Shown here piece after piece: positions 1 to 64,000 of a stretch of DNA of 64,000 bases. The first letter of the stretch is position 1. Each line of letters starts with the position of its first letter. The notes below the pieces were generated by a model that worked only from the letters and a program-made list of their open reading frames with translations, had not been told where the DNA came from and did not search any database. The stretch comes from Methanofervidicoccus sp. A16 (lineage in GTDB: Archaea; AGJL01; Methanococci; Methanococcales; Methanococcaceae), in assembly GCF_003351865.1 (NCBI RefSeq), contig NZ_CP022242.1, positions 1,054,001 through 1,118,000 on the forward strand, given 5' to 3'. The translations under genes and the position numbers were made by a program.

Positions 1-185
1 AGGTTGTAATAAAGGCAAGAGGTAAGGCTATAAGTAAGGCTGTAGATGTAGAGGAAATGGTAAGAAACAGATTTTTACCAAATGTTAAAGTGGAAGAAGT
101 GAGATTAGGTACTGAAAAGGTAAAAAATGAGGATGGTAGAACAGTCAATGTTTCAACTATTGAAATAGTACTTTCAAAAGAATAA
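1..185 (+). CDS. albA: Alba chromatin protein, C-terminal part (5' cut by window edge)
   Basis: Open from the first base in frame 3, giving 60 residues that end in [12 protein letters not shown] and a TAA at 183-185. The stretch [18 protein letters not shown] followed by VRNRF matches the central and C-terminal part of Alba (Sso10b) proteins, small dimeric archaeal chromatin proteins that bind DNA and RNA. The N-terminal third, with the usual acetylatable lysine region, lies outside the window, so the start cannot be judged. It converges with hemC, the two stop codons being only 3 nt apart. Confidence 0.85.
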
Positions 186-188
186 AAT

Positions 189-1094
189 CTAACTCTCTAT
201 TTTCTCTTTCAACCTACTACCTATATACTTTGCCAACCTTTTAGCACCTTTTACATCCTCTATATCACATCTGATTTTACCATCCTCAGATACGATTCTT
301 CCCTTTTCCAGATCTACAACACTACAGGTGAGATGAAGTTCTTCTCCCTCGATACAATACCTTGCAAGAGCTCCAAAGGGCGCTTGACAGCCTTCTCCAT
401 AAGTCTTCAGTGCCCATCTCTCTGCAGTAGATTCTAGATAGGTTTTACTATCGTTTATCTTCTTAAGTAGTTTTATAATCTCCTTATCTTCTTTTCTGGC
501 AGCCACCCCTATAACCCCCTGGGCTGGTGCAGGAGGAATGTCTAATATTCTATAACTCAAGTTTAAGGCATCTAGATCTATTTTAAGCCTCCTTAAACCT
601 GCTTCTGCCACAACTATACCTTGATATTTTCCATCCCTCAATTTTTTTAATCGGGTATCTATATTACCTCTTAAAGGTGCTATCCTCATCCCTGGATATT
701 TCAGAGAGAGGAAGGCCCTTCTCCTAATACTAGAGGTACCCACTATAATACTATCTTCTATATTCACATCCTTGCTGTATACCAGTACATCGTGGTAACT
801 CTCCCTCTCTGGAGTTGCGGCTATAGTCAGATCCTCGTTCCACACTGTCGGCACATCCTTTAAACTATGGACTGCAATATCTATCTCATAATTTAACATC
901 TTAATATCTAACTCTTTAGTGAATACTCCCAACCCTAACTGGGATATAGGAGCCTTCTGATCCACATCACCTCTGGTTTTCACTATCTTTATCTCAACCT
1001 CAATATCTTCATCTATCTTCTCCAGAAGATTCTTTATGTAGTAAGTCTGGGCTAAAGCCAGTTTACTCCCCCTACTACCTATTATTAACTTCAA
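189..1094 (-). CDS. hemC: Hydroxymethylbilane synthase (porphobilinogen deaminase)
   Basis: Polymerises four porphobilinogen units into hydroxymethylbilane, the linear precursor of uroporphyrinogen III, feeding F430, corrinoid and siroheme synthesis in a methanogen. The N-terminal GSRGSKLALAQ, the catalytic HSLKDVPT (Asp80) and the GEGCQAPFGA motif, whose Cys236 carries the dipyrromethane cofactor, are all present, as is the basic GTSSIRRR segment. Length 301 aa is normal. I place the start at a TTG (1092-1094): the only Shine-Dalgarno, AGGTGA, sits 4-5 nt before it. A GTG at 1101-1103 is part of that Shine-Dalgarno and would add MKI. Monocistronic, converging with alba. Confidence 0.93.
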   Translation of the reverse strand: MKLIIGSRGSKLALAQTYYIKNLLEKIDEDIEVEIKIVKTRGDVDQKAPISQLGLGVFTKELDIKMLNYEIDIAVHSLKDVPTVWNEDLTIAATPERESYHDVLVYSKDVNIEDSIIVGTSSIRRRAFLSLKYPGMRIAPLRGNIDTRLKKLRDGKYQGIVVAEAGLRRLKIDLDALNLSYRILDIPPAPAQGVIGVAARKEDKEIIKLLKKINDSKTYLESTAERWALKTYGEGCQAPFGALARYCIEGEELHLTCSVVDLEKGRIVSEDGKIRCDIEDVKGAKRLAKYIGSRLKEKIES

Positions 1095-1410
1095 GATTTT
1101 CACCTAATATATATATATGTGAAGAGATTATCTTATTTTATTTGTTTACTTCACTTTTACCAGTAAAAAAGTTATGATAGTGAAGTTTCACTCTCTTTTT
1201 TCTAAGTATTCAAGGGAGAAATATAGAAAAGGTTGTAGGGATAAAGTTTCGTCTTCAAGGCATTTCTACTTCTTTTTATTAGGTTTTAAAAATATTCTGT
1301 AGTTTGTTATTTTTGTATTTAATTTTAATTATTAGTCATTAAAGTTATATTTATTATTTTTAAATCCTTTTTCTGTGCTTAAACTTTTAAAATGTAGTTA
1401 TTATCTAATA

Positions 1411-1505
1411 ACCTTAATTCCCATCAAGACTGTGATTAGAAGAATAATAAAAATAAAAATATTATAATAAAAAATACCAAAAATCTTAAGAGGAATAATA
1501 AAATA
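1411..1505 (+). repeat. Family C repeat, truncated form
   Basis: Begins with the shared end ACCTTAATTCCCATCAAG and stops after the AAGAGGAATAATAAAATA segment, exactly where another element begins. The same truncation point is seen at 8089-8171 and, inverted, at 16279-16353. It lacks the ATTGGATACTGG core of complete family C copies. Confidence 0.6.
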
Positions 1506-1506
1506 A

Positions 1507-1733
1507 ACCTTAATTCCTATCAAAGTAACGATTTAAATAATAAAAAGATAATAAAGTTAATAATAGCAACCTGTTATAAAGGATCTACTCCACTCCATAG
1601 AGTATCTTAGAGCGTCCCAGAAAGATTATCTCTTATTCTGATTTTAATACTTCTTCTTATACTTTTAGTTTTTATTCTTATTTCTTATTTTATTATTATT
1701 TTTTATATTATCATTTTGATGGGAACTAGGGTT
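1507..1733 (+). repeat. Family A repeat, complete
   Basis: Bounded by CCTTAATTCCTATCAAAG on the left and TTTGATGGGAACTAGGGTT on the right, which are inverted copies of each other. The core has the family A signature AGCAACCTGTTA, GGATCTACTCCAC, TATCTTAGAGCGTCCCAG and TTATCTCTTATTCTGATTTT. Related copies lie at 8541, 16051 (inverted), 16473 (inverted), 34204, 36204 and 63172. Confidence 0.75.
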
Positions 1734-2401
1734 ATCTAATAATTATTATAATAATTATTTTTATTTAAAAAGAATTACTTAATAAGATAAAAATAAAAAA
1801 CTTTAAAATAAAATTTCTAAATCCTCATGAACATCTTTATATATATTAAATATTCTATTAAAAACATTCCTAAAATATTTTAATATGATTTTATTTATTT
1901 CTATCATTATTTTTTCACATTATGGTCTCTCTATTTTATCTTTAACCACTACTATAAATTAGAACTGGGATTAGAGTTTGTATAAATGAGACAAAACATA
2001 TCAATAACAGGAGTTAAATACTGATAAAAACTGTTATAAGCAAATATTTACCCCAAATAATCATAGAGAATAATAATAAAATAGTTTATTTCGAATATTT
2101 TTTCTTTTTAATGTCCCCTTATCTAGTACCCACAACAAAGAATATAGACATCATCGCAATAACTAAATAATATTATAATAAAATTTAAAAAATTATAATA
2201 GAGAAATCATCTGGAAGATGTAGGAATCTCCTACAACTATTTATTTTTTTCTTTTTATAATAAATTGGGCACTAATAGGAATAAAATCGCTAGTATATAC
2301 CTCTATAGTGGCATAATAATTAAGATTGATGTAGACAAATCCTTTTTTATAAGGTTTTTTAATCTTTATCAAAAGGGACTTAATCTATAAAAGGTGAAAG
2401 T

Positions 2402-3757
2402 ATGTTGGAAAAATTGGGACAGAGTATTACTAAAGCATTAAACAAGATAAAAAATGCTACATTTGTAGATAAAAAACTTATAAAGGAGGTGATTAAGGAC
2501 ATCCAAAAGGCGTTGATACAGGCGGATGTAAATGTTAGACTGGTACTTAAGATGAGTAAGGAGATCGAGAGGAGGGCTATATACGAGGAGGTTCCTAAGG
2601 GGCTGTCAAAGAAGGAACACATTATAAAGATAGTATATGAAGAACTTATAAAATTACTTGGTGAGGAGGGGCAAAAGTTAAACATAGATCCTAAGAAGAG
2701 GAACGTTATACTCCTGGTTGGTATTCAAGGTAGTGGTAAAACCACCAGTGCTGCAAAACTTGCCAGGTATATACAGAAGATGGGATTAAAGCCAGGTTTA
2801 ATAGCGGCAGATACATATAGACCTGCAGCCTATCAACAGTTAAAGCAACTGGCAGAGAAGATACATGTACCTCTATATGGAGATGAATCTAGAGAGAAGA
2901 CACCAGTGGAGATTGTTAAGGAGGGATTGGATCGTTTAAAGAAGGTAGATGTAGTAATAGTAGATACTGCAGGGAGACATAAGGAGGAGAAGGAGTTATT
3001 AGAGGAGATGAAGGAGATAAAAGAGGTAGTTAATCCAGATGAGATTATACTTGTAATAGATGGTACCTTGGGACAACAGGCTAAGAATCAGGCAAAGGCA
3101 TTTAAGGAAACTGTTGGAGATATTGGGAGTATAATAGTTACTAAGTTAGATGGATCTGCGAAGGGAGGAGGTGCCCTAAGTGCCGTGGCTGAGATAAAGG
3201 CTCCTATAAAGTTTATAGGTACTGGGGAAGGAATAGATGACTTAGAGGTCTTCGATCCAAAGAAGTTCGTTTCAAGACTCCTCGGTATGGGGGACTTAGA
3301 TACTTTACTGAAGAAAACTGAAAATATAATAGACGAGGAGACAGAGGAGAGTTTAGACGCAATAATGAGGGGGAAATTTACCTTAAATGAGTTATACTCC
3401 CAACTTGAGGCTATATCCAAGATGGGTCCTATAAAACAGATAATGAGTATGATACCAGGTTTTGGAGGGACTATACCTAAGGAAGCCATACATCTAACGG
3501 AGCAGAAGTTAAAGAGATATAAGGTTATAATGGACTCCATGACAAAAGAGGAAAAGGAAAATCCAGAGATCATAAAATCCTCAAGGATAAGAAGGATAGC
3601 AAGAGGTTCTGGGGTTAGAGAGGAGGAGGTAAAGGAACTTCTAAGATACTATGCCACTACTAAGAGTGCATTCCAGAATTTGAAGAGAGGTAAGATGTTG
3701 AAGATGGGAGGGCCTATTGGGAAGATTATGAGACAGTTGATGTACAGAGATGGCTAG
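2402..3757 (+). CDS. srp54: Signal recognition particle GTPase SRP54
   Basis: Binds 7S RNA and signal sequences of nascent membrane and secreted proteins and docks with FtsY at the membrane. The 451 residues show the N helical bundle, the G domain with P-loop GIQGSGKTT at 107-115, DTAGRH (about 190) and [11 protein letters not shown] (about 248), then the methionine-containing M domain with [18 protein letters not shown] and the RNA-binding helix [12 protein letters not shown]. Length and domain order are those of archaeal SRP54. The ATG follows AGGTGA at 4 nt. It stands alone between two long repeat-bearing spacers, with a T-rich leader and no partner gene. Confidence 0.97.
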
Positions 3758-4265
3758 TAGTAAAATATAGAAATGTATGAATTTATTTAAACCTTAAAAA
3801 TAATTATTAAAAAAGTTAATAATAAGAATCTCAATTGAAGAGTGTTAATAAAAATCCTGTCTGCTTTTCAGTACACGATATAAGTTAGGAAATAAAGTTT
3901 ATTTTACCTTTTTACCTGGTATGGTTCTTTTATTTAAATATAGGTACTTTTAATATTTTTATTTTTTAATATTTAAATATTTTTATTATTATAATATAAT
4001 ATAATTTTTTATAAAGATTCTCTAGTATTGTTTAGCACAATTGTTTTTTGTTCATGGTCAATAAGTAAAAGTAAAATGACTCTATATAAAAAAATAAAAA
4101 ACTATAATAAAACTATCAAAAAGAAACCAAGATATAGTTCCTGTTAGTAATGCCTTCTATTGGATTTTTTATTTTTCCCAGATTTTTATTCACTTTCATT
4201 TAAATTTTTATAATATAATCATAATTTTTTAAATTATAATAAATAGAGAGATTTAGGTGAGAAGG
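3758..4265. other. 0.5-kb non-coding spacer
   Basis: AT-rich and without a credible ORF. A family D repeat occupies about 3825-3921 (TTAATAAAAATCCTG, then GCTTTTCAGTAC and TTTTACCTTTTTACC). The remainder is low-complexity AT, ending in the GGTGA Shine-Dalgarno of dapF. Confidence 0.5.
3825..3921 (+). repeat. Family D repeat
   Basis: Shares with other family D copies the order: GTTAATAAAAATCCTG, a CTTTTCAGTAC segment, and a terminal TTTTACCTTTTTACCTG. Family D lacks the TTCCCATCAA ends of families A-C and is more degenerate. Confidence 0.45.
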
Positions 4266-5162
4266 ATGATAAAGGATATTAAATTTACAAAAATGCATAG
4301 TTTAGGAAATGACTACATAGTAATAAACGAGTACGATAGTATAAAGGTAAATGAAGATTTCAAAGGAGAATTCTCTAAAAAGATATGTAGGAGAGGTTTC
4401 TCCGTAGGTGCAGATGGTGTGATATTTATCCAAAAACCAGAGGATAAAAACTGTGATGTGAAGTTTAGAATATTTAACAGTGATGGATCAGAGGCTGAGA
4501 TGTGTGGAAATGGGATAAGATGTTTTTCCAAGTACGTCTATGAGAGAGTGTTGAAGAAGAACCCACTGTATGTGGAAACCTTAGGAGGGTTGAGGGTATG
4601 TGAGATGGAAATAGAGGGAGACACTGTAAGATCCATCAGAGTGTATATGGGAGTTCCTAAGTTTCAACTAAGAGATATACCTATGGTGGTGGAGGGAAAA
4701 AAGGAGGGTGATGTATTTTTAAATGAGTACCTATATTTAAACAGTGGGGTCTTAGATAAGGTTAAATTAAGTGTTGTAAACGTTGGTAATCCTCATGCTG
4801 TTATATTCCTCGAAGATAACGGTATAGATATGGACTTTGTAAGGAGGAACTTGGAGGTATTGGGGAGGGAAATAGAGAATCACAAGGCATTTCCAGAGAG
4901 GATAAACGTCCACTTTGTAGAAACCTTAGGGAAGGATGAAATTAGGATGGTAACTTGGGAGAGAGGGGTAGGATACACCAGGGCCTGTGGAACTGGTGCA
5001 ACAGGTTCTGCAATCCTCGCCCATAAGTTAGGAAAAACTGGTAATAGGGTACTGGTACATTTAGATGGGGGAGATCTAGAGGTAGAGATTGGAGATAACG
5101 GGGCTTATTTAAAGGGGGATGCTGTACTAGTATACGATGGAATATTGAGGGATGCTCTATAA
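4266..5162 (+). CDS. dapF: Diaminopimelate epimerase
   Basis: Interconverts LL- and meso-diaminopimelate in lysine synthesis, a cofactor-free racemisation using two cysteines. Both are visible: Cys80 in EMCGNGIRCF and Cys241 in RACGTGATG. The N-terminal TKMHSLGNDY and the NPHAVIF segment are family hallmarks, and 298 aa is a slightly long but usual size. I start at the ATG at 4266 because GGTGA lies 5 nt before it; the GTG at 4257 overlaps that Shine-Dalgarno. Monocistronic; the window has no other lysine gene. Confidence 0.95.
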   Translation: MIKDIKFTKMHSLGNDYIVINEYDSIKVNEDFKGEFSKKICRRGFSVGADGVIFIQKPEDKNCDVKFRIFNSDGSEAEMCGNGIRCFSKYVYERVLKKNPLYVETLGGLRVCEMEIEGDTVRSIRVYMGVPKFQLRDIPMVVEGKKEGDVFLNEYLYLNSGVLDKVKLSVVNVGNPHAVIFLEDNGIDMDFVRRNLEVLGREIENHKAFPERINVHFVETLGKDEIRMVTWERGVGYTRACGTGATGSAILAHKLGKTGNRVLVHLDGGDLEVEIGDNGAYLKGDAVLVYDGILRDAL

Positions 5163-5748
5163 TAATATTCGAAAGAGTAATGATTAAAAATTTAATTTTA
5201 TAATAATAATTTTAAAACCTATAAACTTAATGATTAACCTTAGTTTCTATCAGAGTGGAAGATTTAACTCTACAAAAAAATAAAATCCAAATTAAAAAAT
5301 AACAAATAATGAAAATAGAATCATTAACTCATCTATCTTGGAATACTTCTGAGTACTAGAATTAGATTGAAGGAATATTCTGTCATGATATAAATTCTAT
5401 TTAGGGAGGTTTTCTTTTAAATCCAATATTCAGAAAAAAAGAAAAAATCCACTTATTAATAACTTTTTTATAATTTTAAAAATTTTATAATTTAGTGTGA
5501 AAAGGTTTTATTTTAAAAAACAATTTTCTTATTTTTTATTTTTATGTCTTAATTATTATTATAATTTTTAATTAATATATTTTTATCTTTTAATGAGAAC
5601 TTAGATAAATAATTAAAATTCCTAAAAACAGTAAGAAGTTATATTCAGGAGATATTTTATCTATCTATTTTTATTGTAATTTCAAATTTATACATCAATA
5701 ACTTATTTTAATAATTTTTTATTTTTATTATGTTTTTTATCAGATTTT
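5163..5748. other. 0.6-kb non-coding spacer left of the IS
   Basis: AT-rich. A decayed repeat end (ACCTTAGTTTCTATCAGAG) lies at about 5237-5256, and a degenerate family D-like stretch with ACTTCTGAGTACTAG at about 5320-5430. The last bases, TTTTTTATCAGATTTT, directly precede the IS. Confidence 0.45.
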
Positions 5749-6454
5749 GGTCCTGTCCACATAAAACAAACATCATATATAACAATGTACATAAGATACT
5801 ATTATGCTAAGAGTAAAAGATATTATAAAGGAATTAAAAATCTTTAAGAGGAACAAAATACCTATAGAAATTAAAACACTCGCCATTGCAACCTACATTC
5901 AGACATCTTCAGTAAGAAGGACTGCCAGAATTCTTTCAGAGATTCATCCAGTCTCAAAAACATCAGTTTGGAACTGGATAAGGAAGTTTGAAGAAGAATT
6001 ATCCATTACAACAGAGGAAAGAGAAAGAGATCTAATAGCGGTGGATGAAACTGTTGTTAAAGGTGGCGGGAAGCACTATTACGTTTATTCAGCTGTAGAT
6101 GTTGAGAGGAATGAATTAATTTTAATGAGAGTCTATACAATAAGGAATCATCTAATTACGAGGTCCTTTGTAAAGAAAGTACTGAAGTACTGTAGGGGTG
6201 AGCCTAAATTCCTTATAGATAAAGCCCCATGGCTAATTAGTGCTCTAAAAAGTCTTAATTTAAACTTTGAACATCAGACCTTTGGGCGGGGGAGTTTGAT
6301 AGAATCGGTGTTTTCTTCTCTGAAGCAGAGGGTAAAGATCTTTTTCTGCTCTATTAATGCTAAAAATCCTGTTAGAAACTGGAACTTCTTTTGTAGGTTA
6401 TTTGTTCTGTATTATAATAAACTGAGGTGGTGTTTATGTTAAGTGGACAGGTCC
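5749..6454 (+). mobile_element. Complete 706-bp insertion sequence, IS6/IS240-like
   Basis: One transposase gene fills almost the whole element. The ends are imperfect inverted repeats: left GGTCCTGTCCACATAAAACA, right (read inward) GGACCTGTCCACTTAACATA. The outer limit GGACCTGTCCAC is confirmed by the second copy at 63388, whose flank differs beyond that point. No direct target duplication is visible: the left flank reads CAGATTTT and the right AAATTCTG, which are near inverted, not direct, copies. The right flank (AAATTCTGAAGGGATAGG) matches the inside of a family C repeat, so the IS probably landed in one. IS6-type is inferred from size and transposase. Confidence 0.85.
5804..6442 (+). CDS. 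DDE transposase of the IS
   Basis: 212 aa, the usual size for archaeal IS6/IS240-like enzymes. An N-terminal helix-turn-helix region (RRTARILSEIHPVSKTSVWN) precedes a DDE catalytic core: Asp in LIAVDETVVK, Asp in FLIDKAPWL and Glu in GSLIESVFSSLKQR, the last followed by the typical arginine. The frame is intact and the protein matches the second copy over all residues visible in the window, so the element has moved recently or is under gene conversion. The start ATG at 5804 has no clear Shine-Dalgarno, as is common for transposases. Confidence 0.9.
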   Translation: MLRVKDIIKELKIFKRNKIPIEIKTLAIATYIQTSSVRRTARILSEIHPVSKTSVWNWIRKFEEELSITTEERERDLIAVDETVVKGGGKHYYVYSAVDVERNELILMRVYTIRNHLITRSFVKKVLKYCRGEPKFLIDKAPWLISALKSLNLNFEHQTFGRGSLIESVFSSLKQRVKIFFCSINAKNPVRNWNFFCRLFVLYYNKLRWCLC

Positions 6455-6822
6455 AAATTCTGAAGGGATAGGGATAAAAAGTAAATAACCTTAGTTCCCA
6501 TTAAGTAGCGATTAAAGAACAGTGAAAATAAGAATCATTAAATACCATAGGATCTTTCCGGAACCCTTAGTTAAGATAGGAGATCTTATTTCTGAATCCC
6601 TGTATTAAAAGATATTCAGAGGATCATTCTCCTTCGATCTTCTTATTAAAATTTTTGTACCTGGGGTAATAGAAGTTTTCTGTTTTTTAAACATTTTCTT
6701 TATTTTTATTATTATTTTTGGAGCTATTCTTTTGATGGGAACTAGGGTTATTAACTATATTCCCCGATCTTTTAGAAATCTCTCTAAACACTAAAAGCAT
6801 ATTTTTCCTGTATAAATAGTCC
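6455..6822. other. Spacer between IS and hemB, filled by a family B repeat
   Basis: The first 33 bases are a family C remnant interrupted by the IS. A complete family B repeat occupies 6488-6748. About 70 AT-rich bases with no visible feature remain before the hemB stop. Confidence 0.6.
6488..6748 (+). repeat. Family B repeat, complete
   Basis: Inverted ends CCTTAGTTCCCATTAAG and TTTTGATGGGAACTAGGGT. The core has GGATCTTTC, GATAGGAGATCTTA, AGATATTCAGAGGATCATTC and GTAATAGAAGTTTT. Related copies: 8173, 16828, 35921, 55125 and, inverted, 53933, 59709, 62812; an internally deleted copy is at 14079. Confidence 0.78.
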
Positions 6823-7797
6823 TTACTTAAGATACTCACAAACTTCCTTAGCCCAATAGGTAATTATGAAGTCAGCTCCAGCCCTTTTGATACAGAGAAG
6901 TACTTCCATTATAGCATCCAATCTATTTATCCATCCTTTCTGGGCGGCAGACTCCACCATAGAGTACTCTCCACTTACACAGTAACTTCCAACAGGTACA
7001 TTGAAGTTATCCTTGGCCAACCTTAGAACATCTAAATAAGGTAATCCAGGTTTTATCAGTATCATATCTGCCCCTTCCTCTATATCCAACTCTATCTCCC
7101 TTAAAGCCTCCCTCCAATTTCCAGGATCCATTTGATAGGTCTTTCTGTCCTTTAAACCACACCTGGGAGAACTCTCTGCAGCATCCCTAAATGGCCCGTA
7201 GAAGGCAGAGGCGTACTTTACAGCATAACTCATAATACATACATCATGGTAGTTGTTCTCCTCCAAGGTTTCCCTTATAGCCCTAACCCTCCCGTCCATC
7301 ATATCAGAGGGTGCAACAACATCTACACCACTCTCAGCGTAGGACAGTGCTACCTTAGATAGGATTTCAAGGGTTTCATCGTTTAGAACTTTGTTGTCCC
7401 TTAGAATACCACAATGTCCATGGGTTGTATATTCACATAGACAGGTATCTGCTATAACGAGGATCTCATCTCCCAACTCCTCTTTTATTCCCTTTATAGT
7501 CCTCTGTATTACTCCATCTTTATCGTAGGCAGAGGATCCGTACTCGTCTTTGTACTTAGGTATTCCAAAGAGTATAACTCCAGGGATACCTAGATCTGCT
7601 ATTTCCTTACACTCTTCGATGGCAGATTCTACACTGAACCTGTATTGGTTAGGCATGGAAGGTATTTCTTTTTTTCCTCTCTCTATCCTCTCATCTACAA
7701 ATAGAGGCATTATAAGATCCTTCTTAGTTAAGGTAGTTTCCCTAACTAACTCCCTTATTTTATCGTTCTTTCTAAGTCTCCTGGGCCTGATTAACAT
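6823..7797 (-). CDS. hemB: Delta-aminolevulinate dehydratase (porphobilinogen synthase)
   Basis: Condenses two 5-aminolevulinate molecules to porphobilinogen, upstream of HemC. The 324 residues show the zinc site with Cys119, Cys121 and Cys129 ([14 protein letters not shown]) and the two active-site lysines, Lys194 in [16 protein letters not shown] and the Schiff-base Lys249 in [12 protein letters not shown]. The N-terminal RPRRLR and PLFVDE segments are typical. A purine-rich AAGGGGAT lies just before the ATG. It stands alone on the minus strand; the other tetrapyrrole genes of the window are elsewhere. Confidence 0.96.
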
Positions 7798-7863
7798 ACT
7801 ATCCCCTTCTTATTTTTAAAATTATTTATACTATTTATGTTTAGTTGTTAATAAATTAATAAT

Positions 7864-8068
7864 ACTTTAGTTCCCATTAAGATAGTGATTAAAAGAATAA
7901 TAAAAATGATTATTATAATAAAAATAATAAAAAAAGTTATATAATAAAATGTAATAAAATTCCGATAGAGGCAAAAAAGTAAAATAATATTGGATACTGG
8001 ATAAACAAGTAAGATGCCTTTTTAATTTCTTTTTATTCTTATTATCACTTTGGTAGGAAGCAGGGTTT
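7864..8068 (+). repeat. Family C repeat, complete
   Basis: Left end CTTTAGTTCCCATTAAG, right end CTTTGGTAGGAAGCAGGGT. The core signature is AATAAAATTCCGATAGAGGC, AAAAAGTAAAATAATATTGG and ATACTGGATAAACAAGTA. Other copies: 13913, 16650 (inverted), 54168 (inverted), 63028. Confidence 0.72.
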
Positions 8069-8088
8069 AAAAAATAATAATGAAAATA

Positions 8089-8171
8089 ACCCTAGTTCCC
8101 ATCAAGATTGTGATTAGAAGGATAAATAAAAATATCATAATAAAAATCTTAAGAGGAATAATAAAATAATA
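8089..8171 (+). repeat. Family C repeat, truncated form
   Basis: CCCTAGTTCCCATCAAGATT left end, ending at AAGAGGAATAATAAAATA where family B begins. It has the same breakpoint as the copy at 1411-1505. Confidence 0.6.
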
Positions 8172-8172
8172 T

Positions 8173-8473
8173 AACCTAAGTTCCCATCAAGTAGTGATTA
8201 AAAGAACAATAAAAATAATAATCATTATAATAATAAATACTATAACAAAAAACCATTAAACATTCCAGGATCTTTCTGAGCACTTAGATAAAGATAAGAA
8301 ATCCATCTGATATCACATATTAGAAGGTATTTAGAGGACCATCCCCTCCAATCTTCTTTTTAAAATGTTATATCTGAGATGATAGAAGTTTTTATTTTAA
8401 AATCTTTTATTATTTTTTATTATATTATTTTTATAATTATTCTTTAAACTATTCTTTTGATGGGAACTAGGGT
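8173..8473 (+). repeat. Family B repeat, complete
   Basis: Ends AACCTAAGTTCCCATCAAG and CTTTTGATGGGAACTAGGGT. The core includes GGATCTTTCTGAGCACTTAG, TAGAAGGTATTTAGAGGACC and GAGATGATAGAAGTTTTTAT. Confidence 0.78.
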
Positions 8474-8540
8474 AATGAAAATAATAACAAAAAAATATGT
8501 GAAACATTACTTGTTTCTCTAAAGTGTCCAATGTAGTCTA

Positions 8541-8696
8541 GGAAATAGCAACCTGTTAGGAAGGATCTGTTCTACCCCTATAGTATCTTAGAGTATCTAG
8601 GAGGGGTTATTTATCTCTTATTAGTACCTTCTTATACTTTTATTATTTTATAATTTGTTGTAGTTCTTATCAATTTTTTTGATAGGAACTAGGGCT
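8541..8696 (+). repeat. Family A repeat, left end missing
   Basis: Core ATAGCAACCTGTTAGGAAGG, TATCTTAGAGTATC, TTATTTATCTCTTATTAG, then right end TTTTGATAGGAACTAGGGC. The left terminal segment is replaced by a C-like fragment. Confidence 0.65.
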
Positions 8697-8875
8697 AATA
8701 ATATTTAAAATTAATAAAAATTATTATATTATTTATAAAAAATCTACATGAAACTGAGAAAATACCAGAATAACTTATTATTTTTTATTATTTTTATTAT
8801 TTTTTGGATTATCCTTTTGATGGGAACTAGGGTTTTTTATACTTTTTACTTTTTATTATTATAATAATTATTTTT

Positions 8876-9730
8876 TTACTCTACTATCAAGGAGGCATAT
8901 CCAACAACAGAGGAGTAATCCTTAGTAATATCTCCAGAGGTAGCGTAGGCCAGTAATCTTACATCCCCTGCACCAAGTTCCTTCATGGCCCTTATCATGG
9001 CCATGGTAGGCCCATAACCACACATGGTTATGTTATTATTTACCACAGTGGTATATAGTTCCCTCTCATCCATATTTAGTATGGCCCTTATTGCCAGGGC
9101 GTCCTTCTTCGATGCTATATCTTGGGGCTCATAGTGGCTGAAATCTGTAGATGCTATTATTACTACCCTTCTATCTAACTCCATAGATACCTTTGCTATA
9201 GAATGCCCAACCTCTATGGCGGTCTCATAGTCCTGCATCATCATAGATATAGGTACTATTTTGAAATCTACAGGGTGCAACATACTTAGATGCTGGAGGA
9301 AGGGAAGTTGAACCTCTATGGAGTGCTCCCTAAGGTGGGCACTTTCATCTAAATCTAAGATATCGCAGTTCCTCCATAGTCTATCTATAAACTCATCGTC
9401 TGTCTTCACATCTCCCAAGGGCGTTCTCCATATGCCCTTCATAGTGGAAACTCCAGAACCTAATCCTGTATGGTTAGGCCCTAAGATTACAACTGTAATC
9501 TTTCCATCTACTCTAGAGGATAGAGCCTTATAGGAGTGGGCTGCAACAGGACCAGAGTATATATATCCTGCATGGGGACAGACTAAACCTATAGGTTTCC
9601 TAAAGACTCCTCCTGTTGGAAGGGAACCTGGACCTAACTCGTGAAGATAGCAGTACTCTATCAACTCTATTAACTCATGAGGATCTGAAGGGTAGAACAT
9701 ACCTGCAACTGCAGGGTACCTTATTACCAT
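8876..9730 (-). CDS. MEMO-family protein (AmmeMemoRadiSam system protein B)
   Basis: 284 aa, matching the MEMO1/MJ0403 family, a dioxygenase-like fold with a metal site. The conserved elements are the N-terminal [38 protein letters not shown] and CGYGPTMAM, which bring together the conserved histidines and cysteine. In many archaea it accompanies an AMMECR1 gene and a radical SAM gene; neither is adjacent here. The archaeal function is unknown, so I assign only the family. The ATG follows GGTGAT closely. It is divergent from the HcyBio gene with a 77-nt gap holding both promoters. Confidence 0.88.
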
Positions 9731-9807
9731 ATCATCACCTTATAGTTAATTTTATATTAATTATAATTATTATCTCTATTGCTTAAATATGTGCTATAGG
9801 GATTACC

Positions 9808-11346
9808 ATGAAAACCATCAGAGAGATCAACGAGAAGATAAAAAAAGGGGATGCGGTAGTGTTGACAGCGGAGGAGATGATAGAAGTTGTAGAGGAGATG
9901 GGACCTGAAGGTGCAGCAAAGGAGGTAGATGTTGTCACAACTGGTACCTTTGGAGCCATGTGTTCCAGTGGAGTGTTTCTAAATTTCGGTCATGCAGATC
10001 CTCCAATAAAGATGATGAGAACCTATCTAAATGGAGTGGAAGCCTACTCGGGACTGGCAGCAGTTGACGCCTACCTTGGTGCTGCACAGCCGAACTCCGA
10101 TGACGATATAGATATCAACTACGGTGGAGCCCATGTTATAGAGGATCTTGTAGCAGGAAAGGAGATAAGGCTCCTTGCAGAGGGATATACAACTGACTGT
10201 TATCCGAGAAAGAGGGTATCAACAACTATAACATTAGACGACCTAAATCAGGCGATAATGGTAAATCCAAGGAACTGCTATCAAACATATGCCGCAGCTA
10301 CAAACAGTAGGGATGAGAAGATATACACCTATATGGGCACCTTACTTCCAGAGTACTCCAACATAAACTACTCAGGGGCAGGACAGTTGAATCCTCTCCA
10401 AAACGACTACAACAGGGAGAAGAAGACCTTCAACACCATAGGCATAGGTACTAAGATATTCTTAGGTGGAGGTATTGGATATATAATAGGAGAAGGAACA
10501 CAACACGACCCAGAGAAGGCCTTTGGAACCTTAATGGTTAAGGGAGACTTAAAAACTATGAGTACTAAATTTTTAAGGGCAGGTACTATACCTAATTACG
10601 GATGTACCCTATACGTAGGCATAGGTATACCTATCCCAGTACTAAATGAAGAGGTTGCAAGGGCCTGTGCTGTAAGGGATGAGGATATCGAGGTACCTAT
10701 CTTAGATTATGGAGTGCCGAGAAGGGATAGACCTGTGGTGGCAAGGACAAACTACAAGGAACTTAGAAAGGGAGAAGTTACTATTAAGATATACGACAGT
10801 GAGTTGAAGAAATGGGTGGAAAAAACTGTTAAGACAGCCTCTGTCTCAAGTTATAAAAAATCTAGAGAGGTTGCAGAGGAACTTAAAAAGTGGATACTAA
10901 AGGGAGAATTTACACTTTCGGAGCCAGTTGCTCCCTTGGGAAGAGGTTCATGTAAGCCTATGAAGGCAGAGGCCAAGTTGGTAAGGGATATCCTCAGTAG
11001 ACCGCCAATTGTGGCTAGACCAGATATATCTATAGAGGAGGCTGCCAGGATACTTACTGAAAAGAATATTAATCATTTGCCTATCGTAGATGGAGAGGGA
11101 AGATTATTGGGAATAGTAACATCCTGGGACATTGCAAGGGCTGTAGCCCAGAATATAAACTCCATTTGCGAGATCATGACAAGGCGAGTTATCAGTTCCA
11201 CATTGGATGAACCTATAGATGTTGTGGCGAGGAAGATGAGTAGATACGATATATCTGGAGTACCGGTATTAGATAAGAATGGAAAAGTTGTAGGAATAGT
11301 AACTGCCGAGGACCTCTCGAAGTTGCTGGGATATAGGAAATTTTAA
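9808..11346 (+). CDS. Homocysteine biosynthesis protein, HcyBio domain plus CBS pair
   Basis: 512 aa. Residues 1 to about 375 form the HcyBio (former DUF39) domain, shown in methanogens to be needed, with a NIL-ferredoxin, for making homocysteine from aspartate semialdehyde and an unidentified sulfur donor. Cysteines candidate for sulfur handling include [17 protein letters not shown] and NYGCTLYVG. Residues about 390-512 are two CBS motifs ([20 protein letters not shown] and [20 protein letters not shown]), probably a nucleotide-sensing module. The architecture equals MJ0100 of Methanocaldococcus. The start has a weak Shine-Dalgarno (AGGG). The NIL-ferredoxin gene follows at 14 nt, so the two form an operon. 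Confidence 0.9.
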
Positions 11347-11360
11347 CTCTGGTGAAAACT

Positions 11361-11762
11361 ATGAAGAAGAGGATATACTACTGGGTATACGAGAAATACA
11401 TAGATAAACCGGTGATATCAAAGGTTATCTTAGAGACGAAGGTTATGATAAACATCTTAATGGCAAAGATGAACCCTCAGGAGAGTTTCCTAATCTTGGA
11501 GTTAAGTGGAAATGAGAAACAAATCGAAGAAGCACTAAATCTGTTGAAAAAGTACGGTGAGTATGAAGATATTCCAAAGATAATAGAGAAAAATAAGGAG
11601 AAATGTATAGACTGTGGAGCATGTGTAGTACACTGTCCTGTTAAGGCCATATCTCGAGATGAGGATTACAGTATAGTATTTAATGAGAAGGAGTGTATCG
11701 GATGTAAAAACTGTGCTAAGATATGCCCTCTTAAGGCTATAGAGGTATTTGATTTTTATTAA
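11361..11762 (+). CDS. NIL-domain ferredoxin, partner of HcyBio
   Basis: 133 aa. The N-terminal half (to about residue 77) is a NIL ligand-binding domain (KRIYYWVYEKYIDKPVIS and later LELSGNEKQIEEALNLLKKY). The C-terminal half has two [4Fe-4S] motifs, CIDCGACVVHCP and CIGCKNCAKICP. It is the MJ0099 type, an electron donor and sulfur-transfer partner of the preceding HcyBio protein. The ATG at 11361 is chosen because GGTGA is 5 nt upstream; the GTG at 11352 overlaps it. Cotranscription with the HcyBio gene is inferred from the 14-nt gap. Confidence 0.9.
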   Translation: MKKRIYYWVYEKYIDKPVISKVILETKVMINILMAKMNPQESFLILELSGNEKQIEEALNLLKKYGEYEDIPKIIEKNKEKCIDCGACVVHCPVKAISRDEDYSIVFNEKECIGCKNCAKICPLKAIEVFDFY

Positions 11763-12014
11763 TAAAAAATTATTAAAATAATTATAATTATTATAATAAT
11801 ATAATAAAAAATAAAATCAAAAATAATAATTATCCTAAATAAAAAGAAACCTATCCTTGTATCTTGATATACAGTAGGGCACTAATGGGAGATTCTTAGG
11901 ATTTTTGTTTAACCTCTACTATTTTTTTATTATTTACTTTTTTAATACTTTTATTTTGAATCATGGATTTAAATATTGTTATAATAAAAAGAATAAAAAA
12001 TAGGTGATGGAGGT

Positions 12015-12932
12015 GTGAGTATATTAGACTTAGTTGAATCTGTTAAACAAATGAAGGACAGGGACTGGAAAATCCTAAGGATAATAGAGATATCTATGAG
12101 AAACCATGAATGGGTGCCTGTAGATGAGATAATTAAAAAATCTAAGTTAGACAGTAAGGAGGTGCTATACAGGTTAAAGGTACTTGATAGACATAAGTTT
12201 GTAAATAGGAGTACCTATGGCTACAGGTTATCCCATAAGGGATACGATGGGTTGGCACTGAATGCATTTATAAAGAGGGATCTTATAAAGGCTATAGGCA
12301 GTAAGTTAGGTGTGGGAAAGGAGGGGGATGTATATACAGTACTACTAACTAACAACAGGGAGGCAGTTTTAAAGTTTCATAAGTTGGGGAGGACATGTTT
12401 CACAAGAGGGAAGAGGTACAGGCTATACCTGGCAGATAAGAGGCATATAAGTTGGCTCTACGCCTCGAGATTGACGGCAGAAAGGGAGTTCCAGGTGTTA
12501 AATGACCTGTATCCAGTTGTAAAGGTTCCTGAGCCCATAGATCAAAATAGACATGCTATTGTTATGGGTAAGTGGGATGGAGTGGAGTTGAAGAGGGTGG
12601 ATCTAACTAAGTTAGAGATAGATATTAAGGGACTATTCTGGGACATTGTTGAGGAGATAAAGAAGATGTACAACATTGGATATATCCATGGAGATCTCAG
12701 CGAATTCAACATACTGATAAATGAAGAGGGAGATTTTCTGATAATAGACTTTCCACAGGCTATAGAGGTTAGGGAGGGTAAGGTAGTGTTGGATATTCTA
12801 CCTGGAGAGTTTAAGATGGATGTTGAGTACTACCTAAAGAGGGATATAGGGAATGTACTTAGGTACTTTAAGAAGTACGGTATAAAAGAGAGTGTAGATG
12901 AAATATATAACTACGTTGTAGGTAAGATCTAA
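12015..12932 (+). CDS. rio2: RIO2 serine/threonine kinase-ATPase
   Basis: Ribosome assembly factor acting on late 40S/30S-type pre-subunits. The N-terminal winged helix (residues 1-90) is characteristic of Rio2. The kinase core has the glycine-rich loop GVGKEGDVYTV, lysine in AVLKFH, the catalytic loop YIHGDLSEFN and the metal-binding IDFPQA, the Rio version of DFG. Length 305 aa is usual. It starts at GTG, with GGTGAT 6 nt upstream. The methyltransferase gene begins 2 nt after its stop, which suggests joint expression in ribosome biogenesis. Confidence 0.95.
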   Translation: MSILDLVESVKQMKDRDWKILRIIEISMRNHEWVPVDEIIKKSKLDSKEVLYRLKVLDRHKFVNRSTYGYRLSHKGYDGLALNAFIKRDLIKAIGSKLGVGKEGDVYTVLLTNNREAVLKFHKLGRTCFTRGKRYRLYLADKRHISWLYASRLTAEREFQVLNDLYPVVKVPEPIDQNRHAIVMGKWDGVELKRVDLTKLEIDIKGLFWDIVEEIKKMYNIGYIHGDLSEFNILINEEGDFLIIDFPQAIEVREGKVVLDILPGEFKMDVEYYLKRDIGNVLRYFKKYGIKESVDEIYNYVVGKI

Positions 12933-12933
12933 T

Positions 12934-13599
12934 ATGAAAAAGAAATACCTGGAGATAATACTGGATAACTTAGATCCTCATCCAAATCCAAAACCTCATT
13001 TAGAACAGTACACCATAGGAGGAAAACTTGCCAGTGAGTTGTTGTTCTTTGCAAGGGAGGATATAAAGGATAACTTTGTGGTGGATTTAGGTTGTGGGAC
13101 TGGTAGGTTGTCTATAGGAGCAAAACTCCTTGGGGCGAGGAAGGTTTTAGGTATAGATATAGATAGAGAATCTGTAGAGTGTGCCAGGGAAAATCTTAGG
13201 AAGTTGGAGAAGATACCTGTAGTAAAAAACTTAGGTGTAGATTTAGAAGAGATTCTTAAAAGTGTACTTTTCATAAATATGGACGTTAAAGATATAGATA
13301 GTGAGTATATAAAGAAGTACTTAGATGATAAAATGGAGGTTGTAGTAATACAGAACCCTCCCTTTGGATGCCAGAGGAGACATGCAGATAGGATATTCCT
13401 AGATAAGGCACTGGAGATAGGAGATGTTGTATATACCATCCACAACTCTTCAACTAGGGACTTCGTGATAAATTACGTTGAAGGGAAAGGGAGGAATATC
13501 ACCCATATCTTTGAGAGTAGATTTAGGATACCGAGGATCTACAGTTTTCACAGTAAGAGGTGTGTGGAGATACCTGTAGATATTTACAGGATAGAGTAG
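12934..13599 (+). CDS. METTL5-like N6-adenine RNA methyltransferase
   Basis: 221 aa class I SAM methyltransferase. SAM motif I is VVDLGCGTGRLSIGAKLLGA (about 49-68), the acidic residue follows in GIDIDRE, and the catalytic motif IV is QNPPFGCQ, the NPPF variant of base-amino methyltransferases. The N-terminal PHPNPKPHLEQYTIGGKLA is typical of the METTL5 group, which in eukaryotes modifies an adenine of 18S rRNA; the archaeal target (16S rRNA) is inferred. The tight link to RIO2 supports a role in small-subunit maturation. Confidence 0.88.
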   Translation: MKKKYLEIILDNLDPHPNPKPHLEQYTIGGKLASELLFFAREDIKDNFVVDLGCGTGRLSIGAKLLGARKVLGIDIDRESVECARENLRKLEKIPVVKNLGVDLEEILKSVLFINMDVKDIDSEYIKKYLDDKMEVVVIQNPPFGCQRRHADRIFLDKALEIGDVVYTIHNSSTRDFVINYVEGKGRNITHIFESRFRIPRIYSFHSKRCVEIPVDIYRIE

Positions 13600-13755
13600 A
13601 GGAATGATGATAAAAAGGAGAAATAAAATTTTTGAGGATAATGAAAATAAAAATATAATAAAAATTGCTTCTAATAGTTATAATTATTAAAAAATTAATA
13701 TCAGAATAATAAAAAATAAATCCCATAATAAATACTTAATGGGAGTATAACATAG

Positions 13756-13868
13756 GTAAAAAAGTAAAATCTCACAACATCCCCTGAAATGTCTTGAGCA
13801 CTAGAGAGAAGTAGGGCAGATCTCTGTTAAACCTTTTTCTTAAAGAGTTTTTTTACCTTTTTTTTATT
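13756..13868 (-). repeat. Family D repeat, inverted
   Basis: Read on the minus strand it has GGTAAAAAAACTCTTTAAG, then AGATCTGCCCTACTTCTCTC and an AGTGCTC segment. AAGAG and CTCTT around GGTAAAAAA suggest a small hairpin common to the family. Confidence 0.45.
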
Positions 13869-13912
13869 TATTAATTTTTTATCGTTTTTTACTCTAATTA
13901 TTCTTATAATTA

Positions 13913-14076
13913 CCCCAGTTCCCATCAAGATTGTGATTAAAAAAATATAATAATTATTATAATAAAAGTAATAAAAGTTTTAAAAGAGGAATAAAATGAA
14001 TAAAATTCTGATAGAGATAAAAATAAAATAACCCTTTCTATTCTATATTGGACACTGGAGAAACAAGTAGGATTAC
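13913..14076 (+). repeat. Family C repeat
   Basis: Left end CCCCAGTTCCCATCAAGATT, core AATAAAATTCTGATAGAG and TATTGGACACTGGAGAAAC, AAGTAGG. Its right end is fused directly to the left end of the next family B copy. Confidence 0.68.
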
Positions 14077-14078
14077 TA

Positions 14079-14242
14079 CCTTAGTTCCTACCAAGTAGTG
14101 ATTAAAAGAAACGATGAAAATGGGATAATGGAAGTTTTGATTTTAAAACCTTTTTCTTATTTTTTATTTTTATTATTTTTATAATTATTTTTATTATATT
14201 TTTATTTTATTCTTTAAACTATCCCTTTGATGGGAACTAAGG
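14079..14242 (+). repeat. Family B repeat with internal deletion
   Basis: Left end CCTTAGTTCCTACCAAGTAG and right end CTTTGATGGGAACTAAGGT are present, but the central 120 bases (GGATCTTTC through CTCCTTC) are gone. It resumes at GGGATAATGGAAGTTTTGAT. Confidence 0.65.
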
Positions 14243-14470
14243 TCTTATAATTATTATCTATAATTACGAATTTAAAAATGTTTTGATGTAAATATAATCT
14301 CTATCTGTTTTATCTCTTTCTCATACATCTCTGAACACTGGAAATAAGACAGTGAAACCATCATCTTTATTATATCACTGTTTTGAATTAAGTATATATA
14401 ATAAAAATAACATAAACTTCCTAAACTATAGTGCCTAAAACTATAAATTATTATACTCGGTGTATATAAA

Positions 14471-15232
14471 ATGATCACTATTAAAAGATCTATTAAAGAG
14501 ATCTTGTCTCAAATCTCTGAAGATCTCTCTTTTAGTAAGGAGGAGATATACAAAATACTGGAAGGAGTGAGGATCTCTAAAAAATATCTCTATGTAGTTC
14601 CAAAAAAATGTATAAGGTGTGCCCTCTGTTATGACGAGTGCCCAGTAGATGCCATAACAAAGCCCTCTATAAAGAAGCCTGCGGAGATAATACCTGATAA
14701 ATGTGTTAAATGTGAGATATGTGCAAGAACCTGTCCTGTAAATGCTATAGATATCTTAGAGTGCACTGGAGACATTAAGGGAGAGGAGTTGATCTATACA
14801 TTAAAGGAGGTTGAGGTGGAACGTAGGACTATAAGGTTGAAGAAATACAATATAGACCTAAACAAGTGTATAAAGTGTGGTATCTGTGCCAGATTCTGCC
14901 CAACTGGTGCGATACATGTTGAGAGGAGGAAGAGTTTCAAGGTGGATTTAAACCGTTGTGTTGGATGTAGAGCCTGTGAGAGGGTGTGCCCAAAGAAGGC
15001 CATATCTGTTGAAAACGAGATGGGAGAGGTGCCCTTCCATAAGGAGATTACAGTGGATAACAGTAAGTGTGTAAAGTGTTTAATGTGTATAGTGGAGTGT
15101 CCCATCGGTATAATAAGGGAGATAGAGGAGGGAGTAGAGATAGACAGTAAATCCTGTATATTCTGTGGAAGGTGTGAAAGGGTATGTCCAGTTTATGCGA
15201 TCGAGATTAAAAATATTGAAGGTGTTCAGTAG
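14471..15232 (+). CDS. Polyferredoxin with six [4Fe-4S] motifs
   Basis: 253 aa. Six complete CxxCxxCxxxCP motifs follow a 40-residue helical N-terminus: CIRCALCYDECP, CVKCEICARTCP, CIKCGICARFCP, CVGCRACERVCP, CVKCLMCIVECP and CIFCGRCERVCP, enough for six [4Fe-4S] clusters. No other domain and no signal peptide; a cytoplasmic electron carrier. Methanogens use such proteins with energy-converting hydrogenases (Eha/Ehb) and formylmethanofuran dehydrogenase, but no such genes are near, so the partner is unknown. The downstream CBS gene starts at the base after its stop codon, so they are almost surely one transcript. Confidence 0.93.
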   Translation: MITIKRSIKEILSQISEDLSFSKEEIYKILEGVRISKKYLYVVPKKCIRCALCYDECPVDAITKPSIKKPAEIIPDKCVKCEICARTCPVNAIDILECTGDIKGEELIYTLKEVEVERRTIRLKKYNIDLNKCIKCGICARFCPTGAIHVERRKSFKVDLNRCVGCRACERVCPKKAISVENEMGEVPFHKEITVDNSKCVKCLMCIVECPIGIIREIEEGVEIDSKSCIFCGRCERVCPVYAIEIKNIEGVQ

Positions 15233-15874
15233 ATGAAGGTTAGGGAGTTGATGGATACCAACTTTTTAAAGTTATATAAAGACTACTCTGTTAAAGAGGC
15301 TATCCAACTTATGTATAAGAAAAAGAGATTCAGTGCTCCAGTTTTAGACGACGAGGATAAGTTGGTAGGACTAGTACTTTCAGTGGATCTTGCAGTGGTG
15401 GAGGACAGATCTATTCCTATCTCAGAGGTTATGTATCCCTACGAGGAGGTAGTAACTGTTAGGGAGAACGATCCTGCGAGAGATGCTGTTATAAAGTTAG
15501 TTAAATACAAAGTTATAAGTATTCCAGTGCTAAATGAAGAGGATAGGGTAGTGGGAGTTGTAAGAAGTTGCGATGTGATAAAAACCCTGGCAAAGTTGTA
15601 TGACATCCCTGTGTATAAACTCTTTAAGATATTGGAGAAGGAGTTGAAGGGCATAACCTGGGAGGAACTTATGGAGGCTGCGGCGATAGTAACTAAAAAT
15701 ACCACTGGAGAGGACATAACACCTGAGGAGTACGAGAAGAGGATAAGAAATACAACCTTTGGTCAGGCTCTCTGGGCATGTGGAGGTTTGGAGAAGTTCT
15801 TTGCAGGGTTGATCAAAATAGGAGAGGTTGTTATTGCTAGAAGGGTTGCAAAGTTTGGGAAGAGAGGTAGATAA
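15233..15874 (+). CDS. CBS-domain protein coupled to the polyferredoxin
   Basis: 213 aa. Residues 1-120 carry two CBS motifs (SAPVLDDEDKLVGLVLSVDL and ISIPVLNEEDRVVGVVRSCD). The remaining 90 residues are a helical C-terminal region of unknown function that I do not recognise (KELKGITWEELMEAAAIV, ARRVAKFGKRGR). CBS pairs bind adenosyl ligands, so sensing of ATP, AMP or SAM is likely but not shown. The zero-base spacing to the polyferredoxin gene suggests control or docking of that carrier. Confidence 0.88.
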   Translation: MKVRELMDTNFLKLYKDYSVKEAIQLMYKKKRFSAPVLDDEDKLVGLVLSVDLAVVEDRSIPISEVMYPYEEVVTVRENDPARDAVIKLVKYKVISIPVLNEEDRVVGVVRSCDVIKTLAKLYDIPVYKLFKILEKELKGITWEELMEAAAIVTKNTTGEDITPEEYEKRIRNTTFGQALWACGGLEKFFAGLIKIGEVVIARRVAKFGKRGR

Positions 15875-15950
15875 GAAATATTTTAAACTATTATAAAAAA
15901 TAATTAATAGAAAAAATAGAATAAAAAACTATAATAAAAGACTAGTAAAC

Positions 15951-16041
15951 AAAAGACGAAAAATTTCTGATAAGAAGGATTAACAGAAATCCTGCCCTGT
16001 TTCTCTAGTACCCGGTAAGGACATACTTTTGCCTTTTTGTC
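15951..16041 (+). repeat. Family D repeat
   Basis: Reads AAGAAGGATTAACAGAAATC, CTGCCCTGTTTCTCTAGTAC and later TACTTTTGCCTTTTTGTC, matching the copies at 24365, 51085 and 53725. Confidence 0.5.
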
Positions 16042-16050
16042 TATATTTTT

Positions 16051-16278
16051 ACCCTAATTCCCATCAAAAAATCCTGATAAGAATAATTATAATAAAAGTA
16101 ATAAAAAGAAGGTATTAAAACCAGAATAAAAGATGATCTCCTGGGACGCTCTAAGATACTATGGAAGTGGAGCAGATCCATCCTAACAGGTTGCTATCAT
16201 TAATCTATATTTTAATATTTCTCAGTCTTTTTTATTATTTTTATTATTTAAATCGTTATTTTGATGGGAATAGAGGTT
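16051..16278 (-). repeat. Family A repeat, inverted
   Basis: Ends ACCCTAATTCCCATCAAAAA and TTTGATGGGAATAGAGGTT. The inverted core has CTCCTGGGACGCTCTAAGAT, GAAGTGGAGCAGATCC and TAACAGGTTGCT. Confidence 0.75.
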
Positions 16279-16353
16279 TATTTTATTATTCCTCTTAAGA
16301 TTTTTATTACTTTTTTTATTATTCTTCTCACAATCTTGATGAGAACTAGGGTT
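16279..16353 (-). repeat. Family C repeat, truncated and inverted
   Basis: Reads TATTTTATTATTCCTCTTAAG into CACAATCTTGATGAGAACTA, that is, the reverse of the truncated C copies at 1411 and 8089, and again starts exactly at the end of a neighbouring element. Confidence 0.55.
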
Positions 16354-16472
16354 TTTATACTAGATTTAAATATTAACAGTTTTTAAATCTTAGTTCCCAT
16401 CAAAGTAATAATTAAAAGAATAATAAAAAGATAATTATTATAATTAGAATCATAATGAAATTAATCAATATA

Positions 16473-16649
16473 ACCTAATTCCCATCAAAAAATTCTAATA
16501 AGAATAATAATAATTATAAAAAATAAAAATATAAAAAGAAGTATTAAAATTATTGAAATCAAAACAAGAGATAAATAATTTCTCCTGAAATGCTCTAAGA
16601 TACTCTATGGAGTGGAGTAGATCCTTTATAACAGGTTGTTATTATTAAT
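16473..16649 (-). repeat. Family A repeat, inverted, one end shared
   Basis: Left end AACCTAATTCCCATCAAAAA. The inverted core has CTCCTGAAATGCTCTAAGAT, GTGGAGTAGATCC and TAACAGGTTGTTATTATTAA. It runs straight into the end of the following family C copy. Confidence 0.7.
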
Positions 16650-16827
16650 GCCCTACTTTCCATCAAAGTGATAATTACTTGTTTACCCAGCATCCAATAT
16701 TATTTTACTTTTTTATCCCCATCCCTTCAGAATTTTATTACATTTTATTATTATTCCTTATTAAGATTTTTATTATGAATATTATTTTTTATTATTATTC
16801 TTCTTACAATCCTGATGGGAACCAGGT
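16650..16827 (-). repeat. Family C repeat, inverted, complete
   Basis: CCCTACTTTCCATCAAAGTG, TACTTGTTTACCCAGCATCC, TTTATCCCCATCCCTTCAG and right end CAATCCTGATGGGAACCAGG. The CATCCCTTCAGAATTTTATT segment is the one found next to the right end of the first IS copy. Confidence 0.72.
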
Positions 16828-17067
16828 AATGTTAAATATCTTAAGATCTTTCTGAACACTTAGGTATGATAGGAGATCTTACTCTGATATCCACTACACT
16901 AGAAGGTTTACAGAGGATCATTCCCCTCCAATCTTCTTTTTAAAATTTTTTATATCTGGGATGATAGAAGTTTTTATTTTAAAAGTTTTTTCTTATTTTC
17001 TTATTTTTATATTTTTATGATTATCCTTATTATTTTTTAACCTATCTTTTTGATGGGAAGTAGGGTT
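16828..17067 (+). repeat. Family B repeat, left end missing
   Basis: Starts at GTTAAATATCTTAAGATC. Core CTTTCTGAACACTTAGG, GATAGGAGATCTTAC, CAGAGGATCATTCCCCTCC and GGGATGATAGAAGTTTTTAT. Right end TTTTTGATGGGAAGTAGGGT. Confidence 0.75.
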
Positions 17068-17128
17068 TTTTAATATTTTTATTTTTTATAATTTTAAATT
17101 TTAATTGTTCTTTTTATTATTATTTATT

Positions 17129-17626
17129 TCACAGTACAAACTCCCTGTACTCCTTACTCTCAGTATCAAATATACCAACGGTGGCAGTACCAGTTAAGTA
17201 GCCACAACACTCTCCTGGATTTATCACCAGTACTCCATCCTCCTCCTTAAGTACTTTCTTATGGGTATGGCCGTATATAACAACGTCGTACTTCTTAGAT
17301 TTTATAACTGCATCTAATACCTCACTGTTTGTACCATGTAAGACAAAGAACTTTAAAGAGTCTACCTCAAAGGATAAATAATCGTCTATCTCATTCTCGG
17401 GATTTAACTCCTTTAACCACTCCTTAAGTTTTGTCCTCTCTCCATCGTTGTTGCCGTAGGTTGCCAATATCCTGCCCTTAAAGTTCTTAAACTCCTTTAT
17501 AACGAAGAGGGAGACGAAGTCGCCACAGTGTATTATTGTATCTACCTTCTCCCTGTTGAATATCTCTATAGCCTTCCTTATATTAGGTAGGTAGTCATGG
17601 GTATCTGAGAGGATACCTATCTTCAT
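17129..17626 (-). CDS. MJ0936/YfcE-family metallophosphodiesterase
   Basis: 165 aa calcineurin-like phosphoesterase. All metal ligands are present: DTHD near the N-terminus (MKIGILSDTHDYL), GDF, the GNND motif (YGNNDGERT), FVLHGT and the terminal GHTHK. This is the MJ0936 family, a small Mn/Ni-dependent phosphodiesterase with broad activity in vitro and unknown physiological substrate. It is last in a probable pyrF-unknown-hemD-phosphodiesterase operon, the stop of hemD lying 4 nt upstream of its ATG, with AGGTGAT within the end of hemD as Shine-Dalgarno. Confidence 0.92.
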   Translation of the reverse strand: MKIGILSDTHDYLPNIRKAIEIFNREKVDTIIHCGDFVSLFVIKEFKNFKGRILATYGNNDGERTKLKEWLKELNPENEIDDYLSFEVDSLKFFVLHGTNSEVLDAVIKSKKYDVVIYGHTHKKVLKEEDGVLVINPGECCGYLTGTATVGIFDTESKEYREFVL

Positions 17627-17630
17627 CCTA

Positions 17631-18350
17631 TCACCTCAGGGATTTAATAACCCCTATCATTCCTCTAACTGTATATTCCTTAGGTATGTATCCTTTAAAT
17701 CCATAACTCTCTACAACTTTGTTGGTAATAGGGCCTATAGATACTATATAATGATTCTTAAGTATCTCCAAAAACTCTTCATCTAGGCTTTTAAAAAAGT
17801 TTTTAACTGTTAAACCACTTGTAAAGGTAAATACTGTCTTATCATTTTCATTCAATAACTCATTCTTTAACCTCTCGATCCTATCCCTTAGATCCTCTGG
17901 TTCCTTGGAGTAATAAACATATACAACATCTCCCTTTAGATGTCTTGAAAGTACATCCCTAGTTGCTGGAGTGGTAGGTATTAATACTTTCTCGTCTCCA
18001 ACTACTCCCTTCAACACCTCCAGGAGATCTTCAGCAGTGTATCTATCAGGTACTACGTCTACATCCCTGTTAAATACCCTCTTAAACTCCTTTGCAGTCT
18101 CCTTTCCTATAGCACCTATCTTTTTTTCCCTGATCTCCCTTAACCCCCTCTCATCTAAATTCCTAAATAAACCTTTAACACCTCTTGGACTTGTAAATAC
18201 TATCCACTGGTATTCTCCAATGTCTATAGGCACGTCTCTATATACTATCTCCAACGTAGGTAAAAGAATAGGTTCAAATTCACCCGCCTCCTTCAACAAC
18301 TTAGCAAATTTCTTTCCTTCCTCTAAAGGTCTCGTAATAATAACTTTCAT
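17631..18350 (-). CDS. hemD: Uroporphyrinogen-III synthase
   Basis: Cyclises hydroxymethylbilane with inversion of ring D to uroporphyrinogen III, directly after HemC. 239 aa, two-lobed HemD fold suggested by MKVIITRPLEEGKKFAKLL, WIVFTSPRGVKGLF, GAIGKETAKE, FTFTSGLTVKNFF and IGPITNKVVESYGF. HemD sequences diverge strongly, but the pattern is clear. I start at ATG 18350: AGGATG is 5 nt upstream. A longer reading frame exists but would run into the upstream gene. It lies 11 nt after the coiled-coil gene and 4 nt before the phosphodiesterase gene. Confidence 0.9.
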   Translation of the reverse strand: MKVIITRPLEEGKKFAKLLKEAGEFEPILLPTLEIVYRDVPIDIGEYQWIVFTSPRGVKGLFRNLDERGLREIREKKIGAIGKETAKEFKRVFNRDVDVVPDRYTAEDLLEVLKGVVGDEKVLIPTTPATRDVLSRHLKGDVVYVYYSKEPEDLRDRIERLKNELLNENDKTVFTFTSGLTVKNFFKSLDEEFLEILKNHYIVSIGPITNKVVESYGFKGYIPKEYTVRGMIGVIKSLR

Positions 18351-18361
18351 TTTCCCATCCT

Positions 18362-18622
18362 TTAAAGTGTCTTGAGATTGAGATCCCTTAAACATTTTCT
18401 CAAGTTCTCCAAATTCTCCTCTATCTCCAGCATCCTAGTAAAATCCTTCTCCATCTCTTCGTTTTTACAGGTTATCAGTTCCATCTCTCTACTATTTTTT
18501 ATATTATATTTGTCGTAAAGTTCTTTCAACTCCTTCTCCAACTCTACAATTTCACTCTCAAAGACATCCTTCATAGACTTCAAAATAACACTGTTGTTTA
18601 CACTGATTATCTTTTTTTCCAT
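18362..18622 (-). CDS. Small coiled-coil protein of unknown function
   Basis: 86 aa, highly charged, no recognised family. Two heptad-like helices (SEIVELEKELKELYDKYNI and MEKDFTRMLEIEENLENLRK) predict a helical hairpin or coiled coil; no membrane segment and only two cysteines. It starts at ATG with GGTGA 4 nt upstream, the Shine-Dalgarno overlapping the pyrF stop. Lying between pyrF and hemD with gaps of 4 and 11 nt it is surely translated from the same message. I cannot name a function. Confidence 0.75.
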   Translation of the reverse strand: MEKKIISVNNSVILKSMKDVFESEIVELEKELKELYDKYNIKNSREMELITCKNEEMEKDFTRMLEIEENLENLRKCLRDLNLKTL

Positions 18623-18626
18623 TTTA

Positions 18627-19283
18627 TCACCTTGATTCTTTCAATATTTGGTGGTAGTACTGTGCCCTTTCACCTGGGTTTTCACTCTCGTATATGTCTC
18701 TCCCTACAATTATATAGTCTTCCTCACCTAAAATGTCCAGTACCTTATTTAGGTCTCCTCCCTGGGCACCTATCCCTGGAGATATTATAGGTATGTCTCC
18801 TACAATGTCTTTGATAGTTTTCAACCTCTCGGGCCTTGTAGAAGGTGCCACTACACCATCTACCTTTAACCTCTTAGCCATCCTCGCCAACTCATCTGCA
18901 ACTGGCTGTATAAACTGAACTGCTCCCTTATGAGACATCTCTGTAACCATTATAACCTTCTTGTATTCACTGTATCTTCTGGCTACCTCCTGCACCGCCC
19001 TTACACTGTCCTCTCCAAGGAACCCGTGGCATATAATTCCATCTCCATATTTAAAGGTTAAAGATGCTATCTTCTCATTTGTAGATGGTATATCTGCCAA
19101 CTTAAAATCACATATAACTTCTTTTTTTGTAATCTTTTTTATTTTATCTACTATACTTAAATGGGAGGATAGTACTAAGGGATAACCTATCTTGATGGCG
19201 TCAACGTATTGGGAAACTTCTTTGGAGATCTTTAAGGCTTTATTTTCATCTGTTACATCTAATGCTATCATCAACTTTACCAT
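18627..19283 (-). CDS. pyrF: Orotidine 5'-phosphate decarboxylase
   Basis: Converts OMP to UMP. 218 aa TIM barrel. The catalytic tetrad segment is CDFKLADIPSTNEK (Lys-Asp core), the N-terminal aspartate is in MIALDVTDE, and the phosphate-binding loop is SPGIGAQGGD with a later IIVGRDIYES. Length is normal for the short archaeal form. The ATG follows GGTGA by 4 nt. First gene of a four-gene minus-strand operon with the unknown coiled-coil gene, hemD and a phosphodiesterase, an unusual mix of pyrimidine and tetrapyrrole steps. Confidence 0.96.
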   Translation of the reverse strand: MVKLMIALDVTDENKALKISKEVSQYVDAIKIGYPLVLSSHLSIVDKIKKITKKEVICDFKLADIPSTNEKIASLTFKYGDGIICHGFLGEDSVRAVQEVARRYSEYKKVIMVTEMSHKGAVQFIQPVADELARMAKRLKVDGVVAPSTRPERLKTIKDIVGDIPIISPGIGAQGGDLNKVLDILGEEDYIIVGRDIYESENPGERAQYYHQILKESR

Positions 19284-19598
19284 CTCTTCACCATGTTTTA
19301 TTTAATAAAAATGTATTAGTTTTTTCATTATAATAATATTATTCGTAATAATGGTTGTTGATATACTGATAAAAAATAAATGATTTCTAGTCTTATTAAA
19401 TTAATTAATATTTTTATTTTAATTATCATAAAAAATTTGATGTATAAAATTAAAATTATAATTTGAAAAAAAATAAAAAAGAAAAAAAACTCCTGTTTAT
19501 CCTTTTATTTTTTAAAATCTTAATTTTATTATTTTTATAATAATTATTATTTTTATTATTCTTTTAATTACTACTTTAATAAGAACTAGTATTTTATA
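19284..19598. other. 0.3-kb AT-rich spacer
   Basis: Upstream of pyrF and downstream of the archaeosine radical SAM gene. Mostly AT runs; a decayed right end of a family A-C repeat (ACTACTTTAATAAGAACTAG) lies at about 19570-19590. Nothing else is seen. Confidence 0.45.
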
Positions 19599-20672
19599 TT
19601 ACATATCCCCCAAAGGTACTATATTTCTCTCCTCAAACTCTAAAAACCTCTCCCAGTGATCTTTACAGCAGTCCATCTCCAAAACTCTTTTAATATCTGA
19701 GATATCCTGGGTTAATGTAAAGTTCTCAAGTACTTTTTTAATCTCCTCATTACATTTACACTTTAACAGATTATGGGCTCCCCTCCTGGAAGGTATCCCC
19801 GAGGTATCACAGATCACTATGTCATCTGGGTTTTTCCTCTTAACCTCGTATATTATCTTTAAGACACCCCACAAAAAGGGAGGCCTGTACTGTCCCTTCT
19901 TCCAGAGGATCTCCATCAAAGTGCCCCTATGGACAGTTGCTGGACAGTAGGATATTCTACTAAACCCTAACTCTAAGCATCTATTACCTGAGTATATTCC
20001 ATCCTCTATTGCATCCCTCTCAGTTATAAAGAGAGGTTTTATCAAAAGATACGCCTTTAAACCTATGGAGTACTCCCTGGCTAACTCCAAGGTATCTAAG
20101 ATATCCCTGTTAGATATCCCCTTATTTATAGAGTACCTCCTAATCTCCTCGTTGAAAGTCTCAACCCCTACACCGATCTCCATATTTACACTACCTAAGC
20201 ACTCCTTGGCCTCCCCTAAGGTATCCTCCCTTATATACTCTGGCCTGGATTCTATTACAACCTCCCTAATATCCAACTCTCCTATCTTACTTAGTATATA
20301 CCTCCTCGCCTCCCTTGGCACCTCTCTATCATCTAAAAAACTACCTGATGTGAATATCTTTATACAGATATTTTTAGGATTATCTTCTATCTCCTTATAG
20401 TACCTCTCTATGGCGTAGTTGAACTGATTTATTATATTTTCAGGAGACACCTCCCCAGGAGAACCATCCATAAGATAACCACACATGGTACAGCCACCGT
20501 ACTCATAGGCCCATCTACACCCAGGTGTATTCAGTATTACCGTTATACTCCTTCCAACCTCCCCGTTAGATAGGATATCATCCCCTATCCAGGTACTTAC
20601 AGGTAGATTTGGATCCCTCTCCCTTCTCTTTTTAAGGTATCCCCTTCTCAAATCCTTTAAAAACTCTATCAT
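19599..20672 (-). CDS. Radical SAM protein of archaeosine synthesis (RaSEA family)
   Basis: 357 aa. The cluster motif GCRWAYEYGGCTMCGYLMDG is the spaced Cys arrangement of the TIGR01210 group, related to the radical SAM domain of Elp3. In Thermococcus this family (RaSEA) works with ArcS to turn preQ0-lysine at tRNA position 15 into archaeosine. Other conserved pieces are YEYGGCTMCG, FTSGSFLDDREV, VIESRPEYI and EIGVGVETFNEEIR. No arcS gene is nearby, so the assignment rests on the family. Its ATG directly abuts the coaBC stop, with GGTGA inside the coaBC end. Confidence 0.82.
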   Translation of the reverse strand: MIEFLKDLRRGYLKKRRERDPNLPVSTWIGDDILSNGEVGRSITVILNTPGCRWAYEYGGCTMCGYLMDGSPGEVSPENIINQFNYAIERYYKEIEDNPKNICIKIFTSGSFLDDREVPREARRYILSKIGELDIREVVIESRPEYIREDTLGEAKECLGSVNMEIGVGVETFNEEIRRYSINKGISNRDILDTLELAREYSIGLKAYLLIKPLFITERDAIEDGIYSGNRCLELGFSRISYCPATVHRGTLMEILWKKGQYRPPFLWGVLKIIYEVKRKNPDDIVICDTSGIPSRRGAHNLLKCKCNEEIKKVLENFTLTQDISDIKRVLEMDCCKDHWERFLEFEERNIVPLGDM

Positions 20673-21869
20673 CTATTTCACCACTTCCTTAATAATCCTT
20701 TCCATAATCTCAGATTTCCTACCTTTGAACTCCTTCAATGTGCCTTCTCTATCTATAAGTATTACCTCGTTGTAGTCGTCGCCGAAGTAATGCCTTGCAA
20801 GATCATTCACCACTATATAATCCAAGTCGTACTCTTTTAACTTCTCCTTACCTATCTCAACAAGTTCCTCCCTACTTACACCGTACTCAGCCTTAAATCC
20901 AACGATGGTTTTTTCAGGGAACGCCTTTCTAAGTTCTTTTATCACCTTTACATTCCTCTTCAATTTAATGGTAATATCCCTATCTGATCTAATCTTCCCA
21001 TTAAAGGATACCTCTGGAACGAAATCAGATATAGCTGCACAGGAGATAATAACATCGGCGTCCCTTCCCACCTCTAAGGCTTTATTCAACATCTCCCTCG
21101 AGGTTATTACCTTATAGGATTTAACATAGTAGGGAGGTTCCATCCCAAGGGCGTATATCACCTCTACATGGTGCCCCTTCCTACAGGCGGTTTCTGCAAG
21201 GTAGTACCCAGTTTTTCCAGAGGATAGGTTGGTAATAACCCTAACCTTATCTATGAACTCGGCGGTGCCTCCAGAGAGTATTAAAACCCTCTTACCTCCC
21301 TCTCCTCCCCTGTACCCCCCTCTCAATACCTCCATAACTTTCAATACAACGTCCTTCACAGGTGGCACCTTAGCCTTCCCCTCCTCCATCCTTGGAGGTA
21401 TTATATAAACCAACCTCTTTCTCTTCAACCTCTCTATATGCTCCCTTACATTCTGGAGCATATTCCTATGCATCCCTGGAACTATAAAGAGAGGTTTGTT
21501 CTCCATAAACATCATTGCAGTTGTATTCACTATGTTGTCTCCAATACCCAGGGATATCTTACTTAAGGTGTTTGCAGTAGTGGGATATATTATCATGGCG
21601 TCACAGAGGTTGTAGAGGGTTACATGCTCCACAAGGCCAGTAATGTTATAGCATACCTTCCTCCCAGAGGCGAACTCCAACGCATACTCCCCCACTATCC
21701 CCTTAGACTCCTCGGTGGCAACTGTATAAACCTCTGCACCATGCCTTATAAACTCCCTTATCAACTTAGGTGTCTCTATGGCACCTATGGAGGAGGTTAC
21801 TCCAACAACTATCCTCTTCCCCTCCAATATCTTAGATTTTGAACATCTAAGGCTCTCTGTGGGATCCAT
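20673..21869 (-). CDS. coaBC: Bifunctional phosphopantothenoylcysteine synthetase/decarboxylase
   Basis: Two coenzyme A steps in one protein. The N-terminal half (about 20-190) is the flavin-dependent decarboxylase CoaC, with VVGVTSSIGAIETPKL, the YPTTANTLSKI segment and the PGMHRNMLQNV active-site motif. The C-terminal half (about 205-398) is CoaB, with LSGGTAEFIDKVRVITNLSS and ISCAAISDFVP. 398 aa is the usual length. It lies in a tight minus-strand cluster, 4 nt after the upstream radical SAM gene and touching the archaeosine gene. GGAGG lies 10 nt before the ATG; a start a few codons downstream is possible. Confidence 0.95.
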   Translation of the reverse strand: MDPTESLRCSKSKILEGKRIVVGVTSSIGAIETPKLIREFIRHGAEVYTVATEESKGIVGEYALEFASGRKVCYNITGLVEHVTLYNLCDAMIIYPTTANTLSKISLGIGDNIVNTTAMMFMENKPLFIVPGMHRNMLQNVREHIERLKRKRLVYIIPPRMEEGKAKVPPVKDVVLKVMEVLRGGYRGGEGGKRVLILSGGTAEFIDKVRVITNLSSGKTGYYLAETACRKGHHVEVIYALGMEPPYYVKSYKVITSREMLNKALEVGRDADVIISCAAISDFVPEVSFNGKIRSDRDITIKLKRNVKVIKELRKAFPEKTIVGFKAEYGVSREELVEIGKEKLKEYDLDYIVVNDLARHYFGDDYNEVILIDREGTLKEFKGRKSEIMERIIKEVVK

Positions 21870-21873
21870 AGTA

Positions 21874-23049
21874 TCACGTCCTCCTTATATCCTTTAAACT
21901 CCTCCTCTCTACAACTAAAGGTATCCTCTCAACCTCTAAACCATCAACTGTAGGATACCTCTCGGAGATATAGGCACTGAACTTAAACCTGTATCTCCTC
22001 TCCTCCAGTATCTCTACTATCTCCTCCAACACGTAAGGATTTAAATAGATATTTTTTCTATCCAAGTCTATCTCGTAGGGCTCCTCGTTGTACTCAAGTA
22101 TCTCCAGTAGATCCTTAACATCCCTGAGGTTTCTAAATGAAACCACCCCCCTAATTAGAAGCCCCTCCTCTGTAATTACCTCGTAATCCTTTGCAATATT
22201 TTTCGCCCTCTTCAGTAATCTGTTCTTCATCTGTATCCCATCCTTCAATACAGAGGGACAGTAATGTACCATTAAGTTAGATCCCTTACTTCTGAAGTAC
22301 TCAACTACCTTTTTTGCAGTCTCCTCACTTCCAAGTACTTCAGAGGAGTAGTCGTTTTTCTCTACAAATCCCATACTCTTAAGGGCTTGATAGTTAGTCT
22401 CGGAGTACTCCAACTGATTAATATTCAGGAATCTAACTCCTGCTCTCTCTATAGTCTCTCCAAGTTGGATGATCTCCCTCTCGTAGTTTGGAATAGAAGG
22501 GATCTCTACAACTACATCTTTTATATACTTCATACAGAGTTTTAGGGTATTTACTAAATATTTTAAATACTCCCTTCTTTTTTCTTCTTTCCCCTCTCCG
22601 TAGTATTCATTGAAGTACTTTGTAGGATGTATCCTTATCTCATCTAATCCAGTTTCCTTAAGTGCCCTAAGTTTATCCTCATCTATATAGGTAGGTGTAG
22701 TATATAGGTGTATATGGAAGGATTTGCCAAATCTACTTTTAAGTGCCTTTATATACTCACAGGTTCTATCTAACCTTAGAAGAGGATTGCCCCCAGTAAT
22801 ACCTGCCCCTCTACTTTCACATAGCATACACTCCTCTATACACTCCTCGATGGATGTGATTTTTCTCTCGTTGGCGTAGATAACATCCTTTCCCTTCCTC
22901 TTCTCAGATATTGGACAGTAGTAGCAGTTTTCATCGCATACACCTGTAATAAATAGAACTAACTTTTCACCTTTGATACACTGTTGGCATCCTAAGGGAA
23001 GGTTGTTTATGTTTTTTAATAAGGTGTTTTCTAACTCTTCGATGTCCAT
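21874..23049 (-). CDS. Radical SAM protein of the COG2108 type, function unknown
   Basis: 391 aa. The [4Fe-4S] motif is CDENCYYCPIS, followed by the GGNPLLR segment typical of radical SAM barrels and a later HLYTTPTYIDEDKL. Two extra cysteines (GCQQCIKG) precede the cluster and two (CMLCES) follow it, so an auxiliary cluster is possible. The C-terminal 100 residues (LLIRGVVSFRNLRDV onward) look like a separate small domain. It resembles uncharacterised archaeal proteins related to pyruvate formate-lyase activases. It is first in the cluster with coaBC and the archaeosine gene; that linkage does not identify a substrate. Confidence 0.8.
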   Translation of the reverse strand: MDIEELENTLLKNINNLPLGCQQCIKGEKLVLFITGVCDENCYYCPISEKRKGKDVIYANERKITSIEECIEECMLCESRGAGITGGNPLLRLDRTCEYIKALKSRFGKSFHIHLYTTPTYIDEDKLRALKETGLDEIRIHPTKYFNEYYGEGKEEKRREYLKYLVNTLKLCMKYIKDVVVEIPSIPNYEREIIQLGETIERAGVRFLNINQLEYSETNYQALKSMGFVEKNDYSSEVLGSEETAKKVVEYFRSKGSNLMVHYCPSVLKDGIQMKNRLLKRAKNIAKDYEVITEEGLLIRGVVSFRNLRDVKDLLEILEYNEEPYEIDLDRKNIYLNPYVLEEIVEILEERRYRFKFSAYISERYPTVDGLEVERIPLVVERRSLKDIRRT

Positions 23050-23271
23050 GTTATCCCTTCTTCTTTATTATCTATCCATATATTAAAATAAATAAAAAAA
23101 TATAAAAAAAATAATTAAAAATTGTCTAAAAATAAATTAATAGGATTCTATCTTATTCTCCCTGATGTTTAGAACTTTCTGGTCTTCCTTACATATTTAT
23201 GTTTTTTAATTATGATAATAATTATTATTTTATTAAAATCCTTCAATGAAATAGACATTATTATTCTCAAA

Positions 23272-24243
23272 TTATTTATTTTCACCACCTATAAACCTCT
23301 CAACCTTCCTATCCTCATTCACAAGTAAAACAACTCTACTATCGTAAGAATCATCTGCCACCTTATAGTGGGAGAGTTCCTCAACCCTCCTACCAAGTTC
23401 TAATATCTCCTCATGCTTCAACATATGGTCCAAGGTTAACCTCCTCCGAGAGTATCCTACATTCATGTAGGACTTCAACTCTATGAAGTGTACATCTGCC
23501 CTTTCGTAGAGAGGTATAAACTTCTCAATGTTGGTGTTGTAATCCCTTATAAGTGTAGTCCTTATACAGGTCCTCTCCTTGGATCTCAATGTATCCAAGG
23601 TATCCAATATACTCTGCCAGTACTCCTCCCTCCCCCTACATATCCTCTTATAACTCTCCAAGTCGTAGGCGTCCACGGAGATGTACAGTTGTGTAGGTTT
23701 TATCTCCTGGATAACCTCGGTAAGGATGCCGTTAGATACTACAAAGGTAGAGAAACCTCTCCTGTGGAACAGATCTATAAGTTCATCCAAGTAGGGATAT
23801 AGGGTAGGTTCTCCAGAGAGGGATATGGCAACATGTTTTGGATCTAACAACTCTTTAAACCTCTCTTTACCTATTCTATCTAAGATACCTTTATACCCCA
23901 TTACAACCTTCCTGTGCATCTTGAGGATGTCCTCTAAAACCTCCTTAGGTTCCTTCCACTTTACATTGTGATGTGATAGTTGAGAAGTACCTATATCTGA
24001 GGGCAAAACTCTCCAACAGAATATACAACTTTGCTGGCACCAGATCACAGAGGGAGTACATTGTATACATCTATGGGTTTCTATACCGTAGAATTTTGAC
24101 TTATAACAGTTCTTATTTTCTAAGAGTGATTTTTTGACCCAGCCACATAGTTTAACGGCACTGTGATCTTTTATCTGATAACGTTGTTTCCTTAGAATTT
24201 TATATATCTCCTCAGGGATGTATGGATTGTTGTAGGTAGTCAT
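23272..24243 (-). CDS. taw1: 4-demethylwyosine synthase (tRNA-Phe modification)
   Basis: Radical SAM enzyme that condenses pyruvate carbons with N1-methylguanosine 37 of tRNA-Phe to form the tricyclic wyosine base. 323 aa, close to MJ0257. The SAM cluster is CQQSCIFCWR. The second, pyruvate-binding cluster is supplied by upstream cysteines such as CGWVKK, CYKSKFYG and HRCIQCTPS. SLSGEPTLYP and FVVSNGILTE are further barrel signatures. The ATG has GGTGA 4 nt upstream. It is separated from the coaBC cluster by 222 nt, so it may have its own promoter. Confidence 0.94.
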   Translation of the reverse strand: MTTYNNPYIPEEIYKILRKQRYQIKDHSAVKLCGWVKKSLLENKNCYKSKFYGIETHRCIQCTPSVIWCQQSCIFCWRVLPSDIGTSQLSHHNVKWKEPKEVLEDILKMHRKVVMGYKGILDRIGKERFKELLDPKHVAISLSGEPTLYPYLDELIDLFHRRGFSTFVVSNGILTEVIQEIKPTQLYISVDAYDLESYKRICRGREEYWQSILDTLDTLRSKERTCIRTTLIRDYNTNIEKFIPLYERADVHFIELKSYMNVGYSRRRLTLDHMLKHEEILELGRRVEELSHYKVADDSYDSRVVLLVNEDRKVERFIGGENK

Positions 24244-24364
24244 AATATCACCAGGATGATATCTTGCCTAATATGAAATGATAGTCGAGACCGTAATTTT
24301 TGAACTAAATAGATATGTAATAATTACATTAAAAAATTAGAGTAAAAATTAATAAATAAAAAAA

Positions 24365-24480
24365 AGAGAGGTAAAAAACCCTTAGAAGGTAAATTAGTCG
24401 AAACCCCCTGCTTTTCTAGTGCTTATGATAGTCCAGAGGGATAATAATTAGATTTATTAGATTTTTACTCTTTTACCATT
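24365..24480 (+). repeat. Family D repeat
   Basis: GAGAGGTAAAAAACCCTTAG, then CCTGCTTTTCTAGTGCTTA, GATAGTCCAGAGGGATAAT and TTTTACTCTTTTACC. It is the best-preserved copy with that at 51085. Confidence 0.55.
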
Positions 24481-25274
24481 TTTATTCTTTGTTAAACCTT
24501 TAATACTTTTAATATTATTATGTTATAATATTTTATTTTTTATTGAAACTTTTAATGGTTGTTATTTATTAAAAAGTTTTGATCATTTTTATTATAACCA
24601 TATTAAATCTAAGATAGGATTATGAAAATCTTTTAAACTAAATATACTCACTATACTTAAGGTCTTGGGAGATAAGAGTTAGTGTAAATGTGAACTATAA
24701 AAATGGAAATTATATAATAAACCTATATCATTTATTAAAAACCGCCGGTAAAATTAAAAAAATTAAAAAAGAAGGTTATTGAAATTTTAAAAAAACAGAT
24801 TAATAAAAATTTTTTAAATGTTCCTCCAAGACCTAAAAAACAGTTTGGACCCAATACAGTAAATTTTCATAATATTATTAATATTATCCTAGTTTCATTA
24901 TTTTTTTGTCCCTTTTTATTATATTTTTTCTATTTTTTATTATTATAGTAGTAATAATAATTTTTAAATTATTAGGATATAAGATTGATACTACTTGTTT
25001 TTTTTTACTGTTGTTTTTCCTGATCTACATTGAACACTAGGCAAAGATATACAGAATACTGTCAATTCTCTCTCTTTAGAGAATGGCTGACCCTTTTATA
25101 AACTTTAAAAAATATTATAAATAGAACTTCTATCAACTTATTGAAATTATTCTCTTTTCCCAATGGTACCCAGGACATCGAAGAAAAAAGAGAGAGAAAA
25201 TAATATTATATAGATATTTTTGTCCAAAACTAAATTTAATACCCTAATTAGATATTAAGATACCTAATAGAAAT

Positions 25275-25284
25275 ATTTATATAA
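25275..25284 (+). promoter_or_regulatory. TATA box for tusA-dsrE
   Basis: ATTTATATAA preceded by GAAAT. It is a near-consensus archaeal TATA element that predicts a start site near 25308, giving a leader of about 25 nt with the Shine-Dalgarno GGGAGG before the tusA ATG. Confidence 0.55.
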
Positions 25285-25332
25285 CAATCCCTCTAAGAGA
25301 TTCTTTATCTCAAGAGATCGGGAGGAAAAATT

Positions 25333-25545
25333 ATGGAGTTAGATGTCCGTGGCCTCATATGTCCAATGCCTGTATTGAAAACAAAGAAAGCATTAGAAGA
25401 TTTAGCAAATGGCGAGAGACTAACTGTAATAGGAGACTATAAACCTGCCCTGGAGAATATTAAAAGATTTGCTGAAAACCATGGATATAAAGTAGTATCT
25501 ATCGAGGAATATGAGAATATCTTTAAAGTTGTGATAGAGAAGTAA
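25333..25545 (+). CDS. TusA-like sulfur carrier protein
   Basis: 70 aa, complete TusA/SirA fold. LDVRGLICPMPVLKTKKAL holds the CPxP motif whose cysteine (Cys10) carries persulfide sulfur, and VIGDYKPALENIKRF is the conserved middle. The protein probably passes sulfur to tRNA thiolation or cofactor assembly; the archaeal acceptor is unknown. The DsrE-like gene begins 10 nt downstream, so the two act as a sulfur relay pair. The start follows GGGAGG by 7 nt. Confidence 0.92.
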   Translation: MELDVRGLICPMPVLKTKKALEDLANGERLTVIGDYKPALENIKRFAENHGYKVVSIEEYENIFKVVIEK

Positions 25546-25555
25546 GGGTGATATA

Positions 25556-25900
25556 TTGAAATTTACAGTGGTAATCACCACAGCTCCCTATGGCCATGAG
25601 AGAGCCTATTCAGCCCTTCGATTTGCCCTTACATCCCTGTTAGAAGGTATAGATGTAAATATATTCCTTATAGAGGACGGTGTCTACCTAGCGAAGAAAT
25701 CTCAAAATCCCTCTGAGTTTCCAAACTATATGGAGTACTTAAAAAACTGTATAGAATCTGGAGCGGTTGTAAAGGCCTGTGGTCCCTGCTGTAGAGCGAG
25801 AGGTTTAAGTGAGGAAGATCTTATAGATGGAGTAATATTAGGTACAATGCATGACTTGGTGGACTTTGTGAAAGAGAGTGATAAAGTTGTCACATTCTAA
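25556..25900 (+). CDS. DsrE/DsrF-like sulfur relay protein
   Basis: 114 aa DsrE-like fold: an N-terminal FTVVITTAPYGHERAYSALR, then ALTSLLEGIDVNIFLIEDGV. The conserved cysteines lie in VVKACGPCCRARG, matching the DsrE/TusD persulfide site region. It starts at TTG, with GGTGA 4 nt upstream. With the preceding TusA-like gene it forms a two-gene operon for sulfur transfer. The distant HcyBio gene at 9.8 kb is a conceivable user of such sulfur, but nothing here links them directly. Confidence 0.88.
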   Translation: MKFTVVITTAPYGHERAYSALRFALTSLLEGIDVNIFLIEDGVYLAKKSQNPSEFPNYMEYLKNCIESGAVVKACGPCCRARGLSEEDLIDGVILGTMHDLVDFVKESDKVVTF

Positions 25901-26029
25901 TGTTTTTTAGTTTTAATTTTTTTATTTTATTAATTTTTTATAATTAATTTTTAGTCAATAGGAAAACCTTAAACTATAATCAAAAAATAAAATAATAAAA
26001 ATTAATATAAAGGAGAGAAATAAATATAT

Positions 26030-26125
26030 CTTTAATACCTTTTAAAAGAAGAGTTAGTAAATTCTTACTACCCTCAAATGTTTAGGTAGTCGGAAGAGAG
26101 CAATGCCAGGCTTTACATTCTTTTT
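26030..26125 (+). repeat. Family D-like repeat, degenerate
   Basis: TTTTAAAAGAAGAGTTAGTA, AATGTTTAGGTAGTCGGAAG. It lies in the 286-nt gap between the convergent dsrE-like and RlmI-like genes; otherwise that gap is AT-rich and empty. Confidence 0.35.
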
Positions 26126-26186
26126 TTATATTATGTATATCTTAATCCCTAGAAACTGTAAAGATGGTTATTGTTCTCAATATTTT

Positions 26187-27332
26187 TTAACATTCTACAG
26201 CAAAAAATAGACACTTTAAATACTCTAAATTTTTATTGGCCATGGTAATTACATGATCTGGAGATTGGGTTCTATAACCTCCGATCTGTTTAATTTCCCT
26301 CTTAGCCCTTAAAGAGGATGACACTACAGTACTTTTAAAGGTTTCCCTGTCTATATGGTGAGAACAGGAACATGTAACTAACATCCTTCTGCTAAGTTTC
26401 AGACCAAGGTAGTTAAGAGTATTGTAGGCCCTCAGGGCATTTTTAACATCCTTGGAGGTTTTTGTGAAAGATGGCGGATCTAGTATTACAACGTCAAAGG
26501 ACTCTCCATCTTCTATCAACTCCCTCATTATATCAAAGGCATTCCCACATATGAAATGGTAGTTTTTGATATTATTCAACTTCATATTCTCCTCTGCAAC
26601 TTCTAATGCCTTCTTTGATATGTCTATTCCCCACACCTCGGCACCCATTACTCCACAGTGTACAGCGAAGCCACCTGTATAACAACATACGTCTAATACC
26701 CTATCCCCCTCTTTGATATATTTTTCTATATCTATCCTGTTGTCCCTCTGATCTAAAAAGAAACCTGTTTTATGACCCTTTACATTTACCTTGAACCTTC
26801 CCCTACCTTCCTCTATAATAGTTTCAACATCACTCCTATCTCCAAATATCCTCGGTTTTATTCTATCTCCTTTTTTAGCACCTTGGACATATAGGGTTGT
26901 GATACCTGTAAGTTCTTCCACACATTCGTATATTATTGGTGCATAATTTTCCATGATCTTAGAGGAGATCTGCATAGAACCTATATTGTTGTACCTGTCA
27001 AGTACTATACATGGTAGGTAATCTCCCTCTGCGTATATCATTCTGTAGGTATTTTTAAAACCGAGGATCTTTTCCCTGTATTCAATAGCCTTTTTTATTC
27101 TTTTATAGAAAAAATCCCTATCTATTTCCTCTTTCTTTAGTGTTAGTATCTTTATAGTGGGACTTTCCCTGTTATAGATGGCCCTACCTACAAATCTATC
27201 TCTGTAGTAGAGATCCACTATTTCATCCCTTTCAGGTAGATCCTCCCTGTTCAGTATCCCTTTGAGGTATATTATCCTTGAAAAGTTCTGTATAGATTCG
27301 TAGGCCCTTTTATCTATCTGGAGTTTTATAAT
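26187..27332 (-). CDS. RlmI-type PUA plus SAM-dependent methyltransferase, apparent AUU start
   Basis: 381 aa if started at ATT 27330-27332. The N-terminal 75 residues form a PUA-like domain (KLQIDKRAYESIQNF and IIYLKGILNREDL), followed by a linker domain and a Rossmann methyltransferase: VLDVCCYTGGFAVHCG (motif I), WGIDISKKAL, and the catalytic ILDPPSF and CSCSHH motifs of RNA m5C enzymes such as RlmI. A substrate of rRNA cytosine is inferred. The first ATG/GTG/TTG in frame is GTG 27218, which would delete half the PUA domain. The ATT has GGTGA 4 nt upstream, the spacing of most starts in this window. An in-frame stop precedes it. Confidence 0.85.
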   Translation of the reverse strand: MIKLQIDKRAYESIQNFSRIIYLKGILNREDLPERDEIVDLYYRDRFVGRAIYNRESPTIKILTLKKEEIDRDFFYKRIKKAIEYREKILGFKNTYRMIYAEGDYLPCIVLDRYNNIGSMQISSKIMENYAPIIYECVEELTGITTLYVQGAKKGDRIKPRIFGDRSDVETIIEEGRGRFKVNVKGHKTGFFLDQRDNRIDIEKYIKEGDRVLDVCCYTGGFAVHCGVMGAEVWGIDISKKALEVAEENMKLNNIKNYHFICGNAFDIMRELIEDGESFDVVILDPPSFTKTSKDVKNALRAYNTLNYLGLKLSRRMLVTCSCSHHIDRETFKSTVVSSSLRAKREIKQIGGYRTQSPDHVITMANKNLEYLKCLFFAVEC

Positions 27333-28001
27333 GTTATCACCTATAAACGTGGTTTTACCTTTTTATTAAGAGGTAAATTTCACCGTATTCTATTTTTAGG
27401 TTTAATAATAATTAAAAATTAAAATAATAATTATTAATCTACTTTCTATTAAAAGCCTAAATAAAAATTAAATAATGATAATAACAATAATATACTTTTT
27501 ACTTCCTTTTAAACATTGGGAGAAGAAATGATCCTATTTTAATAGTATCGACATTATTTTCATTCAATACTGAACAAAATTATTTTTAATACTAAATAAC
27601 AACAAGAGATCTTATGATAAATTTTAAAAATTAATAATAAAAAATAATAATTATAACCAAAAATATCTCTAATAAAAGACCAATTTAGTAAAAAAATAAA
27701 ATCTATTATATCCTCTGATTTATCTCTGAGACTAGAAAACAGAATAGGATCTTTGCTAACCCTCCTTTTTAAGAGTTTTTACCTCTTTTTTCTTTTGTTT
27801 ATTAATTTTTTACTATTTATTATTCTAATTGTTTTTTATTATTATTTTATCATTAGATTTTAAATTTTTTTATTATCACTTTAATAGGAACCTAGGTAAT
27901 CTAAAGAATAAAAAATTTAAGATCTTAAAAAGTTCCAAGAAAAAATAATATAGACAAGTTTTTAACTCTCATTTTATTTTATACCCTCACTACATTTTTT
28001 T
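27333..28001. other. 0.67-kb spacer upstream of the RlmI-like gene and downstream of atwA
   Basis: AT-rich. It has an inverted family D repeat (27695-27795) and a decayed repeat end (CACTTTAATAGGAACCTAGG) at about 27878-27897. No ORF is credible. Confidence 0.45.
27695..27795 (-). repeat. Family D repeat, inverted
   Basis: On the minus strand: AGAGGTAAAAACTCTTAAAA, GGAGGGTTAGCAAAGATC and CTGTTTTCTAGTCTCAG, matching the family D order. Confidence 0.5.
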
Positions 28002-29657
28002 TTATCTTCCTCCCAAAAACCTTGAATTACTTATCTCTATAAACCTATCACAGACAACCTCTGGGTCTCCTTCCATCACCACTTTCCCCCTGTCTATAAG
28101 TATCACTCTATCGCTTATTTCCTTTATTAGAGGTATATGATGGCTGATCAGTACTATAGTGGTGCCGTATTTGTCGTTTATCTTTTTCAGATAATTTGCG
28201 ACGTCTCTCAAGGTGATAGGATCTAGATCTCCAAAGGGCTCGTCTAGGAGGAGTATCTTAGGTTTTGTTATCAGTTGTAGGGCTAGGGCCACCCTCACTC
28301 TCTCTCCACCACTTAACTCTAGAGGTGTTTTATTCAGTACCTCCTCCCCTAAGTTTAGCGTTTTAAGGATCTCCATAGGATTGAAGTCTTCATCTACAAG
28401 GGCGGGGAATAGGATATTTACAATATCGTAGGTTAGTCCCAACCTCTCAAGTTTACTCTTCATCTCCTCCTCAGGGAGATCTATCAACTGGTAAATCCCA
28501 TCTACAACCTTTGGAGATATACCTAACTCCTCAGATTTTAACTTAGCAGTGGCTATAGCCCTCTCCCCCTTTACTCCAGCCCTATATTTCAACATATCTC
28601 CTACTGTTATGTAGTGAGGGAGGGAAAACTCTTGGTGTAGTATTCCTATTCTTCTCCGTAGTTCTATTCTCTCCCATCCATACTCACTTAGATCTATACC
28701 GTCAACTATGATCTTTCCCCTATCTGGGAACTCCAGTCCTGCAAGGAGTCTTAAGAGTACAGATTTTCCAGCACCACTTGGTCCTATGATGGAGAGTATC
28801 TCCCCTTCCTTTACATGGAAGGAGACGTCTCTCATATTCAACGTTTCTCCTCCTCGCACTACGAAGTACCTCTTAGATACGTTCTTTACCTCTATTATTG
28901 CTCTATCCTTAGGTTTAGATTTCCTAATGTAGGGAGGAGACATCTCCTGTAAGAACTTCTCTATAACCTCCTTAGGTTTTCCCTCCAATACAACCCTACC
29001 CTCCTCCAGTAGAATACACCTGTGGCAGAGGTAGTTGTGGATCTCTGGGAGATGGGATGTAATAATTATGGGAACATTCAACTCTTTATTTATATTTTTT
29101 AGGATATCTAAGAGTATCTGCTTTGACGCTGGACAGGCCATAGTTGCAGGTTCATCTAAAAGAAGTACTCCCTCTCCTCTCTCGTATATCTTCGCTATCT
29201 GCCTTCCCAGTATTAAACGTTGTTTTTCCCCCCCACTTAACACGTTGGCAAATACATCTTTTTTATGTTCCAGTCCAACTAATCTCAATATCTCTAAAGC
29301 CTTTTTTTCGTACTCTTCCCACTCCTCCTCCATAGGCAGAGACTCATCACAGTTGTTCCTTACAGCGTATAACTTCCTTATAATGTTGTTGATTGCAGGC
29401 TCGGCCCAAAGTGCAAAGTTCCTCTGAAGGTGTATGGCTGTAACTTCTCTGAAATCGTCCCTTCTACCAAGTATCTCGATGTATCCCTCATAGTCCCTAT
29501 CTACCCCTCTAAGTATCCTGATCAGTGTAGACTTTCCTGCCCCAGATTTTCCTACTACTCCTAATATCTCTCCCTCTTTAACATGAAAAGAGACGTTATC
29601 TAGGGCTACCTTATTACCGTATCTCTTAGTGAGGTTTTTGACCACTACCGCTGTCAT
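28002..29657 (-). CDS. atwA: Methyl-coenzyme M reductase activation component A2
   Basis: 551 aa soluble twin ABC ATPase that, with ATP, helps reductively activate the F430 nickel of methyl-coenzyme M reductase. The first ABC half has GKSGAGKSTLIR (Walker A), SGGEKQRLILGRQ (signature) and GVLLLDEPA, with the family-typical TMACPASKQ. The second has GPSGAGKSVLLR, LSGGERVRVALAL and ILLLDEPFGDLDP. There is no membrane segment, which argues against an ordinary transporter. Length agrees with component A2. The ATG follows GGTGA at 4 nt. Monocistronic. Confidence 0.92.
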   Translation of the reverse strand: MTAVVVKNLTKRYGNKVALDNVSFHVKEGEILGVVGKSGAGKSTLIRILRGVDRDYEGYIEILGRRDDFREVTAIHLQRNFALWAEPAINNIIRKLYAVRNNCDESLPMEEEWEEYEKKALEILRLVGLEHKKDVFANVLSGGEKQRLILGRQIAKIYERGEGVLLLDEPATMACPASKQILLDILKNINKELNVPIIITSHLPEIHNYLCHRCILLEEGRVVLEGKPKEVIEKFLQEMSPPYIRKSKPKDRAIIEVKNVSKRYFVVRGGETLNMRDVSFHVKEGEILSIIGPSGAGKSVLLRLLAGLEFPDRGKIIVDGIDLSEYGWERIELRRRIGILHQEFSLPHYITVGDMLKYRAGVKGERAIATAKLKSEELGISPKVVDGIYQLIDLPEEEMKSKLERLGLTYDIVNILFPALVDEDFNPMEILKTLNLGEEVLNKTPLELSGGERVRVALALQLITKPKILLLDEPFGDLDPITLRDVANYLKKINDKYGTTIVLISHHIPLIKEISDRVILIDRGKVVMEGDPEVVCDRFIEISNSRFLGGR

Positions 29658-29966
29658 AGTATCACCTGAAAATAGTTAGGTTAATTTAATAATAGAAATA
29701 AGAGAATACTCGAAGTAGAGATAATGTATAGTTAAAGTAAAAAACCACTTATTTGCTCTCTCTTCGGTCATAGTAAGTACTGAGAATGGCGGAATAATAA
29801 CTCTCATTTTTTTAATTATTTTAAATTTAATAATTATTATAATCTTACGTTAATTCTATTTTTTTAATAGGATTTTATATCTAAGAATAAACTTTGAGAC
29901 TAATATAAATAAAGATCTCATATTATAGTAAGGAGCGAATTTTTCTGACAGATTATTATTATAACT
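29658..29966. other. 0.3-kb spacer between divergent atwA and AGOG genes
   Basis: Must contain both promoters. A degenerate family D stretch (AAAGTAAAAAACCAC, AAGTACTGAGAATGGCGG) lies at about 29725-29795. The right part, around 29890-29930, is AT-rich with possible TATA elements for the AGOG gene. Confidence 0.4.
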
Positions 29967-30731
29967 GTGATTGTTATGGAGGACGATAGGGTAAATAAGT
30001 TAAAATGTATTATAAAATCTCTAGGAATAGAGTCTGCGAGGCTCATCGAGGAAAAAATAGATCTACAGTATATATATCTGAAAAATCTTAAAGAGAGGTT
30101 GGATAACGACGAGTTGTTTTTAAAGTTGATAATACTCAATGCCTTAGTATCCTATCAACTCTCTACCACTGGAGAGAGGTGGTGGAAGGAGTTTTCAGAG
30201 TATCCCTGGGAGGATATATCGGGAGATACACTAGAAGAGTATATAAGATTTCTCTCCAACTCGAAAGGTAATAGGAGATTTTTAGAGGGCAAGATAAAGA
30301 GACTGTATAAGTTGAAGTATCTATTAAGTACTCTCTCCCTGGAGAGGTTTAAAAACTACTATAACAACATGGAACTTCTCAGAAACTCCCTTGCCAAGGT
30401 GTTGAATACCAAAGGTTCCTCTAAGACTGTAGTGTTCGCCGTTAAGATCTTCGGTTATGGAGGTAGGATGGTATTTAACAGATTTATCCCTTATCCCTAC
30501 ACTGTTGAGATTCCAAAAGATAGTAGAATAGAAAAATACACTGCAAAATTTACAAAAGGAGATGTATTAAAATTTTGGAATGAAGTTGCCATAGAGAGTG
30601 GAGTTCCTCCCCTCCATATAGATTCCCTACTGTGGCCAGCCTTAGGAGATTGGGAAAGGGTAAAGAAACCTCTGAAATCCCTAAATGAAGATGTGTGTCA
30701 AAAGGTAAAAAAGTTGATAGAGTTAGTTTAG
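29967..30731 (+). CDS. Archaeal 8-oxoguanine DNA glycosylase (AGOG)
   Basis: 254 aa. N-glycosylase/DNA lyase that removes 8-oxoguanine, of the HhH-GPD superfamily but without the canonical hairpin spacing. Family marks are STTGERWWKEF, the lysine-bearing SKTVVFAVKIFGYGGR and DSLLWPALGDW near the C-terminus. The start is unsure: GTG 29967 or ATG 29976, neither with a strong Shine-Dalgarno. The 3' end overlaps the convergent FmdE-like gene by 4 nt. Confidence 0.9.
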   Translation: MIVMEDDRVNKLKCIIKSLGIESARLIEEKIDLQYIYLKNLKERLDNDELFLKLIILNALVSYQLSTTGERWWKEFSEYPWEDISGDTLEEYIRFLSNSKGNRRFLEGKIKRLYKLKYLLSTLSLERFKNYYNNMELLRNSLAKVLNTKGSSKTVVFAVKIFGYGGRMVFNRFIPYPYTVEIPKDSRIEKYTAKFTKGDVLKFWNEVAIESGVPPLHIDSLLWPALGDWERVKKPLKSLNEDVCQKVKKLIELV

Positions 30732-31309
30732 TTCTCCAATAATCTTTCAAAACATTCCATACAGACTATTTTCCCATCTATTATCCTCCCCCTAATCTCC
30801 ATAAAGTACTCCCCACATTCCTCACATTGAATAGATGGGTATATTTTAGATCTCTTAGGTTCTGGAATATCTACGTCCCTTACATTGAAGAGTTCTTCTT
30901 CAGGTAGATTTAATAATTTATCAGAGTACTCCTCCTTCCATTTCTTTACAGCGTCTATATCTATGCCCTCTCCTGTGGTATTTAGCATAGAGTTTCGAAC
31001 TGTGTTCATTTCCTTACTAATTTCCTCTTTTAGAGATATTCTAATTCCTTTTTTATTCTCCCTTGAATAGAATATATAAACATGCTTCCCATAATCTTTG
31101 AATATCAGATTTCCCTTTCCAAAGGTACAGCCAAGTATAAACTGTATCGCATCTACACTACATGAGTTATTATATACGATAGCCACCAACTCTTCATCTT
31201 GGGATCTTTTAAAATTTTTGAGAACGTATTTCGCCACTTTATAACCTATTATCAATCCAGGACAGTAATGTCCGTGAAATTCTATTAATTTGTTTAAATC
31301 TTCTTCCAT
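30728..31309 (-). CDS. FmdE-family protein with C-terminal zinc ribbon
   Basis: 193 aa. The first 130 residues are an FmdE domain: FHGHYCPGLIIGYKVAK with the conserved His/Cys, and NNSCSVDAIQFILGCTFGKG. FmdE was first found copurifying with formylmethanofuran dehydrogenase, but its role is unknown. The C-terminal 35 residues hold two CxxC knuckles (CEECGEYF and CMECFE), a zinc ribbon. I start at ATG 31309, with AGGTGA 4 nt upstream; a TTG 15 nt further out is in frame but precedes the Shine-Dalgarno. Standalone; converges with AGOG. Confidence 0.87.
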   Translation of the reverse strand: MEEDLNKLIEFHGHYCPGLIIGYKVAKYVLKNFKRSQDEELVAIVYNNSCSVDAIQFILGCTFGKGNLIFKDYGKHVYIFYSRENKKGIRISLKEEISKEMNTVRNSMLNTTGEGIDIDAVKKWKEEYSDKLLNLPEEELFNVRDVDIPEPKRSKIYPSIQCEECGEYFMEIRGRIIDGKIVCMECFERLLEN

Positions 31310-31864
31310 TTTATCACCTAACAATTTTTTGAATAATATATTCTTATGGTACTCATTATAATTTATACTAGATAGTTCCCATCATAAAAATCTGATAAAA
31401 AATAATAATAATTATTATAAAAATAAAAAATCTTAAAAACTGCTGAAATACTAAAGTTGAATACTATAAAAAATAACAGACCAGTGTTCAAAGTGTTCAA
31501 TTAGATAACGGCAGATTTTAACTTTTTAGGTGTTAACGGTTATATCTTAGGATCTTTCTATTTTAGTTTTTATTATTTCTATAATCAGTCCTATCCTCCT
31601 ATTTAAAATAATAATCTAAAATAATAAAACTAACTATAAAAAAATTATTAAAATTATAAAGAATCTTATTTAATATAAATTTTAATAAGGATTTTTGTAA
31701 AAAAAATATAACTACGAAAATAGAGGTAAAACTCTGTCAACTTTCCTCCATAGCAGTACCACTTCTACAACAGTCTATGATAGGACCTACAATAAAAAAC
31801 CCTTATATCAAAGTACTAAAAGACTATTGAAAAAAAGCAAATAACCATCTCTTTACTCTGATCC
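31310..31864. other. 0.55-kb AT-rich spacer
   Basis: Holds a decayed repeat end (GATAGTTCCCATCATAAAAA, about 31371) and D-like text (GAGGTAAAACTCTGTCAAC, 31721; CAGTCTATGATAGGACC, 31771). No gene or RNA is visible. Confidence 0.4.
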
Positions 31865-32689
31865 TTAAAAACTACAGTATAATTTTTTCTTCAAGAGCAA
31901 CTTGAGGTTTTCAGTGTTAAGTGGTAATTTCAACTCTCTGATCTCCCTCCCTAAGAGGAAAAATGGGTAGTCAACCTTTACAGGATCTTCAGGATAAAGT
32001 GTCCTTGCGAACTCCGTTACTTTAACTACATCCTCCCAATTGAGATTGTCAGTTGATTTAAGCACTCCCAGAGATACTGCAACCCTTGCAACGTTTCTAT
32101 CTAAAGGTACAAAGAGATCTCTAGGTGAAAAGTGATCAAATATCCTAAGATCTGGATGCTCCCTCACCATCCAACGCATATACATCCAGGATTTCTTCCT
32201 TACAGAGTTATTACTTTTACCCATACGTAGGATATTCCTCCCAATCTCTTCAACAAAGTTGTAAGGCTTTTGAAACATCCTACTATAACTAATCAAGTCG
32301 CCCTTTGCTCTTCCCATCACAAACCTGTTGACACTTGCGAGGATCTCTGGAATCATCCTTTTAAGCCTACCAAGAGATAGATCGGCAGTAATGTAATCCA
32401 AGATATCCTCAAAAATATACCTATCAGTTATTTTAAACAGGTTCTCTTTGAAATATTGATAAAACCTTACAATGAGTTTCCTTGCATTATCTGCTCTCCC
32501 AACGATATTCCCCTCATCGATGGATGCAACAAGTAAGAGGTAGTGTGCAGTCCTTCTTTTCTCCCTGTGGTCCTTTGAGTAGGGATTTATTGGAAGTTTT
32601 GGATGTATATCTGGATTAAACTGTAGGTCTGGTATATTGGAGTGTATCTCAATAAACTTCTTTAACAACTCTAATAGTTCCCTATCCAT
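31865..32689 (-). CDS. DUF2400 (TIGR02757) family protein
   Basis: 274 aa all-helical protein of the DUF2400 family, distantly related to HhH-GPD DNA glycosylases but lacking a proven activity. The match rests on the C-terminal block KKSWMYMRWMVREHPDLR, SPRDLFVPLDRNVARVA, LNWEDVVKVTEFAR and LYPEDPVKVDYPFFLLGR, nearly the family consensus. No metal-binding cysteine motif is seen. It follows the GTPase gene by 54 nt on the same strand, so joint transcription is possible. Start ATG with AAAGGAGAT 4-5 nt upstream. Confidence 0.8.
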   Translation of the reverse strand: MDRELLELLKKFIEIHSNIPDLQFNPDIHPKLPINPYSKDHREKRRTAHYLLLVASIDEGNIVGRADNARKLIVRFYQYFKENLFKITDRYIFEDILDYITADLSLGRLKRMIPEILASVNRFVMGRAKGDLISYSRMFQKPYNFVEEIGRNILRMGKSNNSVRKKSWMYMRWMVREHPDLRIFDHFSPRDLFVPLDRNVARVAVSLGVLKSTDNLNWEDVVKVTEFARTLYPEDPVKVDYPFFLLGREIRELKLPLNTENLKLLLKKKLYCSF

Positions 32690-32743
32690 GTAAATCTCCT
32701 TTCAGTTTTTAATAATTTTTTATTAATATTTATTATTTTAACT

Positions 32744-33886
32744 CTATTTATTCACTCTTCTCTCCCCCACCCCTACAACTATCCTGTTCCTGCCACATTT
32801 ACCTTTAGAAACAGAGTATAGATCGATGTTGTTCCTCTTAGCGTACTCCTCTACCTTCTTTCTACCACTGTCATAAGTCTTTTCTCCAAAGGATACAACC
32901 ACTACAGCGTCCCCTACTTCCTTGGATCCAAGTACAGGTTTCTTAACCTTTAATCTTCTCAACTCATCTACACCCTCCAGATGAGTAACTATACCATAGG
33001 CATCTTCAACAAAGGGAAAGTCATGGAGATGTTTAACTATAAAGTCGATGTTATCTTCTCTCTCCTGGCCGTACCCCTTTAACTCCACGTTGTAATAGTT
33101 TAGCCTCCCTTCTAAATAATCTTTTATTATAGTTCTTGCGGTTCTTGTGATATCAACCTCTCCACCCTTTTCTAAATAGTTCAACTTCCTTCCTATTTCC
33201 CTCAAAGTATCCTCCTCTATTGGAGCATCTTCAACATCTACCCTGTAAAGTCTCTTAATGGCATCCCTGTTAATGGCATGGATGCCCCTAAGTATCTTCA
33301 CTGCAGGGGCTACTGGATCCCTTATCTTCTCGTATCTAAGAGCACCTAACATTACCAATTCGTCCTCCTCTTTTGGCTCTATAATACCTGGAGTGTCTAG
33401 TAGTTTAATGTTTTTTGTCAGTTTTACCCACTGTTCCCCCTTAGTAAGCCCTGCAACAAGACCACTGGTAGCACTTCTTCTACCAGTTAAACTGTTTATA
33501 AGTGAGGATTTGCCTACATTGGGATATCCTACTATTCCTACCTTGCCCTCTTGGATACTCTCAGAGTGTAGGTATTTTTTAATAGCGTCTCTCAGTATCT
33601 TGGTACCTTTTCTATGCTTTGCACTTACAAATACTACAGTACTTTCAGGATTTTCATTTTTCATTTTCTCTTTATATTCCCTTAGGATCTCTATAGGTAC
33701 TAAATCTGCCTTATTAAGAACGTATATGATTTTTTTATCCTTTTCTCTAATCTTTTTTTCTAGTTTTCTATTCCTAGTGCCCTCTGGATTCCTAGCATCT
33801 AATACAAAGAGTACGACATCACAGTCCTCTAGAATCTTATCTACTATCTTTTTAGTGGGAACCTTCTTTATCCTCTTGCCCCTCAT
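32744..33886 (-). CDS. Circularly permuted ribosome-assembly GTPase (YlqF/MJ1464 type)
   Basis: 380 aa. The GTPase motifs come in permuted order: G4 NKAD at about 58, G5 SAK at about 89, then G1 GYPNVGKSSLIN at about 119, G2 TKGEQ and G3 DTPG at about 165. This order defines the YlqF/YawG group, which acts in large-subunit or general ribosome assembly. An N-terminal basic start (MRGKRIKKVPTKK) and a C-terminal region of about 150 residues with DFPFVEDAYGIVTHLEG and RNRIVVGVGERRVNK are typical of the archaeal members. Divergent from the small membrane protein gene, with a 55-nt gap. Confidence 0.92.
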   Translation of the reverse strand: MRGKRIKKVPTKKIVDKILEDCDVVLFVLDARNPEGTRNRKLEKKIREKDKKIIYVLNKADLVPIEILREYKEKMKNENPESTVVFVSAKHRKGTKILRDAIKKYLHSESIQEGKVGIVGYPNVGKSSLINSLTGRRSATSGLVAGLTKGEQWVKLTKNIKLLDTPGIIEPKEEDELVMLGALRYEKIRDPVAPAVKILRGIHAINRDAIKRLYRVDVEDAPIEEDTLREIGRKLNYLEKGGEVDITRTARTIIKDYLEGRLNYYNVELKGYGQEREDNIDFIVKHLHDFPFVEDAYGIVTHLEGVDELRRLKVKKPVLGSKEVGDAVVVVSFGEKTYDSGRKKVEEYAKRNNIDLYSVSKGKCGRNRIVVGVGERRVNK

Positions 33887-33907
33887 AGTATCCCAAAGTT
33901 TAAAAAC

Positions 33908-33928
33908 ATCCTATTGTATATATATTGT
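33908..33928. promoter_or_regulatory. Shared AT-rich promoter region between divergent genes
   Basis: TGTATATATATTG lies midway in the 55-nt gap between the GTPase gene (-) and the membrane protein gene (+). One TATA-like tract could serve either direction. Spacing to the starts leaves very short leaders. Confidence 0.35.
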
Positions 33929-33941
33929 ACTGGGGTTTTCT

Positions 33942-34124
33942 ATGAGACTTGAAGATCTTCAACTCGCCTATGACTTTGTTCTCTATATAGTGGTAGGAAT
34001 AACTGTTGGATATATTCTATATCAGAGGTACGACAACGGTATTTTTGTAGTGGTAGGGTTTCTGTTAGGAGTATTTCTAGCATTTTTAAATGTATTTAGG
34101 TTGATAAGGAGGAAATATATTTAA
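33942..34124 (+). CDS. Small two-helix membrane protein, AtpZ/AtpI-like
   Basis: 60 aa: MRLEDLQLAYDFVLYIVVGI opens into a first hydrophobic helix, then QRYDNG, a second helix GIFVVVGFLLGVFLAFLNVF and a basic end RLIRRKY. Two membrane segments and the RYDNG-like turn recall AtpZ/AtpI-type proteins, but similarity is weak at this size. I exclude the long upstream extension of the frame, which only mirrors the GTPase gene on the other strand. Start ATG at 33942; GGGGT 5 nt upstream is a fair Shine-Dalgarno. Confidence 0.7.
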   Translation: MRLEDLQLAYDFVLYIVVGITVGYILYQRYDNGIFVVVGFLLGVFLAFLNVFRLIRRKYI

Positions 34125-34658
34125 TGACTCGCACTATTGTTTTTTAACCTAGCCATTAAGATAATACTCCCTTTATAAAAATAATAATTATAATATTAAT
34201 AATACCTTAATTCCCATCAAAGTAATGATTTAAATAATAAAAATAATAAAAACTGAAAAAATATTAAAATATTATTAAAATATAATACTTTTAACAAAAT
34301 TAATAATAGCAACCTGCTAAGAAGGATCTGCTCCACTTCTCCATAGTGTCTTATAGCATCCTAGGAGAGATATTATTTATCTCTTATTTTGATTTTAATA
34401 CTTCCTTTTATACTTTTATTATAATTATTATTCTTATCAGAATTTTTTTGATGGGAATTAGGGTTATTAAAATATAAAAATTATTAAAAAATAAATAATC
34501 TCCCTAATGTTTTAGATACTTAGGAAAGATCTAGAGAATTTTTATAAACTTTATATCTCAAAGGTGTATTAATATTAAATTTTCAGTATTTTTAATTTTT
34601 ATTATTTGTATAATAATTATTATTCTTTTTTAGTGGAAATACCTTAACGGTGATAAGT
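34125..34658. other. 0.53-kb spacer with a family A repeat
   Basis: A complete family A repeat occupies 34204-34464. The rest is AT-rich; a D-like trace (TTTTAGATACTTAGGAAAG) lies near 34510. The cbf5 Shine-Dalgarno is at the right end. Confidence 0.5.
34204..34464 (+). repeat. Family A repeat, complete
   Basis: Ends ACCTTAATTCCCATCAAAGT and TTTTTGATGGGAATTAGGGT. Core AATAGCAACCTGCTAAGAAG, GGATCTGCTCCACTTC, TTATTTATCTCTTATTTTG. Confidence 0.78.
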
Positions 34659-35642
34659 TTGGATCTAATAACCTTAGAGGAGGCGGAGACTAACTATAAG
34701 TATGGGCATAATCCCTATAAGAGACCTATCGAGGAACTTTTAAAAAATGGTCTTGTAGTTATCGACAAACCTTCTGGACCTACATCCCATGAGGTAGCCC
34801 TCTGGGTAAAGAAGATACTAAATTTAAATCTTGCTGGACATGGGGGGACACTTGATCCCAAGGTAACTGGTGTACTTCCTGTGGCGTTGGAGAATACTAC
34901 GAAATGTATTCAACTCTGGCACGCTCTTCCAAAGGAGTATATATGTCTCATGCATCTCCACAGAGATGCTAAAGAGGAAGATATCTATAGGGTATTTAAG
35001 GAATTCACTGGAAGGATAATTCAAAGGCCCCCTTTAAAGTCTGCTGTAAAGAGGAGCCCAAGGATAAGGAAAATATACAAGATGGATATATTGGAGATAG
35101 ATGGGAGGGATATTCTATTTAAGGTAAGGTGTCAATCTGGAACCTATATTAGAACCCTTGCAAGGAACATTGGAGAGGCCCTAGGTACTTCCGCCCATAT
35201 GCAGGAACTTCGTAGAATAAGAAGTGGTCCATTTACAGAGGATGAGGCAGTATATCTCCAGGATCTAAAGGATGCCTATGTATTCTGGCGGGAGGATAGA
35301 GATGAGGAGGAACTTAGGAGGATAGTTAAACCCTTAGAGTATGGACTCCAACATCTAAAGAAGGTGGTAGTAAAGGACAGTGCAGTGGATGCTGTATGTC
35401 ATGGTGCAGATGTCTATTTAAGTGGTATCTCCAAGATCAGTAAAGGCATTGGGCCTGGGGAGACTGTGGTGGTGGAGACCTTAAAAGGAGAGGCTGTAGC
35501 GATAGGAAAGTCACTACTAAGTACTAAGGATATATTGAAAATTAAAAAAGAGGGGAAGAAATATACCAGCCCTATAGCGGATACTCAGAGGGTGTTAATG
35601 GAGAGGGGCGTTTATCCAAGGATGTGGAAGGGAAAAAGATAA
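34659..35642 (+). CDS. cbf5: Pseudouridine synthase Cbf5 (dyskerin homologue)
   Basis: Catalytic subunit of H/ACA ribonucleoproteins and, without guide, able to make pseudouridine 55 in tRNA. 327 aa: an N-terminal extension YKYGHNPYKRPIEELLKNG, catalytic aspartate in GHGGTLDPKVTGVLP, then RPPLKSAVKRSPRIRKIY and SGTYIRTLARNIG. A C-terminal PUA domain (about 245-320) binds RNA. I start at TTG 34659: GGTGA lies 5 nt upstream, whereas the GTG at 34650 is within it. Gar1, Nop10 and L7Ae genes are not in the neighbourhood. Confidence 0.95.
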   Translation: MDLITLEEAETNYKYGHNPYKRPIEELLKNGLVVIDKPSGPTSHEVALWVKKILNLNLAGHGGTLDPKVTGVLPVALENTTKCIQLWHALPKEYICLMHLHRDAKEEDIYRVFKEFTGRIIQRPPLKSAVKRSPRIRKIYKMDILEIDGRDILFKVRCQSGTYIRTLARNIGEALGTSAHMQELRRIRSGPFTEDEAVYLQDLKDAYVFWREDRDEEELRRIVKPLEYGLQHLKKVVVKDSAVDAVCHGADVYLSGISKISKGIGPGETVVVETLKGEAVAIGKSLLSTKDILKIKKEGKKYTSPIADTQRVLMERGVYPRMWKGKR

Positions 35643-35920
35643 AATAAATTATAATAAACAGTGAAATGAATAAATTAGAAATAAAGGCAGAAAAGGGATA
35701 AAATAAATTTCTCTGCTATCTTTTGACCTATACTAAGAAGTTAGAAAATAAGGATGATTTTCTGTTATCTTTTCTTTTCAGGAGTTTTTATTTTTTTAGA
35801 TAAAATTTTTACTATAATTCCACGAAAAGGTAAATAAAAATTATTATTAAAATATTAAAAAATTATTCTGTATAACTTTAACTCCCATAAAAAATTCTGA
35901 TAAAAAATAATAATTATAAT

Positions 35921-36203
35921 ACCTTAGTTCCCACCAAGTGTGATTAAAAGAATAATAAAAATAATCAATTATAAAAATATTAGATATCCTAAGTTCTTTC
36001 TGAACACTTAGGTAAGATAGAAAATCCTATTCTGAATCCTTGTATTAGAAGGTATTCAGAGGATCATTCTCCTTCAATATTATTTTTAAAATTTTTTGTA
36101 TCTAGGATGATAGAAGTTTTTTATTTTTTTTAAACCTTTTCTTTATTATTTTTATAATTATTTTTATTATTCTTTAAATTATCACTTTGATGGGAACTGG
36201 GGC
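35921..36203 (+). repeat. Family B repeat, complete
   Basis: Left end ACCTTAGTTCCCACCAAG, right end CTTTGATGGGAACTGGGG. Core CTTTCTGAACACTTAGG, GAAGGTATTCAGAGGATCAT and TAGGATGATAGAAGTTTTTT. It is followed without gap by a family A copy. Confidence 0.78.
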
Positions 36204-36368
36204 ATTAACAATAGCAGACTGTTAGGAAGGATCTACTCCACTTCTATAGTATCTTAGAGTATTCCAGGAAAAGATTATCTATCTCTTATTTTGATTTTAA
36301 TACCCTTCTTTTTATACTTTTATTATAATTATTATTCTTATCAGAATTTTTTTGATGGGAATTAGGGT
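36204..36368 (+). repeat. Family A repeat, left end shared with family B
   Basis: CATTAACAATAGCAGACTG, GGATCTACTCCACTTC, TATCTTAGAGTATTCC and right end TTTTTGATGGGAATTAGGGT. Confidence 0.72.
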
Positions 36369-36479
36369 TTATTATAGTTATAAACAAAAAAGAGTTTGCA
36401 TTAAAAACAACTACCATCAAGATCTCAATAAATAATAAGAATAATAATATTAAAAAAATAGTAAATCATAGCATTAATT

Positions 36480-36630
36480 AATGTGAAATCTCGTTTTCAT
36501 CTCTTGAGTATCTTAGAACGGGAGAGACAGTTTTAAAATTTTCTGCTAATCCTTTATTCTTAGAGGAGTTTTTTATTATTTTTATAATTCTTCTTATTCT
36601 TTAAACTATCCTTTTGATGGGAAGTAGGGT
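36480..36630 (+). repeat. Unclassified repeat element with family A-C right end
   Basis: D-like interior (CATCTCTTGAGTATC, CTGCTAATCCTTTATTC) joined to the right end CCTTTTGATGGGAAGTAGGG. Its left end is decayed. It may be a chimera of a D element and an A-C end. Confidence 0.4.
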
Positions 36631-37034
36631 TTATTATAATTTATCTTACTTATAATAAAATAGTATAAAAAGAATTGTTAAAACTAGATAAGAGATATAT
36701 GCTTTTTGAAATGTTCTTGAATATTGGAAAAAGGGGCGGATCCTTCTAACAGAGACTGTTGCTAGTAATCTATCTAACGTATTAATTCTTATATTTTTAT
36801 AATAATTTTTTCAATGACTTTTATTATTTTAAATTTTTAAATTTTATACGTTAAGTCAAATAAGTCTCTGTATCATAATTAAAAGTAATTATTACAAATA
36901 AAAAATTTAAGAAATAATATATATAGGTAAAATTAGTAAAAACTAATCAATAAATTTCAAAGATCGACAACAAGGTCTTACTTTTTATCCGTATATGCTC
37001 CCTTTTATAACTGATAAAATCTTTAGGTGATAAT

Positions 37035-37235
37035 GTGAAAATTGAAATAAATGAGAACTACTGTAAAGGATGCGATATTTGTATATTCATATGTCCAAGA
37101 GATGTGTTTGTAAAATCTGAAAAATTAAATAAAAAAGGTATTTATCCACCTATACCTAAATATCCTGAGAATTGTACCAAGTGCCAGCTTTGTGTATTAC
37201 AGTGTCCAGATCAGGCTATTTCTCTCTTGGATTAA
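37035..37235 (+). CDS. Small 2[4Fe-4S] ferredoxin, KorD/PorD-like
   Basis: 66 aa with two clusters, CKGCDICIFICPRDVF and CTKCQLCVLQCPDQAI. The insertion between them (KSEKLNKKGIYPPIPKYPEN) is the pattern of the delta subunit of 2-oxoacid:ferredoxin oxidoreductases (KorD-type). No alpha, beta or gamma subunit gene is adjacent, so it may be a free-standing subunit or an independent ferredoxin. It starts at GTG, with AGGTGA 4 nt upstream. It converges with the rRNA operon; the RNase P RNA gene ends 70 nt away. Confidence 0.85.
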   Translation: MKIEINENYCKGCDICIFICPRDVFVKSEKLNKKGIYPPIPKYPENCTKCQLCVLQCPDQAISLLD

Positions 37236-37304
37236 ATATTTTTTTAATACAAATAATCGACATATTTAGATGTATCAATATATTATTAAAAAATAAAATT
37301 TTCC

Positions 37305-37547
37305 ATGGCATGGGGGCTATAGCCCGCCTTCTGTAATTTCGGCGACATTCGGCTAAGCGCTGAACGCTTGCACCCGTGCAGAATGGCCTCGTTTCACCGG
37401 CCCCTTGGAGCTCCTCAATTTGCTATCATCGTCATCGTTCCAAGACCGTGTCGTTTCTGTAGGCCATTCAGCCCCTCTCGGGGCATGATGCACTTTATGG
37501 GTGGGCGGAGCTTCCTCCTTACGGAGAGTCGCCAGCCCCCTTGCCAT
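37305..37547 (-). ncRNA. rnpB: RNase P RNA (Methanococcus-type)
   Basis: GC-rich RNA gene just after 5S rRNA. The two ends pair to form P1: AUGGCA-A-GGGGGCU at 37534-37547 with AGCCCCC-A-UGCCAU at 37305-37318, one A/A mismatch. The universal regions are visible on the minus strand: GGAGGAAGCTCCGCCC near the 5' side (CR I), CTACAGAAACGACAC (CR IV-like) and ATTACAGAAGGCGGGCTATA before the 3' end (CR V), where GGCGGGC can pair with GCTCCGCCC to form P4. About 243 nt is the compact size of Methanococcales (type M) RNase P RNA. A T-rich tract follows. Confidence 0.88.
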
Positions 37548-37574
37548 GGTTTGTTGAAAATTGTTAAAAAAGAG
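37548..37574 (-). terminator. T-rich tract between 5S rRNA and RNase P RNA
   Basis: On the minus strand CTTTTTTAACAATTTTC follows 5S within a few bases; archaeal terminators are T-runs. Only 27 nt separate 5S from RNase P RNA, with no TATA-like element in the gap, so readthrough or processing would be needed for RNase P RNA expression. Confidence 0.45.
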
Positions 37575-37693
37575 TGGCTGACGGCGTCGCCCCGTTCCCA
37601 CCCAAAGGCAGTACTTGGGGCATCGCTGGAGGGCTTAATTTCCGAGATCGGGACGGGATCGGATGTAGCCCCTCCGCTATGGCCGTCATGCCA
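37575..37693 (-). rRNA. rrf: 5S ribosomal RNA
   Basis: 119 nt. The ends form helix I (TGGC-A-TGACGGC with GCCGTCA-GCCA). Internal signatures are CCATAGCGGAGGGGCTAC, CCCGATCTCGGAAATTAAG, AGTACTGCCTTTGGGTGGGA and GGGGCGACGCC. It lies about 37 nt downstream of the mature 23S 3' end. Confidence 0.93.
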
Positions 37694-37703
37694 GGTAAAA
37701 AAC

Positions 37704-37723
37704 GCCCCATAAGCCCCCGTACC
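37704..37723 (-). other. 23S processing stem, 3' strand
   Basis: GGTACGGGGGCTTATGGGGC on the minus strand, perfectly complementary over 20 bases to the 5' strand at 40748-40767. See the bulge-helix-bulge finding. Confidence 0.85.
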
Positions 37724-37730
37724 TTTAAGT

Positions 37731-40740
<3,010 letters not shown>

Positions 40741-40747
40741 ATCACCA

Positions 40748-40767
40748 GGTACGGGGGCTTATGGGGC
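40748..40767 (-). other. 23S processing stem, 5' strand
   Basis: GCCCCATAAGCCCCCGTACC on the minus strand, partner of 37704-37723. An additional short hairpin lies upstream (TCGATCCATGATC pairing with GGTCATGGATCGA, about 40785-40820) between tRNA-Ala and 23S. Confidence 0.85.
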
Positions 40768-40830
40768 CCTCATCTCCCTTCGGGCTATCGATCCATGACC
40801 CCCAAGATCATGGATCGAAAAAAATAAAAG

Positions 40831-40903
<73 letters not shown>

Positions 40904-40910
40904 ATGATGT

Positions 40911-40945
40911 AAGCCTGCAACCATTTAGTGCCTGGTAACGACCGG
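40911..40945 (-). other. 16S processing stem, 3' strand
   Basis: Pairs with 42465-42499: CCGGTCGTTACCAGG and TGGTTGCAGGCTT segments with an internal 4-bp helix and 3-nt bulges, the archaeal endonuclease site. Confidence 0.85.
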
Positions 40946-40954
40946 CTTTTTTCC

Positions 40955-42443
<1,489 letters not shown>

Positions 42444-42464
42444 TAAAATGGAGTACGGTCATTT

Positions 42465-42499
42465 CCGGTCGTTACCAGGTATCACTTGGTTGCAGGCTT
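42465..42499 (-). other. 16S processing stem, 5' strand
   Basis: AAGCCTGCAACCA, AGTG, ATA, CCTGGTAACGACCGG on the minus strand, partner of 40911-40945. Confidence 0.85.
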
Positions 42500-42511
42500 A
42501 CATCCAACCTA

Positions 42512-42532
42512 AGTCCTCGACTTAGGTTATCA
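42512..42532 (-). promoter_or_regulatory. Palindrome in the rRNA leader
   Basis: CCTAAGTC-GAG-GACTTAGG: a perfect 8-bp inverted repeat with a 3-nt loop, 13 nt upstream of the 16S processing stem. It could fold in the pre-rRNA leader or be an operator. The rRNA promoter should lie further up; TGCAAAG at 42536-42542 resembles the start-site box of methanococcal stable RNA genes. Confidence 0.5.
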
Positions 42533-42594
42533 CTCCTTTGCATAAAATAACACCGTACAGAATGTTGTATTGTTTTTAGGATTAGAACGATTGA

Positions 42595-42606
42595 GGTATA
42601 AATATT
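42595..42606. promoter_or_regulatory. TATA-like element between the rRNA operon and the DUF2098 gene
   Basis: GGTATAAATATT on the plus strand, AATATTTATACC on the minus strand. Position suits a start near 42630 for the DUF2098 gene or near 42570 for the rRNA operon; I cannot decide between them. Confidence 0.35.
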
Positions 42607-42661
42607 AAAATTATTATAATTATTATAAATTATAAAATGACTGAATACTGAAGGTGAAAAA

Positions 42662-42943
42662 ATGGTTGTAGCGCTAGATGTGAACGGTAGAGATATATCT
42701 ATAGGTTCCTATGTAAGATACATAAATACAGGTACTACAGGTATTGTAAAGAATATTTTAGAGAAGGAAGGAGAGATCTGGGTACTTTTAGATAACGATC
42801 TGATGTATAAACCTGAAAAATTAGAGATCATTGAATATAAGAAAAAAGAAGATAGAGTAGTTAAGGAGAAAATAGAGGATATTATTGAAAAAGAGGAAAT
42901 AAAAGATATAGAATCAAATATAGACGCCTGTGGTGCTGGATAG
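42662..42943 (+). CDS. DUF2098 family methanogen protein
   Basis: 93 aa. VNGRDISIGSYVRYINTGTT, GIVKNILEKEGEIWVLLDND and YKPEKLEIIE form a small SH3/KOW-like beta barrel, the DUF2098 domain conserved in methanogens. The remaining 35 residues are a charged helix ending in IDACGAG. Function is not known. The start ATG has GGTGA 4 nt upstream. It is divergent from the rRNA operon and convergent with the SelA-like gene. Confidence 0.85.
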   Translation: MVVALDVNGRDISIGSYVRYINTGTTGIVKNILEKEGEIWVLLDNDLMYKPEKLEIIEYKKKEDRVVKEKIEDIIEKEEIKDIESNIDACGAG

Positions 42944-42984
42944 ATCCCTTATTTAAAAATTAGTTAAGAATAAATAAAATTATT

Positions 42985-44058
42985 CTATCCTTTAATCTTT
43001 TGATAAGAGTCTAGTATAGCATTCAGTATATAAGTATCCGATATCCTAGAGGCATCCTTGGAACAGAAATCTATTCTTAAGGTTTTACTAGCACCAGGCA
43101 TTCCTGCCGCTGTAATAGTTATTATACCGTAGTTTTCTAAGAGTTTCATTGCCAACTGGACGGACTCTTCCTCTGACAGTGATGTTATGGCAAATCCAGT
43201 AGGTGTTCTCTCACTTTCTATCCCTACTGAAGTTAATGGTGTTAGATCTATTTCCCTCGCCCTATTAAATGCCTCTCTCAATTTCTGGAAACTAAAACTC
43301 TCCAATGCATTTACCATACCTGCTAAAACTGGTGCCTGGGCTTCCAATCCATACTTTAAACCTTCCTCGTATATAGTATCCACTAGATCTATATCTCCAG
43401 CCAAGAGACCAGCCCTTGGACCATCCATTAACTTATCTGTACTTGTAACCACTAAATGAGCATTTAGTTTTAAGGCTGGAGGCTGATTATAGAGTAACCT
43501 CAACCTAGCTCCCGAGGCATCATCTATAAAGGATATACTGTCTTTTTTACTACATTGAGAAAGTATATCCTTAAGGTGTTTTATATCTACTACTTTATGG
43601 TCCATAGTGGCCCCAGTTATAATAGTTAGGGTATTTTTATCTATTCTATTTAAAATCTCCCCTACATTATCACTTTCAAAATATGGAATATCAAATATCT
43701 TGCAACTCCTTGGAATAGAAGGATGGGATGGTCTCTTCGGCAGATAGTGTATTACTTCATCTATCTCCTTAGATAGTGCCATTATAGTAGAGAGTATTGC
43801 TGAAGAGGTTCTATTAAATCCCACTGCTTTATGAATGTTAGGATCACCTCCTAAGTGTTGAAGTCCTACCTTATTCAACTTCTCTGAGAATACAGCGGGT
43901 CCTATGTAAGTATCTAGTATATCCATGTCAGTTTTTTTCAACTTAAATCCTCCACTCATACCTGTAAGATCGTATAAGTACTCTCTACCTTTTGTTTCTA
44001 TAATATTTAGTATTATTTCTCTAACTTTTTTTATTCTCTCCATTTCTGAATTTATCAT
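42985..44058 (-). CDS. PLP-dependent SelA-like enzyme (MJ0158 family)
   Basis: 357 aa fold-type I PLP enzyme. The Schiff-base lysine is in TSTDKLMDGPRAGLLAGD, the SelA-like GPRAG motif. GATMDHKVVDIKHLK and FIDDASGARLRL hold the cofactor aspartate. The family (TIGR03576) resembles bacterial selenocysteine synthase, but the archaeal member MJ0158 was reported inactive in that reaction, and archaea use PSTK/SepSecS instead. A real function is unknown. I start at ATG 44058 with GGTGA 5 nt upstream; GTG 44067 is inside the Shine-Dalgarno. Confidence 0.85.
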   Translation of the reverse strand: MINSEMERIKKVREIILNIIETKGREYLYDLTGMSGGFKLKKTDMDILDTYIGPAVFSEKLNKVGLQHLGGDPNIHKAVGFNRTSSAILSTIMALSKEIDEVIHYLPKRPSHPSIPRSCKIFDIPYFESDNVGEILNRIDKNTLTIITGATMDHKVVDIKHLKDILSQCSKKDSISFIDDASGARLRLLYNQPPALKLNAHLVVTSTDKLMDGPRAGLLAGDIDLVDTIYEEGLKYGLEAQAPVLAGMVNALESFSFQKLREAFNRAREIDLTPLTSVGIESERTPTGFAITSLSEEESVQLAMKLLENYGIITITAAGMPGASKTLRIDFCSKDASRISDTYILNAILDSYQKIKG

Positions 44059-44364
44059 TGACCTCACCGATATACTTTTTCTTATTAAAAATAATTATTA
44101 TAGTAAAATAGTATTTAAAAAAATCTAAATTTACTCCAATAATTCAATAAATTATTATAAAAGTGGTAAAAAATAACCACAATTTTCTATTTTTTTGAGA
44201 GAAACTTTTATAACAAAGTTTTATTTTGGTATACTTGTTTTAATATGGATACAAAGAGTAATATAACATAAATGCTTATAATATAAAGTAATTTTTTAAT
44301 TATTATTTTTTATATTTGAGATTAAGTATATTCTAACATTCGGTAAATTTTTTTAATAAGTATA
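44059..44364. other. 0.3-kb spacer at the left edge of the accessory island
   Basis: AT-rich, with none of the dispersed repeats A-D. ACTTTTATAACAAAG near 44204 could be a promoter element. Nothing else is recognisable. Confidence 0.4.
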
Positions 44365-45486
44365 GTGCAAAATTCAAACTCCCAATTTCATAGGAGATTA
44401 CAGCGTTTTATGGCCGAATTCGACCCATCTCCACGAATGATAAGACAGAGGGCTCTTTTAGAGTTTATAAACACTAAACAAATGAGTATCGAAGATAGGC
44501 TAAAATTAGAAGCTCTTTTTAGCTACTATCTCGGTGTTATTGACTCTAAAACTATAGTACTCTATAATAGATCCCAGGAAACCTTATTGAAGCTCCCCTA
44601 TTTAACTAGATTTAATAGTGAGAGTAATCTTTACAGCAAAATAGACCAACTATATACTTTATTTGAGAATGCTATAGAGAAGCACGTAGATAAGAGAGGA
44701 AAAGGAGATGCCGTTTTTTTAACCTTAACTTTGGACCCTAAAAACTTTAGAAATATTGTAGATGCGTCTAAAGAATCTCCTAAAGCCCTAAATAGGTTTT
44801 TTTCATTCATAAAAAAGAGATTAAAGAGCGAATACGAAAAATTAAAGATTAAATGCAAAAAAGAAAAACTGAAAAAGGAAGTTAGAAAGAAATACATAAG
44901 TAGGCTTAAAAAACTAAAGAAACTGGTAAAAAAACTGGATTATATCAACGTTGTAGAGTTTCAACGTAATGGAATGGTTCATTTCCATATCGTTATATTT
45001 GGTATTGACTGGTTAATTCCACAGAAAGAGTTATCTAAAATCTGGGAAAAATACGGAATGGGAAAGATAGTTCATATTTACCGTTTAAAGTTTAGTGATA
45101 ACGAAGGAGATTTTATATTCTACAAAAATAAACCAAAAAACACCAAAACCAACAGTATAACTGATTATCTAACAAAATACCTAAAAAAGGCGTTTTATGA
45201 TAAATCTGAACTGTCTTTATTCTGGTTAACTAATAAAAGATTTTTTACTTATAGCAGATCTTTACTTAAAAAAGAGGAAAAGGAAATACCAAAAATAAAA
45301 TTGAGTAGATGGGAGTTTATTGGAGTTTTCGATACTGATATTTTTGATAGATACACCGATGAGGAGTTTATAGAACTATTTGTATATAAAATCCGTCGAT
45401 ACCGTCGGAGGATTAAGTTTACTCCATTCTGTCCAGTAGGGAGTAATACTGTGGTACATGTGTGGGACTATGGACTGTCATTTTAG
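44365..45486 (+). CDS. rep: Rolling-circle replication initiator (HUH endonuclease)
   Basis: 373 aa Rep. The three conserved motifs of HUH initiators occur in order: motif 1 VFLTLTLDP (about 126-134), motif 2 GMVHFHIVIFG with the metal-binding HxH (about 206-216), and motif 3 ITDYLTKYLKKA with the nicking tyrosine and following lysine (about 270-281). A basic helical insertion (many Lys, 155-195) separates motifs 1 and 2. It would nick a plasmid origin and prime rolling-circle replication. The GTG start at 44365 lacks a Shine-Dalgarno; ATG 44410 is an alternative. The frame is intact. The most similar plasmid group cannot be told from sequence alone. Confidence 0.85.
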   Translation: MQNSNSQFHRRLQRFMAEFDPSPRMIRQRALLEFINTKQMSIEDRLKLEALFSYYLGVIDSKTIVLYNRSQETLLKLPYLTRFNSESNLYSKIDQLYTLFENAIEKHVDKRGKGDAVFLTLTLDPKNFRNIVDASKESPKALNRFFSFIKKRLKSEYEKLKIKCKKEKLKKEVRKKYISRLKKLKKLVKKLDYINVVEFQRNGMVHFHIVIFGIDWLIPQKELSKIWEKYGMGKIVHIYRLKFSDNEGDFIFYKNKPKNTKTNSITDYLTKYLKKAFYDKSELSLFWLTNKRFFTYSRSLLKKEEKEIPKIKLSRWEFIGVFDTDIFDRYTDEEFIELFVYKIRRYRRRIKFTPFCPVGSNTVVHVWDYGLSF

Positions 45487-45585
45487 TTCAAAAACATGAC
45501 GTCGACGACACTATCGACACCACCACCGTATTATTTGAATATATTATATAGGGAGTGCTGATTTCTTCACCTTTATAGTGCTTAT

Positions 45586-45612
45586 AGTGGTCTTATTCTA
45601 CATAAGAACACT
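45586..45612 (+). promoter_or_regulatory. Hairpin between rep and the next gene, candidate nick site
   Basis: AGTGGTCTTAT-TCTAC-ATAAGAACACT: an 11-bp stem with one mismatch and a 5-nt loop, 100 nt after the rep stop. Rolling-circle origins often expose the nick site in such a loop; it could equally be a terminator-like structure. Confidence 0.45.
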
Positions 45613-45664
45613 TAGAACATAGGGAGATTTTGACTGATATTACTATACTATAGGGAGGGAAATT

Positions 45665-46174
45665 ATGGAGTGTAAAACCTATTGTTCCATAGGTGAGGAT
45701 GATATACAGTGGAAAATAAAAATACCACACACTGTCTGTAGAGCATTATATAACTCTGTATTTATAGCCCAATTTGATGTGTTTAAACGTGCTGGTTTCT
45801 CAATAGCTTTTGGTATAATGATAACCTGTGAAGTTGATAAAGAGGAGGTATTGATATGCGAAGAGAGTGTATTTTTAACTAAGGAGGAGTTTAAAAAACT
45901 TATTGAACTGTTTGAGGAGGCATATAGTAAAATGGATGAAATATTAGATTCAAAACTTTTGGATATAACTGTACCCAATCGACCCCATGGTGTATTTCAT
46001 GACTCTGTAGGAGTAATAATATTAGGTACTTCTGCAGTATTGTTTATCAACCATAAATTTAAAACTGGAGAGACAACCGAAACGATCTACGGGATAAGAA
46101 TATTTATAAAAAAAGAGGACTTCGAAAAACTTATTGAGTTTTTAAAGGAGGTTTATAATAAACTATTATTTTAG
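45665..46174 (+). CDS. Unknown protein with duplicated half, in the Rep island
   Basis: 169 aa, no family recognised. It appears built of two related halves: each has a beta-rich stretch (SIAFGIMITCEV; VGVIILGTSAVLF) and then a similar helix, FLTKEEFKKLIELFEEAYSK at about 77-96 and FIKKEDFEKLIEFLKEVYNK at about 147-166. The strand-plus-helix pattern with (T/K)KE(E/D)F.KLIE faintly recalls PC4-like single-strand DNA-binding domains, which would suit a rolling-circle replicon, but this is speculative. Good Shine-Dalgarno (AGGGAGG) before the ATG. Codes on the same strand as rep. Confidence 0.7.
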   Translation: MECKTYCSIGEDDIQWKIKIPHTVCRALYNSVFIAQFDVFKRAGFSIAFGIMITCEVDKEEVLICEESVFLTKEEFKKLIELFEEAYSKMDEILDSKLLDITVPNRPHGVFHDSVGVIILGTSAVLFINHKFKTGETTETIYGIRIFIKKEDFEKLIEFLKEVYNKLLF

Positions 46175-46179
46175 TATAT

Positions 46180-46890
46180 CTACTCCCAGAATACTGGGAT
46201 AGAGAATACTGAATACCTACTCCAGAGTACTGGGATATGGAGTACTGGATACTTACTCCCAGTACTGGGATAGAGAATACTGGATATCTACTCCCAGAAT
46301 ACTGGAATATGGAGTACTGGATATCTGGAATAAGCACCTACTCCAGAGTACTGGAATATGGAGTACTGGATACTTACTCCAGAATACTAGATAGAGAATA
46401 CTGAATACCTACTCCAGAGTACTGGAATATGGAATACTGAATACCTACTCCAGAGTACTGGAATATGGAATACTGAATACCTACTCCAGAGTACTGGAAT
46501 ATGGAATACTGAATACCTACTCCAGAGTACTGGAATATGGAATACTGAATACCTACTCCAGAGTACTGGAATATGGAATACTGAATACCTACTCCAGAGT
46601 ACTGGAATATGGAATACTGAATACCTACTCCAGAGTACTGGAATATGGAATACTGAATACCTACTCCAGAGTACTGGAATATGGAATACTGAATACCTAC
46701 TCCAGAGTACTGGAATATGGAATACTGAATACCTACTCCAGAGTACTGGAATATGGAATACTGAATACCTACTCCAGAGTACTGGGATAGGGAGTACTGG
46801 ATATCTGGAATAAGCACCTACTCCCAGTACTGGGATATGGAATACTGAATATCTACTCCCAGAATACTGGGATAGAGAATACTGGATACC
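46180..46890. repeat. 0.7-kb tandem array of 36-bp units
   Basis: Ten perfect head-to-tail copies of a 36-bp unit occupy 46409-46768 (unit starts CTACTCCAGAGTACTGGAAT and ends ATGGAATACTGAATAC). Each unit is two related 18-bp halves, each with a (A/G)(A/G)TACTG core. On both sides (46180-46408, 46769-46890) the pattern continues in diverged copies at the same 18-bp rhythm. Two of these hold the perfect palindrome CCCAGTACTGGG (46258-46269, 46823-46834). The segment GGATATCTGGAATAAGCAC occurs at both 46318 and 46798. It looks like an iteron or partition array; the array is not a gene. Confidence 0.9.
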
Positions 46891-47002
46891 TATAAAACAT
46901 ATATTTCTACCAACTACCATCTACTACTATAAATTAAATCATTGGTAATTGCTTAAGCGATATAGGGATTTTAAAAAAATAGGGAATATTACAGTAGTTG
47001 GG

Positions 47003-47317
47003 ATTTTTTGACTACTAACGTGTTTCTCTATTTTTTATATTCTGGAATAGATATCTTGCTATCTTGATTTTTTGAGTAATTCTTTTTATTGAATACTGTG
47101 ATTTTGTGGTTAATGTAAATCTGTGAGTACTTCAATTTTGAATTAATTCAATTTTAAAATAATGCAATCTTGAATTAATTCACTTTTTTGAGTAATTAAC
47201 TTTTTAAAATAGTCCAGTTTTTTGAATATCCAAATTTTTGGACATTTTTGACAAAATAGTTTCATTTTTGGCTAATGTGTCTCATTTTTGAAACAACTGT
47301 TTCATTTTTGAAACTAT
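47003..47317. repeat. Cluster of TTTTTGA motifs with short palindromes
   Basis: About nine TTTTTG(A/G) motifs on the plus strand within 315 bases (for example at 47004, 47068, 47183, 47218, 47235, 47245, 47263, 47284, 47303). The last three extend to TCATTTTTG, two of them to TCATTTTTGAAAC; GTTTCATTTTTGAAAC (47299-47314) is a 6-bp hairpin. Spacing is irregular, 10 to 115 bases. Possible protein-binding sites next to the 36-bp array. Confidence 0.55.
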
Positions 47318-47382
47318 AAACTATTTATAGAAGATTATTGTAAAATTGACAGCAAAAAATAGCCTCTCTTAAGAACCGAAGT

Positions 47383-47421
47383 AGTTATAAAAAAATAGTG
47401 GGATCCCTTACAGGGATCCCA
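47383..47421 (+). promoter_or_regulatory. TATA-like element followed by a GGGATCCC hairpin
   Basis: GTTATAAAAAAATAG at 47383-47397 is followed by TGGGATCCC-TTACA-GGGATCCCA (47399-47421), a perfect 9-bp stem with a 5-nt loop. Because GGGATCCC is itself a palindrome, the site is both a direct and an inverted repeat. Candidate double-strand origin, operator or structured leader. Confidence 0.5.
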
Positions 47422-47477
47422 TAACCACAACGGAAAGGATACCACAAAGGTACACGGAGGTGTATGGGGTGTATAAT

Positions 47478-47741
47478 ATGCACGACCTCCCTATTTATGA
47501 CATTATAAAAAATTACATAAAAACTTACTGATTAAGAAGTTTAAAATCAGCAACGTAAAACATAGATTTGGAACACTCTATATTTAAATTTGTGTATTAT
47601 GAATGGATAGAGTACCGTATAGGTATCTATGCCAGAATTATCCTTAATAAAATAGAAAAGAAAATAAAGCGTAAACAAAGAAAAGAAAGAAGGACATTTG
47701 ATTTTAACCATACCCTCCGAACACTAAATCCTACTACTTAA
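47478..47741 (+). pseudogene. Possible decayed small gene of the island
   Basis: Starts MHDLPIYDIIKNYIK after GGGGTG, then the reading continues only by changing frame: LLIKKFKISNVKHRFGTLYI, then (from 47592) VYYEWIEYRIGIYARIILNK followed by the basic IEKKIKRKQRKERRTFDFN. The last part alone is an open 49-codon frame. The amino-acid-like composition across two frame changes suggests a former DNA-binding or plasmid protein of about 85 residues, broken by frameshifts. Chance cannot be excluded. Confidence 0.3.
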
Positions 47742-47803
47742 CTTGTATTATTTATTATTCTTGTATTTTGATAGAATACTATACTAGAGTTTAAAGGGAT
47801 ATT

Positions 47804-49057
47804 ATGACCTTGGTAGAAGAGATATTATCTAAAAAATTGGGAAGAGATACCTATGAGGGAGATACAATAGAGGTAGATATAGATCTGGCGATGACCCACG
47901 ACGGTTCTACACCACTGGCTACAAAGGCTTTTAAGAAGATAACTGATAGAGTTTGGGATAGGGAGAAAATAGTAATAGTCTTTGATCACAACATCCCTGC
48001 AAATACTGTAAAGGCTGCAAATATGCATAAGATTACAAGGGAGTTTGTAAGGGAGCAGGGGATAAAGTACGTATATAGGGAGGGGGAGGGTATATGCCAT
48101 CAGGTGTTGATTGAGAGGGGACATGTAAAACCTAACATGGTTATCGCTGGAGGGGACAGCCATACCTGTACCCACGGCGCCCTCGGTGCATTTGCAACAG
48201 GATTTGGGGCTACAGATATGGGCTATATATTTGCAACTGGTAAAACCTGGATAAAGGTACCTAAGACTATAAGGGTTAATATTGAGGGGAGTAACGATAG
48301 GATAACCTCTAAGGATATAGTACTTAGGGTTTGTAAGGAGATTGGAAGGAGGGGAGCTATATATATGGCTATAGAGTACGGGGGAGAGGTTGTTAAGAGG
48401 ATGGGTGTAGAGGATAGGGCGGTACTCTGTAATATGGCTGTGGAGATGGGGGCGAAGGTTGGTATTGTTGAAGCAGATGAGAGAACCTACGAGTATCTAA
48501 GGGGGAGGATAAGTAATGAGGAGTTGGCCTATCTTATGAGAAATAGAATATCTGTAGATGAAAGGGAAGAGAGTTATTATAAAACAGTAAGTATAGACAT
48601 TACAGATATGGAGGAGCAGGTTGCATGTCCTCACTATCCAGATAACGTTAAACCTGTATCTGACGTAGTAGGCACTCCTATAGATCAGGTGTTTATAGGT
48701 TCCTGTACAAACGGGAGGTTGGGAGATCTTAGGATGGCTGCAAGGTATCTAAAGGGTAAGAGGGTACACAGGGATGTAAGGTTAATTGTTATCCCTGCCT
48801 CGAAGAGGGTATTTGAGGATGCTTTAAGGGAGGGTCTGATAAAGATATTCCTCGAGGCTGGTGCTATTATATGTCCTCCAGGTTGTGGCCCATGTCTCGG
48901 TGCCCATCAGGGTGTTTTAGGAGATGGTGAAGTATGTCTCTCTACCTCTAACAGGAACTTTAAAGGTAGGATGGGTAGTACTAATGCAGAGATATATCTC
49001 TCATCTCCAGTGATTGCAGCGAAAAGTGCTGTTAAGGGATATATAACGAATGAGTGA
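47804..49057 (+). CDS. hacA: Homoaconitase large subunit (HacA/LeuC family)
   Basis: 417 aa. Dehydratase/hydratase carrying one [4Fe-4S] cluster. Cluster cysteines are in GSCTNGR and CPPGCGPCLGAHQG. Substrate loops include AMTHDGSTPLA, GGDSHTCTHGALGAFATGFG and MGSTNAEIYL. The sequence is nearer MJ1003 (HacA, which extends 2-oxoglutarate to 2-oxoadipate and 2-oxosuberate for coenzyme B) than to the LeuC paralogue, notably in DLAMTHDGSTPLA and DITDMEEQVACPHYPDNVKP. The small subunit (HacB) is not adjacent, as usual in this order. No clear Shine-Dalgarno; the gene lies just right of the accessory island. Confidence 0.85.
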   Translation: MTLVEEILSKKLGRDTYEGDTIEVDIDLAMTHDGSTPLATKAFKKITDRVWDREKIVIVFDHNIPANTVKAANMHKITREFVREQGIKYVYREGEGICHQVLIERGHVKPNMVIAGGDSHTCTHGALGAFATGFGATDMGYIFATGKTWIKVPKTIRVNIEGSNDRITSKDIVLRVCKEIGRRGAIYMAIEYGGEVVKRMGVEDRAVLCNMAVEMGAKVGIVEADERTYEYLRGRISNEELAYLMRNRISVDEREESYYKTVSIDITDMEEQVACPHYPDNVKPVSDVVGTPIDQVFIGSCTNGRLGDLRMAARYLKGKRVHRDVRLIVIPASKRVFEDALREGLIKIFLEAGAIICPPGCGPCLGAHQGVLGDGEVCLSTSNRNFKGRMGSTNAEIYLSSPVIAAKSAVKGYITNE

Positions 49058-49219
49058 TTTATTTAGGATACCTCCTCTCTTTATAAAATCCTTTGTTCCA
49101 CTTTCAATGAATTCCCTACTTTCAATACTTTCAATTTTAAAAATCAAATATAATAAAATCAAAAATCAGAAGATATTTTTATAAAAATTAATTTATAAAA
49201 AAATAATTTTTATTATAAT

Positions 49220-50839
49220 TTAACCTATATCCCCCTCAATATTCAAAAAGACCGGCCCCCTAACATCTATAACTTTACCCTTCCCTATAATATACTTCAA
49301 TGCTACATCCTCCAACTTTAAATTCACATCTCCAAGGTTTCTAACTATAGGCACCCTTATTTTTAAGTGATCTACGTTAGATACGAGGGCTTCTTCTATC
49401 TTATAGGCAACTTTAAAGGAGAGAGCATCTATATATCTTATTCCAGTGGAAATACCGTATCTCCTAGTATCCTCTACAAGTTTTCTGTATTCCTCCTTAA
49501 TATCCTCCTCTGACTCTGGTACCCCTATAATATTTCCATCGTATACGTAGATCTCGTTTAATACAGAAGGACCTAACAACCTCTTACCCTCTTCCCTCTC
49601 GTAGATGGTGATCCTTATATTTTTCTTTATATTGTAGAACTCTATCTCCCTTTCAAGTACCACCTCACAGGGAGCAGGTTTATCTCTATTTTTTATACAG
49701 ATATCTATAAGATCCAACCCTAAGTTGTAAAGTTCATCAGTTACAGGCATCTTATCTATATGTAGCATATATGCAATATCCCTATCACTTAAAACAACAT
49801 CATAAAGTTGTGGATATACCATCTTCCTAACATCTTCATAGTTATAGAGGATCATCGCTAACCTCTCAACACCAAGGCCCAAGTTCATAACTGGCACATC
49901 TATACCGTACTCACTTAGTGCAATAGGTGAATATATACCAAATGTAGCAACTTCCAACCACTCCCCCAACTTTGGATGGTATGCATAAACTTCAGTCTGG
50001 GTATCTGGGACGTAGTACTTACTCTTCTTCTCATCAGGTTTAAATCTAAACTTACTGAATCCAAATTGAGATAGTAGCCCCTCTGCAACAGCCATACCGT
50101 CGTCTATGGAGACATCTTCCCCAACTACTACACAGGAGGCAGAGTGATATGTCATAAGATGACTCCTATCCTCCCTCTGTTCCCTTCTAAAACATCTATC
50201 GATGGAAAACAGTTTAAAGGGAAGGGGCTTTTTACCTATAAGATGGGATATAGTGATAAACCAGCCAGATGTCATATGACTACGTAGTGTTAGAGATAGA
50301 GGTTCAGGTACCAACTCCTTGAACTCTGGAAATACCATCTCCAACACCTTCAGCCCCATCTCACTGGACACCTCAAGGGCTCTACCTATCTCCAGCACCA
50401 GATCGTCTCCATCTATAACGCCCTTCTTATACTTGTGGAGGGTTTTTCTCAGGTTCTCCACCTTCTCTGGAGTTATCTCTACCCCTAACTTCTCTATCTC
50501 CTCTATTCTATCCCTCCCTAAACCTACATCGGGCCTTGGAAGTCCTGCTAAGTAGAAACACCTGTCCAATACAGCGAGGGCCTCTGGACCAAACTGTTTA
50601 TAAATCTCCCTCTCATCTACGATTAAGGGATTTATGTACTCCTCGAACCCCATCCTTAAATAACACTCCCTTAACCTCTCTATGGTATCCATCACTGGAT
50701 GGGACTTCCCGTACTCCATTTTTATCCTTGGATACCTTCTATCTATATGCCTCTTAGGTAGCAACTCCTTTGTAAGTTTCCAGGTCCCTTCAAAATCCTT
50801 CCTTGCCTTCTCTAAAATCTCCTTTCTGTTGAGCATCAT
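49220..50839 (-). CDS. sepS: O-phosphoseryl-tRNA(Cys) synthetase
   Basis: Charges tRNA-Cys with phosphoserine, which SepCysS turns into cysteine: the tRNA-dependent Cys route of methanogens lacking CysRS. 539 aa class II synthetase related to PheRS alpha. Motif 2 is FRREQREDRSHL, motif 3 NLGLGVERLAMILY, and RSHMTSGWFITISHLIG lies before motif 2. KRHIDRRYPR and GFEEYINPLIVDE are typical N-terminal segments. The start is ATG 50839 or the adjacent ATG 50836; GGGAGG is 3 or 6 nt upstream, favouring the second. Monocistronic. Confidence 0.95.
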   Translation of the reverse strand: MMLNRKEILEKARKDFEGTWKLTKELLPKRHIDRRYPRIKMEYGKSHPVMDTIERLRECYLRMGFEEYINPLIVDEREIYKQFGPEALAVLDRCFYLAGLPRPDVGLGRDRIEEIEKLGVEITPEKVENLRKTLHKYKKGVIDGDDLVLEIGRALEVSSEMGLKVLEMVFPEFKELVPEPLSLTLRSHMTSGWFITISHLIGKKPLPFKLFSIDRCFRREQREDRSHLMTYHSASCVVVGEDVSIDDGMAVAEGLLSQFGFSKFRFKPDEKKSKYYVPDTQTEVYAYHPKLGEWLEVATFGIYSPIALSEYGIDVPVMNLGLGVERLAMILYNYEDVRKMVYPQLYDVVLSDRDIAYMLHIDKMPVTDELYNLGLDLIDICIKNRDKPAPCEVVLEREIEFYNIKKNIRITIYEREEGKRLLGPSVLNEIYVYDGNIIGVPESEEDIKEEYRKLVEDTRRYGISTGIRYIDALSFKVAYKIEEALVSNVDHLKIRVPIVRNLGDVNLKLEDVALKYIIGKGKVIDVRGPVFLNIEGDIG

Positions 50840-51084
50840 AATCCTCCCTTAGGTTTATTGGAATTATTTAAGATATTAAACAAGGTTTATAAATAAAATT
50901 CCAGGGAAAAGTAATTATTTTTTATTTTTTTGTTAATTTCTTATCCCAATCAATTTTTAATTTATAGCCAATAATAACTTTTTAAACTATAATAAAAATA
51001 GTAGTATATTATAGATAATAATAGATAATATAAATAAAAATAAAAAATACAGAAAATAAAGAATAAGACAAAGAAATAACAGAA

Positions 51085-51192
51085 AAAGAGGTAAAAAACT
51101 CTTCTAAGAAGAATTAACAGAAATCCCGTTCTACTTCTCCAGTATTTAAGCGTAGTCCAGAGGATAAGATTGTATTTTACTTTTTTATCTGT
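51085..51192 (+). repeat. Family D repeat
   Basis: AAAAAGAGGTAAAAAACTCT, AAGAATTAACAGAAATCCCG, TACTTCTCCAGTATTTAAG, GTAGTCCAGAGGATAAG and TTTTACTTTTTTATCTG, the reference order of the family. Confidence 0.6.
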
Positions 51193-51475
51193 ATATATTT
51201 TTTATTAGGTATTAGGAGTTTTTGATTATTATAACTTAGTTTCCGTCAAAGTGAATAGTTAAAAATAATAATGAGAATGTAATAACAATAATATGGTAAT
51301 AATAAAATTATATTAAGTATACTGTTTTTACTTCTATATTCAGGAGATCTAGAAGCCTTTTATTTTAAAAAACTTTTTCCTATTTTTGTCTATTATTTTT
51401 AATTTTTGAAATTACTCTAATTATTTTTAACCCCTCGTTATGATGATATCTAGTTATTTAAATAAATCCAATTAA

Positions 51476-51506
51476 GTTTATATATTATATATAGTTTATA
51501 TTTGGT
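51476..51506 (+). promoter_or_regulatory. TATA region of the aIF2-gamma gene
   Basis: GTTTATATATTATATATAG followed by TTTATATTT, overlapping TATA-like elements 40-70 nt before the ATG. The leader ends in the Shine-Dalgarno GGAGG. Confidence 0.45.
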
Positions 51507-51544
51507 ATAATTTCCGTTCTAAAAATTATTGTGGAGGGATCTTT

Positions 51545-52777
51545 ATGGCAAGAGCCAGACAGTCCGAGATAAACATTGGGATGGTTGGACATGTTGATCA
51601 CGGTAAAACCAGTTTAACTAAATTACTAACAGGAGTATGGACAGACACCCACAGTGAGGAGTTAAAGAGAGGTATTACCATAAGGTTGGGATATGCAGAC
51701 TGTGAGATAAGGAAGTGTCCAAAGTGTCCTGAACCTGAGGCATACACCGTGGAAAAGGTTTGTCCTATATGTGGTACAAAGACTAAACTTCTAAGGAAAG
51801 TATCCTTCGTAGATGCTCCAGGACATGAGACACTGATGGCGACGATGTTATCTGGTGCATCTCTTATGGACGGTGCAATACTTGTTATCGCAGCAAATGA
51901 GGAGTGTCCTCAACCTCAGACAAAGGAACACCTGATGGCGTTGGATGTACTGGGAATAAAGAACATAGTAATAGTACAGAACAAGATAGATCTCGTTAGT
52001 GAGGAGAAGGCTAGGGAGAACTATGAACAGATAAAGAGATTCATAGAGGGCACTATTGCAGAGGATGCCCCTATTATACCCCTATCTGCCCACCATGGTG
52101 CAAATGTAGATGTACTTCTAAACGCTATTCAGGACCTTATCCCAACTCCTGAGAGAGATCCAAGCCTTCCAGCAAGGATGTACGTTGCAAGGAGTTTTGA
52201 CGTAAATAAACCAGGTTGCAAGATAGATGAACTGAAGGGAGGAGTTATTGGAGGTAGTATTATTCAAGGTATGTTAGAGGTTGGAAAGGAGATAGAGATA
52301 AGGCCAGGGCTAAAAGTTACCGAGGGGAATAAAACCTACTGGGAACCTATAATAACTAAGATCACATCCCTTAAAGCAGGAAATCTCAATGTAAAAAAGG
52401 CATATCCAGGGGGACTTGTAGGTGTTGGTACAGAGTTGGACCCTGCCCTTACAAAGGCAGATGCCCTCAGTGGTAGTGTTGCAGGAGAGCCTGGAACCCT
52501 CCCTGAAACCCTCGATATGATTACAATAGATGTCCATCTCTTAGATAGAGTGGTAGGTACTAAAGAGGAGATAAAGATAGAACCCTTGAGGACAAACGAG
52601 GTACTTATGATAAACGTTGGTACTGCTACAACCGTTGGAGTTATCCTCTCTGCAAGAGATAACGTTGCAGATATAAAGTTGAAACTTCCAGTATGTGCAG
52701 AGAGGGGTGCAAGGGTAGCCCTAAGTAGGAGGATAAATGCAAGATGGAGACTGATAGGTTACGGTATAATACAGTAA
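51545..52777 (+). CDS. eif2g: Translation initiation factor aIF2 gamma subunit
   Basis: 410 aa GTPase that carries Met-tRNAi to the small subunit. G1 [15 protein letters not shown] (about 13-27), G2 in [12 protein letters not shown], zinc knuckle CEIRKCPKC with VCPICG, G3 DAPGHE and G4 NKIDLV, followed by two beta-barrel domains. Length and motifs are those of archaeal aIF2-gamma. ATG with GGAGG 8 nt upstream. It is followed by aroA' after 64 nt on the same strand, but that gap has its own AT-rich stretch. Confidence 0.97.
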
Positions 52778-52841
52778 AAGATAAAAAATAATTATAAAAA
52801 AATAATAAATATTTATAAAAATCATTTTTAAGGTGATATGA

Positions 52842-53660
52842 ATGAAGATATTTGAGAACATAAAAAATGTAGGTAAGGTTATAAGGTTGGAGAGGATATT
52901 TAACAAGGACTCAGAGAAGACTGTAATAATCCCGATGGATCACGGTGTTACCATAGGACCTGTTAAGGGATTGGAGAACATGAAGGAGACTATAAATGCA
53001 GTGGCAGAAGGAGGGGCAAATGCAGTGTTGGTACATAAGGGTATAGTGAGACATGGTCATAGGGGTTACGGCAAGGATATAGGTTTAATAATCCACCTCT
53101 CTGCGGGGACAAGTCTATCTCCAGATCCAAATAAAAAGGTTATAGTAACCTCAGTTGAAGAGGCTATAAGGATGGGGGCAGATGCTGTCTCCATACATGT
53201 AAATGTTGGGGCAGATTCAGACTACGAGATGTACAGGGACTTAGGTAGGATAGCGGAGGTATGTGAGTACTGGGGTATGCCTCTAATAGCCATGATGTAC
53301 CCAAGGGGTAGGAAGATAGAGAACGAGAAGGATCCTGCCTTGGTAGCCCATGCTGCAAGATTAGGTGCTGAATTAGGAGCAGATATAATAAAAACCAACT
53401 ACACTGGAGATATAGACTCCTTCAGGGAGGTTGTAAAGGGATGCCCTGCACCGATTGTAATTGCGGGAGGTCCAAAGACAAAGAGTGATAGGGAGTTCCT
53501 ACAGATGGTTAAGGACGCCATAGAGGCTGGAGCAGTTGGAGTTGCCACTGGAAGGAACGTATTCCAACACAGGGATATTTCAGGCATCACAAGGGCAATA
53601 TCCATGGTTGTCCATGAGGGTGCAGATGTTGAGGAGGCTCTGAAGGTTATTAGGGGTTAA
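52842..53660 (+). CDS. aroA': 2-Amino-3,7-dideoxy-D-threo-hept-6-ulosonate synthase
   Basis: First enzyme of the DHAP-independent aromatic pathway of methanogens; joins an aspartate semialdehyde-derived unit with a 6-deoxy-5-ketofructose phosphate unit. 272 aa class I aldolase-type barrel, very close to MJ0400: [47 protein letters not shown] with the catalytic tyrosine and [11 protein letters not shown] with the Schiff-base lysine. The ATG has GGTGA 5 nt upstream. The downstream shikimate kinase gene (57.5 kb) belongs to the same pathway but is separated. Confidence 0.94.
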
Positions 53661-53724
53661 TTTTAATAAAAAATAAAAAAATAATAATTAGAATAATTAG
53701 AGTAAAAAGATTAATAAATAAAAA

Positions 53725-53822
53725 AGAGGTAAAAAACTATTAAAAAAGGTTATCGGAGATCTTGCTTCACTTTCCGAGTACTCAATGTAATCTATGATAA
53801 AACCATATATTTACTTTTTATC
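53725..53822 (+). repeat. Family D repeat
   Basis: AAAAGAGGTAAAAAACTAT, AGGTTATCGGAGATCTTG, TTCACTTTCCGAGTACTC and TTTACTTTTTATCTG. Confidence 0.5.
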
Positions 53823-53932
53823 TGTTTTTTATTTTTTTTTATTTATTTTTAATTCTGGTTTTAATTATTCTTATTTATAATCATTATATTTTTTATTGAA
53901 AGTTCTTCATCGTCAGTGTTTAGTACAAATAA

Positions 53933-54167
53933 CTCCCAGTTCCCATCAAAGTGATAATATAAAGAATAATAAAAATAATTATAAAAATAATAATATTTTA
54001 AAATAAAAACCTCTATCATCCCAGATACAAAATTTTAAAAAGAAGATTGAAGGAGAATGATCCTCTGTAAGATCTCCTATCTTATCTAATGGTTCGGAAA
54101 GATCTTGGAATATTTAATGATTCTTATTTTCACTGTTCTTTTAATCACTACTGATGGGAACTAAGGT
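53933..54167 (-). repeat. Family B repeat, inverted, complete
   Basis: CCCAGTTCCCATCAAAGTG, CCTCTATCATCCCAGATAC, GAAGGAGAATGATCCTCTG, GATCTCCTATCTTATC and end CTGATGGGAACTAAGGT. Confidence 0.78.
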
Positions 54168-54335
54168 AGTAATCCTACTTGTTTCTCCAGTGTCCAATAT
54201 AGGAAGAAAAGGTTATTTTATTTTTCTACCTCTATCAGAATTTTATTAATTTTATTCCTCTTAAAACTTTTATTATTTTTATTATAATAATTATTATTAT
54301 TTTTTAATCCCAATCATTATTAATAGGAACTGGGA
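54168..54335 (-). repeat. Family C repeat, inverted
   Basis: AGTAATCCTACTTGTTTCTC, CAGTGTCCAATATAGG, CCTCTATCAGAATTTTATT and decayed end TTAATAGGAACTGGG. It is contiguous with the preceding family B copy. Confidence 0.68.
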
Positions 54336-54443
54336 TCACAAATAGTTTTGTCCATGGTTAATTATTTTTTAACTATTAACTCAATAGAAAGTAGGATAAA
54401 AATTAATATAATGAACCTCCATACTCTAAAATTAACAACCTAA

Positions 54444-55121
<678 letters not shown>

Positions 55122-55453
55122 ATAAAAACTGTTGAATATCCTTGGGATCTTTCTGAACATTTAGGCTGGTATTCACTATATTAGAAGGTATAGAGGGGAT
55201 CACTTTCCTTCAATATTTATTTTAAAATTTTTTGTATCTAGGATGATAGGAGTTTTCTGTTTTTTAAATATTTTACTTTAAATCTTTAATTTTATTATTT
55301 TTATAATTATTTTTATTATCCTTTAAACTATTCTTTTGATGGGAGCTAGGGTAATAAAAATAACAATAATTAAAAACAAGGGAAGGTGTATTTTACTTTA
55401 ATTTTAAGATTTTTTATTAATTATTCTTTTATAATTATCATTATTCATCACTT
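55122..55453. other. 0.33-kb spacer filled by a family B repeat
   Basis: Between convergent tpiA and hisC. Family B spans 55125-55353; the remaining 100 bases are AT-rich with nothing visible. Confidence 0.6.
55125..55353 (+). repeat. Family B repeat, left end missing
   Basis: GGGATCTTTCTGAACATTTA, TAGAAGGTATAGAGGGGATC, TAGGATGATAGGAGTTTTC and right end CTTTTGATGGGAGCTAGGGT. Confidence 0.72.
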
Positions 55454-56566
55454 TTAACTAACTATATCCTTCAGTATCTCCAAGAACCTCCTATCCTCCT
55501 CAAAGGTTCCAATGGATACCCTTATATACTCTCCATCTAAACCCTCAAAGGATTTGCAATCTCTAACTATAACACCCCTCTTTAAAAGTTCCTCACAGAA
55601 CTCTCCAGATGTCATACCGTTTTTAATCTCAACAAGTAGATAGTTAGCCTCGGAGGGATACACCTTCAACTCCCTAAACCTCTTCAACCCTTTATAAAGT
55701 ATCTCCCTACTCTTTATACCCTTCTCCCTTGAATAGATAAAGAAATCCCTATCCCTCAGTGCAGTGATTGCACAGATCTGACTCAACCTCGTTAAACTGA
55801 AGACAGGTTTCACCCTCATCATATAGTTTATTATCCTCTCATTGGCAACACCGTAACCTACCCGTGCACCGGCCAGTCCAAAGATCTTCGAGAATGTCCT
55901 AAGAATTAGAAGGTTTTCATACTCTAAAGCCCAGTTGGTTACATCGTAAATATCCTTGGAGTACTCTATATAGGCGTGATCCACCACAACCAGTGCCTCT
56001 GTGGATTCTAAGATCTTTTTAATATCCTTTCTATCTATAGGGTTTCCAGTGGGGTTGTTTGGGGTGCAGAGGAATATTATCTTGGTTTTCTCTGTTATAT
56101 TATTTAATATACTATCTACATCCAATTTAAAGTCCCTTTTTTTGTCGTATCTTCCATACTTTATATTAGCTCCATGTATATAGGCTAAAACCCTGTACTG
56201 GGTAAATGTAGGTATTGGGATGATCACCTCGTCTCCAACATCTACGAAGGTTCTCATAAGGGTATCTATTATTTCATCTGCTCCATCCCCTCCAACTATG
56301 ATATTCTCCTTTGGAATATCTAAGAATTTACTTAACTCCTCCATAAGTACAGGATTTACAGGTTCAGGATAGTGATGGAGGTTTTCAATCTCCTTTAGCA
56401 ACTCCTCTTTTATCCTTTTTGAGCATCCCCAGGGGTTTTCATTGGATCCCAACTTTATAATATTTTTTGGATTTAAATTGTATTTTCTTATTATTTCTTC
56501 CTTAGATTTACCTGGTACATAGGGTTTAAGAGATTTAACCCTTTCTCTGACGAGTTTCTCTATCAC
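55454..56566 (-). CDS. hisC: Histidinol-phosphate aminotransferase
   Basis: 370 aa PLP aminotransferase, seventh step of histidine synthesis. Substrate and cofactor motifs are [12 protein letters not shown] near the N-terminus, [20 protein letters not shown], the PLP lysine in [17 protein letters not shown] and the phosphate-binding arginine in [12 protein letters not shown]. Length is normal. It starts at GTG, with an unusually long Shine-Dalgarno match (AGGTGATCC) ending 1 nt before it, so the GGTGA core is 4 nt away. Not linked to other his genes. Confidence 0.94.
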
Positions 56567-56739
56567 AGGATCACCTTTAAGGGTGGTTAGATTTTATAAT
56601 TTATGATAAAAATGATAATAAAAATAATTATGTAAAGAAATAAATGATTATAGATATAAATAAAAAACCTTGTTCCCATCAAGGTATAGTTAAAAATAAT
56701 TATAAAAAATTAAAAAACTAAAAAGGATAAAACAGAAGA

Positions 56740-56870
56740 TCTTAAATTAAAAAACTCTACATGTTTTTCAGTATGTAGTATGGTTTAAGAGAAAAATGAT
56801 TAACTAAGCTCTATTCTACTATTTCAGTACTGGTGTAGTCCAAGAATAAATTATAATCTGCTTTTTTATC
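56740..56870 (+). repeat. Family D repeat
   Basis: AAAAAACTCTACATG, TAACTAAGCTCTATTCTAC, TTTCAGTACTGGTGTAGTCC and CTGCTTTTTTATC. Confidence 0.45.
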
Positions 56871-57056
56871 TTTATTTAAGTGTTTTCAAGATTTTTAATT
56901 TTATTTTAATTATTTTTTTAATAATTATTATTTTTATTCGAAATCTTGAAATGCTTGAAGGTTTTATATTTGATTATCATCTTGTTGGAGAATTATTATC
57001 TCCTTTATTATTTTATATTATTATGCTTTACTTCATATGAAAATAGTTAAAACTTT

Positions 57057-57422
57057 CCGAAATTCGCACCATCTAATTTTATTACCTTATAATGTAAAAT
57101 AACATCTATCTGTTTTCTTATAATGTAAAACTATACCTCCAAGACGAAATCCGCACCTTTTCAAAATTTTCTCTATACTGGTTTTTTCCACAAACTTTTT
57201 CGAAATCCGTACCTCTTTTACAAAGCCATATATAAATAATCCTGAAAATTTTCCGAAATCCACACCCTCAACTTAATATCCCCTATAATAATTCTTAATA
57301 CCCTGGTACGGAATCCACACCTTTTTTACATGAAGTATATAAATAACTTCAAAATTTTTAACGGAATACGTACCTCCTGGAAAATCAGCCTCGGGACTCT
57401 TTTCCCGGACCTTCCGAAATCC
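57057..57422 (+). repeat. Array of seven spaced GAAATCC(A/G)(C/T)ACC boxes
   Basis: Boxes begin at 57057, 57145, 57201, 57253, 57309, 57362 and 57414: CCGAAATTCGCACC, CGAAATCCGCACC, CGAAATCCGTACC, CCGAAATCCACACC, CGGAATCCACACC, CGGAATACGTACC and CCGAAATCC. After the first gap (about 88) the pitch is 52-56 bases. Boxes 2-6 each have a TATA-like element 21-29 bases upstream (for example TATATAAATAA at 57229 and 57336, TATAATAATT at 57284, TATAATGTAAAA at 57119). Intervening sequences are AT-rich and partly similar, so these are modules of a repeat, not unique spacers. Confidence 0.75.
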
Positions 57423-57548
57423 TAATCTTAAAATAAGTGAAGTATTCTATTTAATAGACTGAGTTTTATTTTATAATAATTTTATTTTTAAAATTTTAAT
57501 AATAATAAAATTTATTACATTTTATTGATATTACTCAAGGTGAAACCT

Positions 57549-58406
57549 ATGAAAAAAATGACATCCTCTGCAGTATCCCCTGCATCTGGGACTATTATTA
57601 ACGGAATTGCCACTGGTAAGGGATCTGCATTTGCCATCAACTTAAAGGTAAAGGCCACAGTTGAATTTATAGATGACGGTAAAAAAGAGATAAAGGGAAT
57701 AGTAAAGGATAATCCAAATATAGATACAACACTTATAGAGTTATGTTTAAAGAACGTCTTGGAGTACTTAGATTTAGACTACTCAGGAAAAGTAATTACA
57801 GAGACAGAAATCCCCATAAGATCTGGGTTAAGTAGTAGTAGTGCCACATCTAACGCTGTAGTGATGGCTGCCTTCGATGCCCTGGGGGAGAAGATAGATG
57901 ATAAACTTGTATTGGAAATAGCGATAAAATCATCCTTTGAGGCAGGGGTAACAGTTACAGGTGCCTACGACGACGCCACTGCATCTTACTACGGTGGTAT
58001 CACTATCACAAATAACTTAGAGAGGAGGATAATAAAGAGGGATAGGTTCAAAGAGGATGTAGGAGTGTTAGTATTTATACCTAAGTTGAATAAAAATGTA
58101 GATGTAAATAGGATGAAGTTAATAAAAGATTATGTAGAGGTGGCATTTAGGGAGTGTCTTCAGGGTAATTACTACAGGGCACTATTTTTAAATGGGCTCC
58201 TTTATGCCTCTGCCTTAGGCTTTCCAACTAACATACCTATCGAGGCTATTGAAAAGGGTGCCTTAACTGCAGGCCTCTCTGGGACAGGTCCTTCCTATAC
58301 AGTCCTCTGTCATTGGGAGGATATAGAGAAGGTTAAAACTACACTTGAGAGATACGGTAGGGTGATTATCACTGAGTTGAACAACAGTGGTGCCGAGATA
58401 GTATAA
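57549..58406 (+). CDS. aroK: Shikimate kinase, archaeal GHMP type
   Basis: Phosphorylates shikimate at position 3; unrelated to bacterial AroK. 285 aa GHMP kinase: an N-terminal [23 protein letters not shown] loop [20 protein letters not shown] (about 85-104), and C-terminal [14 protein letters not shown]. Matches MJ1440 in length. I start at ATG 57549 with AGGTGA 5 nt upstream; a TTG 24 nt earlier is in frame but has no Shine-Dalgarno. hemL follows after 12 nt, so the two are cotranscribed. The unusual box array lies 130 nt upstream. Confidence 0.94.
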
Positions 58407-58418
58407 AGAGGTGAAAGG

Positions 58419-59708
58419 ATGGATGTTAAATTAAACCTATCTAAGTCCAAGGAACTATTTGAAGAGGCTAAAAAATATCTTGTGAAGGGTGTAAATAGTC
58501 CAGTTAGATACTTTAAACCTTATCCCTTCTTCGTAGATCATGCAAAAGACTGCTACCTCTTCGATGTAGATGGAAACAGGTATATAGATTACTGTCTCGC
58601 CTACGGCCCTATGGTACTTGGACATTGGAATCCCTACGTAATAAAGAAGGTGATGGAGCAGTTGGAGAGGGGGACACTCTACGGATGTCCCACTGAAAAA
58701 GAGGTTGTACTTGCAAAGGAGGTTGTAAAGAGGGTGCCCTCTGCAGAGATGGTAAGGTTTGTAAATTCTGGTACTGAGGCTACCATGAGTGCCATCAGGT
58801 TGGCAAGGGGTATTACTGGGAGGAAGAAGATTATTAAGTTCGACGGAGCCTACCATGGAGCCCATGACTACGTACTTGTTAAAAGTGGTAGTGGAGCACT
58901 AACCCATGGAGTGCCTAACTCTCCAGGTATCCCAGAGGAGACTACAAAGAATACTATCCTTGTTCCCTTCAACGACGAGGACGCCCTTAGGAAAGTAATA
59001 AGGGAGAATAGGGATGAGATCAGTTGTGTTATTATGGAGCCAGTTATGGGTAACGTAGGATGCATACCTCCAAAGGATGGGTACTTGGAGTTTGTAAGGG
59101 AGATTACAGAGGATTGGGATATACTTCTCATATTCGACGAGGTTATTACAGGTTTCAGGTTGGCACCTGGAGGGGCACAGGAGTACTATGGGATTGTTCC
59201 AGATCTAACTACCTTAGGTAAGATCCTTGGAGGTGGATTTCCAATAGGTGCATTAGTAGGTAGGAGGGATCTGATGGAGCACCTCTCACCCTCTGGGCCT
59301 GTATATCAGGCAGGTACCTTCAACGGTAATCCTATCTCTATAACTGCAGGTATTGCAACGTTGGAACAACTTGACGAGGATTTTTACAGGAAAACATTTA
59401 GATCTGCAGAGAAGATATATAGGTTTATAGGGGAGTGTGCAGAGGAGAGGAATATACCTCACTGTGTCAATGGTATGGGATCCATGTTCCAGATATACTT
59501 TACAGATGAGGAGGTTTTAGACTACGAGAGTGCCAAAAAAAGTAACATCGAGATGTTCAACAGATACTTTTACGGACTCTTGGAGAGAGGGGTGTTTATT
59601 CCACCTTCTCAGTTTGAATGTTGTTTTACCTCTGTGAAGCATGAGGGGGAGGTAATAGAGGAGACTCTAAGGGCTATAGAGGAGGTATTTAAAATATTAT
59701 TATCTTAA
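58419..59708 (+). CDS. hemL: Glutamate-1-semialdehyde 2,1-aminomutase
   Basis: Produces 5-aminolevulinate, the entry to tetrapyrroles via the C5 pathway. 429 aa. [46 protein letters not shown] and the PLP lysine in [15 protein letters not shown] are diagnostic. The ATG has GGTGA 4 nt upstream and lies 12 nt after aroK. HemA (glutamyl-tRNA reductase) is not in the window. A family B repeat begins at the base after its stop codon. Confidence 0.96.
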
Positions 59709-60052
59709 ACCCTAGTTCCCACCAAGAGGATAGTTTAAAGAATAATAAAAATAATTATAAAAATAATAAAAAAATAAAAAAAGAAAATATTTAAAAAACA
59801 GAAAACCTCTATCACCCCAGATACAAAAAATTTTAAAAATAATATTGAAGGAGAATGGTCCTCTGAATGCTCTCTAATACAGGAATTCAGAATAGAATTT
59901 TTTATCTTACCTAAGTGATTAGAAAGATCCTAAGGGCATTTAATAGTTTTTATATTGATTATTTTCATTGTTCTTTTAATCATGATTTTTATTATTATAA
60001 CAATTATCATTTTCATCGTTCTTTTAACCGCTATTTGGTGGGAGCTAAGGTT
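59709..60052 (-). repeat. Family B repeat, inverted, abutting the hemL stop
   Basis: Left end CCCTAGTTCCCACCAAG starts right after the hemL TAA. Inner part CCTCTATCACCCCAGATAC, GAAGGAGAATGGTCCTCTG and TTATCTTACCTAAGTG. Right end TTTGGTGGGAGCTAAGGT. An extra 60 bases near the right end look like a partial duplication (GTTCTTTTAATC, again GTTCTTTTAACC). Confidence 0.72.
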
Positions 60053-60440
60053 TTAATTATTTTTTCTCATCTAAATATTTAATAATGATTATAAAAAATA
60101 AATACTAAAAATTAAAATAAAATCTTTAAAAAACTTTTATTGTCTTTAAATTAAAAATAAAATAATAATGAATTAAAAATAGCTGTAAAAAGTATAGTAT
60201 AAAAATTTAATAAATAAAAATTGGAAATTAATAGAAATCTTGCTCGTTTTTCCCAGTTCCAGTACAGGGTGTAGTCGAAAAAAATAAAGGCTATTTTTAT
60301 TCTTCCTGTTATTTTCTTTATTTAATAATTATTTTTTAATTTAAAAAATTTTGTTTATTACCATAATTTATATATTTTTAATTTTTTATTTTTTATATCT
60401 TCTAAAATTAGTTATTTTTATTAGTCCTATCTAAATTGTA
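60053..60440. other. 0.39-kb AT-rich spacer upstream of cbiZ
   Basis: Almost pure AT. A family D-like stretch lies at about 60205-60300 (GAAATTAATAGAAATCTTGC, CCAGTACAGGGTGTAGTCG). No other feature. Confidence 0.45.
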
Positions 60441-61217
60441 GTGAGTGGAATTATGGAAAAGATATACAAATTAGATGACTGGAGAGCCTTAAAGGTAAAA
60501 CATACTGTAGAGATAGGAGATGAATCTGAAGAGACTAAAACACTACTGATAGAGTTTAAAAAACGTAGGAAGGTACTATCCACCTGGGAGGGATTTAAAG
60601 TTGTGAAGTACGTTGCAAATACCTCTATACCAGTTCCATTCTGGGATAAGGTACATAACTATAGAGGATACAGAGAGATGGTTCTAAGGAAGATAGGGGT
60701 TAGGGAGGAGGATATAGCACTACTATCCACAGGTGCAGATATGGACAACCTTGCCATAGCGAAGGAGGAGTTTGATGAATTTTATGTAGTGGCCTTTACA
60801 ACTGCTGGGGCGAAGTACAACGCTGTAAGGTTGGGGGATGAGGAGAGTGATTATATAGAGAAGGACTTTAAAACATATAGGATAGTAGATGGGAAGATCT
60901 CTGGGGGTAAGAAAGTAGGTACAGTAAATATTATACTTATAACAAATGCCAACTTGACAGATGGGGCTATGGCTAGAAGTATAATAACAGTTACAGAGGC
61001 TAAGACAAATGCATTCCAGGAGTTGGATATAAGGAGTACAAAACATCCTGAATTACAGGCAACAGGTACTGGTACTGATAACGTAATAGTAGTTAAGGGG
61101 TATGGAAGAGGGGTGCAATATACAGGGGGACATACTAAGATAGGGGAGATGATGGCCAAGGTTGTTAAGAGGAGTGTAAGGGAGGCTCTGATAAAACAGG
61201 ATAAGTTGGATGTATAG
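60441..61217 (+). CDS. cbiZ: Adenosylcobinamide amidohydrolase
   Basis: 258 aa CbiZ. Removes the aminopropanol side chain from salvaged adenosylcobinamide to give adenosylcobyric acid, letting archaea re-enter the B12 pathway. Recognised by LSTGADMDNLAIA, FTTAGAKYNAVRLGDE, ITNANLTDGAMARSIITVTE, ATGTGTDNVIVVKGYG and YTGGHTKIGEMMAKVV. The start may be GTG 60441 or ATG 60453; neither has a strong Shine-Dalgarno. Followed after 148 AT-rich nt by a plus-strand run of three small genes. Confidence 0.92.
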   Translation: MSGIMEKIYKLDDWRALKVKHTVEIGDESEETKTLLIEFKKRRKVLSTWEGFKVVKYVANTSIPVPFWDKVHNYRGYREMVLRKIGVREEDIALLSTGADMDNLAIAKEEFDEFYVVAFTTAGAKYNAVRLGDEESDYIEKDFKTYRIVDGKISGGKKVGTVNIILITNANLTDGAMARSIITVTEAKTNAFQELDIRSTKHPELQATGTGTDNVIVVKGYGRGVQYTGGHTKIGEMMAKVVKRSVREALIKQDKLDV

Positions 61218-61365
61218 GTGGGAAAATTTTATTATAATATCTAAAAAAATAAAAATAATATTAATTATAATAAAAACATAAAAATTAAATAAAAAGGTAG
61301 ATTAAACTCAAATGTAATCCTTTCTCCTTAAAATGTTAATATTCTAATAGAATACAGGTGGAAAA

Positions 61366-61965
61366 ATGAGTATCAAGAAATCTATAGTATACTTCGAGAG
61401 GGCAGGGGTGCAGAATACAGAAGAGACTTTAAAGTTGGCAGTTGAGAGGGCACAAGAATTAAATATCAAGGATATAGTGGTGGCATCCTCCTATGGAGAC
61501 ACTGCAAGGAAACTCTTGGATATACTGGAGGAGAAAGGTTTAAATCTAAATGTAGTAGTGGTTACATACCATCAGGGGTTTCATGGGGAGGATGTAATTA
61601 CCATGAGTGAGGAGACTATGGAGGAGTTGAAGAGAAGGGGTGCAAAGATATTCATGGGACCTCATGCCCTAAGTGGAGTTGAGAGGGCAATATCTAACAA
61701 GTTTGGTGGAGCCTATCCTGTAGAGATAATTGCCCATACATTGAGAACCTTTGGACATGGGTTGAAGGTATGTTATGAGATTACCCTGATGGCGGTAGAT
61801 GGGGGGCTTATTAAAACTAAAAATGATGTAATTGCAATTGGTGGTAGGAGTAGAGGGGCAGATACTGCAGTTGTGATAAAGCCTGCAAATCTAAGGAACT
61901 TCTTCGATATAGAGTTAAGGGAGATCATCTGTATGCCAAGGGATAAGAGAAAGATGGATGAGTAA
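61366..61965 (+). CDS. Pyruvate kinase C-terminal-like protein
   Basis: 199 aa, a stand-alone domain resembling the alpha/beta C-terminal domain of pyruvate kinase: [57 protein letters not shown] and [19 protein letters not shown]. No pyruvate kinase catalytic domain is present, and the family has no proven activity in archaea; an effector- or nucleotide-binding role is a guess. The ATG has AGGTGG 4 nt upstream. The DedA gene begins 8 nt after its stop. Confidence 0.85.
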
Positions 61966-61973
61966 GGGTTAAG

Positions 61974-62477
61974 ATGGACATCGGATCCCTTAAAGATGTC
62001 TTTTTAGGGTTGGTTGAGAAGTACGGGTTGTTAGGTATCTTTATCATCGGTTTCTCTGAACCTATATTTCAACCTTTTCCAACGGAAATATTTATGATAT
62101 TTGCTATCTCCATGGGTTTAGATTGGAGGTATGTCCTTCTCTCTGCCCTCTCAGGATCTTTACTTGGATCTACTATTACATACTACCTCTCCTCAAGGTA
62201 CGGGGAGAGGTTGGCACTGAAGTTATTTAAGGAGGAGGATTATAGGAAGGGGGAGGAGTTCTTTAGAAAGTATGGGGTGTTAGGTTTCATCGTTATAAGT
62301 TTCACACCTATACCTTTTGAGGTAATGTGTTGGGTATGTGGAGCCTTTGAGATGCCCTTTGATAGGTATATCCTTGCCATCTTGGTGAGTAGGGTGATGA
62401 AGTACGGGGTATTTGTGCTTCCCTTTGCACTCTGGGGCTCGGATATCTGGGAGTTGTTGAGAAATGTTATAAGTTAA
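61974..62477 (+). CDS. DedA-family (VTT domain) membrane protein
   Basis: 167 aa with about four hydrophobic segments. The N-terminal [20 protein letters not shown] with proline-rich re-entrant loop, the middle [40 protein letters not shown] and a final hydrophobic helix are DedA/SNARE-associated features. Members transport undecaprenyl phosphate or other lipids in bacteria; the archaeal substrate is unknown, perhaps a dolichyl-type lipid. The ATG follows AGGGT closely; hypC starts 14 nt downstream. Confidence 0.85.
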
Positions 62478-62491
62478 AAGGAGGTTGTAGT

Positions 62492-62755
62492 ATGTGTTTA
62501 GCAATACCATGTAAGGTTGTAGAGATATTTGAGGAGAATGGAGAGAGATACGCCATTGCAGAGTATAAGGGAGTGAGACAGAAGGCTAAATTAACACTTC
62601 TCGAGGATGTAAAGGTTGGAGATTACATACTAATACATACTGGGTATGCCTTAGAGGTGTTAAGTGAAGAGGATGCAAAGTTAAGTTTAGAGGCGTGGGA
62701 GGAGTTATTTGAGGCTTTAAGTGAGATGGAAGAGAAAGAGGATAAGGAGCAATAA
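62492..62755 (+). CDS. hypC: Hydrogenase maturation chaperone HypC
   Basis: 87 aa. [12 protein letters not shown] carries the essential Cys2 that, with HypD, holds the iron-cyanide-CO unit during NiFe hydrogenase assembly. [20 protein letters not shown] and [14 protein letters not shown] are conserved. A typical acidic C-terminal helix ends the protein. The Shine-Dalgarno GGAGG is 7 nt upstream of the ATG. It is last of a probable three-gene operon with the pyruvate-kinase-C-like and DedA genes; other hyp genes are absent. Confidence 0.95.
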
Positions 62756-62811
62756 TTTTTGAGAATAATAATAAAAATAATTTTATAAAAAAATTAAAAG
62801 ATAAAAAATAA

Positions 62812-63024
62812 ACCCTAGTTCCCATCAAAGTTATAATATAAAGAATAATAAAAAAATAATTATAAAAATAATAATATTTTAAAATAAAAACTTCTATCAT
62901 CCTAGATACAGAAAATTTTAAAAGAAGATTGATGATCCTCTGAATACCTTCTAATATAGTGGATACCAGAATAAGATCTCCTATCTTATCTAAGTGTTCA
63001 GAAAGATCCTAAGGATATTTAACA
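62812..63024 (-). repeat. Family B repeat, inverted, far end missing
   Basis: ACCCTAGTTCCCATCAAAGT, CTTCTATCATCCTAGATAC, TGATGATCCTCTGAATACC, GATCTCCTATCTTATC, AAGTGTTCAGAAAGATCC. Confidence 0.75.
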
Positions 63025-63027
63025 TTA

Positions 63028-63171
63028 ACCTGGTTCCCATCAAGATTGTAAGAAGAATAATAAAAAATAATAATATAAAAAATAATAAAAATCTTAAGAG
63101 GGATAATAATAAAATATAATAATATTGGATACTGGATAAACAAGTAGTTATCACTTTTATGGGAAGTAGGG
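63028..63171 (+). repeat. Family C repeat
   Basis: ACCTGGTTCCCATCAAGATT, then a shortened interior to AATATTGGATACTGGATAAAC and right end CACTTTTATGGGAAGTAGGG. Confidence 0.7.
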
Positions 63172-63387
63172 CATTAATAATAGCAGACTGTTAGGAAGGA
63201 TCTACTCCACTTCCATTTAGTATCTTAGAGCGTCCCAGGAGGAATTATTTATCTCTTATTTTGATTTTTAATACCTTCTTTTTATTACTTTATAATTATT
63301 TTTATCAGAATTTATTGATTATTTCATTATGATTTTTATAATTATAATTATTTTTTTATTATTTTTAATTACTACTTTGGTGGGAAC
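63172..63387 (+). repeat. Family A repeat, right end interrupted by the IS
   Basis: CATTAATAATAGCAGACTG, GGATCTACTCCACTTCC, TATCTTAGAGCGTCCCAGG, then TACTTTGGTGGGAAC, where the terminal TAGGGT should follow but the IS begins. Confidence 0.72.
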
Positions 63388-64000
63388 GGACCTGTCCACT
63401 TAACATAAACACCACCTCAGTTTATTATAATACAGAACAAATAACCTACAAAAGAAGTTCCAGTTTCTAACAGGATTTTTAGCATTAATAGAGCAGAAAA
63501 AGATCTTTACCCTCTGCTTCAGAGAAGAAAACACCGATTCTATCAAACTCCCCCGCCCAAAGGTCTGATGTTCAAAGTTTAAATTAAGACTTTTTAGAGC
63601 ACTAATTAGCCATGGGGCTTTATCTATAAGGAATTTAGGCTCACCCCTACAGTACTTCAGTACTTTCTTTACAAAGGACCTCGTAATTAGATGATTCCTT
63701 ATTGTATAGACTCTCATTAAAATTAATTCATTCCTCTCAACATCTACAGCTGAATAAACGTAATAGTGCTTCCCGCCACCTTTAACAACAGTTTCATCCA
63801 CCGCTATTAGATCTCTTTCTCTTTCCTCTGTTGTAATGGATAATTCTTCTTTAAACTTATTTATCCAGTTCCAAACTGATGTTTTTGAGACTGGATAAAT
63901 CTCTGAAAGAATTCTGGCAGTTCTTCTTACTGAAGATGTCTGAATGTAGGTTGCAATGGCGAGTGTTTTAATTTCTATAGGTATTTTGTTCCTCTTAAAG
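63388..64000 (-). mobile_element. Second IS copy, inverted, cut by the window end
   Basis: Begins GGACCTGTCCACTTAACATA, the same inverted repeat as the right end of the first copy. About 613 of 706 bases are in the window. The visible sequence appears identical or nearly so to the first copy in opposite orientation. The two copies could support inversion of the 57-kb segment between them. Confidence 0.85.
63400..64000 (-). CDS. DDE transposase of the second IS copy (5' end outside)
   Basis: Frame open from the window edge (residue about 13, FKRNKIPIEIKTLA) to the stop at 63400, giving the same catalytic motifs as the first copy: VDETVVKGGG, LIDKAPWL and GSLIESVFSSLKQR. No difference to the first protein is seen over the visible part, so both genes look functional. 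A shorter frame starting at the internal ATG (63801) is only a product of the window cut. Confidence 0.9.
   Translation of the reverse strand, partial: FKRNKIPIEIKTLAIATYIQTSSVRRTARILSEIYPVSKTSVWNWINKFKEELSITTEERERDLIAVDETVVKGGGKHYYVYSAVDVERNELILMRVYTIRNHLITRSFVKKVLKYCRGEPKFLIDKAPWLISALKSLNLNFEHQTFGRGSLIESVFSSLKQRVKIFFCSINAKNPVRNWNFFCRLFVLYYNKLRWCLC

Follow-up and report, generated by a model that had tools for sequence, protein, structure and literature searches.

A pTP2-like rolling-circle replicon in the chromosome of Methanofervidicoccus sp. A16, possibly integrated at its own Rep nick site

A kinship with rolling-circle replicons is assumed for IS91 elements and for Helitrons. The closest free relative of the locus described here is plasmid pTP2 of Thermococcus prieurii (2038 bp), the prototype of one of the two families of small rolling-circle plasmids in the Thermococcales (PMC6972569). 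The pTP2-type cluster of Reps also includes proteins of some pleolipoviruses (PMC6668415), and matches to these were obtained here too. In archaeal rolling-circle plasmids that use Rep74 or Rep75 the origin, GGGTTTATCTTG/ATA, lies within the 5′ part of the rep coding sequence (PMC9569500), and the origin of pC194, TATTAT|CAAGATAAGAAAGA, corresponds to such a CTTG site read on the complementary strand (PMC5037232). A mapped nick site for the Rep family of pTP2 was not found in the literature, nor was a report of archaeal plasmids integrating via their own Rep.

The window, a stretch of 64,000 nucleotides (G000:C1:1054001-1118000) from the complete chromosome of 1.504 Mb, contains an element for which sequence comparison supports the description as an integrated, partly decayed rolling-circle replicon. 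Its features are the following.

44366 to 47745, plus strand: the whole integrated element, 3380 bp, with ends TGCAAAATTC ... TTAACTTG, delimited by comparison with genome G001 and by the same end sequences in genome G004
44365 to 45486, plus strand: rep, for an HUH Y2 rolling-circle initiator of 373 aa from a GTG start, with PF23343, phrog and pTP2 matches and invariant motifs
45665 to 46174, plus strand: orphan ORF of 169 aa, an open frame with two similar halves as judged by eye
46176 to 46892, unstranded: tandem array of 717 bp, about 19 units, mostly of 35-37 bp
47005 to 47311, plus strand: field of TTTTTGA/G motifs, recognised from the motif count against expectation
47399 to 47421, unstranded: hairpin TGGGATCCCTTACAGGGATCCCA with perfect 10-bp arms, z = -4.1
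47568 to 47745, plus strand: remnant of a small basic ORF, which in a circular form would end shortly before rep
47742 to 47745, plus strand: CTTG at the right end, which with 44366 (TG...) would form the junction AACTTG|TGCAAAATTC

The initial annotation, made from the window alone, had placed the element at 44365-47741, within 4 bp of the ends found by comparison. It had also described an intact HUH Rep with its motifs, a small protein on the same strand, a TTTTTGA field, two strong hairpins and a broken small frame, all of which are found again here. The repeat array that it reported is present as well, but measures 717 bp instead of 711 bp, with units mostly of 35-37 bp in place of 18/36 bp.

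The homology with G001 stops sharply at 44366 and 47745, and the DNA outside is unrelated. The element is flanked by a PLP-enzyme gene (42985-44067, minus strand) and a leuC-like gene that starts at 47804 (plus strand). It is somewhat AT-rich, with a GC content of 0.33 against 0.36 for the window. The dispersed repeats of the window had been noted as missing between 44.1 and 47.8 kb; with our own repeat definition (14-mers with at least 4 G/C and at least 4 copies in the window, array excluded) no recurrent 14-mer was found there. One of the dispersed repeats, TTTGATGGGAACTAGGGTT, occurs with variants in the spacers at 1715, 6731, 8456, 8816, 14226, 16391 and 62816, and a related copy is present in G001 in the spacer downstream of topA. 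An empty site for the window locus was not found among congeners, where the two flanking genes are not neighbors and the gene order is shuffled. The PLP-enzyme gene bordering the element is MJ0158-like and is inverted relative to its DUF2098-like neighbor (42662-44067). In most congeners that have both genes these stand in tandem, while they are convergent in the window and in G007, which has the same inversion without the element.

The rep frame is open throughout, and the motifs TLTLDP, HFH and YLTKYLKK of its product are invariant in the alignment. The G of the GTG start codon is the flanking base; an ATG at 44410 is the alternative start. A Pfam scan returned REP_ORF2-G2P, RepSA, Helitron_like_N and GPA, with REP_ORF2-G2P (PF23343, 1.7e-12) above the cut-off and the Helitron-like PF14214 (1.2e-4) below it; the same scan gave no match to Y2_Tnp, the IS91-type transposase. 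The phrog matches were phrog_12863 (1.6e-22) and phrog_3419 (1.9e-9), the latter annotated as rolling circle DNA replication initiation. Rep carries the tyrosine pair of the Y2 class as Y268 and Y272, invariant in seven sequences, and like the Rep of pTP2-like plasmids it is a two-tyrosine HUH protein of the pTP2/ORF2-G2P type. A dN/dS of about 0.2 (window versus G001, 79 codons) indicates that Rep was under purifying selection in the past. When the Rep profile was compared with the sequences of solved structures at E 0.01, only the Helitron transposase Helraiser (PDB 7lcc_A, E 0.0016) matched. A fold predicted without alignment was too poor to use (pLDDT 43).

Relatives of this Rep occur in four of 36 Methanococcales genomes (G000, G001, G004 and G020) and gave a match in seven of the 394 archaeal genomes searched. 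The identity to the window protein is 89% in G001, where the gene lies at a contig end, and 46% in G004, while G020 has two loci. The closest free relative is the Rep of pTP2 (tblastn 3e-29, 33% identity). A weak match in G008 (E 3.6e-4) was dropped, as it falls on an aspartate-kinase-like gene. Scans of viral and genome contigs with Rep or the alignment yielded nothing close and one distant Methanomassiliicoccaceae locus, and a search for a free circular copy by its junction pattern in viral contigs gave 14 hits, none of which encodes a Rep relative. The captured-plasmid reading of the initial annotation agrees with this restricted occurrence, with the relation to pTP2 and with the G001 copy, which lies elsewhere with the same ends. 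The opposite picture, one chromosomal place in all relatives and no plasmid homologues, was not found. From the database search that it had called for, Rep emerged with a plasmid relative and the 169-aa protein with no match.

Comparison with G001 and G004 shows, at the level of sequence, that related elements occupy two other loci in two other species of the genus. In G001, which like some of the other relatives is a draft genome, the left end is on contig C72 and the right end on contig C163, and the middle is not in the assembly. The left flank matches the G004 DNA directly upstream of a DUF2112 gene (76% over 119 positions, 7e-18), the DUF2112 gene forms the right flank of the G001 element, and the joined flanks were aligned to G004. 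Because the two flanks are contiguous in G004, C72 and C163 carry the left and right ends of a single insertion that is absent from this place in G004. At single-base resolution the empty site is blurred by AT-rich indels, and no CTTG is present at the aligned position. The element of G004 itself is 1930 bp long, lies on the minus strand and runs from TGCAAAATTT to TTTAACTTG. It is flanked by a C-terminal part (PF21818 positions 42-127) and an N-terminal part of a DUF6884 gene, and with the flanks joined the PF21818 match improves to 3.4e-13. The splitting of this gene by the element is well supported, although the join does not recreate the gene exactly: there is a one-base frame difference and, as read by eye, about 10 extra bases. 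Next to the split gene lie an apparent type I restriction-modification cluster and what seems to be a gene for a DNA glycosylase (L011, 7988-10310).

In its size of 1930 bp the G004 element fits a plasmid of about 2 kb like pTP2, which it also resembles in the Rep and in having small ORF(s) ahead of rep when circular. In contrast, pTP2 is free, its upstream ORFs have no detectable sequence relation to that of the elements, and it lacks the orphan gene and the 717-bp array by which the window element is larger.

The elements of the window, G001 and G004 were all opened shortly before rep at one common bond, AACTTG|TGCAAAATT, and each would read TTAACTTG|TGCAAAATT if circular. In such a circle the small ORF would end a few codons past the junction (with CKIQTPNFI and a stop in G001, CKISNFS and a stop in G004) and rep would start at or near it. 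The 17-bp would-be junction TTAACTTGTGCAAAATT is common to the elements although the adjacent sequences of G004 and the window have diverged. CTTG occurs, on both strands, four times in the 3380-bp window element and six times in that of G004. Opening after CTTG at random would have P 0.0012 in the window and 0.0031 in G004, values that are no more than indicative, since the ends were already known when the motif was noticed and the copies in G000 and G001 are related; the comparison covers three insertions, two of them in close kin. Archaeal Reps of the pGT5 type nick at CTTG|, as happens in bacterial pC194, and the junction has both this tetranucleotide and a similar place relative to rep in common with origins of the Rep74/Rep75 type. 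The gene A protein of phiX174 cuts after CAACTTG. We propose that AACTTG|TGCAAAATT is the Rep nick site, that is, the double-strand origin.

The chromosomal sides of the joins have no such common feature. The targets ATAG|TA, CACA|TT and ACAG|TG are three unrelated sites without CTTG and without a common att core of more than 3 bp, and the joins show microhomology of one to three bases (GT, T and GTG). The window and G001 elements have no direct repeat at their ends, and G004 is ambiguous in this respect. No integrase is seen in the fully sequenced elements of the window and G004, and the two main ORFs of the former have no integrase match. As far as can be judged by comparing the three copies, this shows insertion at unrelated sites with a fixed opening of the plasmid and no integrase of its own.

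In view of the above, we hold with moderate confidence that a pTP2-like rolling-circle plasmid was integrated without an integrase at its own Rep nick site, following a logic like that of IS91. In this mechanism Rep would nick the double-strand origin at AACTTG|TGCAAAATT, and integration would start from the cut strand. With its two active-site tyrosines Rep could then join the nicked plasmid strand to a chromosomal cut, as IS91-type transposases do, at targets of presumably little specificity; in the window the small plasmid would have been inserted upstream of the leuC-like gene. We infer that Rep makes the opening, and it probably also makes the join. The targets without CTTG, unlike those of IS91-type elements, speak against this mechanism. 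In the circle the small upstream gene would adjoin rep, and integration would move the two to opposite ends, a separation that may switch the replicon off until excision. This resembles proviruses of the SNJ2 type, whose replication operon becomes functional only once circularisation has assembled it (PMC13107129) and in which genes that are adjacent at the replication genes in the circle are likewise separated by integration. SNJ2 differs in having a Rep of another family (Rep-Arvir) and in using an integrase.

A second explanation retains the opening by Rep but not the joining. Cutting or stalling of Rep would linearise the plasmid at the nick, and host repair would join the captured debris to the chromosome via the 1-3 bp microhomology. 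The same opening in all three elements, the short microhomologies, the lack of a common target and of a clear target duplication, and the possible extra bases in G004 would all be consistent with this. Three elements with exact, untrimmed ends exceed what is expected from broken-end repair, however, and we regard such a capture as unlikely.

An IS91-like transposon, for which we see a small probability, would end in ...TTAA and always insert beside a host CTTG (CAAG on the other strand). The CTTG at all three right ends could then belong to the target rather than to the element; CAAG belongs, with GAAC, GGAC and CGAC, to the target tetranucleotides of IS801 (PMC3189936), and the IS91 family makes no direct repeats (PMC5714925). 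A circle minus CTTG would moreover give rep an ATG start (TTAATGCAA). The elements have in common with IS91, IS801 and ISCR a two-tyrosine HUH enzyme, the absence of an integrase and of a clear target duplication, a fixed opening, and CTTG/CAAG at the junction. They differ in that Rep falls outside the Pfam family of IS91 transposases and that the element looks like a whole plasmid, its nearest free relative being a replicating plasmid of about the size of the G004 element. The empty G001-type locus in G004, with no CTTG at the aligned place, also argues against a host tetranucleotide.

Integration by a recombinase since lost, or supplied by another element, is still less probable. It would fit the related elements of G020 and G316, which have this kind of Rep, are likewise chromosomal and carry tyrosine integrases (in G316 by reading). 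Against it stand the lack of an integrase in the window and G004 elements, the missing att core and the three unrelated targets; the G020 and G316 elements also differ in Rep ORFs that are extended at the N-terminus, and both an integrase and virion-like genes are missing from the window element. An old resident, non-mobile gene cluster, to which at most the purifying selection on Rep would point, can be set aside in view of the different locations in G000, G001 and G004, the absence from most relatives, the sharp ends and the plasmid homologue.

Returning to integration at the Rep nick site, a wider claim can be made tentatively, namely that Rep is an integrase for archaeal rolling-circle plasmids that cuts CTTG|TG and transfers the strand to unrelated sites, so that the nick becomes the ends and replication is silenced until re-circularisation. 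If true, such a plasmid would represent a living intermediate form that links rolling-circle plasmids to transposons of the IS91/Helitron kind. It would also explain how plasmids without an integrase persist in the chromosomes of thermophilic methanogens, and would point to an origin sequence for a small vector in these organisms. Three elements of one plasmid kind, with one apparent nick and three chromosomal places, make a concrete system in which this can be tested.

For the orphan 169-aa protein no relatives were found in the genus, plasmids, phages or viral contigs, no Pfam match exceeded the cut-off, and the AlphaFold model was unreliable (pLDDT 37). The array has ten identical units in a row at its center between diverged outer units, some of which contain the palindrome TCCCAGTACTGGGA; this central identity suggests a recent expansion. 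With no match in the genus and one weak 25-bp match elsewhere (G031), the array is unusual and specific to the G000 genome. It may act as a partition site, bind Rep or have no role, and the iteron-like reading given in the initial annotation gained no support. TTTTTG(A/G) occurs nine times in 46.9-47.4 kb against 0.86 expected, a count reached in 0 of 1000 shuffles. The hairpin at 47399-47421 is a candidate single-strand origin or terminator, and a second hairpin lies at about 46974-47036 (z = -3.6); an Rfam search returned nothing. The small ORF lacks 58 bp relative to G001, apparently through a deletion between short direct repeats as read from the alignments, and by this loss the window copy is decaying although Rep is intact. 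The G001 ORF also shows a frame change there, either real or an assembly error, and its fragment is 48% identical over 42 aa to the intact G004 ORF (E 4e-10). Assignment of the small ORF as a winged-helix protein was rejected, as it found no backing when profiles were compared with those of the N-terminal domains of Reps. The non-coding region that separates rep from the small ORF is rich in repeats and hairpins in both the window and G004, which has a different repeat region at the place of the array, with a perfect 23-bp inverted repeat.

Several more distant loci were seen along the way. In G020, of another genus of the family, a provirus-like cluster (L012, G020:C2:222000-238000, about 5852-13578) combines the same kind of Rep with a tyrosine integrase, an AAA ATPase and several small proteins, and a second pTP2-like Rep lies beside a tyrosine integrase at a contig end (L013, G020:C12, 9667-11852). 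Distant Reps of the family in G309 and G242 (L111 and L113) stand beside runs of small membrane-type proteins, and these loci are possibly undescribed archaeal virus-like elements. In pTP2 (L038, 791-1549) the rep frame is missing from the PLSDB gene table, and two upstream ORFs have a near-identical stretch in common, which suggests a tandem duplication.
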